Origin: Anaerobacillus isosaccharinicus
Lineage (GTDB): Bacteria > Bacillota > Bacilli > Bacillales > Anaerobacillaceae
Length of the DNA stretch: 64,000 nucleotides
Assembly (NCBI RefSeq): GCF_001866075.3
Contig: NZ_CP063356.1
Span: 4,950,164-5,014,163 of the forward strand
Direction: 5' to 3'
Shown in pieces: positions 1 to 64,000 of the stretch. The notes under the pieces are model-generated. The model was not told the DNA's origin. It saw only the letters and a program-made list of their open reading frames with translations, and ran no database searches. A program made the position numbers and the translations under genes. Numbering within the stretch: the stretch's first letter is position 1; each line of letters starts with the position of its first letter.

Positions 1-496
1 GATCAGGAAAGTGTTTCAGGACTTCATCAAGTAAATCCCCTAAGCCTAAGCCATGAGAACCAGAAATAGCAACTGGATCTCCCATCCCTAATGAATAAAA
101 TTCATAAAGTTGTTCACGCATTTCCGGATTGTCAATTTTGTTTACGCCTAGTACAATTGGCTTTTTTGAACGGAATAGAATTTTCGCTACTTCTTCATCG
201 GCACTAGTTATTCCTTCACGACCATTTACAATAAAAATGATAACATCAGCTTCTTGAATAGCTAGTTCTGCTTGTTGTCGCATTTGAGTTAATAATGGCT
301 CGTCTGTTATTTCAATTCCACCCGTATCAATTAAGTTAAAGTCTTTATTTAACCATTCTCCCGAACTATAAATGCGATCTCTTGTCACACCTGGAATATC
401 TTCAACAATGGAAACTCTTTCTCCAACAATCCTGTTAAAGATCGTTGATTTTCCTACGTTTGGTCTACCTACAATAGCTACTACTGGTTTTGTCAT
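1..496 (-). CDS. der: Ribosome-biogenesis GTPase Der (EngA), 5' part only
   Basis: N-terminal 165 residues of the double-GTPase Der, which assists late assembly of the 50S ribosomal subunit. The translation starts [18 protein letters not shown] (P-loop G1), continues with [12 protein letters not shown] (G3) and NKID (G4), so the first G domain is almost complete. The second G domain and KH-like domain lie beyond the left edge. The ATG is at 494-496 on the minus strand. It lies downstream of yphA, as in Bacillus, where yphA and engA are close neighbours. Identification is from motifs and synteny and is secure; only the truncation is due to the window edge. Confidence 0.95.
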
Positions 497-615
497 GATA
501 TAATTACCTTCCTTTTTCCTACTTACAAGAATTTGTTTAAGTGAGCAGTTATTTAAAACAGAATATTTTTCCCTTCATCCCACATAATTCGCTCTAAAAA
601 ATAAGCTATATTATA

Positions 616-643
616 GCAAAACCCTTCTATTTAATAGAAGGGT
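616..643 (-). terminator. Rho-independent terminator after yphA
   Basis: The stem ACCCTTCTAT / ATAGAAGGGT (621-643) is followed on the minus strand by a short T-run (TTTTGCT). It sits about 110 bases past the yphA stop and should separate yphA from der. Confidence 0.7.
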
Positions 644-751
644 AAAGTTTCCTTTAAATCTTAGCTTATCCATTTTATCAAAAAACAATATAAAGAGACA
701 ACATTTTTCTTTTTCTTATTACCATTAGTAAGTTTATATGATAGCTGAGAA

Positions 752-1357
752 CTACTTTTTTGAAGAACTTAATATAGTTCTTTGTTTGACATAGTCATCT
801 AAAATAGCTACCATTTTTTCAAAACCAAACCACAAGAAAGATATGCCTGCCGTAATTGCGATTATATCCAAACTTTCTAATTGTCCTAATACTGGTTGGG
901 GTACAATCTTATTTAAAAATAAAGTATAAACAATCTCGCCCTGAGCCACACCTATAAATAGTAAACCAATTCTTATCGATTGTTCTCGAATTAAAATGAT
1001 TATAAGTATTAGTAAAATTAGCGCTAATTTCATAGTAGGGTGAAACATAACCCATACTGGATCATAAAGCTGAAATAATCTAAACGTAACATAAGAACTT
1101 GTTAAGATTAGACTGACACTTAAATAATAAAAAAGTGTGCCCATTTTCTTCCTAGAAACTAATAAGTAGCCTACTAGTAAACATAATAAAGTTGTTGTAT
1201 TCACTAGCAAATCATTGACGTTTATATGCTTATCTGAAAATATTATAAATAGTAAAAGAACCAAACTGATCGAAACTCTTTTTTGAGTTTTTTCCAGCAA
1301 AAAGGTTGTATAAATCCAAGCAATCCAAAAAAACCAATAAAAATAAATTCCCTCCAT
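752..1357 (-). CDS. yphA: YphA-like integral membrane protein
   Basis: A 201-residue protein that is mostly hydrophobic, with about six membrane segments and a charged tail (DDYVKQRTILSSSKK). No catalytic motif is visible and no function is known for the family. The assignment to YphA rests on size, membrane topology and position between der (yphC) and ypzI/fni (ypgA), the B. subtilis order. The ATG is preceded by GGAGGAG. It has its own terminator and is separated from the divergent ypzI by a 216-bp gap that must hold both promoters. Confidence 0.75.
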   Translation of the reverse strand: MEGIYFYWFFWIAWIYTTFLLEKTQKRVSISLVLLLFIIFSDKHINVNDLLVNTTTLLCLLVGYLLVSRKKMGTLFYYLSVSLILTSSYVTFRLFQLYDPVWVMFHPTMKLALILLILIIILIREQSIRIGLLFIGVAQGEIVYTLFLNKIVPQPVLGQLESLDIIAITAGISFLWFGFEKMVAILDDYVKQRTILSSSKK

Positions 1358-1573
1358 ACTCCAACTCCTCCACCAATATTATAGGGAAAATACCGAAGAA
1401 ATAATCAAAGTAATAAAAATTTCTGATAACTCATTGCTGTTCTAGTCACTTTTAAAACCTGTTTAGATAAAGCTATATTAACCTTTGTAGGAACTAATGA
1501 ATGTTGAATTCCATCAACTTGAATAGACTATTTACTTTTACAAAAAATAGTGATGAAAGGATGGTGATATGAA

Positions 1574-1705
1574 ATGGGAAAAGATCGCCAAGAAAAAAAA
1601 CTGAGAGAGTCAGGAAAAGTAGAAGCGGATCGTGATCAAAGTTTGAGTTATGGTGGGGCTACTAAATTAGAAGGGCCAGAGTCAGCAAGAAAGCGACAAC
1701 GCTAA
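1574..1705 (+). CDS. ypzI: Small basic protein, YpzI family
   Basis: A 43-residue hydrophilic protein beginning MGKDRQEKKLRESGKVEAD and ending ARKRQR. It is highly charged, with no hydrophobic segment. The motif DQSLSYGGATKLEGP and the position beside fni (ypgA) match the YpzI family of Bacillus, whose function is unknown. An SD-like GGATGGTGAT lies just upstream; the slightly earlier ATG at 1568 is in another frame and closes quickly. A strong hairpin terminator follows directly. Confidence 0.8.
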   Translation: MGKDRQEKKLRESGKVEADRDQSLSYGGATKLEGPESARKRQR

Positions 1706-1712
1706 TTAAATC

Positions 1713-1752
1713 CATAGAAAAAAGGTGGACGATTTGCCACCTCTTTTCTATG
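1713..1752. terminator. Bidirectional terminator between ypzI and fni
   Basis: The inverted repeat CATAGAAAA-AAGGTGG ... CCACC-TCTTTTCTATG has A/T-rich flanks on both sides and lies between two convergent genes, so it can stop transcription from both directions. Confidence 0.8.
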
Positions 1753-1787
1753 AACGTATTTAACAACTTTAGGAAGTCTTTCACATG

Positions 1788-2855
1788 TTAATGCGGGTAT
1801 ACTCTTTGGGCATAATTTTTAGTCGGAATTCCTCTTTGTTTTAACCAGTGGAATGTTTCTCCACTTATGATAAGTGGAACTTTTCTTAAATCATCAATTT
1901 TCTTTATCCCAAGAACAGTCATGACCATTTTAAGCTCGTAATGTAATCGTTCAACGGTAGACTCTAATCCTTCAGAACCATTTTGATGTAAATCTTTTAA
2001 AAATAGTCCGGCCACACCTACAGCTGAACAGCCTAAGCTAATTGCTTTTGCTATATCTAAGCCCGTTCTAATTCCTCCTGTACCGATGACAGAAAGAAAT
2101 GGTTGTGATGTTTTCACTTCACAAATTGCGGCCGCTGTTGGAATTCCCCAATCATTAAAAAGGTCAAGTGCATGGTCTCTACGGAGATTTTCGATTTTGG
2201 CGAAATTCGTTCCTCCAGATCCCCCTACATCGATCACGTTTACACCAACATTGGCAAGCTTTGTTGCTGTTTCTTTACTCATACCAAAGCCGACTTCTTT
2301 AACAATTACTGGAACTTCAAGATTTTCTACAATCTCACTTATTCTGTCTAACGCTCCTGAAAAGTGACGATCTCCTTCAGGCATGACAATTTCTTGAACA
2401 ACATTCAAATGAATTTGGAGTGCGTCAGCATTAACCATCTCAACTGCTTCCTTTGCCTCGGCAACTGTCGCTTCACTACCAAGATTACTAATAACGATCC
2501 CAGAAGGATTTTCTTCTCGAACAACTTCAAAGGTTGCCCGTTCATTTTTATCCTTAATAGCTGCCATTTGAGAACCAACAGCCATAGCCATATTAAATTT
2601 TTTTGCCATTTTAGCCAAGGAACGATTGATACTTATTGTTCTTTCACCGCCGCCACCTGTCATTGCATTGATAAAAATGGGCGAACTAAGAAACAGTTCG
2701 CCAACATTTGTATGAATTACTACATTATCAACATCAATATTAGGTAAGCTTTGATGAACAAATTGAATATCGTCAAACGAATGATGTGCTCTTTCTTTAG
2801 AAGAAAGTTGTAATGTATGGTCAATATGTTCGATCTTCCTTGAAGTTCTTTCCAA
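1788..2855 (-). CDS. fni: Type 2 isopentenyl-diphosphate isomerase (FMN-dependent)
   Basis: Interconverts IPP and DMAPP with FMN and NADPH, supplying isoprenoid precursors. Visible family motifs are INAMTGGGGERT near the N terminus, QIHLNVVQEIVMPEGDR, VIVKEVGFGMS, GGSGGTNF and GTGGIRTGLD of the TIM barrel. The length suits the family. Two starts compete: a GTG at 2864 lacking an SD, and a TTG at 2855 preceded at 5-base spacing by AGGTGA. I choose the TTG because the protein then starts MERTSRKIEHI, aligned with known Fni N termini. The SD would begin at the rpsA stop, so the gene is tightly coupled to rpsA. Confidence 0.93.
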   Translation of the reverse strand: MERTSRKIEHIDHTLQLSSKERAHHSFDDIQFVHQSLPNIDVDNVVIHTNVGELFLSSPIFINAMTGGGGERTISINRSLAKMAKKFNMAMAVGSQMAAIKDKNERATFEVVREENPSGIVISNLGSEATVAEAKEAVEMVNADALQIHLNVVQEIVMPEGDRHFSGALDRISEIVENLEVPVIVKEVGFGMSKETATKLANVGVNVIDVGGSGGTNFAKIENLRRDHALDLFNDWGIPTAAAICEVKTSQPFLSVIGTGGIRTGLDIAKAISLGCSAVGVAGLFLKDLHQNGSEGLESTVERLHYELKMVMTVLGIKKIDDLRKVPLIISGETFHWLKQRGIPTKNYAQRVYPH

Positions 2856-2867
2856 AGCTTTCACCTA

Positions 2868-4016
2868 CTATTTAAACTTTTTTAATTGCTCTCCAATGAC
2901 GTCTCCTAGAGAGAAACCACCAGATTCTTCATCACGTTCATATTGCTCAGTTGGAATGTCGGCCCTTTCTTCTGCTTCTAAAAGGTCACGAATGCTTAGA
3001 GAAATCCGCTTTTCAGCAACATTTACATCTAACACTTTAGCCTTCACAACATCACCCTCTTTTAAAGCCTCACTAGGCGTTGCAATGTGACGGTTGGCAA
3101 TCTGTGATATATGCACAAGACCTTCAATACCAGGAACTATTTCAACGAAAGCGCCAAATGAAACTAGGCGTTTCACTTCTCCTTCAATAACATCTCCAGC
3201 CTTGATTTTCTCTGCTAACTCTTGCCAAGGTCCTGGTAATGTGTCTTTAATCGATAAGGAAATTCGACCATTATCAAGATCTATCGAAAGAATTTTGACC
3301 TTAACTTTGTCACCTTCATTAAGTAACTCTGAAGGTGTTTCAACACGTTGATGAGCAATTTGAGAAATATGTACTAATCCATCTACGCCGCCAATATCAA
3401 CAAAAGCACCAAAATTTGTTAAGCGTTGAACGGTACCTTCGACAATTTGCCCTGGCTTTAATCGTTCAACAGCTAATTTTTTTTGAGATTCTACTTCTTC
3501 ATCTAAAACGGCACGTTGCGATAAGATTAACTTATTATTATCTTTATCTATTTCTGCTACTTTCAATCTTAATGTTTTTCCTTTATAATCAGAAAAATCT
3601 TCAACAAAATGCCTTTCAACTAAAGAAGCTGGGACAAACCCTCTAATCCCTACGTCAACTACTAAGCCGCCTTTAACGACATCAGCAACCTGAGCCTCAA
3701 ATACTTCACCTTTTTCAAATCTTTGTTGTAAGTCTTCCCAAGCCTTTACTTCTTGAACTGCTCGCTTCGATAATACGATTTCCTCGTCTGTTACCTTTAT
3801 TACTTTTAATTGAAGTTCTTCTCCAACGCTTACAGCCTCATTAGCTTTTTCAATATGAAGGCTTGAAAGTTCGCTAATCGGGATCATCCCATCTACCTTA
3901 TAACCGACGCTCACAAACGCCACCTTGTCCTCTACTTTTGTGATCGTTCCAGTTACAACTTCACCTTCTGTAAAAGTTTTCACTTCAGCCATTTCAAAAT
4001 TCATTTCTTCTGACAT
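2868..4016 (-). CDS. rpsA: 30S ribosomal protein S1 homologue (YpfD/RpsA)
   Basis: A 382-residue protein with four S1 RNA-binding repeats. Each carries the G-x-V/FV-D/E-I-x-G-x-x-G-L/F-V pattern, for example NFGAFVDIGGVDGLVHISQI and SFGAFVEIVPGIEGLVHISQ. Enterobacterial S1 has six repeats; four is usual for Bacillus. It binds mRNA near the 30S subunit, though it is dispensable in Bacillus. TTG and ATG codons lie side by side; the ATG at 4016 is preferred, 9 bases after GGGAGG. It follows plsC and cmk, the common Bacillaceae order. Confidence 0.93.
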   Translation of the reverse strand: MSEEMNFEMAEVKTFTEGEVVTGTITKVEDKVAFVSVGYKVDGMIPISELSSLHIEKANEAVSVGEELQLKVIKVTDEEIVLSKRAVQEVKAWEDLQQRFEKGEVFEAQVADVVKGGLVVDVGIRGFVPASLVERHFVEDFSDYKGKTLRLKVAEIDKDNNKLILSQRAVLDEEVESQKKLAVERLKPGQIVEGTVQRLTNFGAFVDIGGVDGLVHISQIAHQRVETPSELLNEGDKVKVKILSIDLDNGRISLSIKDTLPGPWQELAEKIKAGDVIEGEVKRLVSFGAFVEIVPGIEGLVHISQIANRHIATPSEALKEGDVVKAKVLDVNVAEKRISLSIRDLLEAEERADIPTEQYERDEESGGFSLGDVIGEQLKKFK

Positions 4017-4100
4017 CAAAACTTACCTCCCTCAACACCTGTGAATTTAGACCATTTTGAAAAATTTATAAATATCTTTCAGCTTTTGAAAGAAATTTAA

Positions 4101-4694
4101 TTATTTATGGTTATGCTCTCTTATAAGATCAGCAATAGCTTCCATTATATAATTAGTAGCTTCCTCTGAAGAAACTTTCGATTCCTTTAGTTCACTAAAA
4201 TCAAGCGGCTTTCCGTAAACAACTTTCAACGGTTGAAATAGTTTATAAGGTCCAATAATTGCACTAGGTACAACTTTTGCATCTGTTTTCAACGCGAAAA
4301 AACCAACACCAGCAAGCCCTTTTTGTATTTCACCTGTTTCACTTCTCGTTCCTTCAGGAAAGATTCCTAAAACATTCTTATCTTTCAGTATTTTTAACCC
4401 TTGCCTTAAAGCCTGTTTATCACTGGCACCGCGCTTTACTGGGAAGGCATTAAGCTTTGGTAGTAACGTTTTTAAAATTGGCGTTTCAAAAAGTTCTGCT
4501 TTTGCCATATAGTGGACTGGTCGATCAATAAATGAACCTAAGAAAGGAGGGTCCATTAAATGAATATGGTTACAACAAAGCAAAACGCCTTCGTCTTTCG
4601 GAATATTGTCTTTTCCAATGATCTCAACATCATAAAAAGCAGATAGATAGCTTCGACATAAAGCTTGTCCGGCACTGTACAAGTTCATGTTCAT
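4101..4694 (-). CDS. plsC: 1-acyl-sn-glycerol-3-phosphate acyltransferase
   Basis: Acylates lysophosphatidate at position 2 in phospholipid synthesis, at the inner face of the membrane. The acyltransferase blocks are present: NHIHLMDPPF (H-x4-D catalytic motif), FPVKRG, GIFPEGTRS (the substrate-binding motif) and a late VVPSAI block. The 197-residue length is normal. The start overlaps the cmk stop as TGATG, so the two are translationally coupled. The order cmk-plsC-rpsA supports the call. Confidence 0.92.
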   Translation of the reverse strand: MNMNLYSAGQALCRSYLSAFYDVEIIGKDNIPKDEGVLLCCNHIHLMDPPFLGSFIDRPVHYMAKAELFETPILKTLLPKLNAFPVKRGASDKQALRQGLKILKDKNVLGIFPEGTRSETGEIQKGLAGVGFFALKTDAKVVPSAIIGPYKLFQPLKVVYGKPLDFSELKESKVSSEEATNYIMEAIADLIREHNHK

Positions 4695-5356
4695 CAAGTC
4701 CTTTCTGCTACGATAAGTAAAATCGATGAAACTACTTCATCAATGGACAAATGTGTCGTATCAATTTCAATTGCATCTTTTGCTTTTTTCAAAGGGGCTG
4801 TTTCTCTTTCTGAATCTCGCTTATCTCTTAAAGCAATTTCTTGTTTTAGTTGTTCAAAATTAGTAGAAAAACCTTTAGCAACATTTTCTTCGTATCTACG
4901 TCTTGCCCGCTCATCAACACTTGCTGATAAGAATACTTTTACTTGTGCATTAGGTAGGACTGCAGTACCAATATCGCGGCCATCCATTACGGTACCGCCA
5001 TTTTGTGCCATGCTTCGCTGTCTGTCTAACATTTCAAACCGTACTGAGCTATGGCTGGCAACAAATGACACTGAATTCGTCACTTCTAAAGAGCGAATTT
5101 GCTCGGAAACATCTTCCTCATCAAGAAAAACCCTTGCCGTTGTTGTTAATTCGATTGTTGTGTTTGTTAACAAATTTGTAAGTTCTTTTTCATTTTTTAA
5201 ATCCACTTTATTTTCTATTGCCTTCAAAGTTAGTGCTCGATACATAGCGCCTGTATCTATGTAAATAAACTCAAGTTTTTCAGCTACTAACTTTGCTACT
5301 GTACTTTTACCGGCACCTGCCGGTCCATCGATAGCTATATTAATCTTATTTTCCAT
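4694..5356 (-). CDS. cmk: Cytidylate kinase
   Basis: Phosphorylates CMP and dCMP using ATP for pyrimidine nucleotide recycling. The P-loop [14 protein letters not shown] is near the N terminus, followed by [15 protein letters not shown] and [17 protein letters not shown], all characteristic of bacterial CMP kinase. The 220-residue length is typical. The ATG follows AGAGGTGTACT. It is the first gene of the cmk-plsC-rpsA-fni run, with about 220 bp upstream that must contain the promoter. Confidence 0.96.
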
Positions 5357-5579
5357 AGTACACCTCTGTTCCTACATAACAAGAATCCGATATCTCCTTG
5401 TTAGTCTCATCTTAGTCGCTTAATCTTTAAAGGAGCTATTTTGCTTATTACTTTCGAAAAAACTAAACTAAAAGTTACACGTTAGTTAATCCTCTACTAT
5501 TAACTAAATAACTTATTCTTTTGATAGTAATATATAATAGAAATTTTTCACTTTTAATCTAAAAACGCCCCAAATACCT

Positions 5580-5792
5580 TTAAATATAATACCATATTGT
5601 ACTAAGTTGGTCTAATGTTTCCATCGTCTTCATTGCGTATTCTAAAAAGACTCCTTCCGAAAAAATCGTCCTACTTAAATAGGGCGATAGTTCTTTTTTG
5701 TATAGAAGGGCTTGGGATAAAATTAAAAACAAAAATTGCATGAAAGTAACTTTAATGATAAGTGCTTCAAACCTTTTTAAATAATTTCTCAT
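5580..5792 (-). CDS. ypfB: Small membrane protein, YpfB-like
   Basis: A 70-residue protein with one hydrophobic segment near residues 12-32 (ALIIKVTFMQFLFLILSQAL) and a polar C-terminal half. An AAGGAG motif precedes the ATG. It lies between cmk (ypfC) and ypfA, exactly where B. subtilis has ypfB, a small membrane protein of unknown function. The assignment is by position and topology; sequence identity could not be tested. The gap to cmk (5357-5579) shows no further gene. Confidence 0.65.
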   Translation of the reverse strand: MRNYLKRFEALIIKVTFMQFLFLILSQALLYKKELSPYLSRTIFSEGVFLEYAMKTMETLDQLSTIWYYI

Positions 5793-5862
5793 TAAAACTA
5801 TCTCCTTTTCATTCCAACTTTTGGATAATAATTAGAGTTAGTTTTATTCAGTACAAGCGCTT

Positions 5863-6531
5863 TTATTCTGTAATTCCTTTTTTTCTTAAATAAAGTTGTC
5901 TTTCATAACAATAACGGACAATTGTTTGTCGATCATTTTCATTAATATCAATAAATTGAATAGACGCTTTATCCCGCGGGCTATCTTTTGTTGAGATAAT
6001 TCTTATGACGTGACAATTAACTTGTATGTATTTTATTTCACCAGTTTGCATTTGTAATGCAAGCCAACACGTTATGTTTTTACCAACAGGGAGTTTATGT
6101 ACTCTTGGCAAGACAAGGGCAATCCCGCCGCCGCTTATGTCTCCTGTAACTGAGACAAAAGGAGAGAATTCGTCATTTTTCGGGTGAACGGCTACGTCAA
6201 TGGAAGCTTCGACCCTTACATGCTGTCTTCTTTGAATTCTAATATATTTCTCTTTCCCAGGGTCTTTAATAACGAGCATTGGGATCCTAGCCTTTTTTCT
6301 CCCTAATAGTTGGGTTTGAAATAAATATACTGCTTGATCTTTCCCAATGAATGACGCACTAAATTCTGTACCATCATGAAAGAAGCCAACCTTTTTTGTT
6401 CTATCGTTAATTGGATAATCTATGAAAAGAAATTCCCTAACGCGATCCACTAGTCTACATTTGAACCGTTGCTTTTCGTCATCTTTTCCATCTTCTAATT
6501 CTAAATAAATTGTATCACCGATGTTTAGCAA
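5863..6531 (-). CDS. ypfA: PilZ-domain flagellar brake protein (YpfA/MotI)
   Basis: A 222-residue protein with an N-terminal YcgR-N-like beta domain (about 1-90) and a C-terminal PilZ domain. Both c-di-GMP-binding motifs are present: the RxxxR motif in IRIQRRQHVRVEASIDV and the D/NxSxxG motif in GDISGGGIAL. In B. subtilis the orthologue (YpfA, DgrA/MotI) binds c-di-GMP and disengages the flagellar stator. The start is TTG with AAGGAAG upstream. Its place between ypfB and ypeB matches Bacillus synteny. Control of motility here is inferred from the family. Confidence 0.9.
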   Translation of the reverse strand: MLNIGDTIYLELEDGKDDEKQRFKCRLVDRVREFLFIDYPINDRTKKVGFFHDGTEFSASFIGKDQAVYLFQTQLLGRKKARIPMLVIKDPGKEKYIRIQRRQHVRVEASIDVAVHPKNDEFSPFVSVTGDISGGGIALVLPRVHKLPVGKNITCWLALQMQTGEIKYIQVNCHVIRIISTKDSPRDKASIQFIDINENDRQTIVRYCYERQLYLRKKGITE

Positions 6532-6646
6532 GGTTACTACTTCCTTCCAAAAGTGTTTTCCGTAAAAAACTATATATCCTATATTAGCAAAAAAATACCT
6601 TTTGGGATAGAAGTTACCGTTATTCTATGTGTTTATTTTTTGTTAA

Positions 6647-6686
6647 GCAAAAAAACCATTAAAGTGTCTATGACACCTTAATGGTT
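6647..6686 (-). terminator. Terminator of the sleB-ypeB operon
   Basis: A 15-base arm AACCATTAAAGTGTC pairs with GACACCTTAATGGTT across a 3-base loop (6654-6686) and is followed on the minus strand by TTTTTTT, directly after the ypeB stop. Confidence 0.9.
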
Positions 6687-6693
6687 CTTATTT

Positions 6694-8040
6694 TTACGCA
6701 GACCGATATACTGGTTCTGCATTATCAAGTTTTTCTACTCTTTCTTCATGGCCATTCTCAGCATTTATAAAAATTCTATACGTATCATTGTTAATTACTC
6801 CAAAAAATTCATACGTTAGGACTTCCTCGCCCAAATCATTTTTAATTACAGCGACATGGTGTTCCATAACTTCTAAAGAAGGATTTAAGCTTTCTATCGC
6901 TTCTTCCTTTGTAATTGCCGGTTCTGGTACTTCGCGGTCACGGTGGTTCGTTAAGTAAGCTGAAGCTTCATACCCGATAATTTCTCCATCTTGTAAAGAA
7001 ACCTCAATAATAATCGTGTCAGGGTATACCCTTACATTATCTTTTAAATAAGCAAAGTTAAATACGCCCACTGCATTATATTGCTTACTATCTACAAGTT
7101 GCATATCATTAATATCATTCTTTTCTAGTAGCTCTTTAGCACGGTCTGAAGCCTCATTTAAACTTATACTTACTTCGCCGATTTGACGATCTTGTAGAAG
7201 CCAAATTGGATGACCACCTTTTTTAGAAATATCCATAAAGATATTTGCCTCATGTTCAGGATCGTTAATCATTACTGTGTAAGCATCATAGGCTAGTCCA
7301 TCACCTGTTTCTTCTACTTCTGCCTCAACATTTTCTAACTCACAGAATTTCAAGGCGATTTCTTTTGCTTCTTCCGCAGTAATTTCATCGCCGTTTAAAC
7401 TCTCGCTTAAGGCCTCATCATTCGTTTGCAATTGTGGCATATCAGCGCCCCATTCGACTTCGCTAAATCCTCCAACTTTTTCATTAACAATATGAAAACC
7501 ATTAACAACTGCATTATTCAGTGGTTCATCTTCAGAGGCAAGGGCCAATTCTACGTCCATCCAGCGTAAGTTTTCATCTAAAACCATTGACTGGACTTTT
7601 CTCATTTCCCTTTGAATTTCACCGCTTTGCTCATATAAACTCTGTAATGTTTCATATTCACTTTCAGATAATGGTTCATTTTCTAAATCTCTAATTGCAT
7701 TTCGATAGCTAAAGTTTCCAACTTTGAACAAGTACTCTTCCGTTTTACTAAATGGCATTAACGTTAATGGTAATTGCCCTAGATTCAACTGTGCCATAGA
7801 TGTTAATCTCCACACATCAGCTAACGAAGGGGAAAGTTGATTTTTCGTATTCATGGCAAGTGTCGCTCCGATTTCATCATGGAGTTGATCTAAGTTGTAT
7901 GTTAAGTCATGGAACGCTCTTTGGTAATTATTCTCCGCCTTAATTAGTATAGAATTTTTCTCTTGGTGTTCTTGATAACCCCAAAATGCTGTAGAAACAA
8001 CAGCTACTCCAAGTATAGCTAATAATATCGTTCTAACCAT
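6694..8040 (-). CDS. ypeB: Germination protein YpeB
   Basis: A 448-residue protein needed for incorporation and stability of the cortex lytic enzyme SleB in spores. The N terminus has one membrane segment (about residues 3-20), then a long helical domain (to about 210), then three PepSY-like repeats typical of YpeB (for instance ITAEEAKEIALKF, SLNEASDRAKELL and ITKEEAIESLNP). The ATG follows TGGAGGTGAAGTAA. It lies 14 bp after sleB and shares its transcript, as in all Bacillus. Expression is expected in the forespore. Confidence 0.95.
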   Translation of the reverse strand: MVRTILLAILGVAVVSTAFWGYQEHQEKNSILIKAENNYQRAFHDLTYNLDQLHDEIGATLAMNTKNQLSPSLADVWRLTSMAQLNLGQLPLTLMPFSKTEEYLFKVGNFSYRNAIRDLENEPLSESEYETLQSLYEQSGEIQREMRKVQSMVLDENLRWMDVELALASEDEPLNNAVVNGFHIVNEKVGGFSEVEWGADMPQLQTNDEALSESLNGDEITAEEAKEIALKFCELENVEAEVEETGDGLAYDAYTVMINDPEHEANIFMDISKKGGHPIWLLQDRQIGEVSISLNEASDRAKELLEKNDINDMQLVDSKQYNAVGVFNFAYLKDNVRVYPDTIIIEVSLQDGEIIGYEASAYLTNHRDREVPEPAITKEEAIESLNPSLEVMEHHVAVIKNDLGEEVLTYEFFGVINNDTYRIFINAENGHEERVEKLDNAEPVYRSA

Positions 8041-8054
8041 TTACTTCACCTCCA

Positions 8055-9197
8055 TTATTTACAGAAAATATGTTTCCCAATTTTCTTAATTTGCGGTCTT
8101 GTCCAAATCCAACCTGATGTTGCTGTATCTGGGTTAAAGTAATACAAAGCATTGCCTGATGGATCTTGACCATTAATTGCATCTAACACAGCTCTTCTCG
8201 CTGTTTCATTTGGCTCTAAATAGATCTGTCCATCAGCAACTGCAGTAAAAGCTCTCGGTTCAAAAATTACTCCTGAAGGCGTGTTTGGAAACGTTGGACT
8301 AGCAATCCGATTCATAATAACGGCCGCTACTGCAACTTGACCAATGTAAGGTTCACCACGCGCTTCTCCATAAACTGCTTGAGCCATAATACGAATGTCA
8401 TTTTCAGAAAATCCTGCCGGCGTATTAATGGCTTCCTCAATATTTGGTCCATCTTCTTCATCTGCCTCTTGCTCAGGTGCTTCTTCTCCAGGAACAGGTT
8501 CACCTTCAGGCACTGCTGGTGCTCCCGGTGCCGGGGTTTCTCCTGGAACTGCCGGTGCTCCCGGTGCCGGGGTTTCTCCTGGAACTGCCGGTGTACCTGG
8601 TGTTGGGGTTTCTCCTGGAACTGCCGGTGTACCTGGTGTTGGGGTTTCTCCTGGAACTGCTGGTGTACCTGGTGTTGGTGTTTCTCCTGGAACTGCTGGT
8701 GTACCTGGTGTTGGTGTTCCCTCAGGTGTTCTGGCTGCCGGCGTTTGTCCCGGCTGCTGTTGACGTCTTGCTTGCTCTAATGGTGGAATTCTACTACCCT
8801 CTGGACCACTTTGAATTTCTTTTGGAGTTTTACCATAGTGAGTAAACTTCCTACCCTCATGAAATTGTTTATGAACCCATTCGTAATCAAAATCTGTACT
8901 TTTTTCTAACATAGCTTTCATTTTCGGTCCAACAAGACCATCTACCTCAAGACCAAACTCGTCTTGATACTTTCTAACTGCCCAATAAGTTCCCCACCCA
9001 TATACTCCATCAATGGTTTCATTATAAAAACCAATATATTGAAGTCTTGATTGCAGTTCGACAACGTCATCGCCAGTAGCACCACGCTGAATGATTTGAT
9101 CTGAAAAGGCGCTTACTTGTGATGCATGAATTAAAGTCGACAATGCCATAAAGCATATCGTGATCAAAAGAGGAATTGTTTTTACGGTTTTATTCAT
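8055..9197 (-). CDS. sleB: Spore cortex-lytic enzyme SleB with expanded Pro-rich linker
   Basis: A 380-residue lytic transglycosylase that degrades spore cortex during germination. Order: signal peptide (about 1-30), peptidoglycan-binding domain 1 (about 35-100; [20 protein letters not shown]), linker, and C-terminal hydrolase_2 domain (about 255-380) with [20 protein letters not shown] holding the catalytic Glu. The linker has six 12-residue repeats of the [12 protein letters not shown] type, making the protein longer than usual for SleB (about 300 residues). SD GGGAGGTAAC precedes the ATG. ypeB follows as expected. Confidence 0.95.
8509..8724. repeat. 36-bp tandem repeat, six units, inside sleB
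   Basis: Six consecutive in-frame 36-bp units (starting at 8509, 8545, 8581, 8617, 8653 and 8689) encode variants of [12 protein letters not shown]. Units two and three from the high-coordinate end are near-identical and neighbouring units differ by a few bases (CCCGGTGCC versus ACCTGGTGTT), suggesting slippage or unequal exchange. Both plus-strand frames over this block are open only because of the repeat. Confidence 0.95.
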
Positions 9198-9307
9198 GTA
9201 GTTACCTCCCTATAAAGTACAATTTTTACTTTTCTTCTTAAAGATGTAGATAGTGTTTGTCTTTTACCAAGTTTTATACAAAAAAGCCTTTATTACTCAA
9301 AATTTGA

Positions 9308-9338
9308 AAAGAAAAACGCCACTGGGAACCAGTGACGC
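9308..9338 (-). terminator. Terminator of the met operon
   Basis: The stem CACTGG-TTC-CCAGTG extended by a wobble-containing GCGT/GCGT pairing (9316-9338) is followed on the minus strand by TTTTTCTTTT, 17 bases after the metH stop. Confidence 0.9.
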
Positions 9339-9354
9339 TCGTACTTCTTTTTTT

Positions 9355-12300
9355 TTATTCCACATTAAAATATCGTCCTTCGGGATGGGCAAAAACCATT
9401 GCAGATACAGACGCTTCTGGGTCCATCATATATTCCTCTGTCAATTCAATCCCAATTTCCACTGGGTTTAATAGTCCAAAGAGTTTCTTCTGATCTGCTA
9501 GCTCAGGGCAAGCTGGATATCCATACGATACCCTAACTCCTTGGTACCGTGCTGAAAATCTATCTTGCATAGTAAGGTCTGGATCATCAGGTATTCCAAG
9601 TGAATTTCTCATTAAATGGTGTAGATGCTCTGCAAAAGCTTCTGCTAATTCTAGAGCTAATGCTTGAAGAAGATGACTTCTTAAGTAGTCTCCTTTTTCC
9701 TTCCATTCGGTAGACAATTCCCTAACCCCTAATCCTGCTGTAACAACAAAAAAACCAACATAATCAATTTCCCCACTTTCTTTTGGGCGAATAAAGTCTG
9801 CTAAACATAAATGTGGGGCTTTTCTTTGACGAGGAAACGTAAACCGTTCAATTTCCTTCGAATAGTCATTTGGATCATAAATGATGATATCATTTCCTTC
9901 TGATTGAGCAGGAAAAAATTGATAAACCCCTCTAGCTTTAAGCCATTCATTTTCTACAATTTCTTGGAACAACTCATCTGTTTTTTCTTTTAACTGGACG
10001 GCCTTTTCATTTCCTTCCCTTATTAAACGCTCCACCTTCCCTTTTAGACCTAAATGTTTTCCTAACAGGGTTTGAATATTAATATATGGCTTAATATGCG
10101 ATAACCTATAATCTAAAAATGTACGTTTTTTCAGATCACTTGGAATAGCGACCTTATGATTTGTTGAAACGTCTGAGCGACTTGGTATTACCTCATCTTC
10201 GAGTTCAACATTTTCTTCTAATTGAGCATTTTCACTAACTTCAATTTCTGGTTTTGCAAGTACTTTTATCTTTGTTCCATCTTTGTGAAAAAGCTGATTA
10301 GCTAGTTCTAAACCATTCATTGCATCTTTTGCGTAAAGTACATTCCCACCATATTGTTGTTGAATTTTCGTTTCAGTAAATTTCCTTGTCAAAGCTGCTC
10401 CACCGACTAAAATCGGGATCGAAATTTGTTGCTCCTTTAAATCAGTTGCAGTTAACACCATTTGTTGCGCAGATTTCACTAATAAACCTGACAAACCTAT
10501 TGCATCCGGATTTTCTTTTTTAATCGCTTCAATTAATTGGTTTGACGTAACTTTTATGCCAAGATTAACAACTTTGAAACCGTTATTACTTAAAATAATT
10601 TCAACTAGATTTTTTCCAATATCATGAACGTCACCTTTAACAGTAGCTAGGAGAATTTTTCCTTTACCATTATCATCTTTCTTTTCCATAAACTGTTCTA
10701 AAAATTGTACTGAAGCTTTCATTACTTCAGCACTTTGTAGAACTTCTGCAACAATAAGCTCATTATTATTAAACAACTTACCTACCTCGTCCATTCCAGC
10801 CATCAACGGACCATTGATAACCGCTAAAGGGGTCTCATACTTTTGTAGTGCTAGTTCAAGATCTGGGACTAACCCTTCTTTTGTTCCTTCGATAATGTAG
10901 CTTTGGAGACGTTCTTCTAACGTTAAGTTCAGTAGTGGTTTCTTATCTTCTTTCTTTTTACCACGATAAAAAGCGGTGAACTCAGCTAATACTTCATCAG
11001 CTGTTTCAAACAAAACTTTTTCAGCTAAAATTCGTTCTTCTTCTTTTATTGAAGCAAAACGTTCTAGCTTTTCAGTATTGACAATCGCATAGTCAAGTCC
11101 TGCTTGTGTACAATGATAAAGAAACACAGAATTTAAAATTTCTCGGCCGACAGGAGGAAGTCCAAACGAGACATTACTTACACCTAAAATTGTTAAACAT
11201 TGTGGAAGCTTTTCTTTAATCAGACGAATTCCTTCTACTGTAGCTTTAGCAGAGCCAATATATTGTTCATCACCGGTTCCAACTGGGAATACAAGTGGAT
11301 CAAAAATAATATCTTGCGGTCTTACACCGTAGCGGCTCACAAGCAAGTCATACGATCTTAACGCAACTTCAAGTTTTCGTTCTGCCGTTACCGCCATACC
11401 TATTTCATCAATTGTTCCTACAACAACTGCTGCTCCGTAGCGATGAATAATCGGAACAACACTTTCAAACCTTTCTTCGCCATCCTCTAAGTTTATCGAG
11501 TTGATTACTGCTTTTCCTTGACAGTAGGTTAAAGCTTTCTCAAGAACCTTTTCATCAGTTGAATCAATCATTAGTGGAACCTTCACTTTATTTACAACGT
11601 ATGGCAAAAAATTCTCCATATCACAGACTTCTTCACTATCAGGGTCAGCTAAACAGATATCAATAATGTGCGCCCCTTTTTTCACTTGTGCTCGGGCAAT
11701 TTCTGAAGCCTCTTCAAATTTACCTTCTTTGATTAAGACTTTAAATTTTTTCGAACCAATAACGTTTGTTCGTTCCCCAACTAAAAGAGGGCGCATTGTT
11801 TCATCATAAATGAACGGCTCTATCCCAGAGAGTGCATGGGGATGCTCGCCTGCAAGTTGCCTTGGCTTTAGGCCTTCTACTGCTTCGCGAATTGCTTTAA
11901 TATGTTCCGGTGTTGTTCCACAGCACCCACCGACGACATTTAACCACCCTTTTTGAGCAAATTGCTTTAGCTTTCGTGCTAACATTTCAGGTGATTCATG
12001 ATAATGGCCTTCTTCATCTGGTAATCCGGCATTTGGAAAACAAATGACAGCTGTTGAAGAGAGACTTGCTAGTGAACGAAGGTGATCTTGCATAAATTCA
12101 GGTCCTGTAGCACAATTCAGGCCAACAACAACAGGTTTCATATGTTCAATTGATAGATAAAAGGCTTCGATGTTTTGTCCTGCTAGTGTAGTTCCCATCG
12201 GTTCAATCGTTCCTGAAATCATTAATGGTACTCTGATTGCTAGTTTTTCAAATGCTTTTTCAATACCTATATAAGCCGCCTTGACGTTTCTAGTATCTTG

Positions 12301-12792
12301 ACTCGTTTCAATTAGGAGAAGATCAACGCCACCAAGTAAAAGGCCATAGGCTTGTTGTTCATAGGCTTCAATTAAATCTTCAAATGTTGCTCCTCCTGTC
12401 ACTGACAACGATTTTGTTGTCGGTCCCATAGAACCTGCTACATAACGAGGCCACGCTTCTGTTGAAAACTTTTCTACGGCTATCTTAGCAATTTCAGCAG
12501 CCTTTTGGTTCAGTTCGATCGCTAAATGTTGCAGGTCATAATCAGCTAAAACTATATTAGTGGCGCCAAACGTATTCGTTTCAATAATATCCGCACCGGC
12601 CTCTAGATAAGCTTCATGAATGTCTTGGATTACATCAGGTGCGGTTATATTTAGGTACTCATTGCAACCTTCAAACTCTTCGCCACCAAAATCTTCAGCT
12701 GTTAAGTTTTTATTTTGAAGCATTGTTCCCATCGCACCATCTAACACTAAGATATAATTTTGCAGTCTGTTTTGAAATGATTGATATTTCAT
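9355..12792 (-). CDS. metH: Cobalamin-dependent methionine synthase
   Basis: Transfers the methyl group of 5-methyl-THF to homocysteine through B12. All four modules are visible in 1145 residues: homocysteine domain (1 to about 310) with Zn-binding GGCCGTTPEH near residue 289; pterin domain (about 330-600; ERTNVIGSKKF); cap plus B12 domain (about 630-850) with KGDVHDIGKN near residue 719 carrying the cobalt-ligating His; and the C-terminal activation domain (about 890-1145; RYQGVRVSYGYPACPE). It is last in the metI-metC-yitJ-metH run, 27 bp after yitJ. It makes this strain dependent on cobalamin for this route; no metE is seen in the window. Confidence 0.97.
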   Translation of the reverse strand: MKYQSFQNRLQNYILVLDGAMGTMLQNKNLTAEDFGGEEFEGCNEYLNITAPDVIQDIHEAYLEAGADIIETNTFGATNIVLADYDLQHLAIELNQKAAEIAKIAVEKFSTEAWPRYVAGSMGPTTKSLSVTGGATFEDLIEAYEQQAYGLLLGGVDLLLIETSQDTRNVKAAYIGIEKAFEKLAIRVPLMISGTIEPMGTTLAGQNIEAFYLSIEHMKPVVVGLNCATGPEFMQDHLRSLASLSSTAVICFPNAGLPDEEGHYHESPEMLARKLKQFAQKGWLNVVGGCCGTTPEHIKAIREAVEGLKPRQLAGEHPHALSGIEPFIYDETMRPLLVGERTNVIGSKKFKVLIKEGKFEEASEIARAQVKKGAHIIDICLADPDSEEVCDMENFLPYVVNKVKVPLMIDSTDEKVLEKALTYCQGKAVINSINLEDGEERFESVVPIIHRYGAAVVVGTIDEIGMAVTAERKLEVALRSYDLLVSRYGVRPQDIIFDPLVFPVGTGDEQYIGSAKATVEGIRLIKEKLPQCLTILGVSNVSFGLPPVGREILNSVFLYHCTQAGLDYAIVNTEKLERFASIKEEERILAEKVLFETADEVLAEFTAFYRGKKKEDKKPLLNLTLEERLQSYIIEGTKEGLVPDLELALQKYETPLAVINGPLMAGMDEVGKLFNNNELIVAEVLQSAEVMKASVQFLEQFMEKKDDNGKGKILLATVKGDVHDIGKNLVEIILSNNGFKVVNLGIKVTSNQLIEAIKKENPDAIGLSGLLVKSAQQMVLTATDLKEQQISIPILVGGAALTRKFTETKIQQQYGGNVLYAKDAMNGLELANQLFHKDGTKIKVLAKPEIEVSENAQLEENVELEDEVIPSRSDVSTNHKVAIPSDLKKRTFLDYRLSHIKPYINIQTLLGKHLGLKGKVERLIREGNEKAVQLKEKTDELFQEIVENEWLKARGVYQFFPAQSEGNDIIIYDPNDYSKEIERFTFPRQRKAPHLCLADFIRPKESGEIDYVGFFVVTAGLGVRELSTEWKEKGDYLRSHLLQALALELAEAFAEHLHHLMRNSLGIPDDPDLTMQDRFSARYQGVRVSYGYPACPELADQKKLFGLLNPVEIGIELTEEYMMDPEASVSAMVFAHPEGRYFNVE

Positions 12793-12819
12793 GTGATCTA
12801 CCCTTTCGTGGTGACTTTA

Positions 12820-14667
12820 TTAATTACTCAATTTTTCTGGTTGTATTAACTTACTTTTCCATTGCCAATATTTTGTTAATTCAACTGTCATTTCATAACG
12901 TAAAAAAGGAGTAATTAAATATAAGCCATTAAAATAGCGATGAACCTCATCTATTAACTCTTTTGCAATTTGAATCCCTTCATAATGGGACGCTTCTTGG
13001 TCACCTGACACTCTCATCATCCGTTCACGCGTTTCTTCTGTTAATTTAATTCCCGGAACTTCATTATGGAGAAATTCAGCATTTTTACTACTCGTTAAAG
13101 GCATAACACCTAAGTATATTGGTGCCTTTATATGCTTTGTCACCTCGTAAATTTTTGCTACTTGTTCTATTGAAAATACTGGTTGACTTAAAAAATAGTC
13201 AGCTCCGTACTCAAGTTTTTTTTCCATTCTCCGTACCATTTGCTCTAAATGATTCCCATTTGGGTTAAAGGCAGCACCAACGGAAAAGTTTGTTCTCGCG
13301 CCTAAATCTTTACCGGAGAACGAAACACCGTTATTCATTTGTTTCATCAGTCTAATTAAGTCAAAAGAAGCGAGATCATACACTGAAGTGGCCCCTGGAA
13401 AATCACCTATTTTTGTTGGATCACCAGTTACTGCTAGCAACTGATTGATACCTAGTGTGTGTAGCCCCATTAAATGAGATTGTAAGCCAATTAAATTTCG
13501 GTCTCGACATGTAATATGAACTAATGGTCTGACATTGTACTCTTTTTTAATAATGGAGGCTAAAGATAAATTACAAATGCGTGGTGAAGCCAATGAATTA
13601 TCAGCCAACGTTACAGCATCAACGCCTGCCTCTTTTAGCTTCTTTGATCCCTCCACAAAAACGTCTGTATTTAATTTTTTCGGCGGGTCTAATTCAACAA
13701 TCACTGATTTTCTGCGTTGGACAATGCTAGGTAGCGATTCTTGTTGCTCTTTATGAAAAACGACGATTGACTGTTTTTGTTTCACTTTAACTTGTTTCTC
13801 TTCAACTGGCTTTTGGTTTCTCACAGCATCTGCAACTGCTTTAATATGGTCAGGTGTCGTACCACAACAACCACCAATAAGTCTAATTCCCTGTTCCACA
13901 AAGGCTTTGGCACTATCGCCAAAGTATTTAGGATTGGTCTGATACACAAGTCTACCATCTTTATAATCTGGCAAACTTGCATTTGGATAAGCAGATAAAA
14001 AAGCTCTTTTTAATAACGGAACTTCCTCAAAGGATTGCAACATGTGAAATGGTCCCATTCGACAGTTCATTCCGACCACATCTGCTCCAAGATCCTCTAA
14101 TGCTGATAATGCATCTTTTAAGGGAATTCCACCATGTAAAACCCCTACCTCATCTAAGGAGACATGGCTAATAATCGGAAGATCTGTTTTTTTTCTAGCT
14201 AGCATTAAACAAGTGGAAAGTTCCTCAAAATCATAAAATGTTTCTAGTAATATACCATCAATATCACATTCAAGGAGACTATTCATTTGTTCTTCAAAAC
14301 TATAAACAATCTCTTCCATGGAATGAGATCTTTTTTGAAAGCCTCTAATACCTCCCATTGTCCCGATAACATAAGCGTCTTTATTTGTTACAACCTCATT
14401 TGCACAATTGACTGCTGCTTTATTAATGATTGCTACTTTATTCTCTAAACCGTGTCGAGTTAGCTTAATTTTATTTGCTGCATACGTGTTCGTTTGGATA
14501 ATTTGTGAACCTGCTTGCAGATAAGCCTCGTGCACTTCTTTAACTTTAGTTGGGTCAGAAAGGTTTAATTCTTCAAAACAACGATCTAGCCCTTTTAAAT
14601 ATAGAAATGTACCAATGGCACCATCTCCAATTAATGTTTTGGTTTTCATATCTTGTAAAAAACTCAT
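12820..14667 (-). CDS. yitJ: Bifunctional homocysteine S-methyltransferase / 5,10-methylene-THF reductase (YitJ type)
   Basis: A 615-residue fusion. The N-terminal homocysteine-methyltransferase domain (1 to about 290) has the zinc motif IGGCCGTTPDHIKAV near residue 266. The C-terminal MetF domain (about 320-600) carries ELDPPK, ADNSLASPRI, TCRDRNLIGLQSHL and LAVTGDPTKIGD, typical of methylene-THF reductase. It supplies 5-methyl-THF to MetH encoded next. The N-terminal half may use S-methylmethionine or AdoMet, or assist MetH; its exact reaction is unsettled. It lies between metC and metH under the S-box. Confidence 0.93.
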   Translation of the reverse strand: MSFLQDMKTKTLIGDGAIGTFLYLKGLDRCFEELNLSDPTKVKEVHEAYLQAGSQIIQTNTYAANKIKLTRHGLENKVAIINKAAVNCANEVVTNKDAYVIGTMGGIRGFQKRSHSMEEIVYSFEEQMNSLLECDIDGILLETFYDFEELSTCLMLARKKTDLPIISHVSLDEVGVLHGGIPLKDALSALEDLGADVVGMNCRMGPFHMLQSFEEVPLLKRAFLSAYPNASLPDYKDGRLVYQTNPKYFGDSAKAFVEQGIRLIGGCCGTTPDHIKAVADAVRNQKPVEEKQVKVKQKQSIVVFHKEQQESLPSIVQRRKSVIVELDPPKKLNTDVFVEGSKKLKEAGVDAVTLADNSLASPRICNLSLASIIKKEYNVRPLVHITCRDRNLIGLQSHLMGLHTLGINQLLAVTGDPTKIGDFPGATSVYDLASFDLIRLMKQMNNGVSFSGKDLGARTNFSVGAAFNPNGNHLEQMVRRMEKKLEYGADYFLSQPVFSIEQVAKIYEVTKHIKAPIYLGVMPLTSSKNAEFLHNEVPGIKLTEETRERMMRVSGDQEASHYEGIQIAKELIDEVHRYFNGLYLITPFLRYEMTVELTKYWQWKSKLIQPEKLSN

Positions 14668-14713
14668 ATGTCTCTTCCTTTCTACCCAAAGCTAAAACGA
14701 ACACTTTTCTTTT

Positions 14714-15865
14714 TTATAAGGCATTTAACGCCTGTTCAAAATCGGCAATAAGATCGTTCACGTCCTCTAACCCTACCGAAAGTCTTAGTAAACCATCGGT
14801 AATCCCTCGTTTTAGCCGCTCTTCTTCTGGCATTGAACCGTGGGACATAGTCGCAGGGTACGAAAGGATCGTTTCAACAGCACCTAAACTAACTGCAAAT
14901 ACAGGTAATTTCACGTTTTCAACGAAAGCTTTAGTCATCTCTTTTGTTGGAAATTCAAACGAGAGAACCGCACCGTGGCTTGAGGCTTGTTGCCCTTGTA
15001 TCTCTTTTCCAGGATGATTTTTAAGTCCGGGATAATAAACAGCTTTCACTTCATTTCTCTTTGCTAGCCAATTAGCAATTTCCTCGGCAGCAGTGGAACT
15101 GGCATTCATTCTAACTTGTAACGTTTTTAAACCACGTAATACTAACCAGCTATCTTGGACACCTAAAATTGCGCCAAAGGAATTGTGTAAAAAAGCAAGT
15201 TGTCTTCCAAGTTCCTCGTCTTTAGTAACAGCAAGGCCAGCAACAACATCACTATGCCCCCCTAAAAATTTGGTGGCACTATGAAGGACAACGTCTACCC
15301 CTAAATCTAGTGGTCTTTGAAAAACAGGTGTCAAAAATGTATTATCACAAAACGTTAAACAATTGTGAGCTTTAGCTATAGCAACAATTGCTTTGATGTT
15401 TGTTATTTTTAAAGTTGGATTTGACGGTGTTTCAAGATAAATTAATTTCGTATTTGCTTGGATCTTACTTTCAACTTCTTTCTCATTCGTCATGTCAACA
15501 AATGTATGGTCAATACCTAATTTTGTTAAAACTTGGGTTACAAAACGGTAGGTTCCACCGTAAACATCTTCGGTAATAACGATGTGGTCCCCTTTAGAGA
15601 GGAACATAAATGCAGTGGATATAGCTGCCATTCCAGAAGCAAAGGCAAAGCCTCTTGATCCCCCTTCTAAATCAGCAATTACATCTTCAAGTGCCCGACG
15701 AGTAGGATTAGATCCTCTAGCATAATCATACTCACCAAACCCATCAAAGGAATATTGATGAAAAGTGGATGAATGATGGATTGGAACACTTACCGCTCCG
15801 GTTTCTTGATGTATTTTTTGATTATTGTGCAAAAGTTTTGTTTGAATATGGTATTGATCAGGCAA
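14714..15865 (-). CDS. metC: Cystathionine beta-lyase
   Basis: A 383-residue PLP enzyme of the Cys/Met metabolism family that cleaves cystathionine to homocysteine. The Schiff-base lysine lies in HSATKFLGGHSD near residue 198; YDYARGSNPTRRALE and GFAFASGMAAISTAF are family blocks. It is closer to B. subtilis MetC (SVPIHHSSTFHQYSFDGFGEYDYAR region, GITDGLLRLSVG end) than to MetI. The start is TTG, preceded by GGAGGGG and overlapping the metI end by 8 bp. Confidence 0.92.
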   Translation of the reverse strand: MPDQYHIQTKLLHNNQKIHQETGAVSVPIHHSSTFHQYSFDGFGEYDYARGSNPTRRALEDVIADLEGGSRGFAFASGMAAISTAFMFLSKGDHIVITEDVYGGTYRFVTQVLTKLGIDHTFVDMTNEKEVESKIQANTKLIYLETPSNPTLKITNIKAIVAIAKAHNCLTFCDNTFLTPVFQRPLDLGVDVVLHSATKFLGGHSDVVAGLAVTKDEELGRQLAFLHNSFGAILGVQDSWLVLRGLKTLQVRMNASSTAAEEIANWLAKRNEVKAVYYPGLKNHPGKEIQGQQASSHGAVLSFEFPTKEMTKAFVENVKLPVFAVSLGAVETILSYPATMSHGSMPEEERLKRGITDGLLRLSVGLEDVNDLIADFEQALNAL

Positions 15866-16982
15866 TAGAATCCCCTCCTTTCTCTAACCCATCTAAGCCT
15901 TGGGATAAATCTTCAATTAAATCTTCAATATTTTCAATTCCGACTGAAAATCTTAAAAGCCTTTTACAAACTCCATACTTTTCACGAAGATCTTCAGGAA
16001 TATCTGCATGTGTTTGTGTTGTCGGATAGGTCATTAAACTTTCTACGCCGCCAAGACTTTCTGCAAATGTGATAAGCTTCAAGCTTTGCAAAAGTGGATT
16101 AACCCAATTCGCATCTTTAATCCGAAAGGATAACATCCCACCACGGCCTGGATATAACACATCAGTAACCAAGGGGTGTTCCCTTAAAAATTGAGCGACA
16201 GCATTGGCATTTTCTTCGTGCTTTGCCATTCTTAAAGCCAATGTTTTCATTCCTCTTATTAACAGCCATGAATCAAACGGCGATAGGGTTGCGCCAATAC
16301 CATTATGGAAAAAACCAATCTTCTCGCATACTTCCTCACCCTTTGCTGTAATTAAGCCTGCTAGAACATCGTTGTGACCGCCTAAATACTTCGTCGCGCT
16401 ATGGATAACAATATCTGCACCTTCTTCAATCGGTCTTTGTATATATGGTGTATAAAAAGTGTTGTCGACAATTAATAAAAGGTCGTGTTTTTTTGAAACA
16501 TTACTAACACGGGATATACTCATTTCTTGCATTAAAGGATTTGTAGGAGTCTCAATAAAAATTGCTTTCGTATTGTCAGAAACCAAAGACTCTAATTGCT
16601 CGTAATCTTCCCCGTCCCAGTAACGAAAAGTAATTCCCCAATGCTTCCAACCTTGCTGAAAAAGACGATATGTCCCACCATATAAATCTTGGCAAACGAT
16701 GATTTCATCACCTTGCTTAAATATAGATAGCACAGTTTGAATAGCTGCCATTCCGGAGCTACAAGCGAAACCGCGATCTCCCCCTTCTAAAAGTGCAATA
16801 CCTTCTTCTAGAATATGTCTAGTCGGATTTCCAGTTCTACTATAGTCATAACCTGTCGATTGACCAATTCCTTCATGACGGTAAGCGGTTGAGAAATAGA
16901 CTGGTGGGTTAATTGTCCCTGTTTTTGTCTCACTTCTATTTCCTAATTGGACCAAATTCGTTTCTAAATGCTTATATGCCAT
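15858..16982 (-). CDS. metI: Cystathionine gamma-synthase / O-acetylhomoserine thiolyase
   Basis: A 374-residue PLP enzyme that condenses an activated homoserine with cysteine (or sulfide). Motifs: YDYSRTGNPTRHILE, HSATKYLGGHND with the PLP lysine near residue 197, and the MetI-like block GVESLMTYPTTQTHADIPE that distinguishes it from the MetC copy that follows. Start ATG with AAAGGAGAGATTAAC. It is the first gene after the S-box riboswitch, as in the B. subtilis metIC operon. Confidence 0.93.
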   Translation of the reverse strand: MAYKHLETNLVQLGNRSETKTGTINPPVYFSTAYRHEGIGQSTGYDYSRTGNPTRHILEEGIALLEGGDRGFACSSGMAAIQTVLSIFKQGDEIIVCQDLYGGTYRLFQQGWKHWGITFRYWDGEDYEQLESLVSDNTKAIFIETPTNPLMQEMSISRVSNVSKKHDLLLIVDNTFYTPYIQRPIEEGADIVIHSATKYLGGHNDVLAGLITAKGEEVCEKIGFFHNGIGATLSPFDSWLLIRGMKTLALRMAKHEENANAVAQFLREHPLVTDVLYPGRGGMLSFRIKDANWVNPLLQSLKLITFAESLGGVESLMTYPTTQTHADIPEDLREKYGVCKRLLRFSVGIENIEDLIEDLSQGLDGLEKGGDSIA

Positions 16983-17038
16983 GTTAATCTCTCCTTTTAC
17001 GTTTATGCTTTAAACCGTTAAAAATTATTTGAATAAAA

Positions 17039-17195
17039 AAACTTCTTCTAAAATAAGAAGAAGTCGCCGCTAGCAAATACCTTCTTCTTATCTTTCAAGT
17101 TTTCAAAAAAACTTGATGGATTTAGCACCTGACCTTGTTAGGCTGGTTGCTGAGATTTCATAGGGCCACTTCCCTCCATCTCTCGCGATAAGAAT
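17039..17195 (-). promoter_or_regulatory. S-box (SAM-I) riboswitch of the met operon
   Basis: On the minus strand, CTTATCGCGAGAGATGGAGG, then GGCCCTATGAA, CAGCAACC and GTCAGGTGCTAAATCC are the conserved SAM-I elements. P1 is formed by CTTATC (about 17187-17192) and GATAAG (about 17087-17092). Directly downstream, AAGAAGAAG ... CTTCTTCTT (about 17052-17090) forms the terminator and overlaps the 3' side of P1, so an antiterminator is displaced when SAM binds. Expected effect: high SAM stops transcription of metI-metC-yitJ-metH. Confidence 0.97.
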
Positions 17196-17260
17196 AGTAA
17201 GAATTTTAAGTTATATTGATTATTAAACTACACTATTTTTATGAATAATGCAAACATTAT

Positions 17261-17428
17261 TTATTCTGCTTGAGCCTCAATTTGTAAACCTTGTTCATTT
17301 CCACATACACATCGTTTAAAGCCTGTTTCATAATTACCTTCTTTGGTTAACTTTCCTCGTAGAATAAATTTTTCACCACAATCATAACATCTCACAGTTA
17401 TTTTGTATCTTTGTTTTTCTTGCAACAA
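17261..17428 (-). CDS. Small CxxC/CxC zinc-ribbon-like protein
   Basis: A 55-residue reading frame starting TTG, with AGGTGA five bases upstream. It contains RCYDCGEKF and KRCVCGNEQG, a CxxC plus CxC arrangement that could bind zinc. I do not recognise a named family. The insertion sequence begins only 26 bp upstream of the start, so its original promoter or upstream partner (probably prsW) has been separated from it. Support is the ribosome binding site and the paired cysteines; the function is unknown. Confidence 0.6.
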   Translation of the reverse strand: MLQEKQRYKITVRCYDCGEKFILRGKLTKEGNYETGFKRCVCGNEQGLQIEAQAE

Positions 17429-17453
17429 AGCCTTCACCTCACTGTTAAATTAT

Positions 17454-17460
17454 AGTCTCT
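17454..17460. repeat. Left copy of 7-bp target-site duplication
   Basis: AGTCTCT flanks the insertion sequence on its left; the identical AGTCTCT at 19273-19279 flanks it on the right. Confidence 0.9.
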
Positions 17461-19272
17461 CGGAAATTAAATTTCCGCTTCAGCTCTAGTCTTTCGACTT
17501 GGGCTTTTTATTGTTTCACCCCTAATTAAAGGGTACGAACAAATTTTCCTCTTGACAAATTCAGATCGCCCCAACAATCGAGTTGAAGACATTAAAAAAC
17601 TCGTATTGGGGGAATTTTTATGCTAAAAAACGTCCGTTCTCATGAATCCTATCTGTCTTTTGTTGTTGAGCAATTAGAAGAACTCTATAAGGATAAAACA
17701 TTTTTAAAAACCTTTTACTCTAGACCAATAATTTGGTGTTCCTTGATTGACCTAACCGATGCCGCCATGTTGCTTAGACACCGTTATTCCTCTAATCCAA
17801 GAGGAAGAAAACCGCGTAATCCTTGTGATATGTTGAGAAGTTTAATGCTAATGCATTATCACAATGTAACGAGTGTTGATCAATGGGTTTACCATTTAAA
17901 AACAACACCGATTTATGCTGTCCTTAGTGGATTTTCTCCAAGCAACGTTCCTGGAGTCGGAACGTTTTACGACTTTTTCAATCGTCTATGGCTTGCTTCA
18001 ACTCCACATTTATCAAAAAGAAATAAAAGAAAGTTAGCAAAACCTCGAAAGAAAGGAAAAAAGAATCAGAAACTAGATCCTAAAAACCCAAAGATTGTAG
18101 AAAAGCTAGTTAAACGCACTTTGAAAAATAAACATCAAAACTATATACCGAAGGCTCATGATCAGCTTCAAATAATCTTTCAGTCTTTGTTTGTCAATAA
18201 ATCAGCAGAAGCAGGATTATTAGGAAACACAAAATCTCTAAGCATTCTAGGTGATGGTTCTCCAGTTCTGACCGGTGGTAAACCTTACGGTAAGTTTCTT
18301 TGTGAATGTCGTAAACAAGGGAACTGGAAGTGCCAATGTAAGCGTCAATTCTCAGACCCTGATGCTGATTATGGTTGGGATAGTTCTAGAGAAAAGTACT
18401 ATTATGGTAGAAGTCTTTTCATGGTATCTGCTTCTGATAGTCCTTATGACTTACCTATTTATCCAAGGCTCTACCGAGCCAGTAAACACGATTCTGTTTT
18501 GTTTATAAGCGCATTTAGCGAACTCCAACAATGGTATTCTGATTGGAAAATTGGTGAAGTCATTTTAGATTCAGCCTTAGATGCAACCCCTATCTATGAA
18601 ATGTTAGAACACTATGATGTTTCAGCCATCATTGACCTTAATCCAAGACGTTCTAAACAATTTCAGCACAAACAAATGGATATAAACCTTAAAGGGGTTC
18701 CAATTTGCCCAATCGGTCGAGAGATGATCCATTGGGGACTAAATCAGAAAACCTACCGCCGCAAATGGCGTTGTCCAGCCGTTTGTGGGAAGTGGGAATG
18801 TCCAAATCCATGTTCCGATTCAAAATATGGTCGAACATTTTATACAGCGACGAAGGATAATCCTCGTCTTTTTCCTCGCGTCAAGCGAGGTAGTAAGGAA
18901 TGGCGAAAACGCTATTCTTTACGAACTGGAGTCGAGCGTTGTATCAAACGTCAAAAAGTGGATTATCGTTTAGAAGATTCAAGAGGACGAAGTTCTCGGC
19001 ATTGGAATATTCGTACATATATCATCGGCATGTGCCAACATGCCGATGCGTGGATAAAGGAAGCAAAAAAGAATAACTTTGTGGCTGCGAACCCAATTAT
19101 TCAATCTCTTTTGTCCTTATAAACCCATCATAAAGAACAATTTTCAAAAAATCCACAACATGTGGTTTATTTGTCATGCATTCTTTTGAAAATGGCTTTG
19201 AAAATTCCATTTTTCCTTCTTAAATCCAGCTGATACACTCCAGGAGACCGCAAATTAATCATTTAATTTCCG
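17461..19272. mobile_element. Complete insertion sequence, 1812 bp
   Basis: The element ends in a perfect 12-bp terminal inverted repeat CGGAAATTAAAT (17461-17472 and complement 19261-19272), degenerating inward, and is flanked by a 7-bp direct repeat AGTCTCT. One intact transposase gene fills most of it. The left end is itself palindromic (CGGAAATT-A-AATTTCCG). The intact ends, duplication and open reading frame suggest a recent, potentially active insertion between prsW and the small zinc-ribbon gene. The IS family is not certain from memory. Confidence 0.92.
17620..19122 (+). CDS. DDE-type transposase
   Basis: A 500-residue transposase on the strand opposite to its neighbours. Likely catalytic acidic residues: Asp in SILGDGSPVLTGG (about 211), Asp in EVILDSALDATPIYEML (about 316) and Glu in LRTGVERCIKRQKVDYRLED (about 437), resembling the Y-x2-R-x3-E region of IS4/IS1182-like enzymes. 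A basic stretch near residues 130-150 (RNKRKLAKPRKKGKKNQK) and a Cys-rich insert (CECRKQGNWKCQCKRQF) may contact DNA or metal. A GGGGGA precedes the ATG. No frameshift is seen. The family assignment is tentative. Confidence 0.88.
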   Translation: MLKNVRSHESYLSFVVEQLEELYKDKTFLKTFYSRPIIWCSLIDLTDAAMLLRHRYSSNPRGRKPRNPCDMLRSLMLMHYHNVTSVDQWVYHLKTTPIYAVLSGFSPSNVPGVGTFYDFFNRLWLASTPHLSKRNKRKLAKPRKKGKKNQKLDPKNPKIVEKLVKRTLKNKHQNYIPKAHDQLQIIFQSLFVNKSAEAGLLGNTKSLSILGDGSPVLTGGKPYGKFLCECRKQGNWKCQCKRQFSDPDADYGWDSSREKYYYGRSLFMVSASDSPYDLPIYPRLYRASKHDSVLFISAFSELQQWYSDWKIGEVILDSALDATPIYEMLEHYDVSAIIDLNPRRSKQFQHKQMDINLKGVPICPIGREMIHWGLNQKTYRRKWRCPAVCGKWECPNPCSDSKYGRTFYTATKDNPRLFPRVKRGSKEWRKRYSLRTGVERCIKRQKVDYRLEDSRGRSSRHWNIRTYIIGMCQHADAWIKEAKKNNFVAANPIIQSLLSL

Positions 19273-19279
19273 AGTCTCT
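19273..19279. repeat. Right copy of 7-bp target-site duplication
   Basis: AGTCTCT, identical to 17454-17460. Removing the element and one copy would leave about 66 bp between the prsW stop and the TTG of the small zinc-ribbon gene. Confidence 0.9.
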
Positions 19280-19313
19280 ATAAATTATTTTCTCTATTTA
19301 TTTATACCCACTT

Positions 19314-19988
19314 CTAGTAAAGATTTTTCACGTTCTCGTCGTTTACCGTTTTTTTATTTGCTAGTTTAACTTTTTTTAATGCAAGCCACCATAAGAAAAT
19401 CATAAATGGTAACATCATATAGATCCAATATCGTTGTACATATAAAATATAATCGTAAATACCATGTAATACCCATGGTATGAGTAGCGAAAAAAACAAT
19501 AGCTTTCGTTGTTGCCGTTTTTCCCCAAACTTAGCCTTACCTAAATAATACCCCATAATGACGCCAAACAAGGCATGGCTTGAGACTGGGAGTAGGGCTC
19601 GAATAAAAGCTAGATCGACTCCGTAAGCGAGCAGAAAAAATACGTTCTCCATTGTAGCAAAACCTAATGATACACTGACTCCATAAACGATCCCATCGTA
19701 CGGATCATTAAACACAGCATGTTTATATACAGTATAAAATAAAATAAACCATTTAAAGAATTCTTCAAATAAAGCAGCAGAAATAAAAGCCTGTGACAAC
19801 GGACTTATTAGTAATCCTTCTTCTTGAAACGCATATTGAATGACAAGTATTGGAAATACCAATAAAACCCCAAAAATAAAGCTTCGAAACACCATCCCAA
19901 GTGGCTCAGAATTATAGTTATCTTTTAAATAAAAAAAACAAAGTAGAGCTAGACTAGGAGCTAAACTTGCAAAAATGATACTGATCAT
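19314..19988 (-). CDS. prsW: Intramembrane metalloprotease PrsW
   Basis: A 224-residue polytopic membrane protein with the PrsW motifs: ALFEEFFKWFILF (catalytic EE and FK), SLGFATMENVFF (E of motif 2) and SSHALFGVIMGYYLG (H of motif 3). In B. subtilis PrsW makes the first cut in anti-sigma factor RsiW to activate sigma W. It lies in the B. subtilis-like position near sleB and gudB. The insertion sequence sits 35 bp downstream of its stop. Confidence 0.93.
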   Translation of the reverse strand: MISIIFASLAPSLALLCFFYLKDNYNSEPLGMVFRSFIFGVLLVFPILVIQYAFQEEGLLISPLSQAFISAALFEEFFKWFILFYTVYKHAVFNDPYDGIVYGVSVSLGFATMENVFFLLAYGVDLAFIRALLPVSSHALFGVIMGYYLGKAKFGEKRQQRKLLFFSLLIPWVLHGIYDYILYVQRYWIYMMLPFMIFLWWLALKKVKLANKKTVNDENVKNLY

Positions 19989-20067
19989 TACAGCTAAATT
20001 TCCTCTCTATTTTCCTCTTTTTCTAATCGTATCATGTTTTGTTTTTAGATGAGAAGAAAAAAGTAAA

Positions 20068-20090
20068 AAACATAGAATTATCTATGTTTT
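20068..20090 (-). terminator. Terminator after ansA
   Basis: AAACATAG-ATAATT-CTATGTTT hairpin on the minus strand ending in TTTTTTAC, just downstream of the ansA stop. Confidence 0.8.
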
Positions 20091-20100
20091 TACGTAGGTT

Positions 20101-21066
20101 TTATTCAAACTTCTCTTTTATCTTTTCATTTGCTAATTCTAAGACCATTAATTTTATTCTTGCCTTCTTGCTATCTAGGTCCCCACCTAAAATGACGCCC
20201 GCTTTATACAAATCATAGGCACTACCTAAGTACTCGTAAGTTGGATAAACATACCCTTCTTCACTAGCTGTCGTAATAAGAATTGTAATCCCTTTATTTA
20301 ACGCTTCATTTATTGCGTCTGTCATTAAAGGGGATACTTGTCCCCTTCCTGTTCCCTCTAACACAATTCCAGAAACATTTGCAGCAATAGAGGCCCTGAT
20401 AAATTTATCATCAGCATTTAAATAACATTTAATAATGTCAACTGTAGGAATTTCTTTAGTCGCTTCTATTTTATAGAATTCACGTGTTGTAGGCTTTTGA
20501 TATAAATATACTTTATCGTTATCTATAATACCTAAATAACCAAAACCAAAGGCATTAAATCCTTGGATGTTTGAAGCGTGTTCTTTTTTCACATATTTAG
20601 CAGCGAAGATACGTTCATTAAAGACAACAACCGTTCCAACGCCTTTTAGTTGGTCATTACAAGCAGTATAAATTGCATGCCTTAAATTTATATAGGAATC
20701 GCTCCCTATTTCATCAGGTGCCCGCTGTGAACCAGTAATAACAATTGGGCGTTCGTCAGCAATAACTAAATCTAAGAAGTAAGCTGTTTCCTCTAGAGAA
20801 TCGGTACCATGAGTAAGAACGATTCCATTGACAGTATCATTCTCATAAATTTCCTCGATCTTTATTTTTACGTCTAACAAATCCTGAATTGAAATATGCA
20901 TACTTGGCTTTTGTAAAATCGAAATTACTTCCACTTCTATATCATTTGGGATTCCACATATTTTTGCTAATTCGTTTCCTGTTAGTTCCCCTGCAACAAG
21001 CCTACCTTCTTTATTTGGTTTACTTGCAATTGTACCTCCAGTAGTTAATAACACGACTTTCTTCAT
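20101..21066 (-). CDS. ansA: Type I L-asparaginase
   Basis: A 321-residue cytoplasmic-type asparaginase hydrolysing L-asparagine to aspartate and ammonia. Both catalytic threonine signatures are visible: LLTTGGTIASK at the N terminus and IVLTHGTDSLEETAYFLDL near residue 85. ITGSQR and the EGTGRG region are also family features. No signal peptide is present. It appears to be a single-gene unit with its own terminator, between prsW and gudB. Confidence 0.93.
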   Translation of the reverse strand: MKKVVLLTTGGTIASKPNKEGRLVAGELTGNELAKICGIPNDIEVEVISILQKPSMHISIQDLLDVKIKIEEIYENDTVNGIVLTHGTDSLEETAYFLDLVIADERPIVITGSQRAPDEIGSDSYINLRHAIYTACNDQLKGVGTVVVFNERIFAAKYVKKEHASNIQGFNAFGFGYLGIIDNDKVYLYQKPTTREFYKIEATKEIPTVDIIKCYLNADDKFIRASIAANVSGIVLEGTGRGQVSPLMTDAINEALNKGITILITTASEEGYVYPTYEYLGSAYDLYKAGVILGGDLDSKKARIKLMVLELANEKIKEKFE

Positions 21067-21144
21067 TCACTTCACAACCTCTTTTTATGAGTTTCATTTC
21101 CAATTATAGCAAAGAGTGTAAACAAGGTAAATTTTAGCCAAAAA

Positions 21145-21168
21145 AGAGACCGCCAAAATGAGCAGTCT
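21145..21168 (-). terminator. Terminator after gudB
   Basis: GAGACTGC ... GCGGTCTC stem with one wobble pair and a TTTTTT tail on the minus strand, about 55 bases after the gudB stop. Confidence 0.85.
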
Positions 21169-21222
21169 CGTCTCTATTTAACTTTAAAAACTCTAAGAAG
21201 CCGAGTTTCTAATGCTTTAAAA

Positions 21223-22488
21223 TTAAATCCAGCCTCTGAAACGTGAAGCTTCTGCCATTTTACGTACTCCAACCATGTAAGCAGCTAAGCGCATATCAAC
21301 CTTACGAGACTCTGAAAGGCGGTAAACATTTTCGAATGATGTAACCATTACTTTCTCTAACTTTGTCTCCACTTCTTCTTCTGTCCAATAGAAGCCTTGA
21401 TTATTTTGCACCCATTCAAAATAGGATACTGTTACTCCGCCAGCACTAGCTAATACATCAGGTACAAGAAGAATGCCACGCTCAGTTAATACCTTTGTTG
21501 CTTCTAATGTCGTTGGGCCATTTGCAGCTTCAACAACAATGCTAGCTTTTATGTTGTGAACATTATCTTCTGTAATTTGATTTTCAATCGCTGCTGGTAC
21601 TAAAATGTCACAATCTAATTCTAAAAGTTCTTTATTAGAAATTGTATCTTTAAATAGCTTTGTTACTGTCCCAAAGCTATCGCGACGATCTAGTAAGTAC
21701 TCAATATCCAAACCTTCAGGATCGTGAAGCGCACCATAAGCATCTGAAATCCCAATTACTTTAGCACCAGCATCGTGCATGAACTTCGCTAAAAAGCTTC
21801 CAGCATTTCCGAAACCTTGAATGACTACGCGGGCTCCTTCAATGGAAATCCCTTTCTTTTTAGCTGCTTCTCTAATACAAATTGTTACACCTTTTGCAGT
21901 TGCACTCTCTCTACCGTGAGAACCACCTAATACAATAGGCTTTCCAGTAATAAATCCTGGTGAATCAAATTCTTTAATTCTGCTATATTCATCCATCATC
22001 CAAGCCATAATCTGCGAGTTCGTGAAAACGTCTGGTGCTGGAATATCTTTTGTAGGCCCTACGATTTGGCTTATAGCTCGTACATAACCACGGCTTAAGC
22101 GTTCCAATTCTCTAAATGACATTTCACGTGGATCACAAATAATTCCACCTTTACCACCGCCATATGGTAAATCAACAATTCCAGCTTTTAAACTCATCCA
22201 AATCGAAAGAGCTTTCACTTCAACTTCTGTAACATCGGGATGGAAACGAACGCCACCTTTTGTAGGACCGACAGCATCATTATGTTGGGCACGATAGCCA
22301 GTAAATACTTTCGTTGAATCGTCATCCATCCGAACCGGAATTCGAACTGTTAGCATTCTTAGGGGCTCTTTCATTAATTCATATACTTCATCTGAGTAAC
22401 CTAGCTTATCTAGTGCCAGTTTAATAACAGTTTGTGTTGATTGTAAAACGTCGTTTGATTCATGATTTTTATTAGTGTTGCTTCCCAT
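21223..22488 (-). CDS. gudB: NAD-linked glutamate dehydrogenase
   Basis: Oxidatively deaminates glutamate to 2-oxoglutarate. The 421-residue protein shows GPTKGGVRFHP, DLPYGGGKGGI (catalytic Lys), PAPDVFTNSQ, QGFGNAGSFLAKF (NAD-binding turn) and VEAANGPTT, closely matching B. subtilis GudB/RocG. The upstream GTG/TTG frame is rejected in favour of the ATG at 2248x (MGSNTN), five bases after GAGGTGA. The next gene upstream in the ordered map, mecB, matches the gudB-ypbH neighbourhood. No inactivating 9-bp duplication of the type known in laboratory B. subtilis gudB is seen. Confidence 0.95.
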   Translation of the reverse strand: MGSNTNKNHESNDVLQSTQTVIKLALDKLGYSDEVYELMKEPLRMLTVRIPVRMDDDSTKVFTGYRAQHNDAVGPTKGGVRFHPDVTEVEVKALSIWMSLKAGIVDLPYGGGKGGIICDPREMSFRELERLSRGYVRAISQIVGPTKDIPAPDVFTNSQIMAWMMDEYSRIKEFDSPGFITGKPIVLGGSHGRESATAKGVTICIREAAKKKGISIEGARVVIQGFGNAGSFLAKFMHDAGAKVIGISDAYGALHDPEGLDIEYLLDRRDSFGTVTKLFKDTISNKELLELDCDILVPAAIENQITEDNVHNIKASIVVEAANGPTTLEATKVLTERGILLVPDVLASAGGVTVSYFEWVQNNQGFYWTEEEVETKLEKVMVTSFENVYRLSESRKVDMRLAAYMVGVRKMAEASRFRGWI

Positions 22489-22531
22489 GATTTTCACCTC
22501 AAAATTTTTTCTCTATCTACATTTTTTTATA

Positions 22532-22545
22532 TGAAAGCACTTACA
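22532..22545. promoter_or_regulatory. cre-like site upstream of gudB
   Basis: TGAAAGCACTTACA matches the CcpA operator pattern TGNAANCGNWNNCA at all fixed positions but one (A for G in the central CG). It lies about 45 bp upstream of the gudB start, near a possible -10 TATACT. Carbon control of glutamate catabolism is known for rocG; here it is only suggested. Confidence 0.4.
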
Positions 22546-22668
22546 AGTATACTATAAAGAATTACGACCAGTTTTTCCACTATACTTTCACATTTTTAAA
22601 AAATATTTTTTACGTTTTCCTCTTTACATTTTTGTTATTTATGCTTTGTAAAAGAAGTTAGGAAAAAA

Positions 22669-22696
22669 GGTAGCTCATTTTGATGAATGAGATACC
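22669..22696 (-). terminator. Terminator after ddl
   Basis: GGTATCTCATT ... AATGAGCTACC stem with one mismatch followed by TTTTTTCC on the minus strand, directly after the ddl stop. Confidence 0.88.
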
Positions 22697-22712
22697 TCTT
22701 CTCCCTTTGTTA

Positions 22713-23636
22713 TTACTTTTTCATAGAAAGTTCTACTAACGTTTCAATCATATCTTCATAAGATAATCCAATTTCCCTTGCTGCATCAGGGTAAAGGCTT
22801 GTTGGGGTCATACCTGGTAATGTATTCACTTCAAGTATAACTGGATTACCACCATCTTTTGGAACAATAAAGTCAACTCTTGAGTAAACGTCACAACCTA
22901 ATGCTTCATGTGCTAGTACTGATTGCTCTTGTAATAAGTTCGTCATCTCATCACTCACTCTAGCTGGTACGATATGCTCACTCATCCCTGGTGCATATTT
23001 CGACTCATAGTCGTAGTAAGCGTTTTTAGGAACAATTTCTACGATTGGCAACGCTTTGGCATTCCCTTTATTTCCCATTACCGCAACAGTTACTTCTTGA
23101 CCAGAAATAAATTCTTCAAGGAGAACGACATCATCGTGATTAAATGCCGCGTCGATCCCACCGATAAGTTCCGCTTCATTTTGAGCTATTGTTAGGCCAA
23201 TTGTAGACCCTTCATGATTTGGCTTTACAACAACCGGATACGTTAATTCGTGAGAAAAACTCTCTTTGATAAAGGAATGTTTTTCAACGAGCTTTTCTTT
23301 AGCAACCCGAATCCCTTTTAAAGCAAACATTTTTTTAGATCTGGCCTTATCCATTGCTAAGGCTGAGCCAAGAACATTAGATCCCACATATGGAATTTTT
23401 AATAAATCTAATAACCCCTGAACTCTGCCATCTTCTCCAAGACGCCCGTGTAAACCTATGAAGAATAAATCTACATCCAAATTCATTATTTGAAGCAGAC
23501 ACTCTTTCGTCCCTCTGAAATCTATACCGATAACATCATGGTTCTTTTTCTTTAATGCTTCTATAATTCCTTTTCCGCTAGATAACGATACTTCTCTTTC
23601 TGCAGATGTACCACCATAAAGCACACAAATTTTCAT
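22713..23636 (-). CDS. ddl: D-alanine--D-alanine ligase
   Basis: Joins two D-alanines for peptidoglycan. The ATP-grasp motifs are visible: VLYGGTSAEREVSLSSG at the N terminus, HGRLGEDGRVQGLL, VVKPNHEGSTIGLT and EVNTLPGMTPTSLYP (Mg/ATP site). The 307-residue length matches the short DdlB-like class, not the longer B. subtilis Ddl. A TTG three codons upstream is less likely than the ATG at 23636. It stands alone with its own terminator. Confidence 0.95.
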   Translation of the reverse strand: MKICVLYGGTSAEREVSLSSGKGIIEALKKKNHDVIGIDFRGTKECLLQIMNLDVDLFFIGLHGRLGEDGRVQGLLDLLKIPYVGSNVLGSALAMDKARSKKMFALKGIRVAKEKLVEKHSFIKESFSHELTYPVVVKPNHEGSTIGLTIAQNEAELIGGIDAAFNHDDVVLLEEFISGQEVTVAVMGNKGNAKALPIVEIVPKNAYYDYESKYAPGMSEHIVPARVSDEMTNLLQEQSVLAHEALGCDVYSRVDFIVPKDGGNPVILEVNTLPGMTPTSLYPDAAREIGLSYEDMIETLVELSMKK

Positions 23637-23879
23637 TGCTATCAATCACTCCCACAACAGATTATGTAAAATAGTATATTCGCCTAAAGCGAAATTGTGT
23701 CTTTATTCATACATTAGAAGCGTATTAATTTTTCAAAAAATTAAAGCGTACTAAGCATAAAACGACAGTGCACTCATAGATATGGCATCAGAATTCATAA
23801 TTCCATATGTTTTAATCATTATTCTACTTTATGATATCATTGTACCTCGAAAAATCAATTAGAGACTTCTGCAAAACAG

Positions 23880-23904
23880 AAAAAACCTCTAGTTGAGGTT
23901 TTTT
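23880..23904. terminator. Terminator after mecB
   Basis: Perfect AAAAAACCTC-TAGTT-GAGGTTTTTT hairpin just past the mecB stop; symmetrical, so active in either direction. Confidence 0.9.
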
Positions 23905-23910
23905 GGGACT

Positions 23911-24504
23911 TTATTTATGAAAGTTTTGGTAAATACGTTCGATAGCGTTTTCGCTGATAATTTCTTTCGCATATTCAATTAGTCGAAAAATAGTAATCGT
24001 CGATGGATTGCCGTACTCAGATAAAAGGGCAATAAACGCATCCATATCAATACCGTATAAATCTTTTTCTTCAAAGGTTAAAAAATAATGATCTTCAAAG
24101 TGAAGTAATCTTCCCGATGGAACACCAAAACTTATAAGTCTAGGTGCAAGTGAGATAACATCTTCAATGTTTTTAAATTCATATATTATTTCTTCACTTT
24201 CATCTAGCGTCACTTGCATCTCGATAAAACCATCATCAAACTCTTCTTCTATTTCATCATCTTTTTTTGATTTAGTGACGATTATAACCATGCCTTGAGC
24301 TGGTAAAGAAAACACTTCGATTGCAATGGGGCCATTTGCCTCGAAACCTAATTCATCGCTAGCTTCTAGCATCATATCACGAAATAGTTGATGCACCTTT
24401 GGTATGTCTTGCCACATTTCTTCCTTAGTAATTCCACGTTCACTGAGATCATCAAAGGTAAGAAAAATTTTTATTTTATCGTAATTAAGCCTCTCTAAGC
24501 GCAT
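23911..24504 (-). CDS. mecB: Adaptor protein MecB (YpbH), MecA family
   Basis: A 197-residue adaptor that delivers substrates to the ClpC-ClpP protease. The N-terminal substrate-binding domain MRLERLNYDKIKIFLTFDDL and the acidic linker (SKKDDEIEEEFDDGFIEMQ) are typical; the C-terminal domain binds ClpC. It matches B. subtilis YpbH rather than MecA in detail and in position beside gudB. Strong SD AGGAGGGGA. A possible promoter with -35 TTGACA at 24664-24669 lies upstream. Targets in this organism are unknown. Confidence 0.88.
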   Translation of the reverse strand: MRLERLNYDKIKIFLTFDDLSERGITKEEMWQDIPKVHQLFRDMMLEASDELGFEANGPIAIEVFSLPAQGMVIIVTKSKKDDEIEEEFDDGFIEMQVTLDESEEIIYEFKNIEDVISLAPRLISFGVPSGRLLHFEDHYFLTFEEKDLYGIDMDAFIALLSEYGNPSTITIFRLIEYAKEIISENAIERIYQNFHK

Positions 24505-24694
24505 ATTATTTCCCCTCCTTTTTACACAGATAGAAAATCTTCAAAAAGAAAGATATCTACGTTTTTTATCCTTAAGCGAAGTTTTTCTCATTTGAATTAA
24601 CTCTATATTTTTTCGTTAATTTACTTATCTTTGTTATGGGTAATATTAAGATATGAAAAAAGATGTCAATAGGTTCATTTAAATTAACACCAAT

Positions 24695-25615
24695 TTAAAT
24701 GACATTTCCCTTTGTTAGCCTTTCTTTCAACCAAACGTCCCAATCATTAGTTGTATCTCCAACAAGGTATTGACTAAATTCTTCTTTTTTCCGCTTCGGT
24801 AAATGTGTAGTAGCTTTACCACCTATCCCAATATTCAACGTTGGCAAAAACTGCTCTAGATCACGAATAACTGCTAAAGTTTCCGTTAAATTTTGCGAAA
24901 TCGTGCAAGATAAAAATAAAAATTTAGCAGCAACCTCGTTTACAACAAGCTTTAAGTCTTCAGTTGGGATACCTGTCCCTAAGTAAATGACTTCAAAGCC
25001 TTTTCTTCGTAAATATAAAGTAAAGATTAATAAGCCAAGTTCATGGCGTTCACTTGGGCCACAAACAGCAATAACTTTTGGCAAAAGAGGATCAATTTGA
25101 AGGTTATTAAAAATCATGCCAACTCTTGTTCTTAAAAATTGCGACGCATAATGCTCATGGGCTACAACAATTTCATTTTGCTCCCACAAATCACCGATCT
25201 CAATTAATACAGGTCCAATAATTTCAATTAAGACTTTTTCAACAGTAAAAATACTAAATGCTTCGTCTAATATATGATTTGCTTTTGATCCTTGAAAGCT
25301 CAATAAGCTCCCCTTTAATTCATTGGCAAACTTTTGAAGTCTATTCGTATATTGGGTTTCCACTTGTGCATCTAAATTGACACTACCCTTTTCTAGGAGT
25401 CCAACAGCTTGTCCAATCGTAAAACCTTTATTTACTTTATCAATTAACCAACGTAATATGGCCACATGTTCGTCAGAATATAAACGATGGCCAGAATCGT
25501 TTCGAATTGGTTCAATAATATTATATCTTCGTTCCCAAGCCCTTAGTGTCCCAGGTTGGATTCCTAGCATATTTGAAATTGCTTTAATGTTGTATTTTGC
25601 TATGTCATTTGCCAT
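24695..25615 (-). CDS. CarH-like MerR regulator with B12-binding domain
   Basis: A 306-residue regulator. Residues about 5-75 form a MerR helix-turn-helix (IKAISNMLGIQPGTLRAWERR). The middle is a helical B12-cap domain with LWEQNEIVVAHEH, an exact Wx9EH motif known from CarH photoreceptors, and the C-terminal B12-binding domain has SERHELG (ExHxxG) and GIGGKA. CarH uses adenosylcobalamin to repress genes in the dark. The residue after the motif Trp is Glu, not the His used in light-adapted TtCarH. The ATG follows GGGGGCTAACTTT. The target is unknown; self-regulation is likely. Confidence 0.85.
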   Translation of the reverse strand: MANDIAKYNIKAISNMLGIQPGTLRAWERRYNIIEPIRNDSGHRLYSDEHVAILRWLIDKVNKGFTIGQAVGLLEKGSVNLDAQVETQYTNRLQKFANELKGSLLSFQGSKANHILDEAFSIFTVEKVLIEIIGPVLIEIGDLWEQNEIVVAHEHYASQFLRTRVGMIFNNLQIDPLLPKVIAVCGPSERHELGLLIFTLYLRRKGFEVIYLGTGIPTEDLKLVVNEVAAKFLFLSCTISQNLTETLAVIRDLEQFLPTLNIGIGGKATTHLPKRKKEEFSQYLVGDTTNDWDVWLKERLTKGNVI

Positions 25616-25645
25616 AAAGTTAGCCCCCAAACACTTTTAAAACGA

Positions 25646-25670
25646 TACTAATTATTAATTAATATTAGTA
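25646..25670. repeat. Inverted repeat overlapping the -10 of the CarH-like gene
   Basis: TACTAAT ... ATTAGTA arms separated by 11 A/T bases. One arm overlaps the proposed -10, making it a candidate second operator. Confidence 0.5.
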
Positions 25671-25696
25671 TAAACACAAAATGGACTTTGTGTAAA
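25667..25696 (-). promoter_or_regulatory. Promoter with MerR-type operator for the CarH-like gene
   Basis: On the minus strand, -35 TTTACA (25691-25696) and -10 TATACT (25667-25672) are separated by 18 bp. The spacer region holds the inverted repeat ACACAAA-N6-TTTGTGT (25674-25693). An operator between the -35 and -10 boxes with a lengthened spacer is the usual MerR-family arrangement, suggesting that the regulator controls its own gene. Confidence 0.65.
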
Positions 25697-25723
25697 ATTT
25701 GTATAACCTTTGTTAAATGGAAG

Positions 25724-26488
25724 CTATTCTTTTCTTAGTGTTATAACATGAACCTCAGCAGGTGCACCTAGTCGAAGCGGAAGCCTAGTCGTTCCATATC
25801 CATTACTTACGAGCATATATAAGTCTCTTTTTAACATTACTAAGCCTGCTTTTTCAGTAAGGCCAAAGCCAAATAATCTTATTTGGCCACCGTGAGTATG
25901 CCCACTAAGAATTAGCTTAATTCGATGATTTTCATGAATTTTCTTTTTAATATCTGGATTATGACTAACTAAAATTTGAAAGTTATTTTCACACCCTTTC
26001 AAAGCTTTTTCAAGATCATCAAAACGGTGTCCATAATCATCAACACCTATTAAAAAAATCGATTCGTTATTCCTTTTTATCTCCATAGAGTTGTTTACTA
26101 AAAGAAACACGCCCTCTTGCTTTAACAAATTTTCTAGTTTCAAATGATCAATTTCATAATCATTGTTTCCCCAAACAAAATAAGTAGGCGCAACGGCTGA
26201 TAGGGATTTTATATTTTTTTCGATTTTGGAAAAAGAAACTCCTTTTTCCGCTAAATCTCCACCAATAATAACGACATCTACATCACCTTTTATTTTGTTT
26301 AAGATGGTCTCACTAACTTCACGGTGATGAATATCAGAAATAAAAAAAAGCTTCATTCCAGAAAACTGGTTTGGAAAGCTAGAAAATGATAGCTCTGTGT
26401 AAGAAATTTTATTTTTACGTCCTTCAAACCACATATACAATAAGATAGTGAACATAAGTGCTCCGATAAAAGCAAATAAGACAACCAT
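25724..26488 (-). CDS. ypbG: Membrane-anchored metallophosphoesterase (YpbG)
   Basis: A 254-residue protein: one N-terminal membrane segment (about 2-20), then a calcineurin-like phosphoesterase domain with FISDIHHRE (D-x-H), VIIGGDLAEKG (GD), VWGNNDYE (GNND variant of GNHD), LVSHNPD and LSGHTHGGQIRLFG (GHxH). The domain faces either side of the membrane; substrate unknown. It matches B. subtilis YpbG in size and position. Start ATG after GGAGGAGAAGGGA. It follows the small membrane-protein gene by 20 bp, probably as one transcript. Confidence 0.88.
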   Translation of the reverse strand: MVVLFAFIGALMFTILLYMWFEGRKNKISYTELSFSSFPNQFSGMKLFFISDIHHREVSETILNKIKGDVDVVIIGGDLAEKGVSFSKIEKNIKSLSAVAPTYFVWGNNDYEIDHLKLENLLKQEGVFLLVNNSMEIKRNNESIFLIGVDDYGHRFDDLEKALKGCENNFQILVSHNPDIKKKIHENHRIKLILSGHTHGGQIRLFGFGLTEKAGLVMLKRDLYMLVSNGYGTTRLPLRLGAPAEVHVITLRKE

Positions 26489-26508
26489 TCCCTTCTCCTC
26501 CCTGCTCT

Positions 26509-26889
26509 CTAGTTGTTAAAATGACGGTTTTTCCGTTGGATATTAGCATCCATTATACCATAGAAAAGAGAAAACCCTACTGCAGCGCCTGTAATAACAA
26601 GACTTTCAAAGCTTACTATAAAAAATTGTAAGACAACAACAATAACCCATGGTAATTCTTTTTTCATTGTACTGTTTTTCACCACTTGTTCACAAATAGT
26701 TTTGATCACTCTTGCGATTGCCAAAAAGCCGATTGTAAAAAGGAAGATTGCCCCAAACCATTTAAAAGGACTGAATATTAATGTTTGCCAAACTGCTCCT
26801 GCAGTAAAACTTTCAAAAGTAGGAAACATATTAGTGGATAATTTTAAACACCAAAAACCTATGATTAAGAACAGAATTCGTTTTTTCAC
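26509..26889 (-). CDS. Hypothetical three-pass membrane protein
   Basis: A 126-residue protein with hydrophobic segments at about 3-22, 40-62 and 80-110 and a basic C terminus (NIQRKNRHFNN). Start GTG with AAGGAG at seven bases. No family recognised. It lies immediately upstream of ypbG and is probably co-transcribed. Confidence 0.7.
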   Translation of the reverse strand: MKKRILFLIIGFWCLKLSTNMFPTFESFTAGAVWQTLIFSPFKWFGAIFLFTIGFLAIARVIKTICEQVVKNSTMKKELPWVIVVVLQFFIVSFESLVITGAAVGFSLFYGIMDANIQRKNRHFNN

Positions 26890-27073
26890 TATAACACTCC
26901 TTTAACTACGATTAAACAAACTGTTACTATGTTATTCCTATAGTTATTACTTCATTATAGTTATTGAATCAAAAATTGTTAAAAATATCGAAATGTAAGT
27001 AGATCATTTTACAGTATAGAAATCTAGCCCAAAGTTAAAATAACAATGAGCATACTAGAAAGGAGTCTTTATT

Positions 27074-27211
27074 ATGAAGGAATTTCAAATTGAGGATATA
27101 CGAAATAATAAAGAAATTATCGAAGAGATCACATTGCTAGAGAAGAAAATTGAAGAACAACTGGGGAAACATGTAGCGTTAATTGCCTATACAGAAGAAG
27201 AAATAAACTAA
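27074..27211 (+). CDS. Small acidic hypothetical protein (45 aa)
   Basis: A 45-residue charged protein (MKEFQIEDIRNNKEIIEEIT, then a helical Glu/Lys stretch, ending TEEEIN) with AAGGAG ten bases before the ATG. It is on the plus strand between two minus-strand genes. The predicted helix has heptad-like hydrophobic spacing. No family is recognised; the ribosome binding site and codon use are the only support. Confidence 0.6.
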   Translation: MKEFQIEDIRNNKEIIEEITLLEKKIEEQLGKHVALIAYTEEEIN

Positions 27212-27268
27212 TCTAATCTTCCATTTGAGGTGTTTATTTGTTCTATGATGAGTGATCAACGAAAAAAA

Positions 27269-27383
27269 GGGGACTCATAAGTGTTGCTCGCCTCAAGTTG
27301 TTACTATATAAAGAGAGAAGTGAAATTTTCTCATTCTATATATCACACTTGAGATGACTGACACTTTTGCTTTGAGTCACCCT
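27269..27383 (-). terminator. Long segmented hairpin after fhs, terminator-like
   Basis: On the minus strand, five paired blocks are arranged symmetrically: GGG-GACTC with GAGTC-CCC, AGTGT with ACACT, CTCAAGT with ACTTGAG, TATATA with TATATA, and GAGAA with TTCTC at the centre. The outer stem is followed by TTTTTTT. It lies 13 bp after the fhs stop and can act as a terminator, but it is much longer than usual. Confidence 0.7.
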
Positions 27384-27395
27384 CTGTTTTAATTT

Positions 27396-29075
27396 TTAGA
27401 ACAAGCCGATTGCCTTGCCATCTTCAGAGACATCCATTCTTAGAGCTGCTGGTTGCTTTGGCAGTCCAGGCATCGTCATCACGTCACCTGTTAGGGCGAC
27501 GATAAATCCTGCCCCGATAGAAGGACGTAACTCCCGTACGGTTATCGTAAAGCCCTCTGGGCGCCCTAGTCGAGTTGGATCATCTGATAAAGAATATTGG
27601 GTTTTAGCCATACATATTGGTAGCTCGCCCCACCCTTCTTTTTCGAACTGAGCTATTTGCTTTTTAGCTTTAGGTGCGAAATCTACACCGTCTGCTCCAT
27701 ATACTTTTTTAGCAATTGTTTCGATCTTTTCCATAATCGAAACGTTTAGATGGTAAAGATGCTCAAAATTGTTCTCTTCTTCCTCAATTAATGTCACACA
27801 CTTTTGTGCCAAGGCTTCTCCGCCTTCGCCACCTTTTTCCCAAACCTCAGTAAGAACCGCTTCAACACCATGTTCTTTACATAGCTCTTGTAACGCCGCC
27901 ACTTCTGCATCCGTATCAGTTATAAACTTATTCACAGCAACGACTAGTGGCAACCCAAATGATTTAATTGTATCAATATGTTTAAGTAAATTATCAATTC
28001 CTAGTTGTAGTGCCGCAACATTCTCTTTCTTGAGCTCGTCTTTCGGGACACCACCGTGCATTTTCAATGCTCTAATTGTGGCTACGACAACAACAAGACT
28101 CGGTTTGATATTGGCATACCTCGCTTTAATATTTAAGAACTTCTCCGCTCCTAAATCTGCGCCAAAACCGGCTTCTGTCACAACATAGTCGGCAAGCTTA
28201 GCTGCCATTTTTGTTGCAATGATACTGTTACATCCATGAGCAATATTAGCAAATGGACCACCGTGAATTAATGCTGGAGTATTCTCAAGAGTTTGTACTA
28301 AATTTGGTTTCAGAGCTTCTTTTAGCAATAACGTTAAAGCTCCTTCAACACCTAAGTCCTTCACTGTTACTGGCTGTTGTTCAAAGTTATAAGCTATAAC
28401 AATTCTAGCTAGGCGCTCTTTTAAATCCTTTAAGTTGTTTGCTAAACAAAGAATAGCCATTATTTCAGAAGCAACCGTTATATCAAAGCCACTTTCACGT
28501 GGAACACCTTGAATCGGCCCACCTAAACCTACGACAACTTGTCTGAGCGCTCGATCATTTAGATCAACGACACGTTTCCACACAACCCGTCTTACATCAA
28601 TTTTTAAATGATTTCCTTGATGAATATGATTATCTAACAACGCTGATAATGCGTTATGGGCTGTTGTGATCGCGTGAAAATCCCCTGTGAAATGGAGGTT
28701 AATATCTTCCATCGGAACTACTTGGGAGTAGCCACCACCTGCTGCACCACCTTTAATCCCCATACAAGGCCCTAATGATGGTTCTCTAAGTGCAATAATT
28801 GAGTTTTTGCCAATTTTAGATAAAGCTTGGCCAAGACCTACTGTTACCGTTGATTTTCCTTCACCTGCAGGTGTAGGGCTAATTGCCGTAACTAAAATTA
28901 TTTTGCCATCTTGTTTATTATGTAAGCGATCTAGTACATCTAGTGATAATTTTGCTTTATATTTTCCATAAGGTTCCCAATCTTCTTTCGCTACTTTTAA
29001 CTGTTCGACGATTTCGTCAATTGGTTTCATAGTACACTCTTGAGCAATTTCTATGTCCGATTTTACTTCATTCAT
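27396..29075 (-). CDS. fhs: Formate--tetrahydrofolate ligase
   Basis: ATP-dependent synthesis of 10-formyl-THF from formate and THF. The 559-residue protein shows the signature [20 protein letters not shown] (ATP loop), [20 protein letters not shown] and [14 protein letters not shown], all diagnostic. The ATG follows GGGGGC. It has a 238-bp upstream gap with its promoter and is a single-gene unit. It is common in bacilli for one-carbon supply and does not by itself imply acetogenesis. Confidence 0.97.
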
Positions 29076-29268
29076 TTTTACAGCCCCCTAGGTAATTAAT
29101 TTCCTTTAAGATGATGTTCAAAAAGTCCGGTAATACAAGCTTGCGAATCTCTTTGCTGGCTCACTTTTGTGGATTACTGCTTAAAACTAAAAAGGAATAT
29201 TTTGATAATTCAACATAAACCATTTTAACGGAATTTCAATAATAATACTATTGCCTTTTTAATTTACA

Positions 29269-29301
29269 AGTTCACCTTGTAAGCTCTTCACAAGGTGAAC
29301 T
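29269..29301 (-). terminator. Hairpin downstream of the ferredoxin oxidoreductase operon
   Basis: Perfect 12-bp stem AGTTCACCTTGT / ACAAGGTGAACT with a 9-base loop, 13 bp past the gamma-subunit stop. The following minus-strand sequence (TGTAAATT) is a weak T-tract, so termination or 3'-end protection is likely but not certain. Confidence 0.65.
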
Positions 29302-29313
29302 CTTCACTAATTG

Positions 29314-29877
29314 TTAGCTTACTGATTTCTTTACATTACCATTTGTGACAAGAGCCGCACCTTTGTTAAGTGCTTCTTCATTTGCAGGTATTAAATATTG
29401 TTTTCTTTCTGATAATACTTTTTTCAATGATTCAATAACCGCTTCCTGTGATACTGCATTTGAATATTGTAAAAATGCTCCTAAAATAACTGAACTAGCG
29501 ACACGAGAACTTCCAATTTCACTAGCAATTTCAGTTGCAGGAACCTCAATAATTGTTATATCATCACGGCTACTTTTTAAATCAATAATCGATTTGTTGA
29601 CAATAAGAACTCCACCTGGTCGAACTTTCGGCTCAAACTTTTGAAAAGATGGATTGTTTAAAACGATTGCTACAGTAGGGTCTTGAATGACTGGTGATCC
29701 AATAGGCTCATCACTTACAATCACTGAAACATTAGCAGTCCCTCCACGTTGTTCAGGCCCATATGACGGTAACCAAGATACATGTTTTTCCTCAACCATT
29801 CCTGCATAAGCTAACAACTGCCCCATTGACATAACTCCTTGACCACCAAAACCAGCAATAATGATTTCGTGTAACAT
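29314..29877 (-). CDS. 2-oxoacid:ferredoxin oxidoreductase, gamma subunit
   Basis: A 187-residue catalytic-domain subunit. The N terminus HEIIIAGFGGQGVMSMGQLL is the gamma-subunit glycine-rich signature, and SYGPEQRGGTANVSVI contacts CoA/TPP in homologues. ATG overlaps the beta stop as TAATG. With the three genes before it, it forms the delta-alpha-beta-gamma set of the four-subunit 2-ketoisovalerate/2-oxoglutarate type. The true substrate cannot be read from the sequence. Confidence 0.9.
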   Translation of the reverse strand: MLHEIIIAGFGGQGVMSMGQLLAYAGMVEEKHVSWLPSYGPEQRGGTANVSVIVSDEPIGSPVIQDPTVAIVLNNPSFQKFEPKVRPGGVLIVNKSIIDLKSSRDDITIIEVPATEIASEIGSSRVASSVILGAFLQYSNAVSQEAVIESLKKVLSERKQYLIPANEEALNKGAALVTNGNVKKSVS

Positions 29878-30626
29878 TATTTAATTCCTCCCCGGTCTTT
29901 CTTTACTCCTAGTGGATAATAAGCTACCATTTCATCTTCAACCCATTTTAACGATTCTTCAGGATCTAATCCCCAGTTTGTTGGACAAGTTGATAAGACC
30001 TCTACAAAACTAAAGCCAATTCCTTCTTTTTGATAAGTAAAAGCTTTTTTAATAGCCTTTTTCGCTTTTACGATGTTCGCAACATTATGAGTTGAAACCC
30101 GTTCAATATAAGCAACGCTATCTAGAGTTGCTAACATTTCAGAAACTCTAATTGGCGCACCTTGAATTTTTTCATCTCTTCCTAATGGTGTTGTTGCTGT
30201 TTTTTGACCGATTAACGTAGTTGGTGCCATTTGCCCACCAGTCATTCCATACGTTGCGTTGTTTACGAAAATAACGGTAATATGTTCTCCTCTTGCAGCT
30301 GCATGAATAATTTCAGCCATCCCAATTGATGCTAAATCTCCGTCTCCTTGATACGTAAACACTATGCGATTTTTTGGAACTACACGCTTTATTCCGGTAG
30401 CTACAGCTGGAGCACGACCGTGAGCAGCTTGGGTCATATCACAGTTAAAGTATTCGTAGGAGAGTACGGAACATCCTACAGAAGCTACACCAATTGTATC
30501 TTCAAGTACATCTAACTCCTCTAAAGCTTCACCAACTAAACGGTGAATAATACCGTGAGTACATCCTGGGCAATAGTGAGTTTCTTTATCTTGTAAACCT
30601 AATGTTTTTTGAAAGACAACCTTCAT
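29877..30626 (-). CDS. 2-oxoacid:ferredoxin oxidoreductase, beta (TPP) subunit
   Basis: A 249-residue thiamine-diphosphate subunit: HYCPGCTHGIIHRL at the N terminus (Cys ligand region), GRAPAVATGIKR, then the TPP motif YQGDGDLASIGMAEIIHA and NNATYGMTGGQMAPTT. It oxidatively decarboxylates a 2-oxoacid and passes electrons to ferredoxin. Start overlaps the alpha stop (ATGA). Such enzymes are oxygen-sensitive in many organisms and are uncommon in aerobic bacilli. Confidence 0.92.
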   Translation of the reverse strand: MKVVFQKTLGLQDKETHYCPGCTHGIIHRLVGEALEELDVLEDTIGVASVGCSVLSYEYFNCDMTQAAHGRAPAVATGIKRVVPKNRIVFTYQGDGDLASIGMAEIIHAAARGEHITVIFVNNATYGMTGGQMAPTTLIGQKTATTPLGRDEKIQGAPIRVSEMLATLDSVAYIERVSTHNVANIVKAKKAIKKAFTYQKEGIGFSFVEVLSTCPTNWGLDPEESLKWVEDEMVAYYPLGVKKDRGGIK

Positions 30627-31687
30627 GATTGCTCACCTCCAGCTAAATTGGTAATTGCTTCTAAAATTTCACTTTGATTTGGAATGACTCCACCCGTTCG
30701 CCCAAAAAAGGAAACTGGGGATTTTCCGTTCACAGCTAAACGAACATCCTCCACCATTTGACCAGTGTTCATCTCTACTGTTAAGAAGGCTTTTGCTACA
30801 TCACGGTATTCAAAGAACGGTTGCTCTGGGAACGGCCATAATGTTATTGGTCTAATCATGCCTACTTTATATCCTTTTTTTCTAGCTGCATCTATGGCAT
30901 TTTTGGCAATTCGAGATACTGTACCATAAGCTACAACGAAATACTCTGCGTCTTCGGCTCTGTAAGTGTCGAAACGTGCTTCTTTTTGTTTAATGAGTTC
31001 ATATTTTTTTTGTAATTTATGATTATGATTTTCAAGGTTAACATCATTTAGTTGTAGAGACGTGATGACGCGAGGTGGGCCATCCCCCCTCGTTCCCGTT
31101 GTCGCCCAATCTTTTTGAGGAATAGCTTGTAATTGTTCAGTTGAAAATTCAACCGGCTCCATCATTTGACCAAGCATTCCATCCCCCATTAAAATAACTG
31201 GAGTTCGATACTGATCTGCTAGATTAAAAGCAACCTCTGTTAATTCAACAATTTCTTGTAGTGTGCTAGGAGCAAGAACCGGTGTATAATAATCCCCGTG
31301 TCCTCCACCTTTTGTAGCTTGGAAATAATCCGATTGAGATGGCTGAATATTTCCTAATCCAGGTCCTCCCCTTGCTATATTAACTAGGACTGCCGGAAGC
31401 TCAGCACCAGCTAAAAAAGAGATCCCTTCTTGTTTTAAACTAAAGCCTGGACTTGATGATGATGTCATTACACGAACACCCGCAGAAGCAGCCCCATAAA
31501 CCATATTAATCGCGGCAACTTCACTTTCCGCCTGTAAAAACAATCCATCTACCTCTGGTAACCTTCTTGCCATGTAAGCCACAAGTTCACTCTGTGGTGT
31601 AATTGGATATCCAAAAAAATATTTACAACCCGAGTGAATCGCAGCTTCGGCAATGACCTCGTTCCCCTTCATTAGTACCTTTGCCAT
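30623..31687 (-). CDS. 2-oxoacid:ferredoxin oxidoreductase, alpha subunit (VorB/KorA-like)
   Basis: A 354-residue subunit: GNEVIAEAAIHSGCKYFFGY then ITPQSEL (YPITPQSE motif), LQAESEVAAINMVYGA and MTSSSSPGFSLKQEGI, all typical of the pyrimidine/transketolase-II alpha chain of VorB/KorA type. No fused gamma or delta domain is present. It overlaps beta by 4 bp and is 41 bp after the ferredoxin-like delta gene. Confidence 0.92.
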   Translation of the reverse strand: MAKVLMKGNEVIAEAAIHSGCKYFFGYPITPQSELVAYMARRLPEVDGLFLQAESEVAAINMVYGAASAGVRVMTSSSSPGFSLKQEGISFLAGAELPAVLVNIARGGPGLGNIQPSQSDYFQATKGGGHGDYYTPVLAPSTLQEIVELTEVAFNLADQYRTPVILMGDGMLGQMMEPVEFSTEQLQAIPQKDWATTGTRGDGPPRVITSLQLNDVNLENHNHKLQKKYELIKQKEARFDTYRAEDAEYFVVAYGTVSRIAKNAIDAARKKGYKVGMIRPITLWPFPEQPFFEYRDVAKAFLTVEMNTGQMVEDVRLAVNGKSPVSFFGRTGGVIPNQSEILEAITNLAGGEQS

Positions 31688-31728
31688 TGTTTTTTCTCCC
31701 CTCTAAAGTTCATTTCCATTCTATCTGT

Positions 31729-31959
31729 CTAGGATGCCGTTTTTCTCTCTACTGGACGATATACTGTAATAACACCGTCAGGGCAAATTCGTCCACAAGC
31801 TACACAGCTTATACATGCTTCTTGATCATTTACATAAGCTGGTTGATAGCCTTTTAAATTAATAGTCTCGGAGATATGAATAATACTTTTTGGACATACA
31901 TTTACACACAAGCCACAGCCTTTACAAATGTCTTCATTGAAAACGACTCTCTTTTCCAT
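31729..31959 (-). CDS. 2-oxoacid:ferredoxin oxidoreductase, delta subunit (2x[4Fe-4S])
   Basis: A 76-residue polyferredoxin with two CxxCxxCxxxCP motifs, CKGCGLCVNVCP and CISCVACGRICP, each able to hold a [4Fe-4S] cluster. It relays electrons from the TPP subunit to ferredoxin. It is the second gene of the operon after a MinD-like ATPase. Its likely soluble partner Fer is encoded at 38041. Confidence 0.92.
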   Translation of the reverse strand: MEKRVVFNEDICKGCGLCVNVCPKSIIHISETINLKGYQPAYVNDQEACISCVACGRICPDGVITVYRPVERKTAS

Positions 31960-31972
31960 TTGTCTCTCCCCC

Positions 31973-32650
31973 TTATTTCTCCCAAGGTAACGTCATAAAA
32001 CGTTTTATATAGTTAATATTAGTTAATGCCTCAAACTCCCCTGTGTCACTAATGTTTTCTGACAACGTTGTGTATAAGAAAGGAATTCCTAACTTTTCAC
32101 TTACATTCTCAGCAATCTCATTCCCTTGAAGTAAATTATCTACAGTTGTATCTGCACAGCCAAGGTTTGTGTTATTAATTAACCCAGTTACCCTTAATCT
32201 CGATACAGTTTCAATTTGGTGGATAGTATTAATGATACCGTCTACTGAACTCACATAAGGTCTATTTGCATTAATAACAAATAAAAGCTCGTAATCTTCA
32301 TCTTTTAAATCATGGTAATACTGTCCAAGGGCTGTCGCTCCATCTTTGTCACCACCAACATCAATAATAACTCGGTAAGATTTATCCTTTAAGACTCGGT
32401 AAATCTCTGGTGAGACAATTGGTAAATCAGCAGTAGCTAAAATTCCTTTTGGCGCAATAAGTTCAACGCCTAACTTTCCGAGGTGCTCCCCAACATCTCT
32501 TGATCTAAAGTATGGGTTAATGACATCTAAATCATTTAACGCTACTTTTGAAAATTGCTTTGCTTCTTTTATTGCGATATTTATTGAAATTTCTGTTTTC
32601 CCACTGCCAAAGTGACCTGTTAAAATTTTAATTCTCTTTTTATGATCCAT
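31973..32650 (-). CDS. MinD/CobB-type nucleotide-binding protein of the oxidoreductase operon
   Basis: A 225-residue SIMIBI-class ATPase. Walker A is KILTGHFGSGKTEISIN; VALNDLDVINPYFRSRD provides the A' Asp region; IDVGGDKDGA is Walker B like. No C-terminal CxxC is seen, so a CooC or Nbp35 role is not proven. It is the first gene of the operon; similar ATPases accompany such oxidoreductases in clostridia (my recollection). It may help cofactor or cluster insertion, which is inference. An ATG at 32650, after GGGGAG, is preferred over an upstream start. Confidence 0.8.
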   Translation of the reverse strand: MDHKKRIKILTGHFGSGKTEISINIAIKEAKQFSKVALNDLDVINPYFRSRDVGEHLGKLGVELIAPKGILATADLPIVSPEIYRVLKDKSYRVIIDVGGDKDGATALGQYYHDLKDEDYELLFVINANRPYVSSVDGIINTIHQIETVSRLRVTGLINNTNLGCADTTVDNLLQGNEIAENVSEKLGIPFLYTTLSENISDTGEFEALTNINYIKRFMTLPWEK

Positions 32651-33033
32651 GATTTCTCCCCCTTTCAAGAAAAGCGTAAGCTTCAAGAATTCTTCACCCC
32701 AAGAAAAAGGAGATTTATATTTCTCCAGTTTTAACCTCGAGATTCGGAGTGCTCAAGCTAGACAAAATTCCTATTCTTACCTCTATTATACAACTGTTGA
32801 AAACGCTTTCAATATCTGTTATTCATTTTAAAAAAGTCTAAATAACAAGAACTTTCTGACTCGTTTTACACTTTAAACTGGTAAGTTGAAGAAAAGGTTA
32901 TCATGCATTTCCGTTTACACTTTGTTTTCATTGCTACTAAAGACATTTTTTATTTAAAAAGAACTTGTACTAATTTACAATCTCAACAATAAATATGTAA
33001 GTAAAGAAGAAAGAAAAAAGCGAGGTGAAAACT
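32651..33033. other. Gap between the divergent oxidoreductase and YpbF units
   Basis: Apart from the cre/promoter at 32785-32812, this 383-bp stretch holds the 5' leader of the oxidoreductase operon and, toward 33000, the promoter region of the plus-strand DUF2663 gene. I see no convincing further gene. Confidence 0.6.
32785..32812 (-). promoter_or_regulatory. Promoter and near-perfect cre (CcpA) site of the oxidoreductase operon
   Basis: On the minus strand, -35 TTGAAA (32807-32812) and -10 TATAAT (32785-32790) lie 16 bp apart. The sequence TTGAAAACGCTTTCAA (32797-32812) fits every fixed position of the cre consensus WTGNAANCGNWNNCAW and covers the -35 box, so CcpA would be expected to repress the operon when a preferred sugar is used. 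Confidence 0.8.
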
Positions 33034-33486
33034 GTGAAGGACCTTGAACAGTTTCTAAAACAAATCAACATTTCGGAGTTAACAAAAAAAACATTACTGT
33101 CACTAATGAAAAAGAAAGAAAAAGAGAATAAAATGCAAAAAAGACTAAACTGGGTTGGTGGAATTACCTTATTGGTTATCGTCACTTTGGCAACTTATTT
33201 TTATTTTAAAATGAAAATGAATGGTGGCGTTGGCAGTTCTGCTTTAACGTTTATTCTAAGTGACACGTTAATTTTAACCTTGATGGCATTTCTTTCAATT
33301 CTCATATATTCAATGTTTCAACTTAAGCGAAAGTTTGATAAAGCTGAAAAGGATGTTGATAAAATTAGAGAGGACATCATGGACAGAAGCTATGAGTTCT
33401 GGCGAACAAAAGAAGAATTAGAGGAACGTTATAAAGTGTTCGAATATTTAAAAGACAAAGAAGATATTAATTTATATCACAAATAA
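33034..33486 (+). CDS. ypbF: YpbF-like membrane protein (DUF2663)
   Basis: A 150-residue protein with two membrane segments (about 42-60 and 70-92) and a charged coiled-coil-like C terminus (KRKFDKAEKDVDKIREDI, then EELEERYKVFEYLKDKE). Start GTG at 33034 with GAGGTGA upstream, not the GTG nine bases earlier that is part of the SD. Layout fits the DUF2663/YpbF family and the ypb neighbourhood; the sequence match is from memory. Function unknown. Confidence 0.65.
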   Translation: MKDLEQFLKQINISELTKKTLLSLMKKKEKENKMQKRLNWVGGITLLVIVTLATYFYFKMKMNGGVGSSALTFILSDTLILTLMAFLSILIYSMFQLKRKFDKAEKDVDKIREDIMDRSYEFWRTKEELEERYKVFEYLKDKEDINLYHK

Positions 33487-33525
33487 TAAGGATGGGGCCG
33501 ACTTTGTCAGCTCCATCCTTATTAT
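33484..33525. terminator. Bidirectional terminator after ypbF
   Basis: TAATAAGGATGG ... CCATCCTTATTA, with an extended GGC/GCT inner pairing, between two convergent genes. Confidence 0.85.
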
Positions 33526-33747
33526 TTAAGGTAATTGTGCAGGAAAACCGAATAAAACATATTGATCTCTGCTATAGTGATTACCATTAATACACACTTG
33601 ACCATTCGTAAACGATTGAATTTTCCCAAAAGCTATCGGCTGCTTTTTCTCTAAACAAAATATTTCAATTGGCATTCCGATCCTTTGATTATATCCGAGA
33701 TCATCATCAGTAATTATCGTCTTATTCCTAAGCTTCGTTAAAGTCAT
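33526..33747 (-). CDS. Small hypothetical protein (73 aa)
   Basis: A 73-residue protein, predicted to be mainly beta: ILCLEKK-like core IEIFCLEKKQPIAFGKI followed by SFTNGQVCINGNHY and FGFPAQLP. Start at the second ATG of the frame (33747), which follows AAGGAGTGATCAGT. I do not recognise a family. It lies between ypbF and the 34172 gene and has a possible cre-like site (TGTAAGCGGTTACT, 33869-33882) about 120 bp upstream, one mismatch from consensus. Confidence 0.6.
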   Translation of the reverse strand: MTLTKLRNKTIITDDDLGYNQRIGMPIEIFCLEKKQPIAFGKIQSFTNGQVCINGNHYSRDQYVLFGFPAQLP

Positions 33748-34171
33748 ACTGATCACTCCTTGGGTTTAATTTTGTTCATAAAACTCAAGCTTTTAAAAAT
33801 ACTTCGTTAAATTAAGAAACTACCTTAATTTATCAAACTATTTTTACTATTTAAGTGAAGTTCCTCAATGTAAGCGGTTACTACCTTTAATTATAAAGGG
33901 AATAATTTTAATTTTCAATCAATTCTACATTAAAAAACTGTTACAAATTTTGTAAAATAATGAAATGAAGACAAAAAAAAGAGAAAGCTACGAAAAGCTT
34001 TCTACAAAGAGAGAAAAATAAGAGGTCATTTACAACTCTTACTTTACTACATATTCGCACTAAAGTAAACAAAAATTTTAGAAAATTCAAACATCATTAT
34101 GGACATTTTATGAACAATTAAAAAAGGTATTAAACACAAGCATAAAAATACTGTTTAATACCTTAAATCAG
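33748..34171. other. AT-rich intergenic region with an orphan hairpin
   Basis: This 424-bp gap contains a minus-strand terminator-like hairpin at 33972-34003 (AGAAAGCT / AGCTTTCT, then eight T) that does not follow any gene. About 40 bp upstream of it is a possible minus-strand promoter: -35 TTTACT (34064-34069), 17 bp spacer, -10 TAAAGT (34041-34046). A small RNA of about 60 nt is possible. The terminator of the 34172 gene is at 34120-34164. Confidence 0.35.
34120..34164 (-). terminator. Terminator after the 34172 gene
   Basis: AAGGTATTAAACA / TGTTTAATACCTT arms with a 15-base loop, followed by TTTTTTAATT on the minus strand. Confidence 0.9.
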
Positions 34172-34480
34172 TTATAAATTTAGTCTTTCAGTCCAGTTAG
34201 GGTAAGTAAGCACTAAGGTTACGAGTAATAAAAATAAGAATAGCAAAATTCTAACAAGAGGAAATTTAACTCTTCTCCTTTTCCGCTTATTCCGCTTATC
34301 TTCTTTCACATCATCTATTTCTTTAGTCTCTACTTTTTTCTTTTTATACTTTTCCTTCCTTGAAGGCAAGCTTAATACATCAATTTTATTATCGTCTTCT
34401 TTTCTAGATGAAGATGAATCCTCTTCCCCAAAGTTTTTTCGCAATTCCTCTGCTTGGTCTTCATTAAAGTCTGATGACAT
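34172..34480 (-). CDS. Charged single-pass membrane protein at the ypbE position
   Basis: A 102-residue protein: acidic then strongly basic N-terminal region (NKRKRRRVKFP at about 65-75), one C-terminal membrane segment (about 76-95) and a short tail. B. subtilis YpbE at this place has a C-terminal LysM domain; here the protein ends right after the membrane segment and no LysM follows. GAGGTGA lies before the ATG. Function unknown; it could be a shortened YpbE. Confidence 0.65.
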   Translation of the reverse strand: MSSDFNEDQAEELRKNFGEEDSSSSRKEDDNKIDVLSLPSRKEKYKKKKVETKEIDDVKEDKRNKRKRRRVKFPLVRILLFLFLLLVTLVLTYPNWTERLNL

Positions 34481-34527
34481 TTTTTGTATTCACCTCAACT
34501 ATCAAACTACCGTATTTTATAAAGTAA

Positions 34528-35109
34528 TTATACCTGATTTTCTCTATTTCGGAAGCGCAAAATACATCCTAATACAAAATCTATTGTAAAATGAGTAAAA
34601 ATTGGGACAAGAAGGTTGTCTGTCAGTAGGTAAAGCCAGCCTAAATAAAAGCTCAAACCTACCGTTATGATAAATAGAATAATCTTTCTTAAATAGCGAA
34701 CATGGATAATCGCAAAAAGTAAACTTGCTGGAATAAGACCAAAGTGCGTTTGAAGAACACCCCTAAATAAAATTTCTTCAGCAAATGCAATGATTGTAAC
34801 AAGAACAAAAATATGAAGGACACTTCTATTTTGAAAAACACGTTCATTGATGCCACCATCATCTAACATTTTTTTCGGGAGGATTTTCTCAAGAATAAGT
34901 TCAAATAGAATGATAATAAAAGCTGAACCACCACCGACAACAAAAATAGTAAATGGATCCCATTTAAATTTTTCAAATAGATCCGCCCAGCTGTCAAAAA
35001 GAAACCACCCTAATCCGAATGCAAGGATTAGCATCAGTAGTTGGGTAATATATAAATTTAATAAAATTTCTTTATCAGTCATTTTTTTTATTAAATCAGC
35101 TTGTTTCAT
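34528..35109 (-). CDS. ypbD: CPBP-family intramembrane protease (YpbD)
   Basis: A 193-residue polytopic protein with the CPBP (Abi/CAAX-protease-like) motifs: FAEEILFRGVLQTHFG (EExxxR), FAIIHVRYL and FTHFTIDFVLGC (HxxxD). It resembles B. subtilis YpbD and lies in the same place beside recQ. Substrate unknown; in other bacteria members act in immunity to own bacteriocins or protein processing. AGAGG precedes the start. Confidence 0.88.
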   Translation of the reverse strand: MKQADLIKKMTDKEILLNLYITQLLMLILAFGLGWFLFDSWADLFEKFKWDPFTIFVVGGGSAFIIILFELILEKILPKKMLDDGGINERVFQNRSVLHIFVLVTIIAFAEEILFRGVLQTHFGLIPASLLFAIIHVRYLRKIILFIITVGLSFYLGWLYLLTDNLLVPIFTHFTIDFVLGCILRFRNRENQV

Positions 35110-35126
35110 TTTTTTACCAACCTCTT

Positions 35127-36638
35127 TTAATTATGGAATATACGCTTTAGCTCTTTTTGCCAAGATTGAAAAAAATACTCTTGATAAAAACCCTCTGTAG
35201 CAAAGTAACTTTCTAGCTTTATTCCACAAACATCACAACAATTATCTGGTCTAACAGTAAGACTTTCATTAAATTGATCTAGTACAGTTTCTCTCCGACA
35301 TGACCTAGTTTCCTTAAGCCACTCTTGAAATAACGTTAGTTTCCTTTGTTTATATTGAATTCGGCTAGTAATTTTTTCACTTATTACTTTGAAGACATCA
35401 ACAGCTTTATCATTTAAACGATGATAACTAAGATCAACTATAACACCTTGTTCTTCCAAATGAAAACGAATGAACCTCCACATAATCTCAGTTATTCCAG
35501 TTTCAGCCATAAGGTTTAACTCATTTATTTGCCCAAGGTTTGCTTTAGACCTTATAAACATTAGAACTTCACGTACTTGCTGATCACTTGGAAACTCTCT
35601 AGTTAGTAAGGATAGTTGCAGTCCCTTTTCTTCCTCACTATAAAAAGTGATAGCGATGCTTTTCTCGCCATCTCGACCTGCCCTACCTATTTCTTGTAAG
35701 TACGATTCTAGCTGCATTGGAAAATGAAAATGAATGACATAGCGAATGTTCTGTTTATTCACTCCCATTCCAAACGCACTTGTACAACAAATAAGTTGAA
35801 GCTCATCATTAATAAATTGTTGTTGAATTAAAAGCCGATCTTCATTACTCATTCCACCATGGTAAGCAGACACATGTTTTATCCCTTTATTTTGTAAAAT
35901 TCTCGCAATATCTTCAGTCCATTTTCTTGTTGAAGCATAAATAATTCCCGGACCTTGCAAGCTTTTAACCAACGAAACTAGTTCTGTTAGTTTCTCTTCA
36001 ATCGTATCTGAACCTTGTTTAACAATCATAGCAATATTTGGTCGGTCAATACTGTAAATATGAGTTTGTACGTTGGTTAGCGACAACTTCTCAACAATAT
36101 CTCGCTGTACCTCTTTTGTTGCGGTCGCTGTTATCGCTAGACATGGGGGATTCCCTAATTGTTGCCTTGCTTCGCTTAATTTAAAATAGTCAGTACGAAA
36201 TTCATGTCCCCACTGAGAAATACAATGCGCTTCATCAACAACAAAAAGAGAAATTGTTAAACTCTTTAGTTTTTTCATCACAAATTTCGATTGCAAAATT
36301 TCTGGCGATACGTAAATGATTTTTTGCGAGGATAGTTGTTGAAATGCTATTTCCCGTTCCTCGTTGCTTAGAAAACTATTTAAGGCAACTACTCTTTTTA
36401 ACCCTTTACTTTTTAATTGTTGAACTTGATCTTCCATTAATGATAGTAGCGGTGAGACGACAACTGTTATTCCGGTTAACATAAACGCTGGCAATTGATA
36501 ACAGAGCGATTTTCCTGCCCCTGTTGGCAGCATCGCTAAAACATCCTGACCATTTAATAGATCGTTAATAATTTCTCTTTGACCCGTTCGAAAAAAAGTT
36601 AATTTAAAAAAATCATATAAAGCGTTATGAACATCCAT
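35127..36638 (-). CDS. recQ: ATP-dependent DNA helicase RecQ
   Basis: A 503-residue 3'-5' helicase: FRTGQREIINDLL (Q motif), LPTGAGKSLCYQLPA (I), VVSPLLSLMEDQV, VVDEAHCISQWGHEF (DEAH, II), ITATAT (III), STRKWTEDIA, SAFGMGVNK and QEIGRAGRDG (VI). A C-terminal zinc region (CRRETV ... DNCCDVCG) follows, but no HRDC domain. It is the short form seen in YpbC of Bacillus, not the longer RecQ. It starts 2 bp after ypbB stops. Confidence 0.95.
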   Translation of the reverse strand: MDVHNALYDFFKLTFFRTGQREIINDLLNGQDVLAMLPTGAGKSLCYQLPAFMLTGITVVVSPLLSLMEDQVQQLKSKGLKRVVALNSFLSNEEREIAFQQLSSQKIIYVSPEILQSKFVMKKLKSLTISLFVVDEAHCISQWGHEFRTDYFKLSEARQQLGNPPCLAITATATKEVQRDIVEKLSLTNVQTHIYSIDRPNIAMIVKQGSDTIEEKLTELVSLVKSLQGPGIIYASTRKWTEDIARILQNKGIKHVSAYHGGMSNEDRLLIQQQFINDELQLICCTSAFGMGVNKQNIRYVIHFHFPMQLESYLQEIGRAGRDGEKSIAITFYSEEEKGLQLSLLTREFPSDQQVREVLMFIRSKANLGQINELNLMAETGITEIMWRFIRFHLEEQGVIVDLSYHRLNDKAVDVFKVISEKITSRIQYKQRKLTLFQEWLKETRSCRRETVLDQFNESLTVRPDNCCDVCGIKLESYFATEGFYQEYFFQSWQKELKRIFHN

Positions 36639-36639
36639 T

Positions 36640-37689
36640 TTAAAATCCCTTCTTAGCTAATGTTAACCGAATTTCAAAGTAAGAAATCTTTTTATGAAGG
36701 TTGTCTTTAATTTCTTTTAGCCTTCTTGTGTTTAGTTCTGTAACAACCGCAATTATCGCTCGCTCGGTTTCTTTTGCCACAAACGGCGCTATCGAAAAGT
36801 TTTCGCAGTTTAGGGCAATTTCAACAATATGATCTTCAACTGTATTTTGTTTTAGATGACGAGTCCTACTAATTTCTTCCACACTTAACCCTCTATTTAA
36901 TAACGAATACGTTTTTCGTGCCGTTTCGGTTAGTAGGTTTTTTGTCTCAATTTTCTCCAAAATACTATAGAGAGTTCCAAATAGTTCTCTGTTTTCAGTA
37001 GCTTTTGTAATTACACCGTGAATAACATTAATAAAAAGTATTTTTGCATAGGACAGATCTATTTGTAACTCCCTTGCAACTTGATTTATCGTAAGTCCAA
37101 CTCGATGTGCACCACTTAATCTTAAGACAAATATAGAAGCTTCAAGAGTAGAAAACTGTTTGAGCATTTCTTCTAATTCAAAATAAAGCTTATTTGCCAA
37201 ATCTCTAGTTTGATTCCCATTACTAGCTAGTTTCTTTTTGACCCAAAGTTGTGTTCGCCCATCTTTTATAACTGGGATAAACTCTCGATTTTGAACTTTA
37301 AGAAAGGAAACACATTGAGTCAATAAAGCGCATCTTCTCCAGAAAACATCGGTGATATCTTTATATATAAATCCATTCAAGTGAATCGGTAACGGTTGTT
37401 CTGTAAGTTGCTCATTTAAAAAAGCTTCACCGGATGGTGTTAAATCGTAACGATTTTCGCCACACTCCTTAATGAAATTCTTTTCAAGAAGGGAATTGAC
37501 CAACTTAACAACCGTGGTTCTTTCGAACTGTTTAAAAACGCCAAAAAACTTTGACACATGAAACAAGCGACAATCCTGCAATGTTTGCGCTGTTTTTTTT
37601 CCTGTTAAGATGTGATAAATCCCAAATACCGATCTATTTCCATTCATTTTTTTTAGTAGATAAAGAAAAATAACTTGTACATAATCCAA
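36640..37689 (-). CDS. ypbB: YpbB, helix-turn-helix protein paired with RecQ
   Basis: A 349-residue protein always found with the short RecQ in Bacillus. The N terminus has a winged-helix-like region (MNGNRSVFGIYHILTGKKT); near residues 250-285 there is an HTH of the RecQ-helper type (LNRGLSVEEISRTRHLKQNT). It probably supplies the HRDC/HTH function missing from the short RecQ; that is inference. Start TTG with AGGAG ten bases upstream; it is directly followed by recQ. Confidence 0.82.
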   Translation of the reverse strand: MDYVQVIFLYLLKKMNGNRSVFGIYHILTGKKTAQTLQDCRLFHVSKFFGVFKQFERTTVVKLVNSLLEKNFIKECGENRYDLTPSGEAFLNEQLTEQPLPIHLNGFIYKDITDVFWRRCALLTQCVSFLKVQNREFIPVIKDGRTQLWVKKKLASNGNQTRDLANKLYFELEEMLKQFSTLEASIFVLRLSGAHRVGLTINQVARELQIDLSYAKILFINVIHGVITKATENRELFGTLYSILEKIETKNLLTETARKTYSLLNRGLSVEEISRTRHLKQNTVEDHIVEIALNCENFSIAPFVAKETERAIIAVVTELNTRRLKEIKDNLHKKISYFEIRLTLAKKGF

Positions 37690-38288
<599 letters not shown>

Positions 38289-38297
38289 TTAATAATA

Positions 38298-38325
38298 AAG
38301 CTTCCACATTTGTGGAAGCTTTTTA
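38298..38325 (+). terminator. Terminator after fer
   Basis: AAGCTTCCACA-TT-TGTGGAAGCTT perfect hairpin with TTTT after it, starting 10 bp past the fer stop. Confidence 0.92.
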
Positions 38326-38348
38326 TTTACTTTCTGGTTTCAAGCAAA

Positions 38349-38987
38349 CTAATCATCGGCTAATAAAATTTGGTCTTTCTTAATAATAACCTTACCTTGC
38401 AGTTCTAGCTTCTTCAGCTGTCTCGTAACCGTCTCTCTTGAAGCACCAACAATGTTCCCCAATTCTTGATGTGTTAAATGAATCAGTTCTGTTTTAGACA
38501 TCTTGTTCATCTGCCTCAATGTAGAAAGTAATCTTTCTTCTACATTTAAAGAAAGCATTTCATTTAACTTCCGTTGCAAAGAATATATTTTTTTACTCAT
38601 TACTTTTATTATTCTAAAAGATAAATGAGGATGAGCTTCCACAAACCTTTCAAAAGCAATGATCGGTATCATTAGGACATCGGCTTGCTTTTTTGCTGTT
38701 GCTGTTCCTGGATATGGTCCTTCATCAAAAAAACCAGTATGAGGAAAGATCTCTCCTGTAGTTAAAATATTGATAAAAGATTCCTCTCCTTCTTCACTTA
38801 ACTTACTAATAAGGACAGTTCCTTTTCCTAAAACAAATAGATAATTCCGTTCATCACCTTCTGAAAATAATACTTCTTTATCATCATAGGTCTTTTCAAC
38901 AGCATGGATTAATAATGGTCTTATTTCTTCTGTGGTTAAACCAGCAAAGAATTCCATTTTTTTTAAGATCGCTTCCCAATTTTTCAT
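38349..38987 (-). CDS. Crp/Fnr-family regulator without iron-sulfur cysteines
   Basis: A 212-residue regulator: cyclic-nucleotide-binding beta roll (about 10-120; GEIFPHTGFF region), dimer helix (IKVMSKKIYSLQRKLNEML) and C-terminal HTH (THQELGNIVGASRETVTRQL). It has no Cys, so it cannot be an Fnr with a cluster, and the cAMP-binding residues are not conserved. The effector is unknown. ATG at 38987 follows GAGGAGATGTACG; the GTG before it is inside the SD. It faces fer and shares its terminator region. Confidence 0.88.
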   Translation of the reverse strand: MKNWEAILKKMEFFAGLTTEEIRPLLIHAVEKTYDDKEVLFSEGDERNYLFVLGKGTVLISKLSEEGEESFINILTTGEIFPHTGFFDEGPYPGTATAKKQADVLMIPIIAFERFVEAHPHLSFRIIKVMSKKIYSLQRKLNEMLSLNVEERLLSTLRQMNKMSKTELIHLTHQELGNIVGASRETVTRQLKKLELQGKVIIKKDQILLADD

Positions 38988-39079
38988 CGTACATCTCCTC
39001 ACAATAAAAAGATAGAGCTATTTTAATTAAAGTTTACCATTAATTGAATAGATTTTACGAATCGCTATGAAAATAAATA

Positions 39080-39105
39080 GACTGACACAAAAAGAATGGT
39101 CAGTC
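39080..39105 (-). terminator. Weak terminator after the GntR gene
   Basis: GACTGAC / GTCAGTC stem with a 12-base loop; the tail on the minus strand is TATTTATT, so it is only a modest terminator. Confidence 0.5.
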
Positions 39106-39115
39106 TTTCTTTAAA

Positions 39116-39823
39116 TTAGAATAACTCTACTTCAATCCCGACAATATGTTCGAGCATTTTATCATAAGCTAATTTCGAATCCTTATTTTTTATCGCTACG
39201 AAAATAGCATAATGCTCATCATATAATTGTTTTATCTTATCTTCGTTTGAGTAGAGAAATAGCTGTCTGGCTTCGCGCATTGACTCTTGCATCGTTTCTG
39301 AAACCGTTGTCATTAATCGATATAGCATATCATTTTTTGAGGCTTTCACAATCGCCATATGAAATTTCATATCAGCTTTTTCACCTAAATCGCCATCGCC
39401 TTCTGTTTTTTTCATTTCAACTAGGATACTTTCTAGTTCTAATAAATCTTCAGACGTGCGATTTTCGGCTGCTAGCGAAGCTGCACCAGTTTCATTAAAT
39501 TTACGAATTTCAAAAAGCTGTCGTATATCATCTTTTTGAAGGATATGCGGTATCATTTGATTTACCACATCAAAATCAACCTTTTTTACAAACGTTCCTT
39601 CGCCTTGTCGAATTTCAATGTAACCCATTGCCTTTAAAGCACTTAGTGCCTCCCTAATAGCGGATCTTCCTACATTAAAATCTTCAGCTAGTTGCTGTAC
39701 CGATGAAAGACGATCCCCTGGCTTAACTTCCCCACTTAGAATAAGTTCCGTTAACTGCTCAGCAACAATTTCATATATTTTTTTTGGTTTTACTTGTTTA
39801 ATCAAATCCCCCAGTCCTTCCAC
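39116..39823 (-). CDS. GntR/FadR-family transcriptional regulator (LutR-like)
   Basis: A 235-residue regulator: N-terminal winged helix (about 15-75; VQQLAEDFNVGRSAIREALSA) and C-terminal all-helical FCD effector domain (about 95-230) with DMKFHMAIVKASKN carrying metal-ligand-type Asp/His. Members of this subgroup sense lactate, gluconate or similar acids; LutR of B. subtilis is the nearest I recall. No metabolic operon is adjacent, so its target is not shown here. Confidence 0.85.
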   Translation of the reverse strand: MEGLGDLIKQVKPKKIYEIVAEQLTELILSGEVKPGDRLSSVQQLAEDFNVGRSAIREALSALKAMGYIEIRQGEGTFVKKVDFDVVNQMIPHILQKDDIRQLFEIRKFNETGAASLAAENRTSEDLLELESILVEMKKTEGDGDLGEKADMKFHMAIVKASKNDMLYRLMTTVSETMQESMREARQLFLYSNEDKIKQLYDEHYAIFVAIKNKDSKLAYDKMLEHIVGIEVELF

Positions 39824-40188
39824 TTTTACGTTATGAAACCAACATGTCTATAAAATTCCCTCTATTATGTCAGTTAATAGATAGTCTACTAGAAAAAATT
39901 TCAAAAAATGTAGTAGAGTCACCTGATGACCCAGTTATCTAACATAAATTGTACCTATAAATTCATGAAGTTTCAAACAATTATTTTTTTTTATTCTAAT
40001 TATATCAATATATTATATTATTTTGTTTCATAATACAAAATATCTAGAGCCTTTTTGTCCAACCAGTCTTTATTTTTGTATAATCGATCCTTTCAATAAA
40101 TTATACAAAAAAATAACTATTAATAGGTTGGTTCATCACCCAAAAGATAGTGGTGAATTCCACTTATTAATAGTCAACTCCAGTAATA
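39824..40188. other. Gap upstream of the GntR gene, includes the M14 terminator
   Basis: 365 bp. Apart from the branched terminator at 40107-40174 I see only AT-rich sequence and the presumed GntR promoter near 39840-39900. GGTCATCAGGTGAC-like sequence around 39915-39935 has partial dyad symmetry and could be its operator. No gene is supported. Confidence 0.4.
40107..40174 (-). terminator. Branched (three-way) terminator after the M14 peptidase gene
   Basis: Outer arms ACTATTAATA / TATTAATAGT (10 of 10) enclose two inner stems, AGTGG / CCACT and TTGG / CCAA, giving a cloverleaf-like fold. On the minus strand a T-run follows (TTATTTTTTT). It starts 15 bp past the stop of the upstream gene. 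Confidence 0.7.
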
Positions 40189-41256
40189 TTAAAGAATTAA
40201 TCCTTCTAACGCTAGTAAACTATTGTTCGCCCATATTTCTGAAAATGCTGTAAATGGTAACGGATTTGTGCCTACACCAACTTCGACTGTAAATCCTGGC
40301 CTTCCTGTTTCTTGGATAAACCAGTCTTTATATCCCCCATCACTATCAGCTGTCCTTATTGGTTCATAGGAACTTACAAGTGACAAGGCTTCCACCATTT
40401 CTTTACTTTTAGTAGGTTCTAAATTACGGTACCCCCAATAGATGACTTGCCCTTGAGAATGAAATGCTAGCACATATGCAAAATTATGTTTTTTCGTTAA
40501 ATAGTATACTGCTTTTACTTCAGGCTCAGTTAATGGTGCTCTTCCACTATAATGTCTAGGCCATGGAACCTGTGGGCTTTCTTTTGCCTCAATATCCCAC
40601 CCAGCTGGCCACTGGTGATTTAAATCTACTCCTCTTATATTACTCGACCAGTGTTCAAAACGTCTTGCACCCTTATTAATGTTTAATACCGAGTGAAAAA
40701 ATGGATGTTCTTCATAGATCCCTTGTTGAACAAGCTCAACTCCATCTGGATTAACCATGGGCACGATATATAGTTTTACATCTTCAAATATTTTGCTCAC
40801 TTGATAATGGAAAAATGGTAAATTTGATTGATAATGCTGGACAAGCTGCTTTAAAAAGATCATTAAGAATTTTGATGTCATCCACTCATTTGAATGCCAA
40901 CCACCAGAGTAGAACACTTCTTTTTTTCCATTTCCGATGACAAATGCATAAATAGGCTTACCCATGACAGAATGTCCAATTTTCTGAACTGTAACTAAAG
41001 AAGAATAATATTTCCTTAAAAATGTAAGGTCTTCTTCCAAATCGCTAGGTCCGTACTCCCTATTGCATTCGTATGGTGAGTCTTTTTTAATACTTGAATT
41101 TAATCCTTCAGGGATTATAATTTGTTCACCGGGGTAGATATACTGATGTTCATTTTGCAACTGATGATTGTTTACTAGTATATCTATTGCTCTAACTTGA
41201 TATAAATGAGCAACCTTATGTATCGTGTCGCCCTCTTTCACTACATACTTTTGCAA
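40189..41256 (-). CDS. LysM-M14 metallopeptidase (gamma-D-glutamyl-diaminopimelate peptidase type)
   Basis: A 355-residue protein: one N-terminal LysM (YVVKEGDTIHKVAHLY...; about 1-50), then an M14 carboxypeptidase domain. Zinc ligands: SGGWHSNEWM (HxxE, near residue 128) and a later His in LAFHSQGQVIYW; EVGVG near the end carries the catalytic Glu. The architecture matches endopeptidase I of Bacillus, which cuts gamma-D-Glu-meso-DAP in peptidoglycan. No signal peptide is seen. A role in spore or wall turnover is inferred. Confidence 0.88.
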   Translation of the reverse strand: MQKYVVKEGDTIHKVAHLYQVRAIDILVNNHQLQNEHQYIYPGEQIIIPEGLNSSIKKDSPYECNREYGPSDLEEDLTFLRKYYSSLVTVQKIGHSVMGKPIYAFVIGNGKKEVFYSGGWHSNEWMTSKFLMIFLKQLVQHYQSNLPFFHYQVSKIFEDVKLYIVPMVNPDGVELVQQGIYEEHPFFHSVLNINKGARRFEHWSSNIRGVDLNHQWPAGWDIEAKESPQVPWPRHYSGRAPLTEPEVKAVYYLTKKHNFAYVLAFHSQGQVIYWGYRNLEPTKSKEMVEALSLVSSYEPIRTADSDGGYKDWFIQETGRPGFTVEVGVGTNPLPFTAFSEIWANNSLLALEGLIL

Positions 41257-41560
41257 TACAATACTCCCCCTTTAAAACAACGAATGTGTAGGCTAATGGT
41301 AAAAACCAATTTTTGTTACTACCTCAAACTAATCTTTATGCATATTAGCTCTCGTTTATGAATGGTTTCTTGTCATAGCCAGGGGAGCCTTGAATTGATT
41401 TAAAACAGAAAGAGGCCAATATTGGCCTCTTTTACTTTTATGGGAAATAGTCACTTATGATTATTCTAACAATAAGCTTCTTACCATCCTGTATTTACTT
41501 TCACAAGCATTCTACATTCTACATTCTACATTCTACATTCTACATTCTACATTCTACATT
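41257..41560. other. Gap between M14 gene and hisJ-like gene, with terminator and heptamer array
   Basis: Contains the hisJ-side terminator (41409-41432) and the 3' half of the heptamer array (41508-41563). The M14 promoter must lie close to 41270-41340. No further gene is visible. Confidence 0.5.
41409..41432. terminator. Perfect palindrome terminator after the hisJ-like gene
   Basis: A 24-bp perfect palindrome, AAAGAGGCCAAT joined to ATTGGCCTCTTT, with T-rich flanks. It serves as minus-strand terminator about 130 bp past the hisJ stop. Confidence 0.8.
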
Positions 41561-41563
41561 CTA
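41508..41563. repeat. (CATTCTA)x8 heptamer array overlapping a stop codon
   Basis: Eight perfect copies of CATTCTA (TAGAATG on the minus strand) occupy 56 bp. The last three bases (41561-41563, CTA) are the TAG stop codon of the hisJ-like gene, so the array is the gene's immediate 3' UTR. Confidence 0.95.
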
Positions 41564-42373
41564 CCCCAACGGAACTTCTTTTCGCTCGCCTTTTTCGAAA
41601 GTCATGATTGTTGAATAACCTACACTTTTGGCTAACTCAATAGCTTTATCAAAGTCTTTTCCTACATCTTCAGGTACGTGGGCATCTGATGATAGGACAA
41701 TAGGAATCCCTTTGTTATAACATAGTTGTAATAGTCGTGGATCAGGGTAGAGTTGTTCCACTTGTTTTCGAAGTCCTGCTGTACTTATCTCAACACAAGT
41801 TTTAGAATTAGCAAGGGCGGTAGTAGCTCTTTCATACTGTGCTAGCAGAAAATCTTCATCTGTTGGAATGTAGTTGAAGATTTTTACTAAGTCAATATGT
41901 CCAATAATATCAAATAAATTTGATTCAGCTAGTGTAACAACTTGATCGAAATACCTAGTGTATGTTTCTTTTAAATCACGAAGGTCCCACTCGTGCTTGT
42001 ACTCTCCTAAATCAATGCCAAATTCATCGATCCAATGAATTGAACCAATAACGTAATCAAAATCATAGCCTTGAATAAATTGTGCCATTTCCTCATGTTT
42101 CCCTGGGGTATAATCCATCTCAATCGACATTTTTACATCAATGTGAGCATCCCATGCTTGTTGAAATAGCTTCACATAATCCTCCATGTCGTAATATCTG
42201 CGTTCATTGACCCACGGATTACTTAAAATATTTCTTGTTTGATAGAAATGATAGGCGTGTTCAGAGATACCAAAATGTCCAATTCCTTTTGCTCTTGCTT
42301 GATCTGTAAATTGTTTTAAATAATCAAGAGTCAACGTACCTCTTTCAAGATGATTATGATAATCTGTTAACAT
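41561..42373 (-). CDS. hisJ: PHP-domain histidinol-phosphatase-like phosphoesterase
   Basis: A 270-residue PHP protein: MLTDYHNHLERG (first HxH), SEHAY, VIGSIHWID, IIGHIDL and LSSDAHVPEDVG supply the metal ligands. Best guess is histidinol-phosphatase of the HisJ/HisK class, the ninth step of histidine synthesis; no other his gene is nearby, so another phosphate ester remains possible. ATG at 42373 follows GGAGGAGC; a TTG upstream is less likely. The stop codon is part of a heptamer repeat array. Confidence 0.82.
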   Translation of the reverse strand: MLTDYHNHLERGTLTLDYLKQFTDQARAKGIGHFGISEHAYHFYQTRNILSNPWVNERRYYDMEDYVKLFQQAWDAHIDVKMSIEMDYTPGKHEEMAQFIQGYDFDYVIGSIHWIDEFGIDLGEYKHEWDLRDLKETYTRYFDQVVTLAESNLFDIIGHIDLVKIFNYIPTDEDFLLAQYERATTALANSKTCVEISTAGLRKQVEQLYPDPRLLQLCYNKGIPIVLSSDAHVPEDVGKDFDKAIELAKSVGYSTIMTFEKGERKEVPLG

Positions 42374-42407
42374 AAAAAGCTCCTCCTCATCCAACTTAAC
42401 GTATCAC

Positions 42408-42794
42408 TTACCATATTTTGCTCAGCAAAAAATCTAACTGTTCCTCATAAGGTTTTTCTAAGAAATCAATACCTTTAGTTGTTATTTTAGCTAGTCCATT
42501 TTCTAAATAGATAAGCTCCTCAGACACAGAAACTTTGTAGTAAAATTCATACAATGAAATCGGTAATTTTTTCTTTCGGAGTAAATTATAGTTTAAAGTT
42601 CGATCAACACTTTTCCAAAAGCGTTGATGAAAAAAATCACCATGAGTGAGCCGTACTGAACCTTGCAACTTAAGCTTCGATAGCATAAAAGTAAAGCCAT
42701 CTAATAAGACGACACGGTCGCTAGAAGATTTGGTTTTTTGATTTAACCATTGGACTACGTCTGCGTTTAATTCTGTTTTATTCATGTTGTTCAT
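42408..42794 (-). CDS. Hypothetical protein (128 aa)
   Basis: A 128-residue soluble protein, mixed helix and strand, without a motif I recognise (RVVLLDGFTFMLSKLKL, then a Tyr-rich patch LYEFYYKVSVSEELIYL). The ATG lacks a clear SD; an ATG four codons later is similar. Only the uninterrupted frame and its place 35 bp upstream of hisJ support it as a gene, probably co-transcribed. Confidence 0.55.
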   Translation of the reverse strand: MNNMNKTELNADVVQWLNQKTKSSSDRVVLLDGFTFMLSKLKLQGSVRLTHGDFFHQRFWKSVDRTLNYNLLRKKKLPISLYEFYYKVSVSEELIYLENGLAKITTKGIDFLEKPYEEQLDFLLSKIW

Positions 42795-43012
42795 GTGTTA
42801 AAACCACTTTTCAAGAAGGTTATTTGTTAGTTTGACTTACTTTATATGTATGTACTAGCACTATTTTATCATAGAAAGTGTCGATTAATTATAAAATTTT
42901 CGTTACAAATTTTCTTGGACACTTGATCTCACCCACATTACTAACACTCTGCAATTATTTCTTAAGTAAACATTCATGCAAGCTATCTAAAAATGAGAAT
43001 TAAACAAGAAAA

Positions 43013-43056
43013 GCTGCTCAAAAACTTCAACCTCAGGTGAAGATCTTGAAAACAGC
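43013..43056 (-). terminator. Terminator after the M23 peptidase gene
   Basis: GCTG-TTTTCAAGATCTTCA paired to TTGAAGTTTTTGAGCAGC, loop CCTGAGG, followed by TTTTCTTG on the minus strand. Confidence 0.75.
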
Positions 43057-43072
43057 CCTAGCTTATATTTAT

Positions 43073-43951
43073 TCAGTTAACGACATCTAATAGTGTACCA
43101 ATTTGAATGACGTCGCCCTTAAGTCCATTTAATTTTTTAATTCTCGAAACTGTAGTTCCAGACTGTTCAGCAATCTTCCAAAGTGTATCGCCACGTTGAA
43201 CGATATATTTTCCCCTTGGTACTATTTTTAATTTTTGATCGATTTTTACTTGATCAGATGACAAGTTATTCCAGCTTATTAATTGATTAACACTTACTTG
43301 GTAACCTTTCGCAATACTCCATAAACTCTCACCTTTTTTTACAGTAATATAGAATGCTTCATCCTCTAAAAGTTTTTTTTCCTGTTCCATTGTGTGAGAT
43401 ACTGATGCTACTTGATACCGGTTTTTTTCGATCGCTTCTTCTGATAATACAAAAAAGTTATCTTTACCACCAATAATTTCCATTGGGTCAATTGCATTTT
43501 TTTTGGAAGTTGTCCAATTTCCTTCATGCATTTCAAAGTGCAAATGATCTCCAGAAGATCTACCTGTGTTCCCCACTATTCCAATTTTCTCTCCTTGATA
43601 AATCACGTCACCTTCTTCAACAAGTCGTTTATGTAAGTGGGCATAAACTGTTTCAAAACCATCTGAGTGGTCGATGAAGATAACATGACCATAAGTACTA
43701 GAGTAATATGACTTTGAAACAACTCCATCACTAACAGCAACTACCGTTGTCCCACGTGGTGCTGCAATATCGATGCCGTAATGCTTTCCTTTTCTCGTTC
43801 CAAATGTATCGGTTACGATACCCTCAGTCGGCCAAATATAGTCGTAATTATTGTTTGTTTCAGCAAACGAAACATTTGCACTTATAAATAAAATTCCAAT
43901 TGAAAGGGCCACAGCCATTACAATTAATAACCGTCTTATATAGTCGTACAT
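43073..43951 (-). CDS. M23 metallopeptidase with two C-terminal LysM domains
   Basis: A 292-residue secreted or anchored wall enzyme. Signal/anchor segment at about 9-28 (LIVMAVALSIGILFISANVS), M23 domain (about 40-160) with KHYGIDIAAPRGT and DHLHFEMHEG for zinc, then two LysM modules (YITVKKGESLWSIAKGY and YIVQRGDTLWKIAEQSG). It probably cuts peptidoglycan cross-bridges or stem peptides at the wall. It is a single-gene unit. Confidence 0.93.
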   Translation of the reverse strand: MYDYIRRLLIVMAVALSIGILFISANVSFAETNNNYDYIWPTEGIVTDTFGTRKGKHYGIDIAAPRGTTVVAVSDGVVSKSYYSSTYGHVIFIDHSDGFETVYAHLHKRLVEEGDVIYQGEKIGIVGNTGRSSGDHLHFEMHEGNWTTSKKNAIDPMEIIGGKDNFFVLSEEAIEKNRYQVASVSHTMEQEKKLLEDEAFYITVKKGESLWSIAKGYQVSVNQLISWNNLSSDQVKIDQKLKIVPRGKYIVQRGDTLWKIAEQSGTTVSRIKKLNGLKGDVIQIGTLLDVVN

Positions 43952-44126
43952 GTAATCCTCCTGTTTGTTACAATCATTTTTTCTACAATCCTATCCTATG
44001 GAAGACTGAAAAGATTTATAACTTTGTATTGACTAAAAATTTCTGTTTTTCCCAAAGAAAAAAAACGAAACGTTTATAAGATTTTCCTAAAAGCAGTTTA
44101 ATTATTCATACTTATTTTTTTCAAAA

Positions 44127-44186
44127 AAGTGCCAGTCTCCCAAAAACTATTTTTTCAAGGTCAATTTTTAGGGTAAACTGACACTT
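44127..44186 (-). terminator. Terminator after the VanW-like gene
   Basis: AAGTGTCAGT ... ACTGGCACTT long imperfect stem with a TTTTTTG tail on the minus strand. Confidence 0.75.
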
Positions 44187-44223
44187 CTTATATGATGTTT
44201 ACTTTAAAAACAACTTTTCTCTC

Positions 44224-45183
44224 TTATCGTGTAGACGTAACTAATCTGTCTAGTTCATAAGCTCCATATACATGAACCTCAATTTTTCCTGTTTGAAGAT
44301 TGGTTTCTGTGCTAATCAGAAGCGGATAATCGTAAAGATTTCGAAACTTAAAGTCTGGTCCTCCCCATGACACTGTTGCATCTCGATCTCTTGGGACATA
44401 CCCAATATCTCTTGAATGACTATAGCGTTCAATAATTTCTAATCCAGCTTTATCAATAGCATTATATAATGTTGATGATGTTTGGCAGATGCCACCACCA
44501 ATACCCATTACAAACTCTTGATTAACGATTTCTTTAGCCTCTTGGTAGCCTCGTTCTTTCGTTCTTTGACCAACGACTTTATTAAATGAAAAAATTTCAT
44601 TTGGTCCAATTACGTAATGATCAATAGCTTGTGAAGATAGCCTTATATTTTCTGATCTACCAATAACACTAGGATTGAAATAGGTAGTATACGTACTTAA
44701 CCGAGTATTTTTGATTATTTGTAAATCTTCAATCGTCACTTGTGGCTCTTCCTCATATATAGGTAGCACTAATTTTTTATTAAAATAAGATAAACTCAAC
44801 ATCCGTGTTATAAGTTTTTCCTCAGATAAAATCACCCTGTTCTTCCCCTCTCTTATTTCACCCTCCCTTGTAATCGTAGGATTTACGAGAGGTTGATCAA
44901 TTCCCGACGCTAATTGTCTAGCTAATTGAGCTACTTTATTTTGACCTAGCCCTTTACCTTGTTGGAAACCTAATTCATCCAAATGTACATGTAGAAGCAC
45001 ATTATTGGTACGTCCATCAATGAGTGTCCAAATTAATTCAACTTTATTCTTTTCTTTTACTTGATGTTCTCTTATTAAATAAGCATTTCTACTTTCTTGC
45101 AACCTTTCTTCACCATTGTTATGCCCCCAAAAACACCCACTCAATAAAAAAATTGAAGATACTATTGTGATGATTTTTTTCAT
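44224..45183 (-). CDS. VanW-like lipoprotein
   Basis: A 319-residue lipoprotein. After MKKIITIVSSIFLLSGC (lipobox LSGC, Cys 17) comes a VanW domain (about 150-310): NEIFSFNKVVGQRTKERGYQ, MGIGGGICQTSSTLYNA and FKFRNLYDYPLLI. VanW proteins are spread in Gram-positives; the function is not well defined. The start ATG at 45183 follows GGGGGTGTGGCATC and gives a proper lipoprotein signal; the longer frame is not needed. Confidence 0.85.
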   Translation of the reverse strand: MKKIITIVSSIFLLSGCFWGHNNGEERLQESRNAYLIREHQVKEKNKVELIWTLIDGRTNNVLLHVHLDELGFQQGKGLGQNKVAQLARQLASGIDQPLVNPTITREGEIREGKNRVILSEEKLITRMLSLSYFNKKLVLPIYEEEPQVTIEDLQIIKNTRLSTYTTYFNPSVIGRSENIRLSSQAIDHYVIGPNEIFSFNKVVGQRTKERGYQEAKEIVNQEFVMGIGGGICQTSSTLYNAIDKAGLEIIERYSHSRDIGYVPRDRDATVSWGGPDFKFRNLYDYPLLISTETNLQTGKIEVHVYGAYELDRLVTSTR

Positions 45184-45312
45184 GATGCCACACCCCCAAT
45201 TACATACGAAATAATATATGGATTGGGACAGAAACAAATGATTACTTAAATGTAAAATTTTTGAAATAATTATTTTCTTTATTTAAGTATGTAGTGAACA
45301 TCTTTTCAAACA

Positions 45313-45348
45313 AAAAAAAGACCTAAAATCCTATAGACTTTTAGGCCT
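45313..45348 (-). terminator. Terminator of the cobalamin operon
   Basis: AGGCCTAAAA ... TTTTAGGTCT stem (one wobble) with TTTTTTTT on the minus strand, just past the last gene (45358). Confidence 0.92.
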
Positions 45349-45357
45349 GTTCCAATA

Positions 45358-45942
45358 CTATTTTTCTTCTTCTTTTCCTTTCTTATCGCGGAAAACTAAT
45401 GCACTTCGTTCATACTCTACATCTTTGACACCATAGCGGTGGTTAATGACTCTTGCAATTGCAAAAAAATAATCAGAAAGACGATTTAAATATTTTAGAA
45501 CAATTGGATTTGTTTCATCAATTTTTTGGAGTTGTACTACTAAGCGTTCAGCTCTTCTGGTGACTGTCCGACAAACATGAACTATTGCAGCTGCTTCAGA
45601 GCCTCCTGGCAAAATAAATTTTTCTAGTTCAGGTGCTTCAACAATATAAGCATCTATACGCTCTTCTAAAAATGTAACCATTTCTTCTGTAGCTTTATAA
45701 GGATATTTAGTAGAAATTAGTGCTAAATCTCCACCACAATCAAAGAGCTCATGCTGAATTTTCTCTAACTCACCAAGTATGTCTATAAAAAGTGGTTGAT
45801 CAAGTTTCGTTACCGCAAGTCCGACAAAACTGTTTAATTCATCAGTCGTACCATATGCTTCTACACGGATATGATCTTTGTCTAATCTCCCCCCAATAAC
45901 ACTTGTTTTTCCTTCATCACCTGTTCTTGTATATAATTTCAT
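45358..45942 (-). CDS. pduO: PduO-type ATP:cob(I)alamin adenosyltransferase
   Basis: Adenosylates cob(I)alamin. The 194-residue protein has KLYTRTGDEGKTS (ATP loop), EAYGTTDELNSFVG and the C-terminal RRAERLVV...YLNRLSDYFFAIAR motif of the PduO/EutT-type (MMAB) family, as in YvqK. It is the last gene of the 11-gene corrinoid operon, making adenosylcobalamin or adenosylcobinamide for upstream steps. SD GGGAGG. Confidence 0.94.
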   Translation of the reverse strand: MKLYTRTGDEGKTSVIGGRLDKDHIRVEAYGTTDELNSFVGLAVTKLDQPLFIDILGELEKIQHELFDCGGDLALISTKYPYKATEEMVTFLEERIDAYIVEAPELEKFILPGGSEAAAIVHVCRTVTRRAERLVVQLQKIDETNPIVLKYLNRLSDYFFAIARVINHRYGVKDVEYERSALVFRDKKGKEEEK

Positions 45943-45957
45943 TTTCTCATCGCCTCC

Positions 45958-46398
45958 CTATTCTTTTAACACTTGCTGTAGACCATACCAAATCAATGAA
46001 ACTTTTGCTGAATGAAATGTTAACTCTTGAAAACAACGCCCTACTTCATCACGAATCAATCGTTGCTGCTTTTCAATTGGTACTACGCCCTTGCCAATAT
46101 CCGTACCAATGATAATTACGTTTCGATTACTCCCTTGTTCTTCCCAAACTAATAAATTTTGGAGCCAGTTTTGAAACGAAGGAAGAACAAGCTTATTATC
46201 TTTAATAAGTTCAATAATCACTTGCTCAACCCCTTCAATTACAAGGTAATTCGTTGTTATATTTGTTAAATTTAGTTCAAGAACGTTTCTACTTTGCTGA
46301 TAGCCGTTTAACCATTGGCAGTTTCTATCGTTTAATTGTAAATTTTTTATGACCCAATTCTTTTTACCGTGAAAGGCTCCACCAGTGATGAAATGCAT
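45958..46398 (-). CDS. Degenerate CobU-like protein
   Basis: A 146-residue protein that looks like a shortened CobU. The N terminus ITGGAFHGKKNWV resembles the CobU P-loop but has K-K in place of K-S/T, and the second half (IGTDIGKGVVPIEKQQRLIRDEVGRC) matches the CobU C-terminal block. The HxxxR guanylylation site present in the canonical CobU of this operon (RIEKHQEDR) is not found. Start ATG at 46398 with AAGGAG; an upstream frame start is rejected. It overlaps cobC by 52 bp. Its task may be structural or altered chemistry; unknown. Confidence 0.75.
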   Translation of the reverse strand: MHFITGGAFHGKKNWVIKNLQLNDRNCQWLNGYQQSRNVLELNLTNITTNYLVIEGVEQVIIELIKDNKLVLPSFQNWLQNLLVWEEQGSNRNVIIIGTDIGKGVVPIEKQQRLIRDEVGRCFQELTFHSAKVSLIWYGLQQVLKE

Positions 46399-46979
46399 CC
46401 ATTTTCTCCTTTCAACAGATGGCGTTGCCATGTTAAGCGATAACCGCTAAAATGCTTCACTTCCCAATCCCACCATTCTTTTTTTGTTGGTGATAAAGCC
46501 GTTAGTAATAGTCGAATTGGCCCGCCATGGCTTATTAGAAGAAGGTTGCGATACCTTTGTTCGAGACAAGCTGTGACGATTTCATACCAACATTCCATTA
46601 CTCGAGACTCAAATTGATGAAACGCCTCTCCCTCTGGGGGCACCATGTGAAACGGATCGTCTATCCATTTTTGGTAATGTCGTTGACTTTTTAGATCTTC
46701 ATATGTTTTTCCTTCCCATAAGCCAAAATTTATTTCTCTTAAGCGGTAATCTTCTTTTGGTTTTTGCAAAGGAGCAAACATCTTTGCGGTTTGTGTGCAG
46801 CGTTTTAAGTCGCTTGAATAGATTGCGTCAAAGGTAACGTCCAGATTACGATTAAGGCCTACTTGAGCAACATCCTCATCAAGGCTGACATCTGTCCAAC
46901 CAATATATCGTTTCTCCTGATTTGCTTTTGTTACCCCATGACGAAGGAGAGTAACAGATACAACGTCATCCATAACCAA
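46347..46979 (-). CDS. cobC: Alpha-ribazole phosphatase / histidine phosphatase
   Basis: A 210-residue histidine-phosphatase-superfamily protein: LLRHGVTKANQEKRYIG (phospho-His), YSSDLKRCTQTA, LREINFGLWEGKT and LISHGGPIR (second His). In this operon it most likely removes phosphate from alpha-ribazole-5'-P or adenosylcobalamin-5'-P. Start TTG at 46979, seven bases after GGAGG; overlaps cobS by 49 bp. Confidence 0.88.
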   Translation of the reverse strand: MVMDDVVSVTLLRHGVTKANQEKRYIGWTDVSLDEDVAQVGLNRNLDVTFDAIYSSDLKRCTQTAKMFAPLQKPKEDYRLREINFGLWEGKTYEDLKSQRHYQKWIDDPFHMVPPEGEAFHQFESRVMECWYEIVTACLEQRYRNLLLISHGGPIRLLLTALSPTKKEWWDWEVKHFSGYRLTWQRHLLKGENGCISSLVEPFTVKRIGS

Positions 46980-47728
46980 AGTTCGCCTCCTTCCACACTA
47001 GCACCTAAAGTATCTCCGGTAATCCCTCCAAAAACGTGGTGATCTATTTTTGCTGATACATAATAGAAACTGACACTACTTAAGAATAAAACAGATACAT
47101 AAATGAGTAAGTGCTGAAAAAAGATGATTATCCCTAAAAAAAGTGTTAAAAGCATGATGAGATAACTTAAGCTATCTTTTTTCTTAATATATTTTTGCAT
47201 TGCGAAAGCCATTCCTTCTTGTCTCGCAAGCTTACCAAAATACAACTTCATTCCTAAACTCATTCTTGTAAAAAACGGGATTAACGCAACTATTATAAAT
47301 TGTTTTACACTAAGTAGAGTAATGACTTCATAGATCAATACAAGCTTCCAAGCTAGTAATAAAAAAACAGAAATAGCCGCAAATGCTCCTATCCTCGAAT
47401 CTTTCATAATTTCTATCTTTTCTGATCGACTTTTATAAGAGAAAAAGGCGTCACTTGCGTCCATCCAACCATCTAAATGGAGTCCACCCGAATAAACAAT
47501 CGTTATAGTAGCGATTAGCAACGTTAAAACTATAGGAGAAACCGCTGTCCATTCTGTCATGACAAACAATAGAGAGAAAATCAGTATGCCTAAAAACCCG
47601 CCAACAATTGGATAGCTCATCACAGATATTCGCACTTGTTCCTTTTCATATGGAACCTGTTTTTTGAGTGGGATCGTCGTTAATAATTGAAATGAAAAAA
47701 TAGTGCCTTCAATGACTGTTTTCAACAT
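46931..47728 (-). CDS. cobS: Adenosylcobinamide-GDP ribazoletransferase
   Basis: Joins the GDP-cobinamide to alpha-ribazole, the last assembly step. A 265-residue polytopic membrane protein: FSFQLLTTIPLKK, GGLHLDGWMDASDAFFS (metal/lipid motif), DSRIGAFA and GITGDTLGASVE are all CobS features. ATG at 47728 follows GGGGAG and overlaps the cobQ stop. Confidence 0.94.
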   Translation of the reverse strand: MLKTVIEGTIFSFQLLTTIPLKKQVPYEKEQVRISVMSYPIVGGFLGILIFSLLFVMTEWTAVSPIVLTLLIATITIVYSGGLHLDGWMDASDAFFSYKSRSEKIEIMKDSRIGAFAAISVFLLLAWKLVLIYEVITLLSVKQFIIVALIPFFTRMSLGMKLYFGKLARQEGMAFAMQKYIKKKDSLSYLIMLLTLFLGIIIFFQHLLIYVSVLFLSSVSFYYVSAKIDHHVFGGITGDTLGASVEGGELWLWMTLYLLLSFVMG

Positions 47729-49251
47729 TTTGTTTTTTCTCCCCACTGTTGAACGATTTCAATCATTTTAGGGATATCTAAATACCGCTCAACAAATTCT
47801 CCTAACTGTTCATATGCTAGATGTTTTTTTCGTTCGTAAATTAATGCGTTCTCAAGTTCTATTTTCTCTAATTTTTTGTCTGCTCTAATTTGATTTAACC
47901 AATAGTTGCGCCACCGATCATTATGAAAAAGGTGATGAAAATACGTTCCAATTACCTTCCCGTTTGAATGGTAGACACCTTCTTCTACAAAATCATTTGT
48001 TTTGATAAAAGCTGAATAGGACGAATTATTATATGAAAGCATCTTTGTTTGACCAAGGTGGATTTCATAACCATCAACATCAATTTCGGTATCGGCAATC
48101 GTAATTTTTCCTTTGCTGTGCTTTACAAGTTTTTTTTCTTCAAATTGTGTAGAAATTGGAAGAAGCCCTAATCCATCTACTTGAAAACCTACAACACTTG
48201 TATCTGTTCCAGCTTTATCTATAATTTCTTTGCCTAATATTTGATAGCCGCCACATATTCCAATTATTCGCCCCCCGTCGTTTACATAACGAATAATAGC
48301 CTCAGCGACTTTGTTTTCTCTTAGATATTTCAAGTCATTAATGGTGCTCTTTGTTCCCGGAATGATGACAGCATCAGGAACACCTAAGTCTTCACCACGT
48401 TCGACAAATCGTAGGGAGACATCTTTCTCAAAGCGAAACGGTTCTAAATCGGTAAAATTTGATACAAAAGGTAGTTTAATCACTGCTATATCTAGGCCAC
48501 GTTTTTCTTTCGTTACATAGTGAGGAATAGCTAAACTATCTTCTGATTCAATGGCTAAATCACGCATATACGGAACGACACCTAAAACTGGTTTTCCCGT
48601 ATAGGACTCAATCCACTCGACACCACTATCAAACAGTGAAAGGTCCCCTCTGAATTTGTTAATAATAATACCCTTGACTCTTTTCCTTTCTTCTTCTGAT
48701 AAAAGCTGCAGCGTTCCAACAACGCTTGCAAACACTCCACCTCGATCAATGTCGGCAACGAGAATGACTGGGATATCTAGTATTTCAGCAACTTTCATAT
48801 TCACAATTTCACGATCATTTAAATTAATTTCAACAGGACTTCCAGCGCCTTCGACAACTAAGTAGTCAAACTGTTCGGATAATTTTTCTTTTGATTGTTT
48901 TATTGCTTCCAACCCTAATTCATAAAATTGCTGCCGATAATCTTTACCCGAAAGAGTACGCCATGGTTTTCCAAAGTAAATAACCTCAGAAGTACAATCA
49001 TTACTTGGCTTTAATAAAATTGGATTCATATACACCGACGCTTCAACATTTGCAGCTTCAGCCTGAATTCCTTGTGCTCTACCAATTTCCTCTCCTTTGT
49101 TTGTTACGTAGGAGTTATTCGACATATTTTGAGATTTAAAAGGAGCAACTTTAAGCCCTTGCTCTTTAAAAAGTCGACATAGAGCTGTACAAAGAACACT
49201 CTTTCCAACATCAGAGCTTGTACCTTGAAGCATAATTCCTTTCATTTTCAT
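47722..49251 (-). CDS. cobQ: Cobyric acid synthase
   Basis: Glutamine-dependent amidation of adenosylcobyrinate diamide. N-terminal ATP domain MLQGTSSDVGKSVLC and C-terminal class-I-like amidotransferase domain with IGICGGYQILGKEI (Cys) and GTYFHHLFHND (His). The 509-residue length is normal. GTG-ATG at the start; I chose the ATG at 49251. In a salvage operon it acts on cobyrate produced by CbiZ from scavenged corrinoids. Confidence 0.94.
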   Translation of the reverse strand: MKMKGIMLQGTSSDVGKSVLCTALCRLFKEQGLKVAPFKSQNMSNNSYVTNKGEEIGRAQGIQAEAANVEASVYMNPILLKPSNDCTSEVIYFGKPWRTLSGKDYRQQFYELGLEAIKQSKEKLSEQFDYLVVEGAGSPVEINLNDREIVNMKVAEILDIPVILVADIDRGGVFASVVGTLQLLSEEERKRVKGIIINKFRGDLSLFDSGVEWIESYTGKPVLGVVPYMRDLAIESEDSLAIPHYVTKEKRGLDIAVIKLPFVSNFTDLEPFRFEKDVSLRFVERGEDLGVPDAVIIPGTKSTINDLKYLRENKVAEAIIRYVNDGGRIIGICGGYQILGKEIIDKAGTDTSVVGFQVDGLGLLPISTQFEEKKLVKHSKGKITIADTEIDVDGYEIHLGQTKMLSYNNSSYSAFIKTNDFVEEGVYHSNGKVIGTYFHHLFHNDRWRNYWLNQIRADKKLEKIELENALIYERKKHLAYEQLGEFVERYLDIPKMIEIVQQWGEKTKC

Positions 49252-49807
49252 CACGCCCTTTCAACCTAAGAGGGATTCCAGCTTCCACTAAATAAACAGC
49301 ATTTGCGATTTCAACAATTTTTTGATGTAATAAGCCGATTAATTTCATATATGATAAAGTTGCTGCGTCGTAGGAAGTTCCCCCATTTAACAATTCATTT
49401 GAGACTAAAAGTATAGTCACGTTGTTTTTTTTTACCTCGGTTAAAAATGAACTAATTCGCTTAAAAATTTTCTGCCGGTACTCTGGGTCATTCCACATAT
49501 CAATTTCAAAAAACAATTCGTTTGCCACAAGCGTTGTTAGGCAATCAACTAATACAACGTGATGTTCTCTAAAATTAGGTAGGATGTGTTCTAGTTGGGT
49601 TGATTGCTCCCAGGTTTCCCATTCTAAGCCACTTCGTCCCCGGTCCTCTTGGTGCTTTTCAATTCTCATTTTCATTTCTGAATCATATATTTTACTAGTA
49701 GCGACATAAATGAGCTTGTTTCGATCAGATGTTAAGAACGAGCTCGCCAGTCTCTCGGCAAATGCACTTTTACCACTTCTAACTCCTCCTGTAATAAAAA
49801 CTAGCAT
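49211..49807 (-). CDS. cobU: Adenosylcobinamide kinase / guanylyltransferase
   Basis: The canonical CobU of this operon (198 residues): LVFITGGVRSGKSAFAERLA (P-loop), RIEKHQEDRG (His expected to be guanylylated) and VDCLTTLVANELFF. Phosphorylates adenosylcobinamide and attaches GMP. ATG at 49807 after AAGGTGG. It overlaps cobQ by 41 bp. A second, degenerate relative is at 45958. Confidence 0.94.
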   Translation of the reverse strand: MLVFITGGVRSGKSAFAERLASSFLTSDRNKLIYVATSKIYDSEMKMRIEKHQEDRGRSGLEWETWEQSTQLEHILPNFREHHVVLVDCLTTLVANELFFEIDMWNDPEYRQKIFKRISSFLTEVKKNNVTILLVSNELLNGGTSYDAATLSYMKLIGLLHQKIVEIANAVYLVEAGIPLRLKGRDENERNYASRYKL

Positions 49808-50877
49808 CGCTCTTTCCACCTTTTTAAAGCGTTTAATAAACGATTATTTTCCCCAACAGATTTTATCGCTAGCCGAATATAGCGACCATCTAAAGATGAA
49901 AAATTATATGTATGACGCGGAATAATGCCGCTTTCAATTAAAAACTTTATAAGGGGTAAACAATCTTCGTTCTTATCTCTTTCTTTTAGTAAGTAGAAGT
50001 TTACTTTAGAGTTCGAGATTTCATATCCAAGTTGTCTTAATTGCGGAAAAACTCGTCCGCGTTCTGACTTCATAAATTCTTGAACTTCCCTTACATAACA
50101 ACTATCTTTTAAACATTCGTAACCTATTTGTTGAGCAAGACCGTTTACACTCCATGGATTTTGTAATCGACTAATTTTCCTAACTAAAGTAGGATTGGCT
50201 GCCATAAATCCTAAACGAAGACCCGCTATGCCATACATTTTTGTTAATGAGCGTAACACAATTAAATTTGAGTGCTTCTGTACTAAGTTTATGAGAGTAT
50301 TTCCTTCTTCTTGAAAATCAAAAAAAGCTTCGTCAATTACTACGGTAACGCCTAATAAAGCTAATCTTTCAATTAAGTTCTGTAATTTCTCTAACGAATA
50401 GGCTATTCCTGTAGGATTATTTGGGTTACAAATAAATAATAATTGTTTGCTCTTACATCGATGATAGATATCTTCCACATCTAACCGCCAAGGCTTGTTT
50501 ATGACAAGTCCCTCTACCTCACAATTAAAGGCCTTGCAAGCATCACGATATTCAGAAAAAGTTGGTTCAACGATCGCCACTTCTTTCCCTTGAAAATACA
50601 TTGCAATTAAAAAAATCAATTGCGCAGCACCGTTTCCTACGAGTAGTTCATTAGCAGTGAGCCCTTCCTTTTTGGCAATTAAAATCTTTAACTGTTCTGA
50701 CGTAGGGTCGGGGTACTTCGTGATCGTCTCTAGATAATCTCTCCAATTAGCTTCAATGTTTTTTTGCAGTGGAAAAGGGGTAGTATTAACACTAAAATCA
50801 ATGGCTTCCTCTTGTAGTTGTAGTTTTAATACCTTCGTTAAATGTCCAGGATTAGCACCGTGATTAGGAAATTGCAT
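49801..50877 (-). CDS. cobD: L-threonine-O-3-phosphate decarboxylase (CobD-type aminotransferase)
   Basis: PLP enzyme making (R)-1-amino-2-propanol phosphate, the linker of cobinamide. The 358-residue protein has FICNPNNPTG, the PLP lysine in VLRSLTKMYGIAGLRLG and an overall HisC-like fold; MQFPNHGANPGHL and YPDPTSEQLK are CobD features. Start ATG at 50877 with TTGGAGG upstream. HisC-type activity cannot be excluded by motif alone, but operon position supports CobD. Confidence 0.9.
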   Translation of the reverse strand: MQFPNHGANPGHLTKVLKLQLQEEAIDFSVNTTPFPLQKNIEANWRDYLETITKYPDPTSEQLKILIAKKEGLTANELLVGNGAAQLIFLIAMYFQGKEVAIVEPTFSEYRDACKAFNCEVEGLVINKPWRLDVEDIYHRCKSKQLLFICNPNNPTGIAYSLEKLQNLIERLALLGVTVVIDEAFFDFQEEGNTLINLVQKHSNLIVLRSLTKMYGIAGLRLGFMAANPTLVRKISRLQNPWSVNGLAQQIGYECLKDSCYVREVQEFMKSERGRVFPQLRQLGYEISNSKVNFYLLKERDKNEDCLPLIKFLIESGIIPRHTYNFSSLDGRYIRLAIKSVGENNRLLNALKRWKERC

Positions 50878-51829
50878 AAATAAGACCTCCAATCAACCAT
50901 AAAAAAATAACAAAGCCAATACAAGTCCGCATCATGATTCGATTACAAACGATTATATGTTCACTATGTAGCGAAGTTAGTGGATCTCCCATCTTTGCTC
51001 TTAGAGACTCGATGCCTTTATACGTATTTCTACCACCAAGTTGTACGGCCAAAAGACCTGCCATCGCCGCTTCAAGCCAACCGCTATTTGGACTTGGATG
51101 TTTTCTTGCATCACGCAATAAAATGTTAAAGCAATTATGCTTGTTACTTTCTAGTGGCTTATTAAAAATTAGCATGATTGACCCTGAAATACGACTAGGT
51201 AAATAATTTAATACATCATCAAATCTAGCTGAAGCAAAGCCAAACTCTGAGTAGCGTTCGTTCCTATAACCAACCATTGAGTCGCAAGTATTAACGGCTC
51301 TATAGAGGATGGCTAATACCCCGCCACCAAAAAATGCATAAAAAAGCGGAGCTGTTATCCCATCACTTGTATTTTCCGCTACAGTTTCCACTGCTCCACG
51401 AACAATTTCTCCCTCATTTAAATTCTCAGTATCTCTACCTACAATCATTGCTAGATTAGCTCTTGCTCTTACAAAATCTCCATCTTTAAGTGGTTGGTAA
51501 ACTTGAAGAGCAGCTTCCTTTAATCCTTTTGTAGCAATCGTTGTAGAGATAATAAAGGATTCAATGAACAAGCCAAAATACCAATTAAACTTATATGCTA
51601 AAAATAAGATCGACCAAACGATTAGCACTATAATTGTTAAATAGACGAGTAAAAATATGACACCTCTAAGCTTTCGCTTTGTCCCCTTATTCAAAAAGCG
51701 TTCAAATAAAGAGATTAATTTCCCCATACCCCTAACAGGGTGTGGTAACCACCTAGGATCACCGATTATTAAATCAATGATAAAGGCTAGCGTTAATGCT
51801 AATAAATGCGTTTCTATACTCATTAACAT
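50864..51829 (-). CDS. cbiB: Adenosylcobinamide-phosphate synthase
   Basis: Attaches the aminopropanol linker to cobyric acid. A 321-residue membrane protein with HPVRGMGKLISLFE, VETVAENTSDGITAPLFY and KHPSPNSGWLEAAMAG, all CbiB signatures. SD AAGGAG at 8 bases. It overlaps the upstream btuD/cbiZ gene by 7 bp and the downstream cobD by 14 bp. Confidence 0.94.
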   Translation of the reverse strand: MLMSIETHLLALTLAFIIDLIIGDPRWLPHPVRGMGKLISLFERFLNKGTKRKLRGVIFLLVYLTIIVLIVWSILFLAYKFNWYFGLFIESFIISTTIATKGLKEAALQVYQPLKDGDFVRARANLAMIVGRDTENLNEGEIVRGAVETVAENTSDGITAPLFYAFFGGGVLAILYRAVNTCDSMVGYRNERYSEFGFASARFDDVLNYLPSRISGSIMLIFNKPLESNKHNCFNILLRDARKHPSPNSGWLEAAMAGLLAVQLGGRNTYKGIESLRAKMGDPLTSLHSEHIIVCNRIMMRTCIGFVIFLWLIGGLIYAIS

Positions 51830-53295
51830 AACAGTCTCTCCTTATTACGGCGTATGGCTTCAATCGTTGCTTCATAAACTGCTAACCCAATCGTTTTTCC
51901 TAAAGAAGTTATCGTACCAGCATAAGGATAATCGTTCCCGGTTTGTGTTGCTGCAATCATAATACTGTCTGTTGAAGTCCCAGTAGCAATGGTTTGCGTG
52001 ATTGAATCTCGAACTTCTTCATCATGCATTGCTTTTACCTTAGCTTCGGTTGCAGTCATCATTGCTTGAACAAAAGCTGCTTCTTTTAGATTACCTTCAA
52101 TAAAAACCCATGTATTAATTGTACCAACTTTACTTTCTTGTTCATGATGATAGTAAGACCTCGAGGCATCAACTGCATTAGATAATCCAGCTGTAACCAT
52201 AACAAACACGGAAAAATCTTCTTCAGTCTTATGAACAAACGAGGCATCCTCGAGCTTAGCAGCTGTCATCATTCCAACTGTTTCGGTAGGGTCAATGTTT
52301 CTAGCAGTTAAATACGTCTTAAATTCTGCTTGGGGATCATCACAGTTATAATTTTTATCAACATGTCTATTTACAAAGGTCGACTCCCAGCTAAAACCTG
52401 CTCCGATTACCGCAGATGATAATGTTTTAAACTGGATTGGACTTTGAATAATGACGGTTTCGCTAGATTCGGTAATAGTTAAATTTCGAAGAATTTCTCG
52501 ATTAAGATTAGCTTCATTCCTAGGGAGTAGGCTAATTAATGGCTTTGGAACGACTGGATGCTCCTTTCTTGTCAATGAAGTCTGGTAAACCTGTTCTAGT
52601 TGTCCTTCCTCCATAACAATACTTGGCTTATTTAAATCTATTTGTCTCCCAGTATCTAATAGTAAAATTCGATCACAATAAAGACTTGCCATATTTAAAT
52701 CATGTAATATTGCAATAACTGTAAGCGATTTTTTTCTTGTCCATTCTCTTAAAGAATCTAATAAGCTAACTTGAAAGGATATATCTAGATGGTTAGTAGG
52801 TTCATCTAGAAGAAGAAGATTAGGTTCTTGAGCTAAGGCTCGAGCAAGCAAAACCCTTTGTTGCTCCCCACCACTTAAAGAGTGAAGATATTTTTCGCTA
52901 AACTGTAAAACCTGTGTTTGCTTCATCGCCTCATTGACAATCAACTCATCTTGTTTATCTTTCCCACGGAAAAAACCTTTTTGATAAGGGTATCTCCCCA
53001 AACAAACGATGTCCTTTACGCAATACGTAAAGGATGTTTCGGTATTCTGTGAAAGAACGGCAATTTCCCGGGCAAGTTCTTTTGATGAATAGGAACTGAG
53101 CGGTCGCTCATTAAGTAACACTTCACCGTTATTAGCGGGTAAGAGTCCACTAATTAATTTGAGTAATGTCGTTTTACCGCTGCCATTTGGCCCCAGGATA
53201 CCAAGTACCTCACCTTTTCCAACAGAAAAAGATATGTCCTTCACGATATCTACGCCGTCATAACCACCCGTGAGATGTTTGACATCTAGTAACAT
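51823..53295 (-). CDS. Fused corrinoid ABC ATPase and adenosylcobinamide amidohydrolase (BtuD-CbiZ)
   Basis: A 490-residue fusion. Residues about 1-250: ABC ATPase with GPNGSGKTTLLKLISG, LSGGEQQRVLLARAL and LLLLDEPTNHLD. Residues about 270-490: CbiZ-type domain with VMVTAGLSNAVDA and PYAGTITSLGKTIGLAVYEA. CbiZ cleaves scavenged adenosylcobinamide to cobyric acid so that a new linker and loop can be attached. The fusion couples import to remodelling. An ORF break between the two halves is not seen. Confidence 0.92.
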   Translation of the reverse strand: MLLDVKHLTGGYDGVDIVKDISFSVGKGEVLGILGPNGSGKTTLLKLISGLLPANNGEVLLNERPLSSYSSKELAREIAVLSQNTETSFTYCVKDIVCLGRYPYQKGFFRGKDKQDELIVNEAMKQTQVLQFSEKYLHSLSGGEQQRVLLARALAQEPNLLLLDEPTNHLDISFQVSLLDSLREWTRKKSLTVIAILHDLNMASLYCDRILLLDTGRQIDLNKPSIVMEEGQLEQVYQTSLTRKEHPVVPKPLISLLPRNEANLNREILRNLTITESSETVIIQSPIQFKTLSSAVIGAGFSWESTFVNRHVDKNYNCDDPQAEFKTYLTARNIDPTETVGMMTAAKLEDASFVHKTEEDFSVFVMVTAGLSNAVDASRSYYHHEQESKVGTINTWVFIEGNLKEAAFVQAMMTATEAKVKAMHDEEVRDSITQTIATGTSTDSIMIAATQTGNDYPYAGTITSLGKTIGLAVYEATIEAIRRNKERLLC

Positions 53296-53315
53296 GATGC
53301 GCCTCCTTCATTAGG

Positions 53316-54368
53316 CTAAACTCTCCTTGCCTTAAACAAAATAATACCAAAAACAGGACCTCCAATTAAGGCGGTAATCACACCAATTGGGATTTCTGTC
53401 GGAGAAATGACCGTTCTTGCCAAAAGATCTGCTAAAATTAAAAATGCTCCCCCACAAATCGTAGCTAACGGCAATAAATGTTTATGGTCAGCTCCCCACA
53501 ATAACCTAACTAGATGCGGAATAACTAATCCAACAAAGCCAATTGTACCAGAAACTGCAACCGCTGAACCTGTTAATAATGCTGCCCCTAGTAGGATAAG
53601 TAATTTCCTCGTTTGGATATTGACACCTAAATGTTTCGCTGTTTCTTCTCCGAAACTCAAGGCATTTAATTCTCGACAATTAAATAGCAGCATCAATGTC
53701 CCTAAAATGAAAAAGGGGATTTGTAATTTTACGTATTCCCAGCCCCGCATTGAAACACTACCCATTAACCAGCCAATGATTTGTCTTAATTCTTCGCCAG
53801 TTAAGGCTATCATTAGGGATATTAGTGAACCTAAAAACGAACTAAAAATAATCCCTGTGAGAATAATCGTCTCAACTGCCATATGGCGATTAATTAATTT
53901 GGCAAAAGAAATGACGAGAAGCAATGTTAAGAAACCTAATAAAATACTAAAGATTGGTAATGTCATTTTTCCTAGAAAAGGAATAGTAATACCAAAAAAG
54001 AGGACGATCACAGCTCCTAGTGCAGCTCCAGAGGAAACACCTAACGTATATGGGTCTGCTAACGGATTTTTTAAAAATCCTTGAAAAGCTGCTCCCGCAA
54101 GTGCTAAAGAAGAACCTACGAACATCGCTAGTAAAACCCTTGGGAGACGAATGTTCCAAATAATATTTATTAACATCGGTTCAACGTGATCTAATAGAGG
54201 TGCATAAACCACCTTTCCAATTATAACCATTATTATATTACTAATTGGAATTGAAACACTGCCAATTGAGATACCAATTAGCAGTGAAAATAATAGAAGA
54301 GAAATAACTATAATATATGGAACAACTTTATTAGTTGTTGAAAACTTCTGGGTAAATGAGTTTTGCAA
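53316..54368 (-). CDS. btuC: Corrinoid ABC transporter permease
   Basis: A 350-residue FecCD/BtuC-type permease with about ten membrane segments and the conserved block GTIGFVGLVIPHLVRLLWGA near the C terminus, the site that contacts the ATPase. Start at TTG (54368), inside the end of btuF, with the SD GAGGAG very close; the exact start is uncertain. Role in corrinoid import is set by the operon and riboswitch. Confidence 0.92.
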   Translation of the reverse strand: MQNSFTQKFSTTNKVVPYIIVISLLLFSLLIGISIGSVSIPISNIIMVIIGKVVYAPLLDHVEPMLINIIWNIRLPRVLLAMFVGSSLALAGAAFQGFLKNPLADPYTLGVSSGAALGAVIVLFFGITIPFLGKMTLPIFSILLGFLTLLLVISFAKLINRHMAVETIILTGIIFSSFLGSLISLMIALTGEELRQIIGWLMGSVSMRGWEYVKLQIPFFILGTLMLLFNCRELNALSFGEETAKHLGVNIQTRKLLILLGAALLTGSAVAVSGTIGFVGLVIPHLVRLLWGADHKHLLPLATICGGAFLILADLLARTVISPTEIPIGVITALIGGPVFGIILFKARRV

Positions 54369-55323
54369 GCTCCTCTACTCCTTCAGCCAAACGAGGTCCT
54401 GGTCTTGATAATGTATCTGAATTAACATCAAAAATTTGTTCTTTTTCAACAGCAGTAACTGAAGTCCAACCAGCACGTTCCATTATTTGTTCCTTAGGAT
54501 TTTCAACGTAATATCCATAGGTAGTGACGATGACATCAGGATTCATCACAATAATATCTTCTTCATTGAATTGACCCCATCCTTCGGTTTCATGGGCACC
54601 ATTAATTACATTAATCGTTTCAAGAATTTCATGCATAAATGTTCCTTTTCCTGTTGTCCATAGTGTTGGATCAATTTCAATCCAAACTGTAAGTCTTTCA
54701 TCAGCAGAAATTTTTGATACTTTCTCAATCACTGATGCAAATGCACCTTGTAAATCACTTATGATAGCCTCACCATTTTCAGCATTACCAGTTACTAGAG
54801 CAACTAGATTAATAGCTTCATAAACACCTTCAAATGATTCTGAGTTTGGTACGACGACAACTGGAATACCTGCTTCTCGAACTTGATCCAATTTATCTCC
54901 TGCAGAATATAAACCACCTTCATGGGCTAACACTAAATCCGGCTGTAATGATAATAATATTTCAAGATCGAAGTCCATTTGCCCAACAGACGGTAGCTCT
55001 AACGCTTCTTGAGGATAGTTACACCAGTCTGAACGTGCAATGACCATGTCACCTGCTCCGACAGCAAATAGCGTTTCTGTTACACTTGGCATTAACGATA
55101 CAATTTTCATAGGTTTAGTTGCTAAGGTCACTTCATTGCCAATAGCATCTGTAATTGTTAATGGATATTCCTCAACCTTGTCTACTGCGTCATCAACTTC
55201 TGTTTCTGTTTTAACTTCAACCTCTGCTGGCTCCTCTTGTTTTGCAACATCTGAACTAGTACAACCGACTAGTAAATTTGCCGCGAAAAAGATTGATAAT
55301 AATAGCAGCATCCATTTCTTCAT
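54331..55323 (-). CDS. btuF: Corrinoid-binding lipoprotein
   Basis: A 330-residue substrate-binding lipoprotein. Signal MKKWMLLLLSIFFAANLLVG then lipobox Cys 21; Glu/Val-rich linker; two lobes joined by a helix with IVSLMPSVTETLFAVGAGD (BtuF first-lobe signature) and RPGPRLAEGVEELAKLIYPE. ATG at 55323 with AAGGGG. First gene after the B12 riboswitch. Confidence 0.93.
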   Translation of the reverse strand: MKKWMLLLLSIFFAANLLVGCTSSDVAKQEEPAEVEVKTETEVDDAVDKVEEYPLTITDAIGNEVTLATKPMKIVSLMPSVTETLFAVGAGDMVIARSDWCNYPQEALELPSVGQMDFDLEILLSLQPDLVLAHEGGLYSAGDKLDQVREAGIPVVVVPNSESFEGVYEAINLVALVTGNAENGEAIISDLQGAFASVIEKVSKISADERLTVWIEIDPTLWTTGKGTFMHEILETINVINGAHETEGWGQFNEEDIIVMNPDVIVTTYGYYVENPKEQIMERAGWTSVTAVEKEQIFDVNSDTLSRPGPRLAEGVEELAKLIYPEVFNN

Positions 55324-55376
55324 CTTCATTCCCCTTTTCTATTCATTATGGCAAATCAATACTTTTTGAAAAAGAA

Positions 55377-55400
55377 AAAGTTCCCGGCAACGGGAACTTT
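55377..55400 (-). terminator. Terminator of the B12 riboswitch
   Basis: AAAGTTCCCG-TTGC-CGGGAACTTT perfect 10-bp stem with TTTTCTTTTTC on the minus strand. It lies between the aptamer and btuF and is the likely off-switch when cobalamin binds. Confidence 0.92.
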
Positions 55401-55483
55401 GGTTAGTCAGATATATGCAAAGTCATAAAAAAACAACTATGAACATAACCGCTTGACCTTTTCCTCGAAGGCTTCACATCTAT

Positions 55484-55648
55484 TCTTTAAGGCAGGTCTC
55501 CTGACTTACGCATTCACAAATGTTTCTCCTTCCCATCATATGGACAGTGGATAAATAAAACATTCTAGCGTTTTACAGTGGCGGGACCGTGCTGGATTTA
55601 CACCAGCTTCCCTATTAACACTTCACCTAAATAAAGTGACCTTAAAGA
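55484..55648 (-). promoter_or_regulatory. Cobalamin riboswitch aptamer
   Basis: P1 is TCTTTAAGG / CCTTAAAGA (55640-55648 with 55484-55492). On the minus strand the aptamer contains GGGAAGCTGGTGTAAATCC, GCCACTGT and the B12 box AGTCAGGAGACCTGCC. It precedes an 11-gene corrinoid uptake and salvage operon, so binding of adenosylcobalamin should reduce expression of all of them. Confidence 0.97.
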
Positions 55649-55706
55649 TGTATGATTGATTTACTAATCCTATTATACATAATTAATCCTATTTGAGAAC
55701 AGCATT

Positions 55707-55736
55707 TTGTCTTCTTTTTCTAAATTATGTTATAAT
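55707..55736 (+). promoter_or_regulatory. Promoter of moaB
   Basis: -35 TTGTCT (55707-55712), 18 bp, -10 TATAAT (55731-55736), about 40 bp before the moaB ATG. Confidence 0.6.
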
Positions 55737-55776
55737 TTATTTGTTATATACTATTTTTTATTGGAGGTTTTTGTAG

Positions 55777-56298
55777 ATGGGAGTAGAAGAACATCGAAAA
55801 GAAGCACCGAAATCTGTTAATGTTATGATTATCACTGTTTCAGATACGAGAACAGAAGAAACAGATAAAAGCGGACAGCTAATAAAAGATTTATTATCAG
55901 AAAATGGTAGCTACAATGTTGTTGATTATCATATTGTTAAAGACGAATATACACAAATTCAATCGTTAATTCGTGAGGCGTCTGAACGTCCAGAGGTTGA
56001 AGCAGTCTTACTTAACGGAGGTACTGGAATTACATTTAGAGATACTACATATGAAGCTGTAAGAGACATGCTAGATAAAGAAATGCCTGGTTTCGGAGAG
56101 ATTTTCCGTTACTTAAGCTATGCTGAAGACATCGGACCAGCGGCTATTTTAAGCAGAGCAATTGCCGGTGTACGTGGGGCAACAGCTATATTTTCCATGC
56201 CAGGATCTTCTGGCGCAGTGAAACTTGCCATGAACAAACTAATCGTTCCAGAATTAGCACATGTTATGCGTGAGATTTATAAGGACGCAAAAAAATAA
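55777..56298 (+). CDS. moaB: Molybdenum cofactor biosynthesis protein MoaB
   Basis: A 173-residue MogA/MoaB-family protein: VMIITVSDTRTEETDKSGQ, LNGGTGITFRDTTYEA and MPGFGEIFRYLSYAEDIGPA with MPGSSGAV. It adenylylates molybdopterin before metal insertion. It stands alone on the plus strand between the B12 operon and resE; no other moa gene is close. ATG after GGAGG. Confidence 0.93.
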   Translation: MGVEEHRKEAPKSVNVMIITVSDTRTEETDKSGQLIKDLLSENGSYNVVDYHIVKDEYTQIQSLIREASERPEVEAVLLNGGTGITFRDTTYEAVRDMLDKEMPGFGEIFRYLSYAEDIGPAAILSRAIAGVRGATAIFSMPGSSGAVKLAMNKLIVPELAHVMREIYKDAKK

Positions 56299-56341
56299 AA
56301 AGAGAAGAAAAATTCCATCAAGGAATTTTTCTTCTCTTTTT
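56297..56341. terminator. Strong terminator after moaB
   Basis: Perfect 20-bp stem AAAAAGAGAAGAAAAATTCC / complement with loop ATCAA, starting at the moaB stop. Its right edge touches heptamer-repeat element A. Confidence 0.93.
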
Positions 56342-56446
56342 TAATGTAAAATTTAAAATGTAGAATGTAAAATTGACGAAAGTCTCGCTTCGAAGCGTTT
56401 CTTTCAACATTCAACATTTTACACTCTACATCCTACATTCTAAATT
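56342..56446. repeat. Heptamer-arm hairpin element, copy A
   Basis: Left arm of TAAAATG/TAGAATG-like heptamers (from AATGTAAAATTTAAAATGTA on), core CGAAAGTCTCGCTTCGAAGCG, right arm of the inverse (ACATTCAACATTTTACA and onward to TACATTCTAAATT). The two arms can pair over about 35 bp. Related copies lie at 60416 and 63541. Confidence 0.85.
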
Positions 56447-56464
56447 GTTTCATACGAAACAATT
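56443..56464 (-). terminator. Hairpin after resE
   Basis: Perfect AATTGTTTC-ATAC-GAAACAATT stem, 21 bp past the resE stop, without a clear T-run. May act with element A to end resE transcription. Confidence 0.55.
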
Positions 56465-56484
56465 TCATTCGTCGAAAAGTCTTG

Positions 56485-58269
56485 TTATTCTTCATTTTTC
56501 GAAGGAATAAAAAAGGAAAATGTCGTTCCTTCGTCTAATTTGCTATGGACTGAAACGTGACCGTTATGGGCTTCGACGATATTTTTAACAATTGCTAACC
56601 CTAGTCCTGTCCCTGATCTTCCACGAGTTCTAGCCTTATCTGCTTTATAAAAGCGTTCAAATACAAATGGCAAATCTTCTTCAGGAATTCCTGAACCAGT
56701 ATCACGTATATCAAATTTAATTCCATCTCTAAGTGGTGAAACGACTAAAGTTACCGTTCCTTGATCACTTGTATGGCGCATTGCATTATCAATTAAATTG
56801 GTTAATACTTGCTCAATACGATCTGGATCAACCATTATTACATCTTCAACTACAGCAATTTCAGCTTTTAGCTCTATATTTAGATCCTTCGCCATACCTT
56901 GGAATTTTCGTAATACTCTTCTCGCGAATTCTCTAATATTAATTGGTTCAATATTTAGTTGAATGTGACCAGCTTCCATTCTTGCCAGATCTAAAAGTTC
57001 GTTTACAAGGCGGCCCATTCTTAGCGATTCGTCGTAAATAATTTGAGCCAATTCTTTCATTTCTTCTTCCGAACCTGCCACATCATCGATAATTGCTTCA
57101 CTATATCCTTGAAGCATAGCTATTGGTGTGCGCAGTTCATGTGAAACGTTGGCGATGAAGTCTTTTCGTAATTTATCATGCAAGCGCTCTTCAGTCATAT
57201 CACGAAGGACAGCTACAGCTCCCCTGACAAAGTTCTCGTCATAAAGAGGTGTCATTAATACAACCCATGTTCGTCCTTGAACGTCCACTTCCGCCATCTG
57301 CTCTTTCTCAACGGCTACAACTTGTTGAAATAGTTTTTTTATAGCTTTTGGTAAATCATCTGTAAGGTCGGTACTCTCAACACTTTGCTCAAAATGCCAC
57401 GCTTGAATAAATTGCTTAGCAGGTGGATTTGTAACAACAATTGAACCTTTTCGGTCTAATGTAATAACTCCGTCTGCCATACTACTTAGAATTCTCGATA
57501 ATTGTTCTTTTTCTTGATTTAGTGCCGTTAAATTCGTATTGAGAACTCGTCCCATACGATTAAAAGCCATTGCCAGTGAACCGATCTCGTCTCGTGTTAA
57601 GATCGGTACTTTCGTATCGAAATTTCCTTTTGCTACTTCTAAAGATGCTTGACGCATCTTCCTTAGCGGTGCTGTAATACGAGTTGATAAGAAAAAGGCA
57701 AAGATCGTTGTTAAAACAATGGCAATTCCAGCACCTAAAAAGATAATATTTTTTGTTTGGGAAGCGGCTTCTTCAACAACTTCTAAATATTGATAAACAT
57801 ATAGAACTCCTGTACGATTTTGAACAAGTTCGACAGGCATTCCAACGACTAAGACTTCATTATGAATTTGCTCCCCATTTAAAAGGAATGGAAAGTCTCC
57901 CCTTGTAATGACAACATCTTTATTTGTAATTACTTTGGATAACTCTGGATCTGTCTGGAATAACTCTACTGGGATTTTTTCATTCTCGTATGGATAATAC
58001 CAAAACTCGTCCCCATCTAAGACTAAGAGCAATTTCATCGTATAATTATCAATAATCCGCTTAGTTGTAGAAAGAGCAGCTTCCTCAGTTTCATATTCCT
58101 CTAAAATTGAGGCAATCATAATCGCATGATTTGTTAGCTGCTCCTCAGCTTGGTCAGTATGAAACTTTTCAAAGTATTGTAACAGCATAATTGTTAGTAT
58201 CGTTAAAACAACCATTACCAACGATAAAATGGTAAACCAAAGCTTCCCTACTACACTTCTCCAAAACAT
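56485..58269 (-). CDS. resE: Sensor histidine kinase ResE
   Basis: A 594-residue membrane kinase: TM1 about 12-35, extracytoplasmic sensor to about 165, TM2 about 170-190, HAMP (about 190-245), PAS (about 255-370), HisKA with [19 protein letters not shown] (phospho-His) and HATPase with [10 protein letters not shown] and [14 protein letters not shown]. In B. subtilis ResE controls ResD for respiration, anaerobic growth and cytochrome biogenesis. Start overlaps resD stop (TAATG). Confidence 0.94.
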
Positions 58270-58985
58270 TACTCTTTCACTGCCTCAAACTTATACCCTA
58301 CACCCCAGACAGTAGAAATCATCGCAGCAGCTTCAGGCGAAATGCGATTTAATTTTTCACGTAGACGTTTAATATGTGTGTCTACTGTACGTAAATCACC
58401 GAAAAACTCATAATTCCAAACATCTTTTAATAACTGTTCACGGGCAAAAACTTTATCAGGTGATTGCGCTAAATAATAAAGTAACTCGTATTCTTTTGGA
58501 GTTAAACTAATTTCAGAGCCATCTACTGTTACACGGTGAGCATCATTATCAATAGTTAAATGTGGAAATACTAACACATCTTTTGTCGATGTTTCTGTTT
58601 GTAAAAATTTCGTCGAAGAAGATCTTCTTAAAAGTGCTTTTACACGAAGAACAACTTCTCTCGGACTAAATGGCTTAACAATATAATCGTCTGTTCCAGC
58701 TTCAAATCCTTGGACTCGATTTGCTTCTTCACCTTTAGCTGTTAGCATAATAATAGGTGTTGCCTTAGACTTACGAAGTTCATGGCAAACTTCAATGCCA
58801 TCCATTCCTGGCATCATAATGTCCAATAAAATTAAATCATAATTATTTTCAACTGCCATACGGAGTGCAATTTCCCCGTTTTCGGCATCTTCAACTTCAT
58901 AATTTTCTCTTTCAAGATACATTTTTAAAAGACGACGAATACGTTCCTCATCATCAACTACTAAAACTTTTGCTTCCTTTGACAT
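58269..58985 (-). CDS. resD: Response regulator ResD
   Basis: A 238-residue OmpR/PhoB-type regulator: receiver with [15 protein letters not shown] and [15 protein letters not shown] (phospho-Asp), [18 protein letters not shown], and C-terminal winged helix [17 protein letters not shown] at 58985 with GAGGGGGAG upstream. It has its own promoter region (58990-59150) separated from resABC by a terminator. Confidence 0.94.
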
Positions 58986-59154
58986 CACTAACTCCCCCTC
59001 AAGCTTAAAAAGTACGTATAGAAATTATAATCATACTTACTATAAGTATATTACATAATAATATATTTTAACATAACATCTAATTTTAACTATAATAATT
59101 TGTCAATTTCCGACCTTTTTTCGTTTAAAGATAATTATTTATTGGAATTATAAA

Positions 59155-59188
59155 AAAGCTTTGGGTAATTGTAACCACCCAAAGCTTT
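59155..59188 (-). terminator. Terminator after resC
   Basis: AAAGCTTTGGGT / ACCCAAAGCTTT perfect 12-bp stem with TTTTTTATA on the minus strand; separates resABC from resDE. Confidence 0.9.
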
Positions 59189-59214
59189 CAAAAAATTAAA
59201 TAAAATTCACTCAA

Positions 59215-60399
59215 TTACGCATACGAATGCAAACCTGCAATAACTAAGTTCACGAAAATTAAGTTAAACATAATAATTGCAAAGCCGATGACACATAACC
59301 ATGCTGATCTTTCTCCAAGCCAGCCACGCGATAATCGCAAATGAAGATATGCAGCGTAAAATAAAAACGTGATTAATGCCCAAACCTCTTTTGGATCCCA
59401 CGCCCAGAAACGTGTCCATGCTATTTGTGCCCAAATCATTGCAAATATTAATCCACCTAAAGTAAAGATTGGAAATCCGATTGCAATCGCACGGTAGCTA
59501 ATTTCATCTGCAACTTGTGGACTCACGCCACGAAGCAAGGGTTGAATTAATTCTCCTACTTTTCTTCTCGTTATAAGTCGAATAAAATAGTATAAAACTA
59601 ATCCAGAAAATAAAGACCAAATGACTGTATTTAAATCGCCACTTTTAATATTAGGATGAACATTAAAGAAAGGAGACATTCTTCCTTCTGTCAGAAGGAC
59701 GCTTTCGTTAGGTCCTACAAGAGCTGGTAGGTTATAAGCCATTTCAGTCTCGATTCCTTTTTCGTTTATATAAGAAAATTGAGCTTCGTAATTTAGCGCA
59801 TTAAAGGTAGAAGTAATTAAGATAAAGCCAATAACACTTATGAGCGAATACAAGACAAATTCAATTGCTTTCACTTGCTTGTCATTCTTCTTGAAATCAA
59901 TAACTCTTAATAAATAAATTAATCCACCTGCGAAACCTATTGCTAATATCCCTTGTCCTAGGGCCGTAGTAATTACGTGGATTTTCAACCAATAACTTTG
60001 CAAGGCAGGAATTAGTGGTGAAATCTCACTTGGAAACATCGATGCGTAGGCAATAATTAGCATGACAATTGGCATCGTAATAAAACCTAATACGTTCAGT
60101 TTGTAGATAGGATAAATAATGACGAAAGCAAGAGCCATCATAATCCCAAAGAAAGTAGTGTATTCAAATAAATTACTAACAGGAGCATGCCCTGCAGCAA
60201 TCCACCTTGTGATAAAATAACCCAGTGAAAATAAAAGCGCAATAACAGATGATATATAGCCTAATAGCGCAGATTTGTTTTTTTCTTCACCAGCTTTATT
60301 TTTAAACTTCTTTCCTGTTAACGACACAGCAAAAAGAATTGTAGAAGCTAAATAAACATAAAAGGCTATTAATAATAAATTACTACTTAACTCAGCCAC
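59215..60399 (-). CDS. resC: Cytochrome c biogenesis protein ResC (CcsA type)
   Basis: A 394-residue heme-handling membrane protein of system II cytochrome c maturation. The Trp-rich motif WTRFWAWDPKEVWALITFL is near the C terminus and several heme-ligand His lie in loops (for example GHAPVSNLFEYTTFFG and WLKIHVITTALGQG). About eight to nine membrane segments. Start GTG at 60399 with AGGAGG eight bases upstream. It follows resB at 109 bp with a heptamer element between. Confidence 0.92.
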   Translation of the reverse strand: MAELSSNLLLIAFYVYLASTILFAVSLTGKKFKNKAGEEKNKSALLGYISSVIALLFSLGYFITRWIAAGHAPVSNLFEYTTFFGIMMALAFVIIYPIYKLNVLGFITMPIVMLIIAYASMFPSEISPLIPALQSYWLKIHVITTALGQGILAIGFAGGLIYLLRVIDFKKNDKQVKAIEFVLYSLISVIGFILITSTFNALNYEAQFSYINEKGIETEMAYNLPALVGPNESVLLTEGRMSPFFNVHPNIKSGDLNTVIWSLFSGLVLYYFIRLITRRKVGELIQPLLRGVSPQVADEISYRAIAIGFPIFTLGGLIFAMIWAQIAWTRFWAWDPKEVWALITFLFYAAYLHLRLSRGWLGERSAWLCVIGFAIIMFNLIFVNLVIAGLHSYA

Positions 60400-60415
60400 T
60401 ACTTGACCTCCTTTT

Positions 60416-60516
60416 ATAATGTAAAATGTAAAATTTATAATGTAGAATAAACGAAAGTAATGCTTCGAAGATTAGTCCTCACTAATTCTACATTTTACAT
60501 TCTTAATTCTACATTT
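60416..60516. repeat. Heptamer-arm hairpin element, copy B, inside the res operon
   Basis: Left arm ATAATGTAAAATGTAAAATT and onward, core ACGAAAGTAATGCTTCGAAGA, right arm ending TTCTACATT. The element occupies the resB-resC gap, ends beyond the TAG stop of resB (60509-60511) and starts 4 bp from the resC SD. The core GAAAGT and GCTTCGAAG are shared with copies A and C. Confidence 0.85.
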
Positions 60517-62128
60517 TTTTCTCTTCTTCCTCGACCTTATCAACTGGCATTGTAAGTTGGGTGGATGTGACGATTGTTTCAATATCTTTTTTCAAGCCAT
60601 ACCAGTTTTTGTTTGTATGGGCTGATACCCAAAGTTCATCGTTTATCTTTTGGATCCAAATACGACGATGTGTCCAATACATCCCCTGGGTTAGACCGAT
60701 CATAAAAATAATCCCACCAACAATTAAAATACCTAATGTATGGTCTTTGCGGACAACTAAGTTCGTCACATGGTTCATATCAATGTCAACAAACCGCATC
60801 CGATGTGTATTTTCCCCGTTTATATCTTGATTCGTTTGAATCCCAACAAAGGAGATTTCACCTGCTTCATTTTCAGGAGTGATCATCTTAAAAATGAAAG
60901 CTGGATTATTTGGTATTCTTGATCTAGATGCAGGAGTCCGGTTGTCATCAAAATGAAAATCAGGGAAGTATTCAATTATTTCTATCAAGTAGCCGTTACC
61001 TAAATCGTAAATAGAACTAGGGTCATACGTAGAAACATCAATTCTACCTAAACGCTCACCTGTTTTTAACTCTTCTAATTCAAAACTCATTTGACTTATT
61101 TCATTTTGCTTAAAGGCGTATTGATATAAGGCAAAACTATTGAACTTAAATGGGTCATTCACTCGAATGTCATGTCTAGCAACTTCCACTAATTCTGGTT
61201 CTCTTCCAACGACACCGTCGTCAACTCTCTTGAACAACGTAGCCGAAGTTTGATATGTTTTCACAACAGGGCTTCCTGCCCTTACTAATGCGTCCTGGAA
61301 CCTGGCGTCTGCATCATCATAAAAATCAACAGTAAACTTGTCGTTCCTAAGAAAAAATTCTCCATCTGTACCACGGACAACAACTGTTTCTCCTTCTCTA
61401 ACCCAAATGTTATCATCAACATACATGCCAGGGAAGAATCGAAGCATGCAACCTATTAAAAAGACAATTAAGCCAATATGATTTACATAAGGGCCCCATC
61501 TAGAAAAGCGTCCTTTCTCAGCAACGATATTTCCCTCTTCTTCGAATATTTCATATTTCTTTGATTTTAACAGTTGTTTTGCTTGATCAATTGTTTCAGC
61601 CTGATTATCAACCTTTGAAACACCATGAACTCGTTGTCTTTGCAAAAAACCTTCATGACGAGTAACACGCTGTGTTTTTAAAGCCCTGTGTAGCGGAACC
61701 ACACGATCTAAACTACAAATAATTAACGAAACTCCTAACGATGCAATTAAAAGCATGTACCACCAAGAGCTGTATAAATTATGAAAACCAAATGAATAAT
61801 ATAATTTCCCTAAAGTTCCGTACTCATCTTGATAAAATAAACTTGGATTAGATCCTGGTGGAATGTAAAATTCCTGTGGGAAAATCGTTCCAATACTTGA
61901 TGCTAATAGCGTTATTACGATAATCCATATTCCTACCTTTACACTTGAAAAGAAGTTCCAAATCTTATCGATAATCGTTTTATTATACGATTGCGAACGT
62001 CTAGCTACACCTTCATACCGCATATCCAGCAATTCTTTTCCTTCTTCAAAAAAAGGTTTTCCGCATGATTCGCAAATAACTGTGCCGTATGGATTTACAT
62101 GTCCACACTCACATTTTACTTTTTCCAT
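60509..62128 (-). CDS. resB: Cytochrome c biogenesis protein ResB
   Basis: A 539-residue protein, partner of ResC in the system II heme lyase. N terminus has a zinc-ribbon (CECGHVNPYGTVICESCG) followed by membrane segments (about 70-90, 130-150, 210-230) and a large extracytoplasmic domain before a last membrane segment near 465-490. The final codons (KKM then TAG) lie inside a heptamer-repeat element, so the C terminus has probably been changed by it. Confidence 0.92.
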   Translation of the reverse strand: MEKVKCECGHVNPYGTVICESCGKPFFEEGKELLDMRYEGVARRSQSYNKTIIDKIWNFFSSVKVGIWIIVITLLASSIGTIFPQEFYIPPGSNPSLFYQDEYGTLGKLYYSFGFHNLYSSWWYMLLIASLGVSLIICSLDRVVPLHRALKTQRVTRHEGFLQRQRVHGVSKVDNQAETIDQAKQLLKSKKYEIFEEEGNIVAEKGRFSRWGPYVNHIGLIVFLIGCMLRFFPGMYVDDNIWVREGETVVVRGTDGEFFLRNDKFTVDFYDDADARFQDALVRAGSPVVKTYQTSATLFKRVDDGVVGREPELVEVARHDIRVNDPFKFNSFALYQYAFKQNEISQMSFELEELKTGERLGRIDVSTYDPSSIYDLGNGYLIEIIEYFPDFHFDDNRTPASRSRIPNNPAFIFKMITPENEAGEISFVGIQTNQDINGENTHRMRFVDIDMNHVTNLVVRKDHTLGILIVGGIIFMIGLTQGMYWTHRRIWIQKINDELWVSAHTNKNWYGLKKDIETIVTSTQLTMPVDKVEEEEKKM

Positions 62129-62138
62129 TTATGACACC

Positions 62139-62669
62139 TCATTGTGGAGTTGGCAAGATTTTTTGAACATAGTTTTCTACCATTTGTTCTGTTAATCCGC
62201 CAATTCTACGTTCAATGACAACTCCGTTTTCATCTATTAAAAAAGTAGCGGGTAGTTCTCTTACACCATAAACTTGACTGACTTGTAATCCGCGATCTAA
62301 TAAAATCGGGAAGGTTAAGCCGTAACGCTGAACAAATCTCTCAATAGCCAAAGGAGCTTCGTCAAAGTTCACAGCAATAATTTCAATTCCTTGATCTTTA
62401 TACTGTTGGTAACTATTTTCCATATATGGCATTTCATCACGACATGGTGGACAAACAGTAGCCCAAAAGTTTAAAAAGACGCCTTTTCCCTTTAAATCGG
62501 CTAATTCAATTTCGTTTCCCTCTAAATCTGTTAACACAAAGTTAGGTGCCAAGTCCCCTACACTAACAATATCTTTTTGGTTTAAAAAGCTTGTATAAAA
62601 TGTGTAACCTAAAGCTATAGTTATGCCAAGAAGTACGACGAGGCGGGTAATAAAACGACGGTTTTTCAT
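62139..62669 (-). CDS. resA: Thiol-disulfide oxidoreductase ResA
   Basis: A 176-residue membrane-anchored thioredoxin-like protein. TM about 8-26; active site FWATVCPPCRDEMPYM; cis-Pro in VRELPATFLID. Reduces apocytochrome c cysteines for heme attachment. SD GGAGGAGAGG. resA-resB are 10 bp apart, as in B. subtilis. Confidence 0.95.
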   Translation of the reverse strand: MKNRRFITRLVVLLGITIALGYTFYTSFLNQKDIVSVGDLAPNFVLTDLEGNEIELADLKGKGVFLNFWATVCPPCRDEMPYMENSYQQYKDQGIEIIAVNFDEAPLAIERFVQRYGLTFPILLDRGLQVSQVYGVRELPATFLIDENGVVIERRIGGLTEQMVENYVQKILPTPQ

Positions 62670-62744
62670 GTTGGACCTCTCCTCCCCCTAAACTTTTATC
62701 TCTCAACCTAATCTATATTAACACTATTCTAACGTTAGAAACAA

Positions 62745-63476
62745 TTAATTGTTCTTCTTTTTTTCTGCCATTTCACGTAACTGCTTTACCTCATGTGGTC
62801 GTAGCTCTCTTGCTTCTCCAGTGTTTAAACCTTTTAACGTTAAAAACCCATACATTTCACGTTTAAGCTTTAAAACTGGGTGGCCAATTGCCTCAAACAT
62901 GCGGCGAACTTGGCGATTTTTACCTTCATGAATTGAAATTTCAATAATTGAAGTTCCCGTTTTTGGATTACCAGACACAAATTTCACTCTAGCAGGAGCC
63001 GTTTTCCCATCTTCTAACATGATGCCTCTTTCAAGCAATTTTAGTTTTTCACGACTAGGAACACCTTGAACTTTTGCTACGTACATTTTTGTCACTTTAT
63101 ATTTAGGGTGCATGAGAATATTAGCGAACTCACCATCATTTGTTAGCAACAACAAGCCCGAAGTATCATAATCTAATCTCCCTACTGGAAACAGGCGAAA
63201 TTCATTACTAAAAAAGTCAGTTACTACTTTTCTCCCTTTATCATCACTTACACTAGAAATAACTCCTGTTGGTTTATACAATATATAATAAACAGGCTCT
63301 TCCCGGTCAATAGGGACCCGATCTACTTCTATTTTATCTTTTCTAGGTGTTACCTTAGTTCCTAACTCTGTAACAACCTCACCATTCACTGTTACTCTAC
63401 CTTCACTAATAAGCTCTTCTGCTTTCCTTCTTGATGCAACCCCTGCTTGAGCAATTACTTTTTGTAAACGTTCCAT
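62745..63476 (-). CDS. rluB: 23S rRNA pseudouridine synthase RluB
   Basis: A 243-residue enzyme: N-terminal S4 domain (MERLQKVIAQAGVASRRKAE, residues about 1-60) and RsuA/RluB-type catalytic domain with GRLDYDTSGLLLLTNDG (catalytic Asp). Modifies 23S rRNA at the position usually numbered 2605. Start ATG at 63476 with GAGGTGG, not the upstream Met. It follows spmB, as in Bacillus. Confidence 0.94.
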   Translation of the reverse strand: MERLQKVIAQAGVASRRKAEELISEGRVTVNGEVVTELGTKVTPRKDKIEVDRVPIDREEPVYYILYKPTGVISSVSDDKGRKVVTDFFSNEFRLFPVGRLDYDTSGLLLLTNDGEFANILMHPKYKVTKMYVAKVQGVPSREKLKLLERGIMLEDGKTAPARVKFVSGNPKTGTSIIEISIHEGKNRQVRRMFEAIGHPVLKLKREMYGFLTLKGLNTGEARELRPHEVKQLREMAEKKKNN

Positions 63477-63540
63477 ACCTTCCACCTCATACATATCTTA
63501 AAATTTTTTTATACCATTTTTCAAGGAAACTGACTTCCTT

Positions 63541-63635
63541 AATGTAAAATGTAAAATGTAGAATGTTTTGAAAGTGTTGCCTCGAAGCTTTCCTTTCATC
63601 TAATTCTACATTCTAAATTTTTCATTCTACATTTA
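63541..63635. repeat. Heptamer-arm hairpin element, copy C
   Basis: Left arm AATGTAAAATGTAAAATGTA and onward, core GAAAGTGTTGCCTCGAAGC, right arm to CATTCTACATTT. It lies between rluB and spmB. CTCGAAG in the core differs from the CTTCGAAG of copies A and B by one base. Confidence 0.85.
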
Positions 63636-63719
63636 AAGCAGCATTACCTATTATAAGCAATACTACCATGTTTTTAACAACTTTATTTTTTATTGTCCCC
63701 ATTTTTCACAAAAAAAAGA

Positions 63720-63742
63720 AAGACTTACGTATTGTAAGCCTT
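63720..63742 (-). terminator. Terminator after spmB
   Basis: AAGGCTTAC-AATAC-GTAAGTCTT hairpin with TCTTTTTTTT on the minus strand. Confidence 0.85.
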
Positions 63743-63763
63743 CAAATTGATCTAAATTAAATT

Positions 63764-64000
63764 TTACATGGAACCAAAAACAAGTGTTACGATTATAATG
63801 GAAGCAATAATACCAACTAAGTCAGCTAGTAAGCCTACTTTTAAAGCATCACCCATTTTTTTAATTCCTACTGCCCCAAAATAAACGGTTAAAACATAAA
63901 AAGTTGTATCTGTACTTCCTTGCATTGTTGACGCTAATCTACCAATAAATGAATCTGGTCCATACGTTGCAATCAAATCTGACGTCATTCCTAAAGCACC
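63764..64000 (-). CDS. spmB: Spore maturation protein SpmB (C-terminal part)
   Basis: The last 78 residues of SpmB, cut by the right edge; the frame stays open to base 64000 (upstream codons read GALG). It is a membrane protein with DTTFYVLTVYFGAVGIKKMG and a C-terminal membrane segment. In B. subtilis SpmA and SpmB are needed for spore core dehydration. The start is outside the window. Confidence 0.88.
   Translation of the reverse strand, partial: GALGMTSDLIATYGPDSFIGRLASTMQGSTDTTFYVLTVYFGAVGIKKMGDALKVGLLADLVGIIASIIIVTLVFGSM

What the first reader, a model, noticed from the sequence alone, without database searches (positions are those of the whole stretch)
56342..56446. Dispersed family of hairpin elements with heptamer arms and a shared GCTTCGAAG core
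Three intergenic elements of about 95-105 bp (56342-56446, 60416-60516, 63541-63635) have the same layout: arms made of short A/T heptamers (AATGTAA, AATGTAG), a core GAAAGT-N2-4-GC[T/C]TCGAAG, then the inverse arm. Arms vary by whole heptamers, so they behave like a microsatellite while the core stays constant. I know of no named element with this form. It may be a MITE-like repeat, an RNA-processing or attenuation element, or a protein-binding site.
Basis: partly seen in the sequence, partly recalled or inferred. Interest (0 to 1): 0.75.

Follow-up and report, generated by a model that had tools for sequence, protein, structure and literature searches.

The report
Fixed-address heptamer-armed intergenic repeat elements
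Bacteria of the genus Anaerobacillus carry many copies of a small repeated DNA element squeezed between genes; in the species compared most copies tested sit at the same places, yet their seven-letter repeat arms have been rewritten differently from species to species by an unknown process.

Summary
The window lies in a 5.23 Mb Anaerobacillus genome. In 864 kb examined (mostly element-rich stretches) there are 102 core-bearing copies. The canonical element is about 98 bp: four 7-bp iterons (ARTKWWR, usually AATGTAR) plus a degenerate fifth, a 28-bp dyad core (GWRRGYNNN-GCTTCGAAGC-NNNRCYYWC), then the inverse arm. Copies fill operon-internal gaps: 56 of 103 facing stop codons lie within 10 bp of an element edge.

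Addresses are conserved between species: 15 of 17 hold an element in relative G001, 16 of 17 in G003, 0 of 17 in basal G002. Yet iteron words are species-specific in both arms (AATGTAR, AATTATG, AGTTTTG), and core spacers keep no orthologous similarity. No two of 102 copies are near-identical, target duplication is not established, and mirrored iterons avoid identity. This argues against an RNA hairpin, a plain microsatellite and recent MITE transposition. Best reading: old, DNA-level, protein-recognised repeats whose arms evolve in concert; the protein, the exchange mechanism and any function are inferred. Similar inverted heptad arrays with other cores occur in 7 of 397 other genomes sampled from the phylum.

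The parts
56342..56446 (.). Element 1: left arm AATGTAA-type iterons, 28-bp dyad core, inverse right arm; convergent gap between a moaB-like ORF (55777-56298, +) and the resE-like ORF (56485-58269, -), directly after a separate terminator-like hairpin (56297-56341). Gene names are recalled from the sequence and gene order, not from a family search
56378..56405 (.). 28-bp dyad core of element 1 (GAAAGTCTC GCTTCGAAGC GTTTCTTTC)
60416..60516 (.). Element 2: between the resB-like (60509-62128, -) and resC-like (59215-60399, -) ORFs of a codirectional res gene run; a right-arm iteron supplies the TAG stop codon of the resB-like ORF (60509-60511)
60453..60480 (.). 28-bp core of element 2 (right half-site degenerate)
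63541..63635 (.). Element 3: gap upstream of the rluB-like ORF (62745-63494, -), codirectional with the next gene
63570..63597 (.). 28-bp core of element 3 (GCCTCGAAGC variant)
41507..41564 (.). One-sided array of about eight TTCTACA units, read as a decayed element that kept one expanded arm (a half-core-like sequence precedes it)
   Evidence: the reading as a decayed copy is inference

Best explanation
A family of old, non-coding, DNA-level repeat elements: a 28-bp dyad-symmetric core, most simply the site of a dimeric DNA-binding protein, lies between two inward-facing arrays of about four 7-bp iterons. SHOWN: the anatomy, high copy number, niche between stop codon and ribosome-binding site, fixed addresses across species, species-specific arm types, lack of recent copying in this genome, loss of orthologous similarity in core spacers. 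INFERRED: (a) the element was established after the basal species G002 split off; (b) copies are inherited at their addresses; (c) arms are homogenised and replaced one at a time by slippage plus exchange between copies (hybrid elements in G001), so that the genome-wide iteron drifts or tracks the specificity of a trans-acting binder; (d) that binder recognises the core and/or the heptads, in the way the ribbon-helix-helix protein Omega of pSM19035 reads 7-bp repeats. Whether the host benefits is open; long retention in three species and near-absence in G004, which branches inside the element-bearing group, would fit a partner-dependent function that is lost with the partner.
For: 102 core-bearing copies among 127 detector hits in 864 kb (blocks chosen mostly by earlier hits, so not a density estimate). 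Canonical 4+1 iterons per arm in 25 of 47 left and 25 of 47 right arms. Dyad core with conserved half-sites but NNN not complementary beyond chance. 56 of 103 facing stop codons within 10 bp of the element edge, 35 of 95 start codons 11-30 bp away. Addresses with an element (read by me, placed by script): G001 15 of 17, G003 16 of 17, G006 7 of 8 reached, G002 0 of 17; conversely 27 of 29 element addresses seen in the G001 and G003 stretches fall on a G000 address. A detector blind to the heptamer's letters finds 0 arrays in 64 kb of G002 loci and 0 in 879 kb of 79 Bacillaceae loci, 11 in 80 kb of G001, 12 in 76 kb of G003. Arm types differ by species in both arms; both-side changes in 87 cells against 45.3 in shuffles, covariation score 0.294 against 0.161, falling when slid by 1-3 columns. 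One-arm hybrids in G001. Core orientation ignores transcription, 37 to 44. No near-identical pair among 102 copies: best 89% overall; top core similarities at the column-shuffle level except one neighbouring pair. Arm relatedness exceeds independence (39 pairs at 92% or more against 14.3, sd 5.2) without core relatedness (r = -0.14, 37 copies). In pSM19035 at least four contiguous heptads are needed for full activity (PMC9499535, passages).
Against: No binding protein was found: the Omega family PF07764 gave 0 of 7 genus genomes, but it rang in no control genome either, so this shows nothing. Two of the five covariation measures do not exceed the shuffles: pairs with a change on both sides 18 against 17.5 (248 of 500 shuffles reach it) and further pair types 29 against 33.1 (492 of 500). 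Orthologous core spacers are less alike (0.263, 0.287 and 0.393 for the three species pairs over the four positions on each side nearest the centre motif) than 4-fold degenerate sites (0.47-0.53), which simple vertical inheritance does not predict; replacement or local hypermutation is needed. Elements can be lost (G001 lacks two of the three window addresses), so single copies are dispensable. Depletion from divergent gaps is not significant (7 of 99 against 62 of 454, P = 0.09). G002 is basal with only 78.7/77 support. In G002 the loose detector gave one short core-less hit (L259:12562-12633), and the counterpart of 930547 holds a one-sided CTTTCCA-type array, so G002 may not be wholly free of heptad arrays.
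Confidence: 0.42

Rival explanations
1. Mobile MITE/REPIN-like elements mobilised in trans, which preferentially insert into or beside existing copies; each species' own wave replaces old copies at the same slots.
For: Dispersed high copy number; whole-element tandem copies in G003 (L253:11626-11944) and tandem or nested ones in G005 (L265:13879-14078, L264:3816-4047), and a two-core compound in G000 (254194-254360); fast turnover of arms and core spacers at fixed addresses; a weak excess of 4-bp flank repeats.
Against: No near-identical dispersed copies among 102 in G000. No clear target duplication: k=4 gave 14 observed, 7.8 expected, P = 0.012, one of seven lengths tried; the other six are null. 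Y1_Tnp genes (PF01797) do not track the elements: 7 matches in G002, which has no R1 match, and 0 in element-rich G005 (80% complete); no element at E<=0.01 with R2 in the two 20-kb stretches around two of the six G000 Y1_Tnp matches. One-arm hybrids are not expected from whole-element replacement.
Confidence: 0.25
2. Transcribed intercistronic RNA hairpin (stability, processing, attenuation or translational insulation), selected for structure with free sequence.
For: 81 of 99 copies in codirectional gaps, though such gaps are also 340 of 454 of the background; many copies between stop codon and start; the three window copies fold better than shuffles (z -3.0 to -8.5); arm cells covary between species in three of five measures.
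Against: 18 of 99 lie in convergent or divergent gaps; core orientation is random; core positions 5-17 from the centre show no significant covariation; within the AATGTAR type mirrored iterons are less identical than chance (0.8035 against 0.8392, sd 0.0067, 51 copies), also when G-U pairs are allowed on either strand; none of the three overlaps a terminator-like site.
Confidence: 0.15
3. Passive heptanucleotide microsatellites around a chance palindrome.
For: [quoted passage not shown] AATTATG expanded to 28 units in G001; heptamer indels between G005 and G006.
Against: Canonical 4+1 iteron number in G000, adjacent iterons less alike than chance (0.149 against 0.227, sd 0.027), a shared dyad core in over 100 copies, same arm type on both sides (r = 0.84 for the AGT fraction over 40 copies), fixed addresses.
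Confidence: 0.08

Closest known systems
REP / BIME / REPIN elements with RAYT transposases (PMC3116915, abstract and outline seen)
   Same: Short palindromic, intergenic, high-copy, inverted organisation, hairpin-forming.
   Different: Arms are 7-bp iteron arrays, not short tagged palindromes; no RAYT link in the tests made; addresses shared across species while sequence is renewed.
Heptanucleotide direct repeats, e.g. TAACTGA in Beggiatoaceae, Cyanobacteria, Bacteroidetes (PMC4679880: abstract, passages, sections 3 and 10 seen)
   Same: 7-bp intergenic units beside start or stop codons; 7-nt indels between two Cyanothece strains at matching positions; the reverse complement can be rotated to AGTTATC, which shares the ART start (my own comparison).
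   Different: Those are direct repeats (one inverted case in 170 sets in the main genome studied); here two inverted arrays flank a conserved dyad core.
Four-unit heptanucleotide elements of Geobacter metallireducens (PMC2700814, four passages seen)
   Same: Dispersed family (49 places) built on four tandem heptanucleotides, found in intergenic places and called putative regulatory elements.
   Different: GC-rich unit (GGGACCG or GGACCGG), also inside genes; the passages mention no inverted second array and no shared central dyad.
parS heptads of pSM19035 bound by the ribbon-helix-helix protein Omega (PMC9499535, passages seen)
   Same: Contiguous 7-bp non-palindromic units; at least four contiguous needed for full activity; direct or inverted order tolerated.
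   Different: Six plasmid sites over promoters, WATCACW consensus; no central dyad mentioned in the passages; Omega family not detected in this genus (uninformative test).
MITEs and Bacillus repeats such as bcr1 (recalled; search listings only)
   Same: Non-autonomous-looking intergenic repeats with inverted arms.
   Different: No parental transposon ends identified, target duplication not established, no near-identical copies found.

Membership tests
REPIN/RAYT system | A RAYT-type Y1 transposase gene flanked by the repeats | tested here: not met
   G000 Y1_Tnp matches at 535170 and 1200773: the two 20-kb stretches around them (L225, L226) hold no element at E<=0.01 with R2; the loose detector gave one weak hit in L226. 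The other four G000 matches were not surveyed.
REPIN/RAYT system | Repeats and Y1 transposase co-occur across genomes | tested here: not met
   G002: 7 Y1 matches, 0 R1 matches; G005: 0 Y1 matches, 65 R1 matches (the cap); G005 is only 80% complete
MITE | Target-site duplication | tested here: inconclusive
   62 copies with two clean arms; only k=4 above chance (14 against 7.8, P 0.012), six other lengths null
MITE | Near-identical dispersed copies | tested here: not met
   Best pair 89% among 102 copies of G000
MITE | Empty sites in close strains | not tested
   No second strain of the species was available
Structured RNA family (Rfam) | Match above a family's gathering score | tested here: not met
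   No overlap at gathering; best weak overlap psm_mec_RNA 33.9 bits against 85
Structured RNA | Compensatory changes in the helix at fixed register | tested here: inconclusive
   Three of five measures exceed shuffles across arm types, two do not; absent or reversed within one type
Heptanucleotide tandem repeats (LSSR) | Tandem 7-nt units changing by whole units | tested here: met
   Arms are tandem 7-nt units; 7-nt changes between G005 and G006; long arrays in G001
Omega/parS heptad site | Bound by a ribbon-helix-helix ParB | not testable with these tools
   PF07764: 0 of 7, and it rang in no control genome

The most novel reading that the evidence does not exclude
A modular, phylum-wide class of nucleoprotein or mobile element: inward-facing arrays of ART-starting heptads around an exchangeable palindromic core (GCTTCGAAGC in Anaerobacillus, GGTTCGCGC..GCGCGAACC in one distant genome), kept at fixed operon-internal addresses while a dedicated trans-acting system rewrites the heptads of all copies to a new species-specific word, arm by arm.
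Probability: 0.15. Interest if true: 0.85.

Novelty: new variant of a known kind. Interest (0 to 1): 0.6.

Why it matters
In the usual picture (recalled), dispersed bacterial repeats are either mobile (addresses change, sequence stays) or functional sites (both stay). Here addresses stay and sequence is renewed genome-wide per species, which looks like concerted evolution of about a hundred or more unlinked loci in a bacterium. It gives a natural system, with clean arm-type markers and one-arm hybrids, for asking how unlinked short repeats are homogenised and whether a DNA-binding protein drives it. It also joins heptanucleotide repeats, described in the papers seen as direct repeats or slippage products, to a defined two-armed element.

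Tried and rejected
Intrinsic terminator: none of the three overlaps a terminator-like site, and at 56342 a separate terminator-like hairpin precedes the element. Known riboswitch or sRNA: none over the elements. RAYT mobilisation: see membership test. Reverse transcriptase as a possible heptamer writer: RVT_1 is in 7 of 7 genus genomes including G002, so it does not discriminate. TTAA target duplication: suspected from flanks, not supported. Hairpin-mediated arm-to-arm correction: predicts mirrored iterons to match, the opposite was found. Plasmid or phage origin: one element with flanks gave no blastn match in 72,556 plasmid or 50,697 phage records (BLAST's low-complexity filter was on). Literature: six iteron strings are in no paper of the library; the listed results of searches with heptamer, Anaerobacillus, MITE and bcr1 terms show no description of this element in titles and abstract starts; most of those texts were not read. 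Copy number: one search gives 126 core-bearing copies for the genome by an estimate biased by how blocks were chosen; my own arithmetic on the same figures reaches about 150, so it is a rough figure.

Dropped rows: 25 of 127 detector hits had no recognisable core and were left out of core and context counts; the detector gives 1-8 chance hits per 464 kb in ten Markov shuffles and 7 in the reversed sequence, so a few hits, with weak cores too, will be chance. Two copies at block edges and one called inside an ORF were left out of the 99. The covariation count used 89 of 102, the mirrored-iteron test 51 of the 56 with two clean arms, the arm-versus-core test 37.

Full report
WHAT WAS CHECKED. 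A detector that asks only for inward-facing arrays of the 7-bp consensus ARTKWWR finds exactly these three in the window, none in 20 Markov shuffles and none in the reversed sequence. The window lies at 4950164-5014163 of a single-contig genome of 5,227,144 bases. Its genus contains G005, whose first contig has the same length and region as NZ_MLQQ01000001.1 of Anaerobacillus arseniciselenatis DSM 15340, so the window is taken to be Anaerobacillus; the species is not known.

COPY NUMBER AND RANGE. The core pattern with up to 2 mismatches occurs 110 times against 20 for the reversed control. In 864 kb of this genome (the 64-kb window, 740 kb in 20-kb stretches chosen around hits, 60 kb around two Y1_Tnp genes and one background stretch) there are 127 detector hits, 102 with a recognisable core. 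Places cluster along the chromosome. R1 matched 5 of 6 other species of the genus and 0 of 54 other genomes of the order. Model R2 (23 copies from five species, 34 pairs) matched 0 of 397 other genomes of the class sample and 7 of 397 of the phylum sample; these runs used strict filters and the two R2 runs scored only the 10 best candidates per genome. Of 80 named resC loci, only A. arseniciselenatis carries the elements; a detector blind to the heptamer's letters finds none in the other 79 (879 kb).

ANATOMY. The canonical element is about 98 bp, fourteen heptads: four ARTKWWR iterons, a fifth of form AATKNNN, a 28-bp dyad core GWRRGYNNNGCTTCGAAGCNNNRCYYWC, and the inverse. 25 of 47 left arms and 25 of 47 right arms have the 4+1 form. 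The NNN positions are not complementary beyond chance; none of the 13 positions from 5 to 17 off the centre departs from shuffling at P<0.05 (89 copies). The two arms share their type (r = 0.84 for the AGT fraction, 40 copies), but within the AATGTAR type mirrored iterons are less identical than in permuted pairs (0.8035 against 0.8392, sd 0.0067, 51 copies), and neighbouring iterons within an arm also differ more than chance (0.149 against 0.227, sd 0.027). My inference is that perfect palindromes and perfect repeats are unstable or counter-selected, and that pairing is not what is maintained. Across species and arm types, cells with changes on both sides of the arm pairs exceed shuffles (87 against 45.3), as do the covariation score and the share of paired cells; the number of pairs with such changes (18 against 17.5) and of pair types (29 against 33.1) do not.

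NICHE. Of 99 placed copies, 81 lie in codirectional, 11 in convergent and 7 in divergent gaps; background gaps of 60 bp or more are 340, 52 and 62, so the mix is close to the background (divergent P = 0.09). Copies abut genes: 56 of 103 facing stop codons are within 10 bp of the element edge and 35 of 95 start codons are 11-30 bp away, leaving room for a Shine-Dalgarno sequence. Element 2 lies in a run of res-like genes and supplies the TAG stop of the resB-like ORF. Core orientation does not follow transcription (37 same, 44 opposite, P = 0.51). Genes were called by a simple script, so start codons are approximate; res, moaB and rluB names are recalled.

FIXED ADDRESSES, REWRITTEN ARMS. Two 20-kb stretches with 8 and 6 elements and the window's three addresses were compared with relatives. 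Element present: G001 15 of 17, G003 16 of 17 (one without core), G006 7 of 8 reached, G002 0 of 17; G005 has all three window addresses. In the other direction 27 of 29 element addresses in the G001 and G003 stretches fall on a G000 address (two extra in G003). With the script's gene calls, 7 of 14 gaps in one stretch are occupied, so hitting the same seven at random has a chance of about 3e-4. Arm types differ in both arms: AATGTAR in G000, mostly AATTATG in G001, AGTTTTG or AGTGTAG in G003, AGTTTTG or AATTTAA/AATGTAC-like in G005 and G006. G000 itself has minority AGTGTAR and AATTATG copies. G001 holds hybrids with an AATGTAG arm on one side and AATTATG on the other (counterparts of 926971, 930547, 935605; L269:12069; L270:5042 mixed within one arm). 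Between the closer pair G005 and G006 (79-92% DNA identity, mostly 85-86%) the resB-resC and rluB addresses show recognisably the same core with whole-heptamer indels. A protein tree puts G002 at the base (support 78.7/77), then G005+G006, then G004, then G000, G001 and G003; G004, inside the element-bearing group, has only 7 R1 matches. G002 has no R1 match, no R2 match in 44 kb and no letter-blind array in 64 kb of partly overlapping loci, but one short core-less detector hit (L259:12562-12633) and one one-sided CTTTCCA-type array (counterpart of 930547).

TURNOVER. Orthologous cores among G000, G001 and G003 are no more alike than non-orthologous ones (0.358 against 0.356, 10 sites; 0.373 against 0.368, 10 sites; 0.341 against 0.350, 7 sites), also over the four positions on each side nearest the centre motif (0.263, 0.287, 0.393 against 0.318, 0.379, 0.312), while 4-fold degenerate sites of neighbouring genes keep 0.47-0.53. 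Codon bias may hold those sites back, so this is suggestive. Within G000 no two of 102 copies are near-identical (best 89%); the top core similarities equal column-shuffled expectation except for one pair 2.4 kb apart. Arms are related beyond independence (39 pairs at 92% or more against 14.3, sd 5.2) with no matching core relation (r = -0.14), tested on 37 copies. So arms seem to be homogenised between loci separately from cores.

WIDER CLASS. The distant phylum matches are inverted arrays of other ART-starting heptads: AGTGGAG (G598), AATTAAG (G539), AGTTTTG (G550), AATTGAC (G622, G483), AGTGATG (G806), AATTTTG (G662). Several stand beside a Shine-Dalgarno-like run. None of those shown has GCTTCGAAGC; three in G598 (L288, L291, L300) enclose a palindrome GGTTCGCGC..GCGCGAACC. 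The R2 model is itself biased to ART heptads, so this consensus is partly imposed.

MECHANISM. Best supported is an old DNA-level element recognised by protein, with concerted arm evolution. Shown: anatomy, niche, addresses, arm types, lack of recent copying in G000. Inferred: the binder, the exchange mechanism, any host function. Works like: heptad arrays such as parS of pSM19035, where at least four contiguous heptads are needed. Membership in REPIN, MITE, Rfam or Omega/parS families is not established. Rivals are listed with their tests.

VERDICT. A real, large family, apparently undescribed as far as the searches show; new variant of a known kind (intergenic palindromic repeat with heptanucleotide arms), with an unusual evolutionary signature.

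Noticed in passing
window 55474-55659 (-) and 17085-17194 (-): Cobalamin riboswitch and SAM riboswitch (Rfam gathering hits).
   Followed up: no
window 41507-41564: One-sided array of about eight TTCTACA units after a half-core-like sequence; probably a decayed element.
   Followed up: partly
L269 around 12069-12191 (G001): Left arm expanded to 28 AATTATG-like units next to an AATGTAG right arm.
   Followed up: partly
L253:11626-11944 (G003), the counterpart of G000 932939: Three tandem, nearly identical whole elements.
   Followed up: partly
G004:C16 158837-159090: The resB- and resC-like genes appear to be missing in G004 between otherwise syntenic res genes.
   Followed up: no
G598 loci L288, L291, L300: ART-heptad arms enclose a different shared palindrome (GGTTCGCGC..GCGCGAACC), suggesting exchangeable cores.
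   Followed up: partly
G005 counterparts of the window's first and third addresses; G002 counterpart of 932939; G003 counterpart of 926971: Other short palindromic repeats (GTGTCAGACAC-like; GGGGTCTGACCCCC-like) sit in the same or neighbouring gaps.
   Followed up: no
G002 counterpart of 930547 and L259:12562-12633: A one-sided CTTTCCA-type heptad array and a short core-less AGTTTTG-type hairpin in the otherwise element-poor G002.
   Followed up: partly
G000 3.5-4.75 Mb: Only two R1 places in this arc while other arcs are dense (histogram and coordinates).
   Followed up: no
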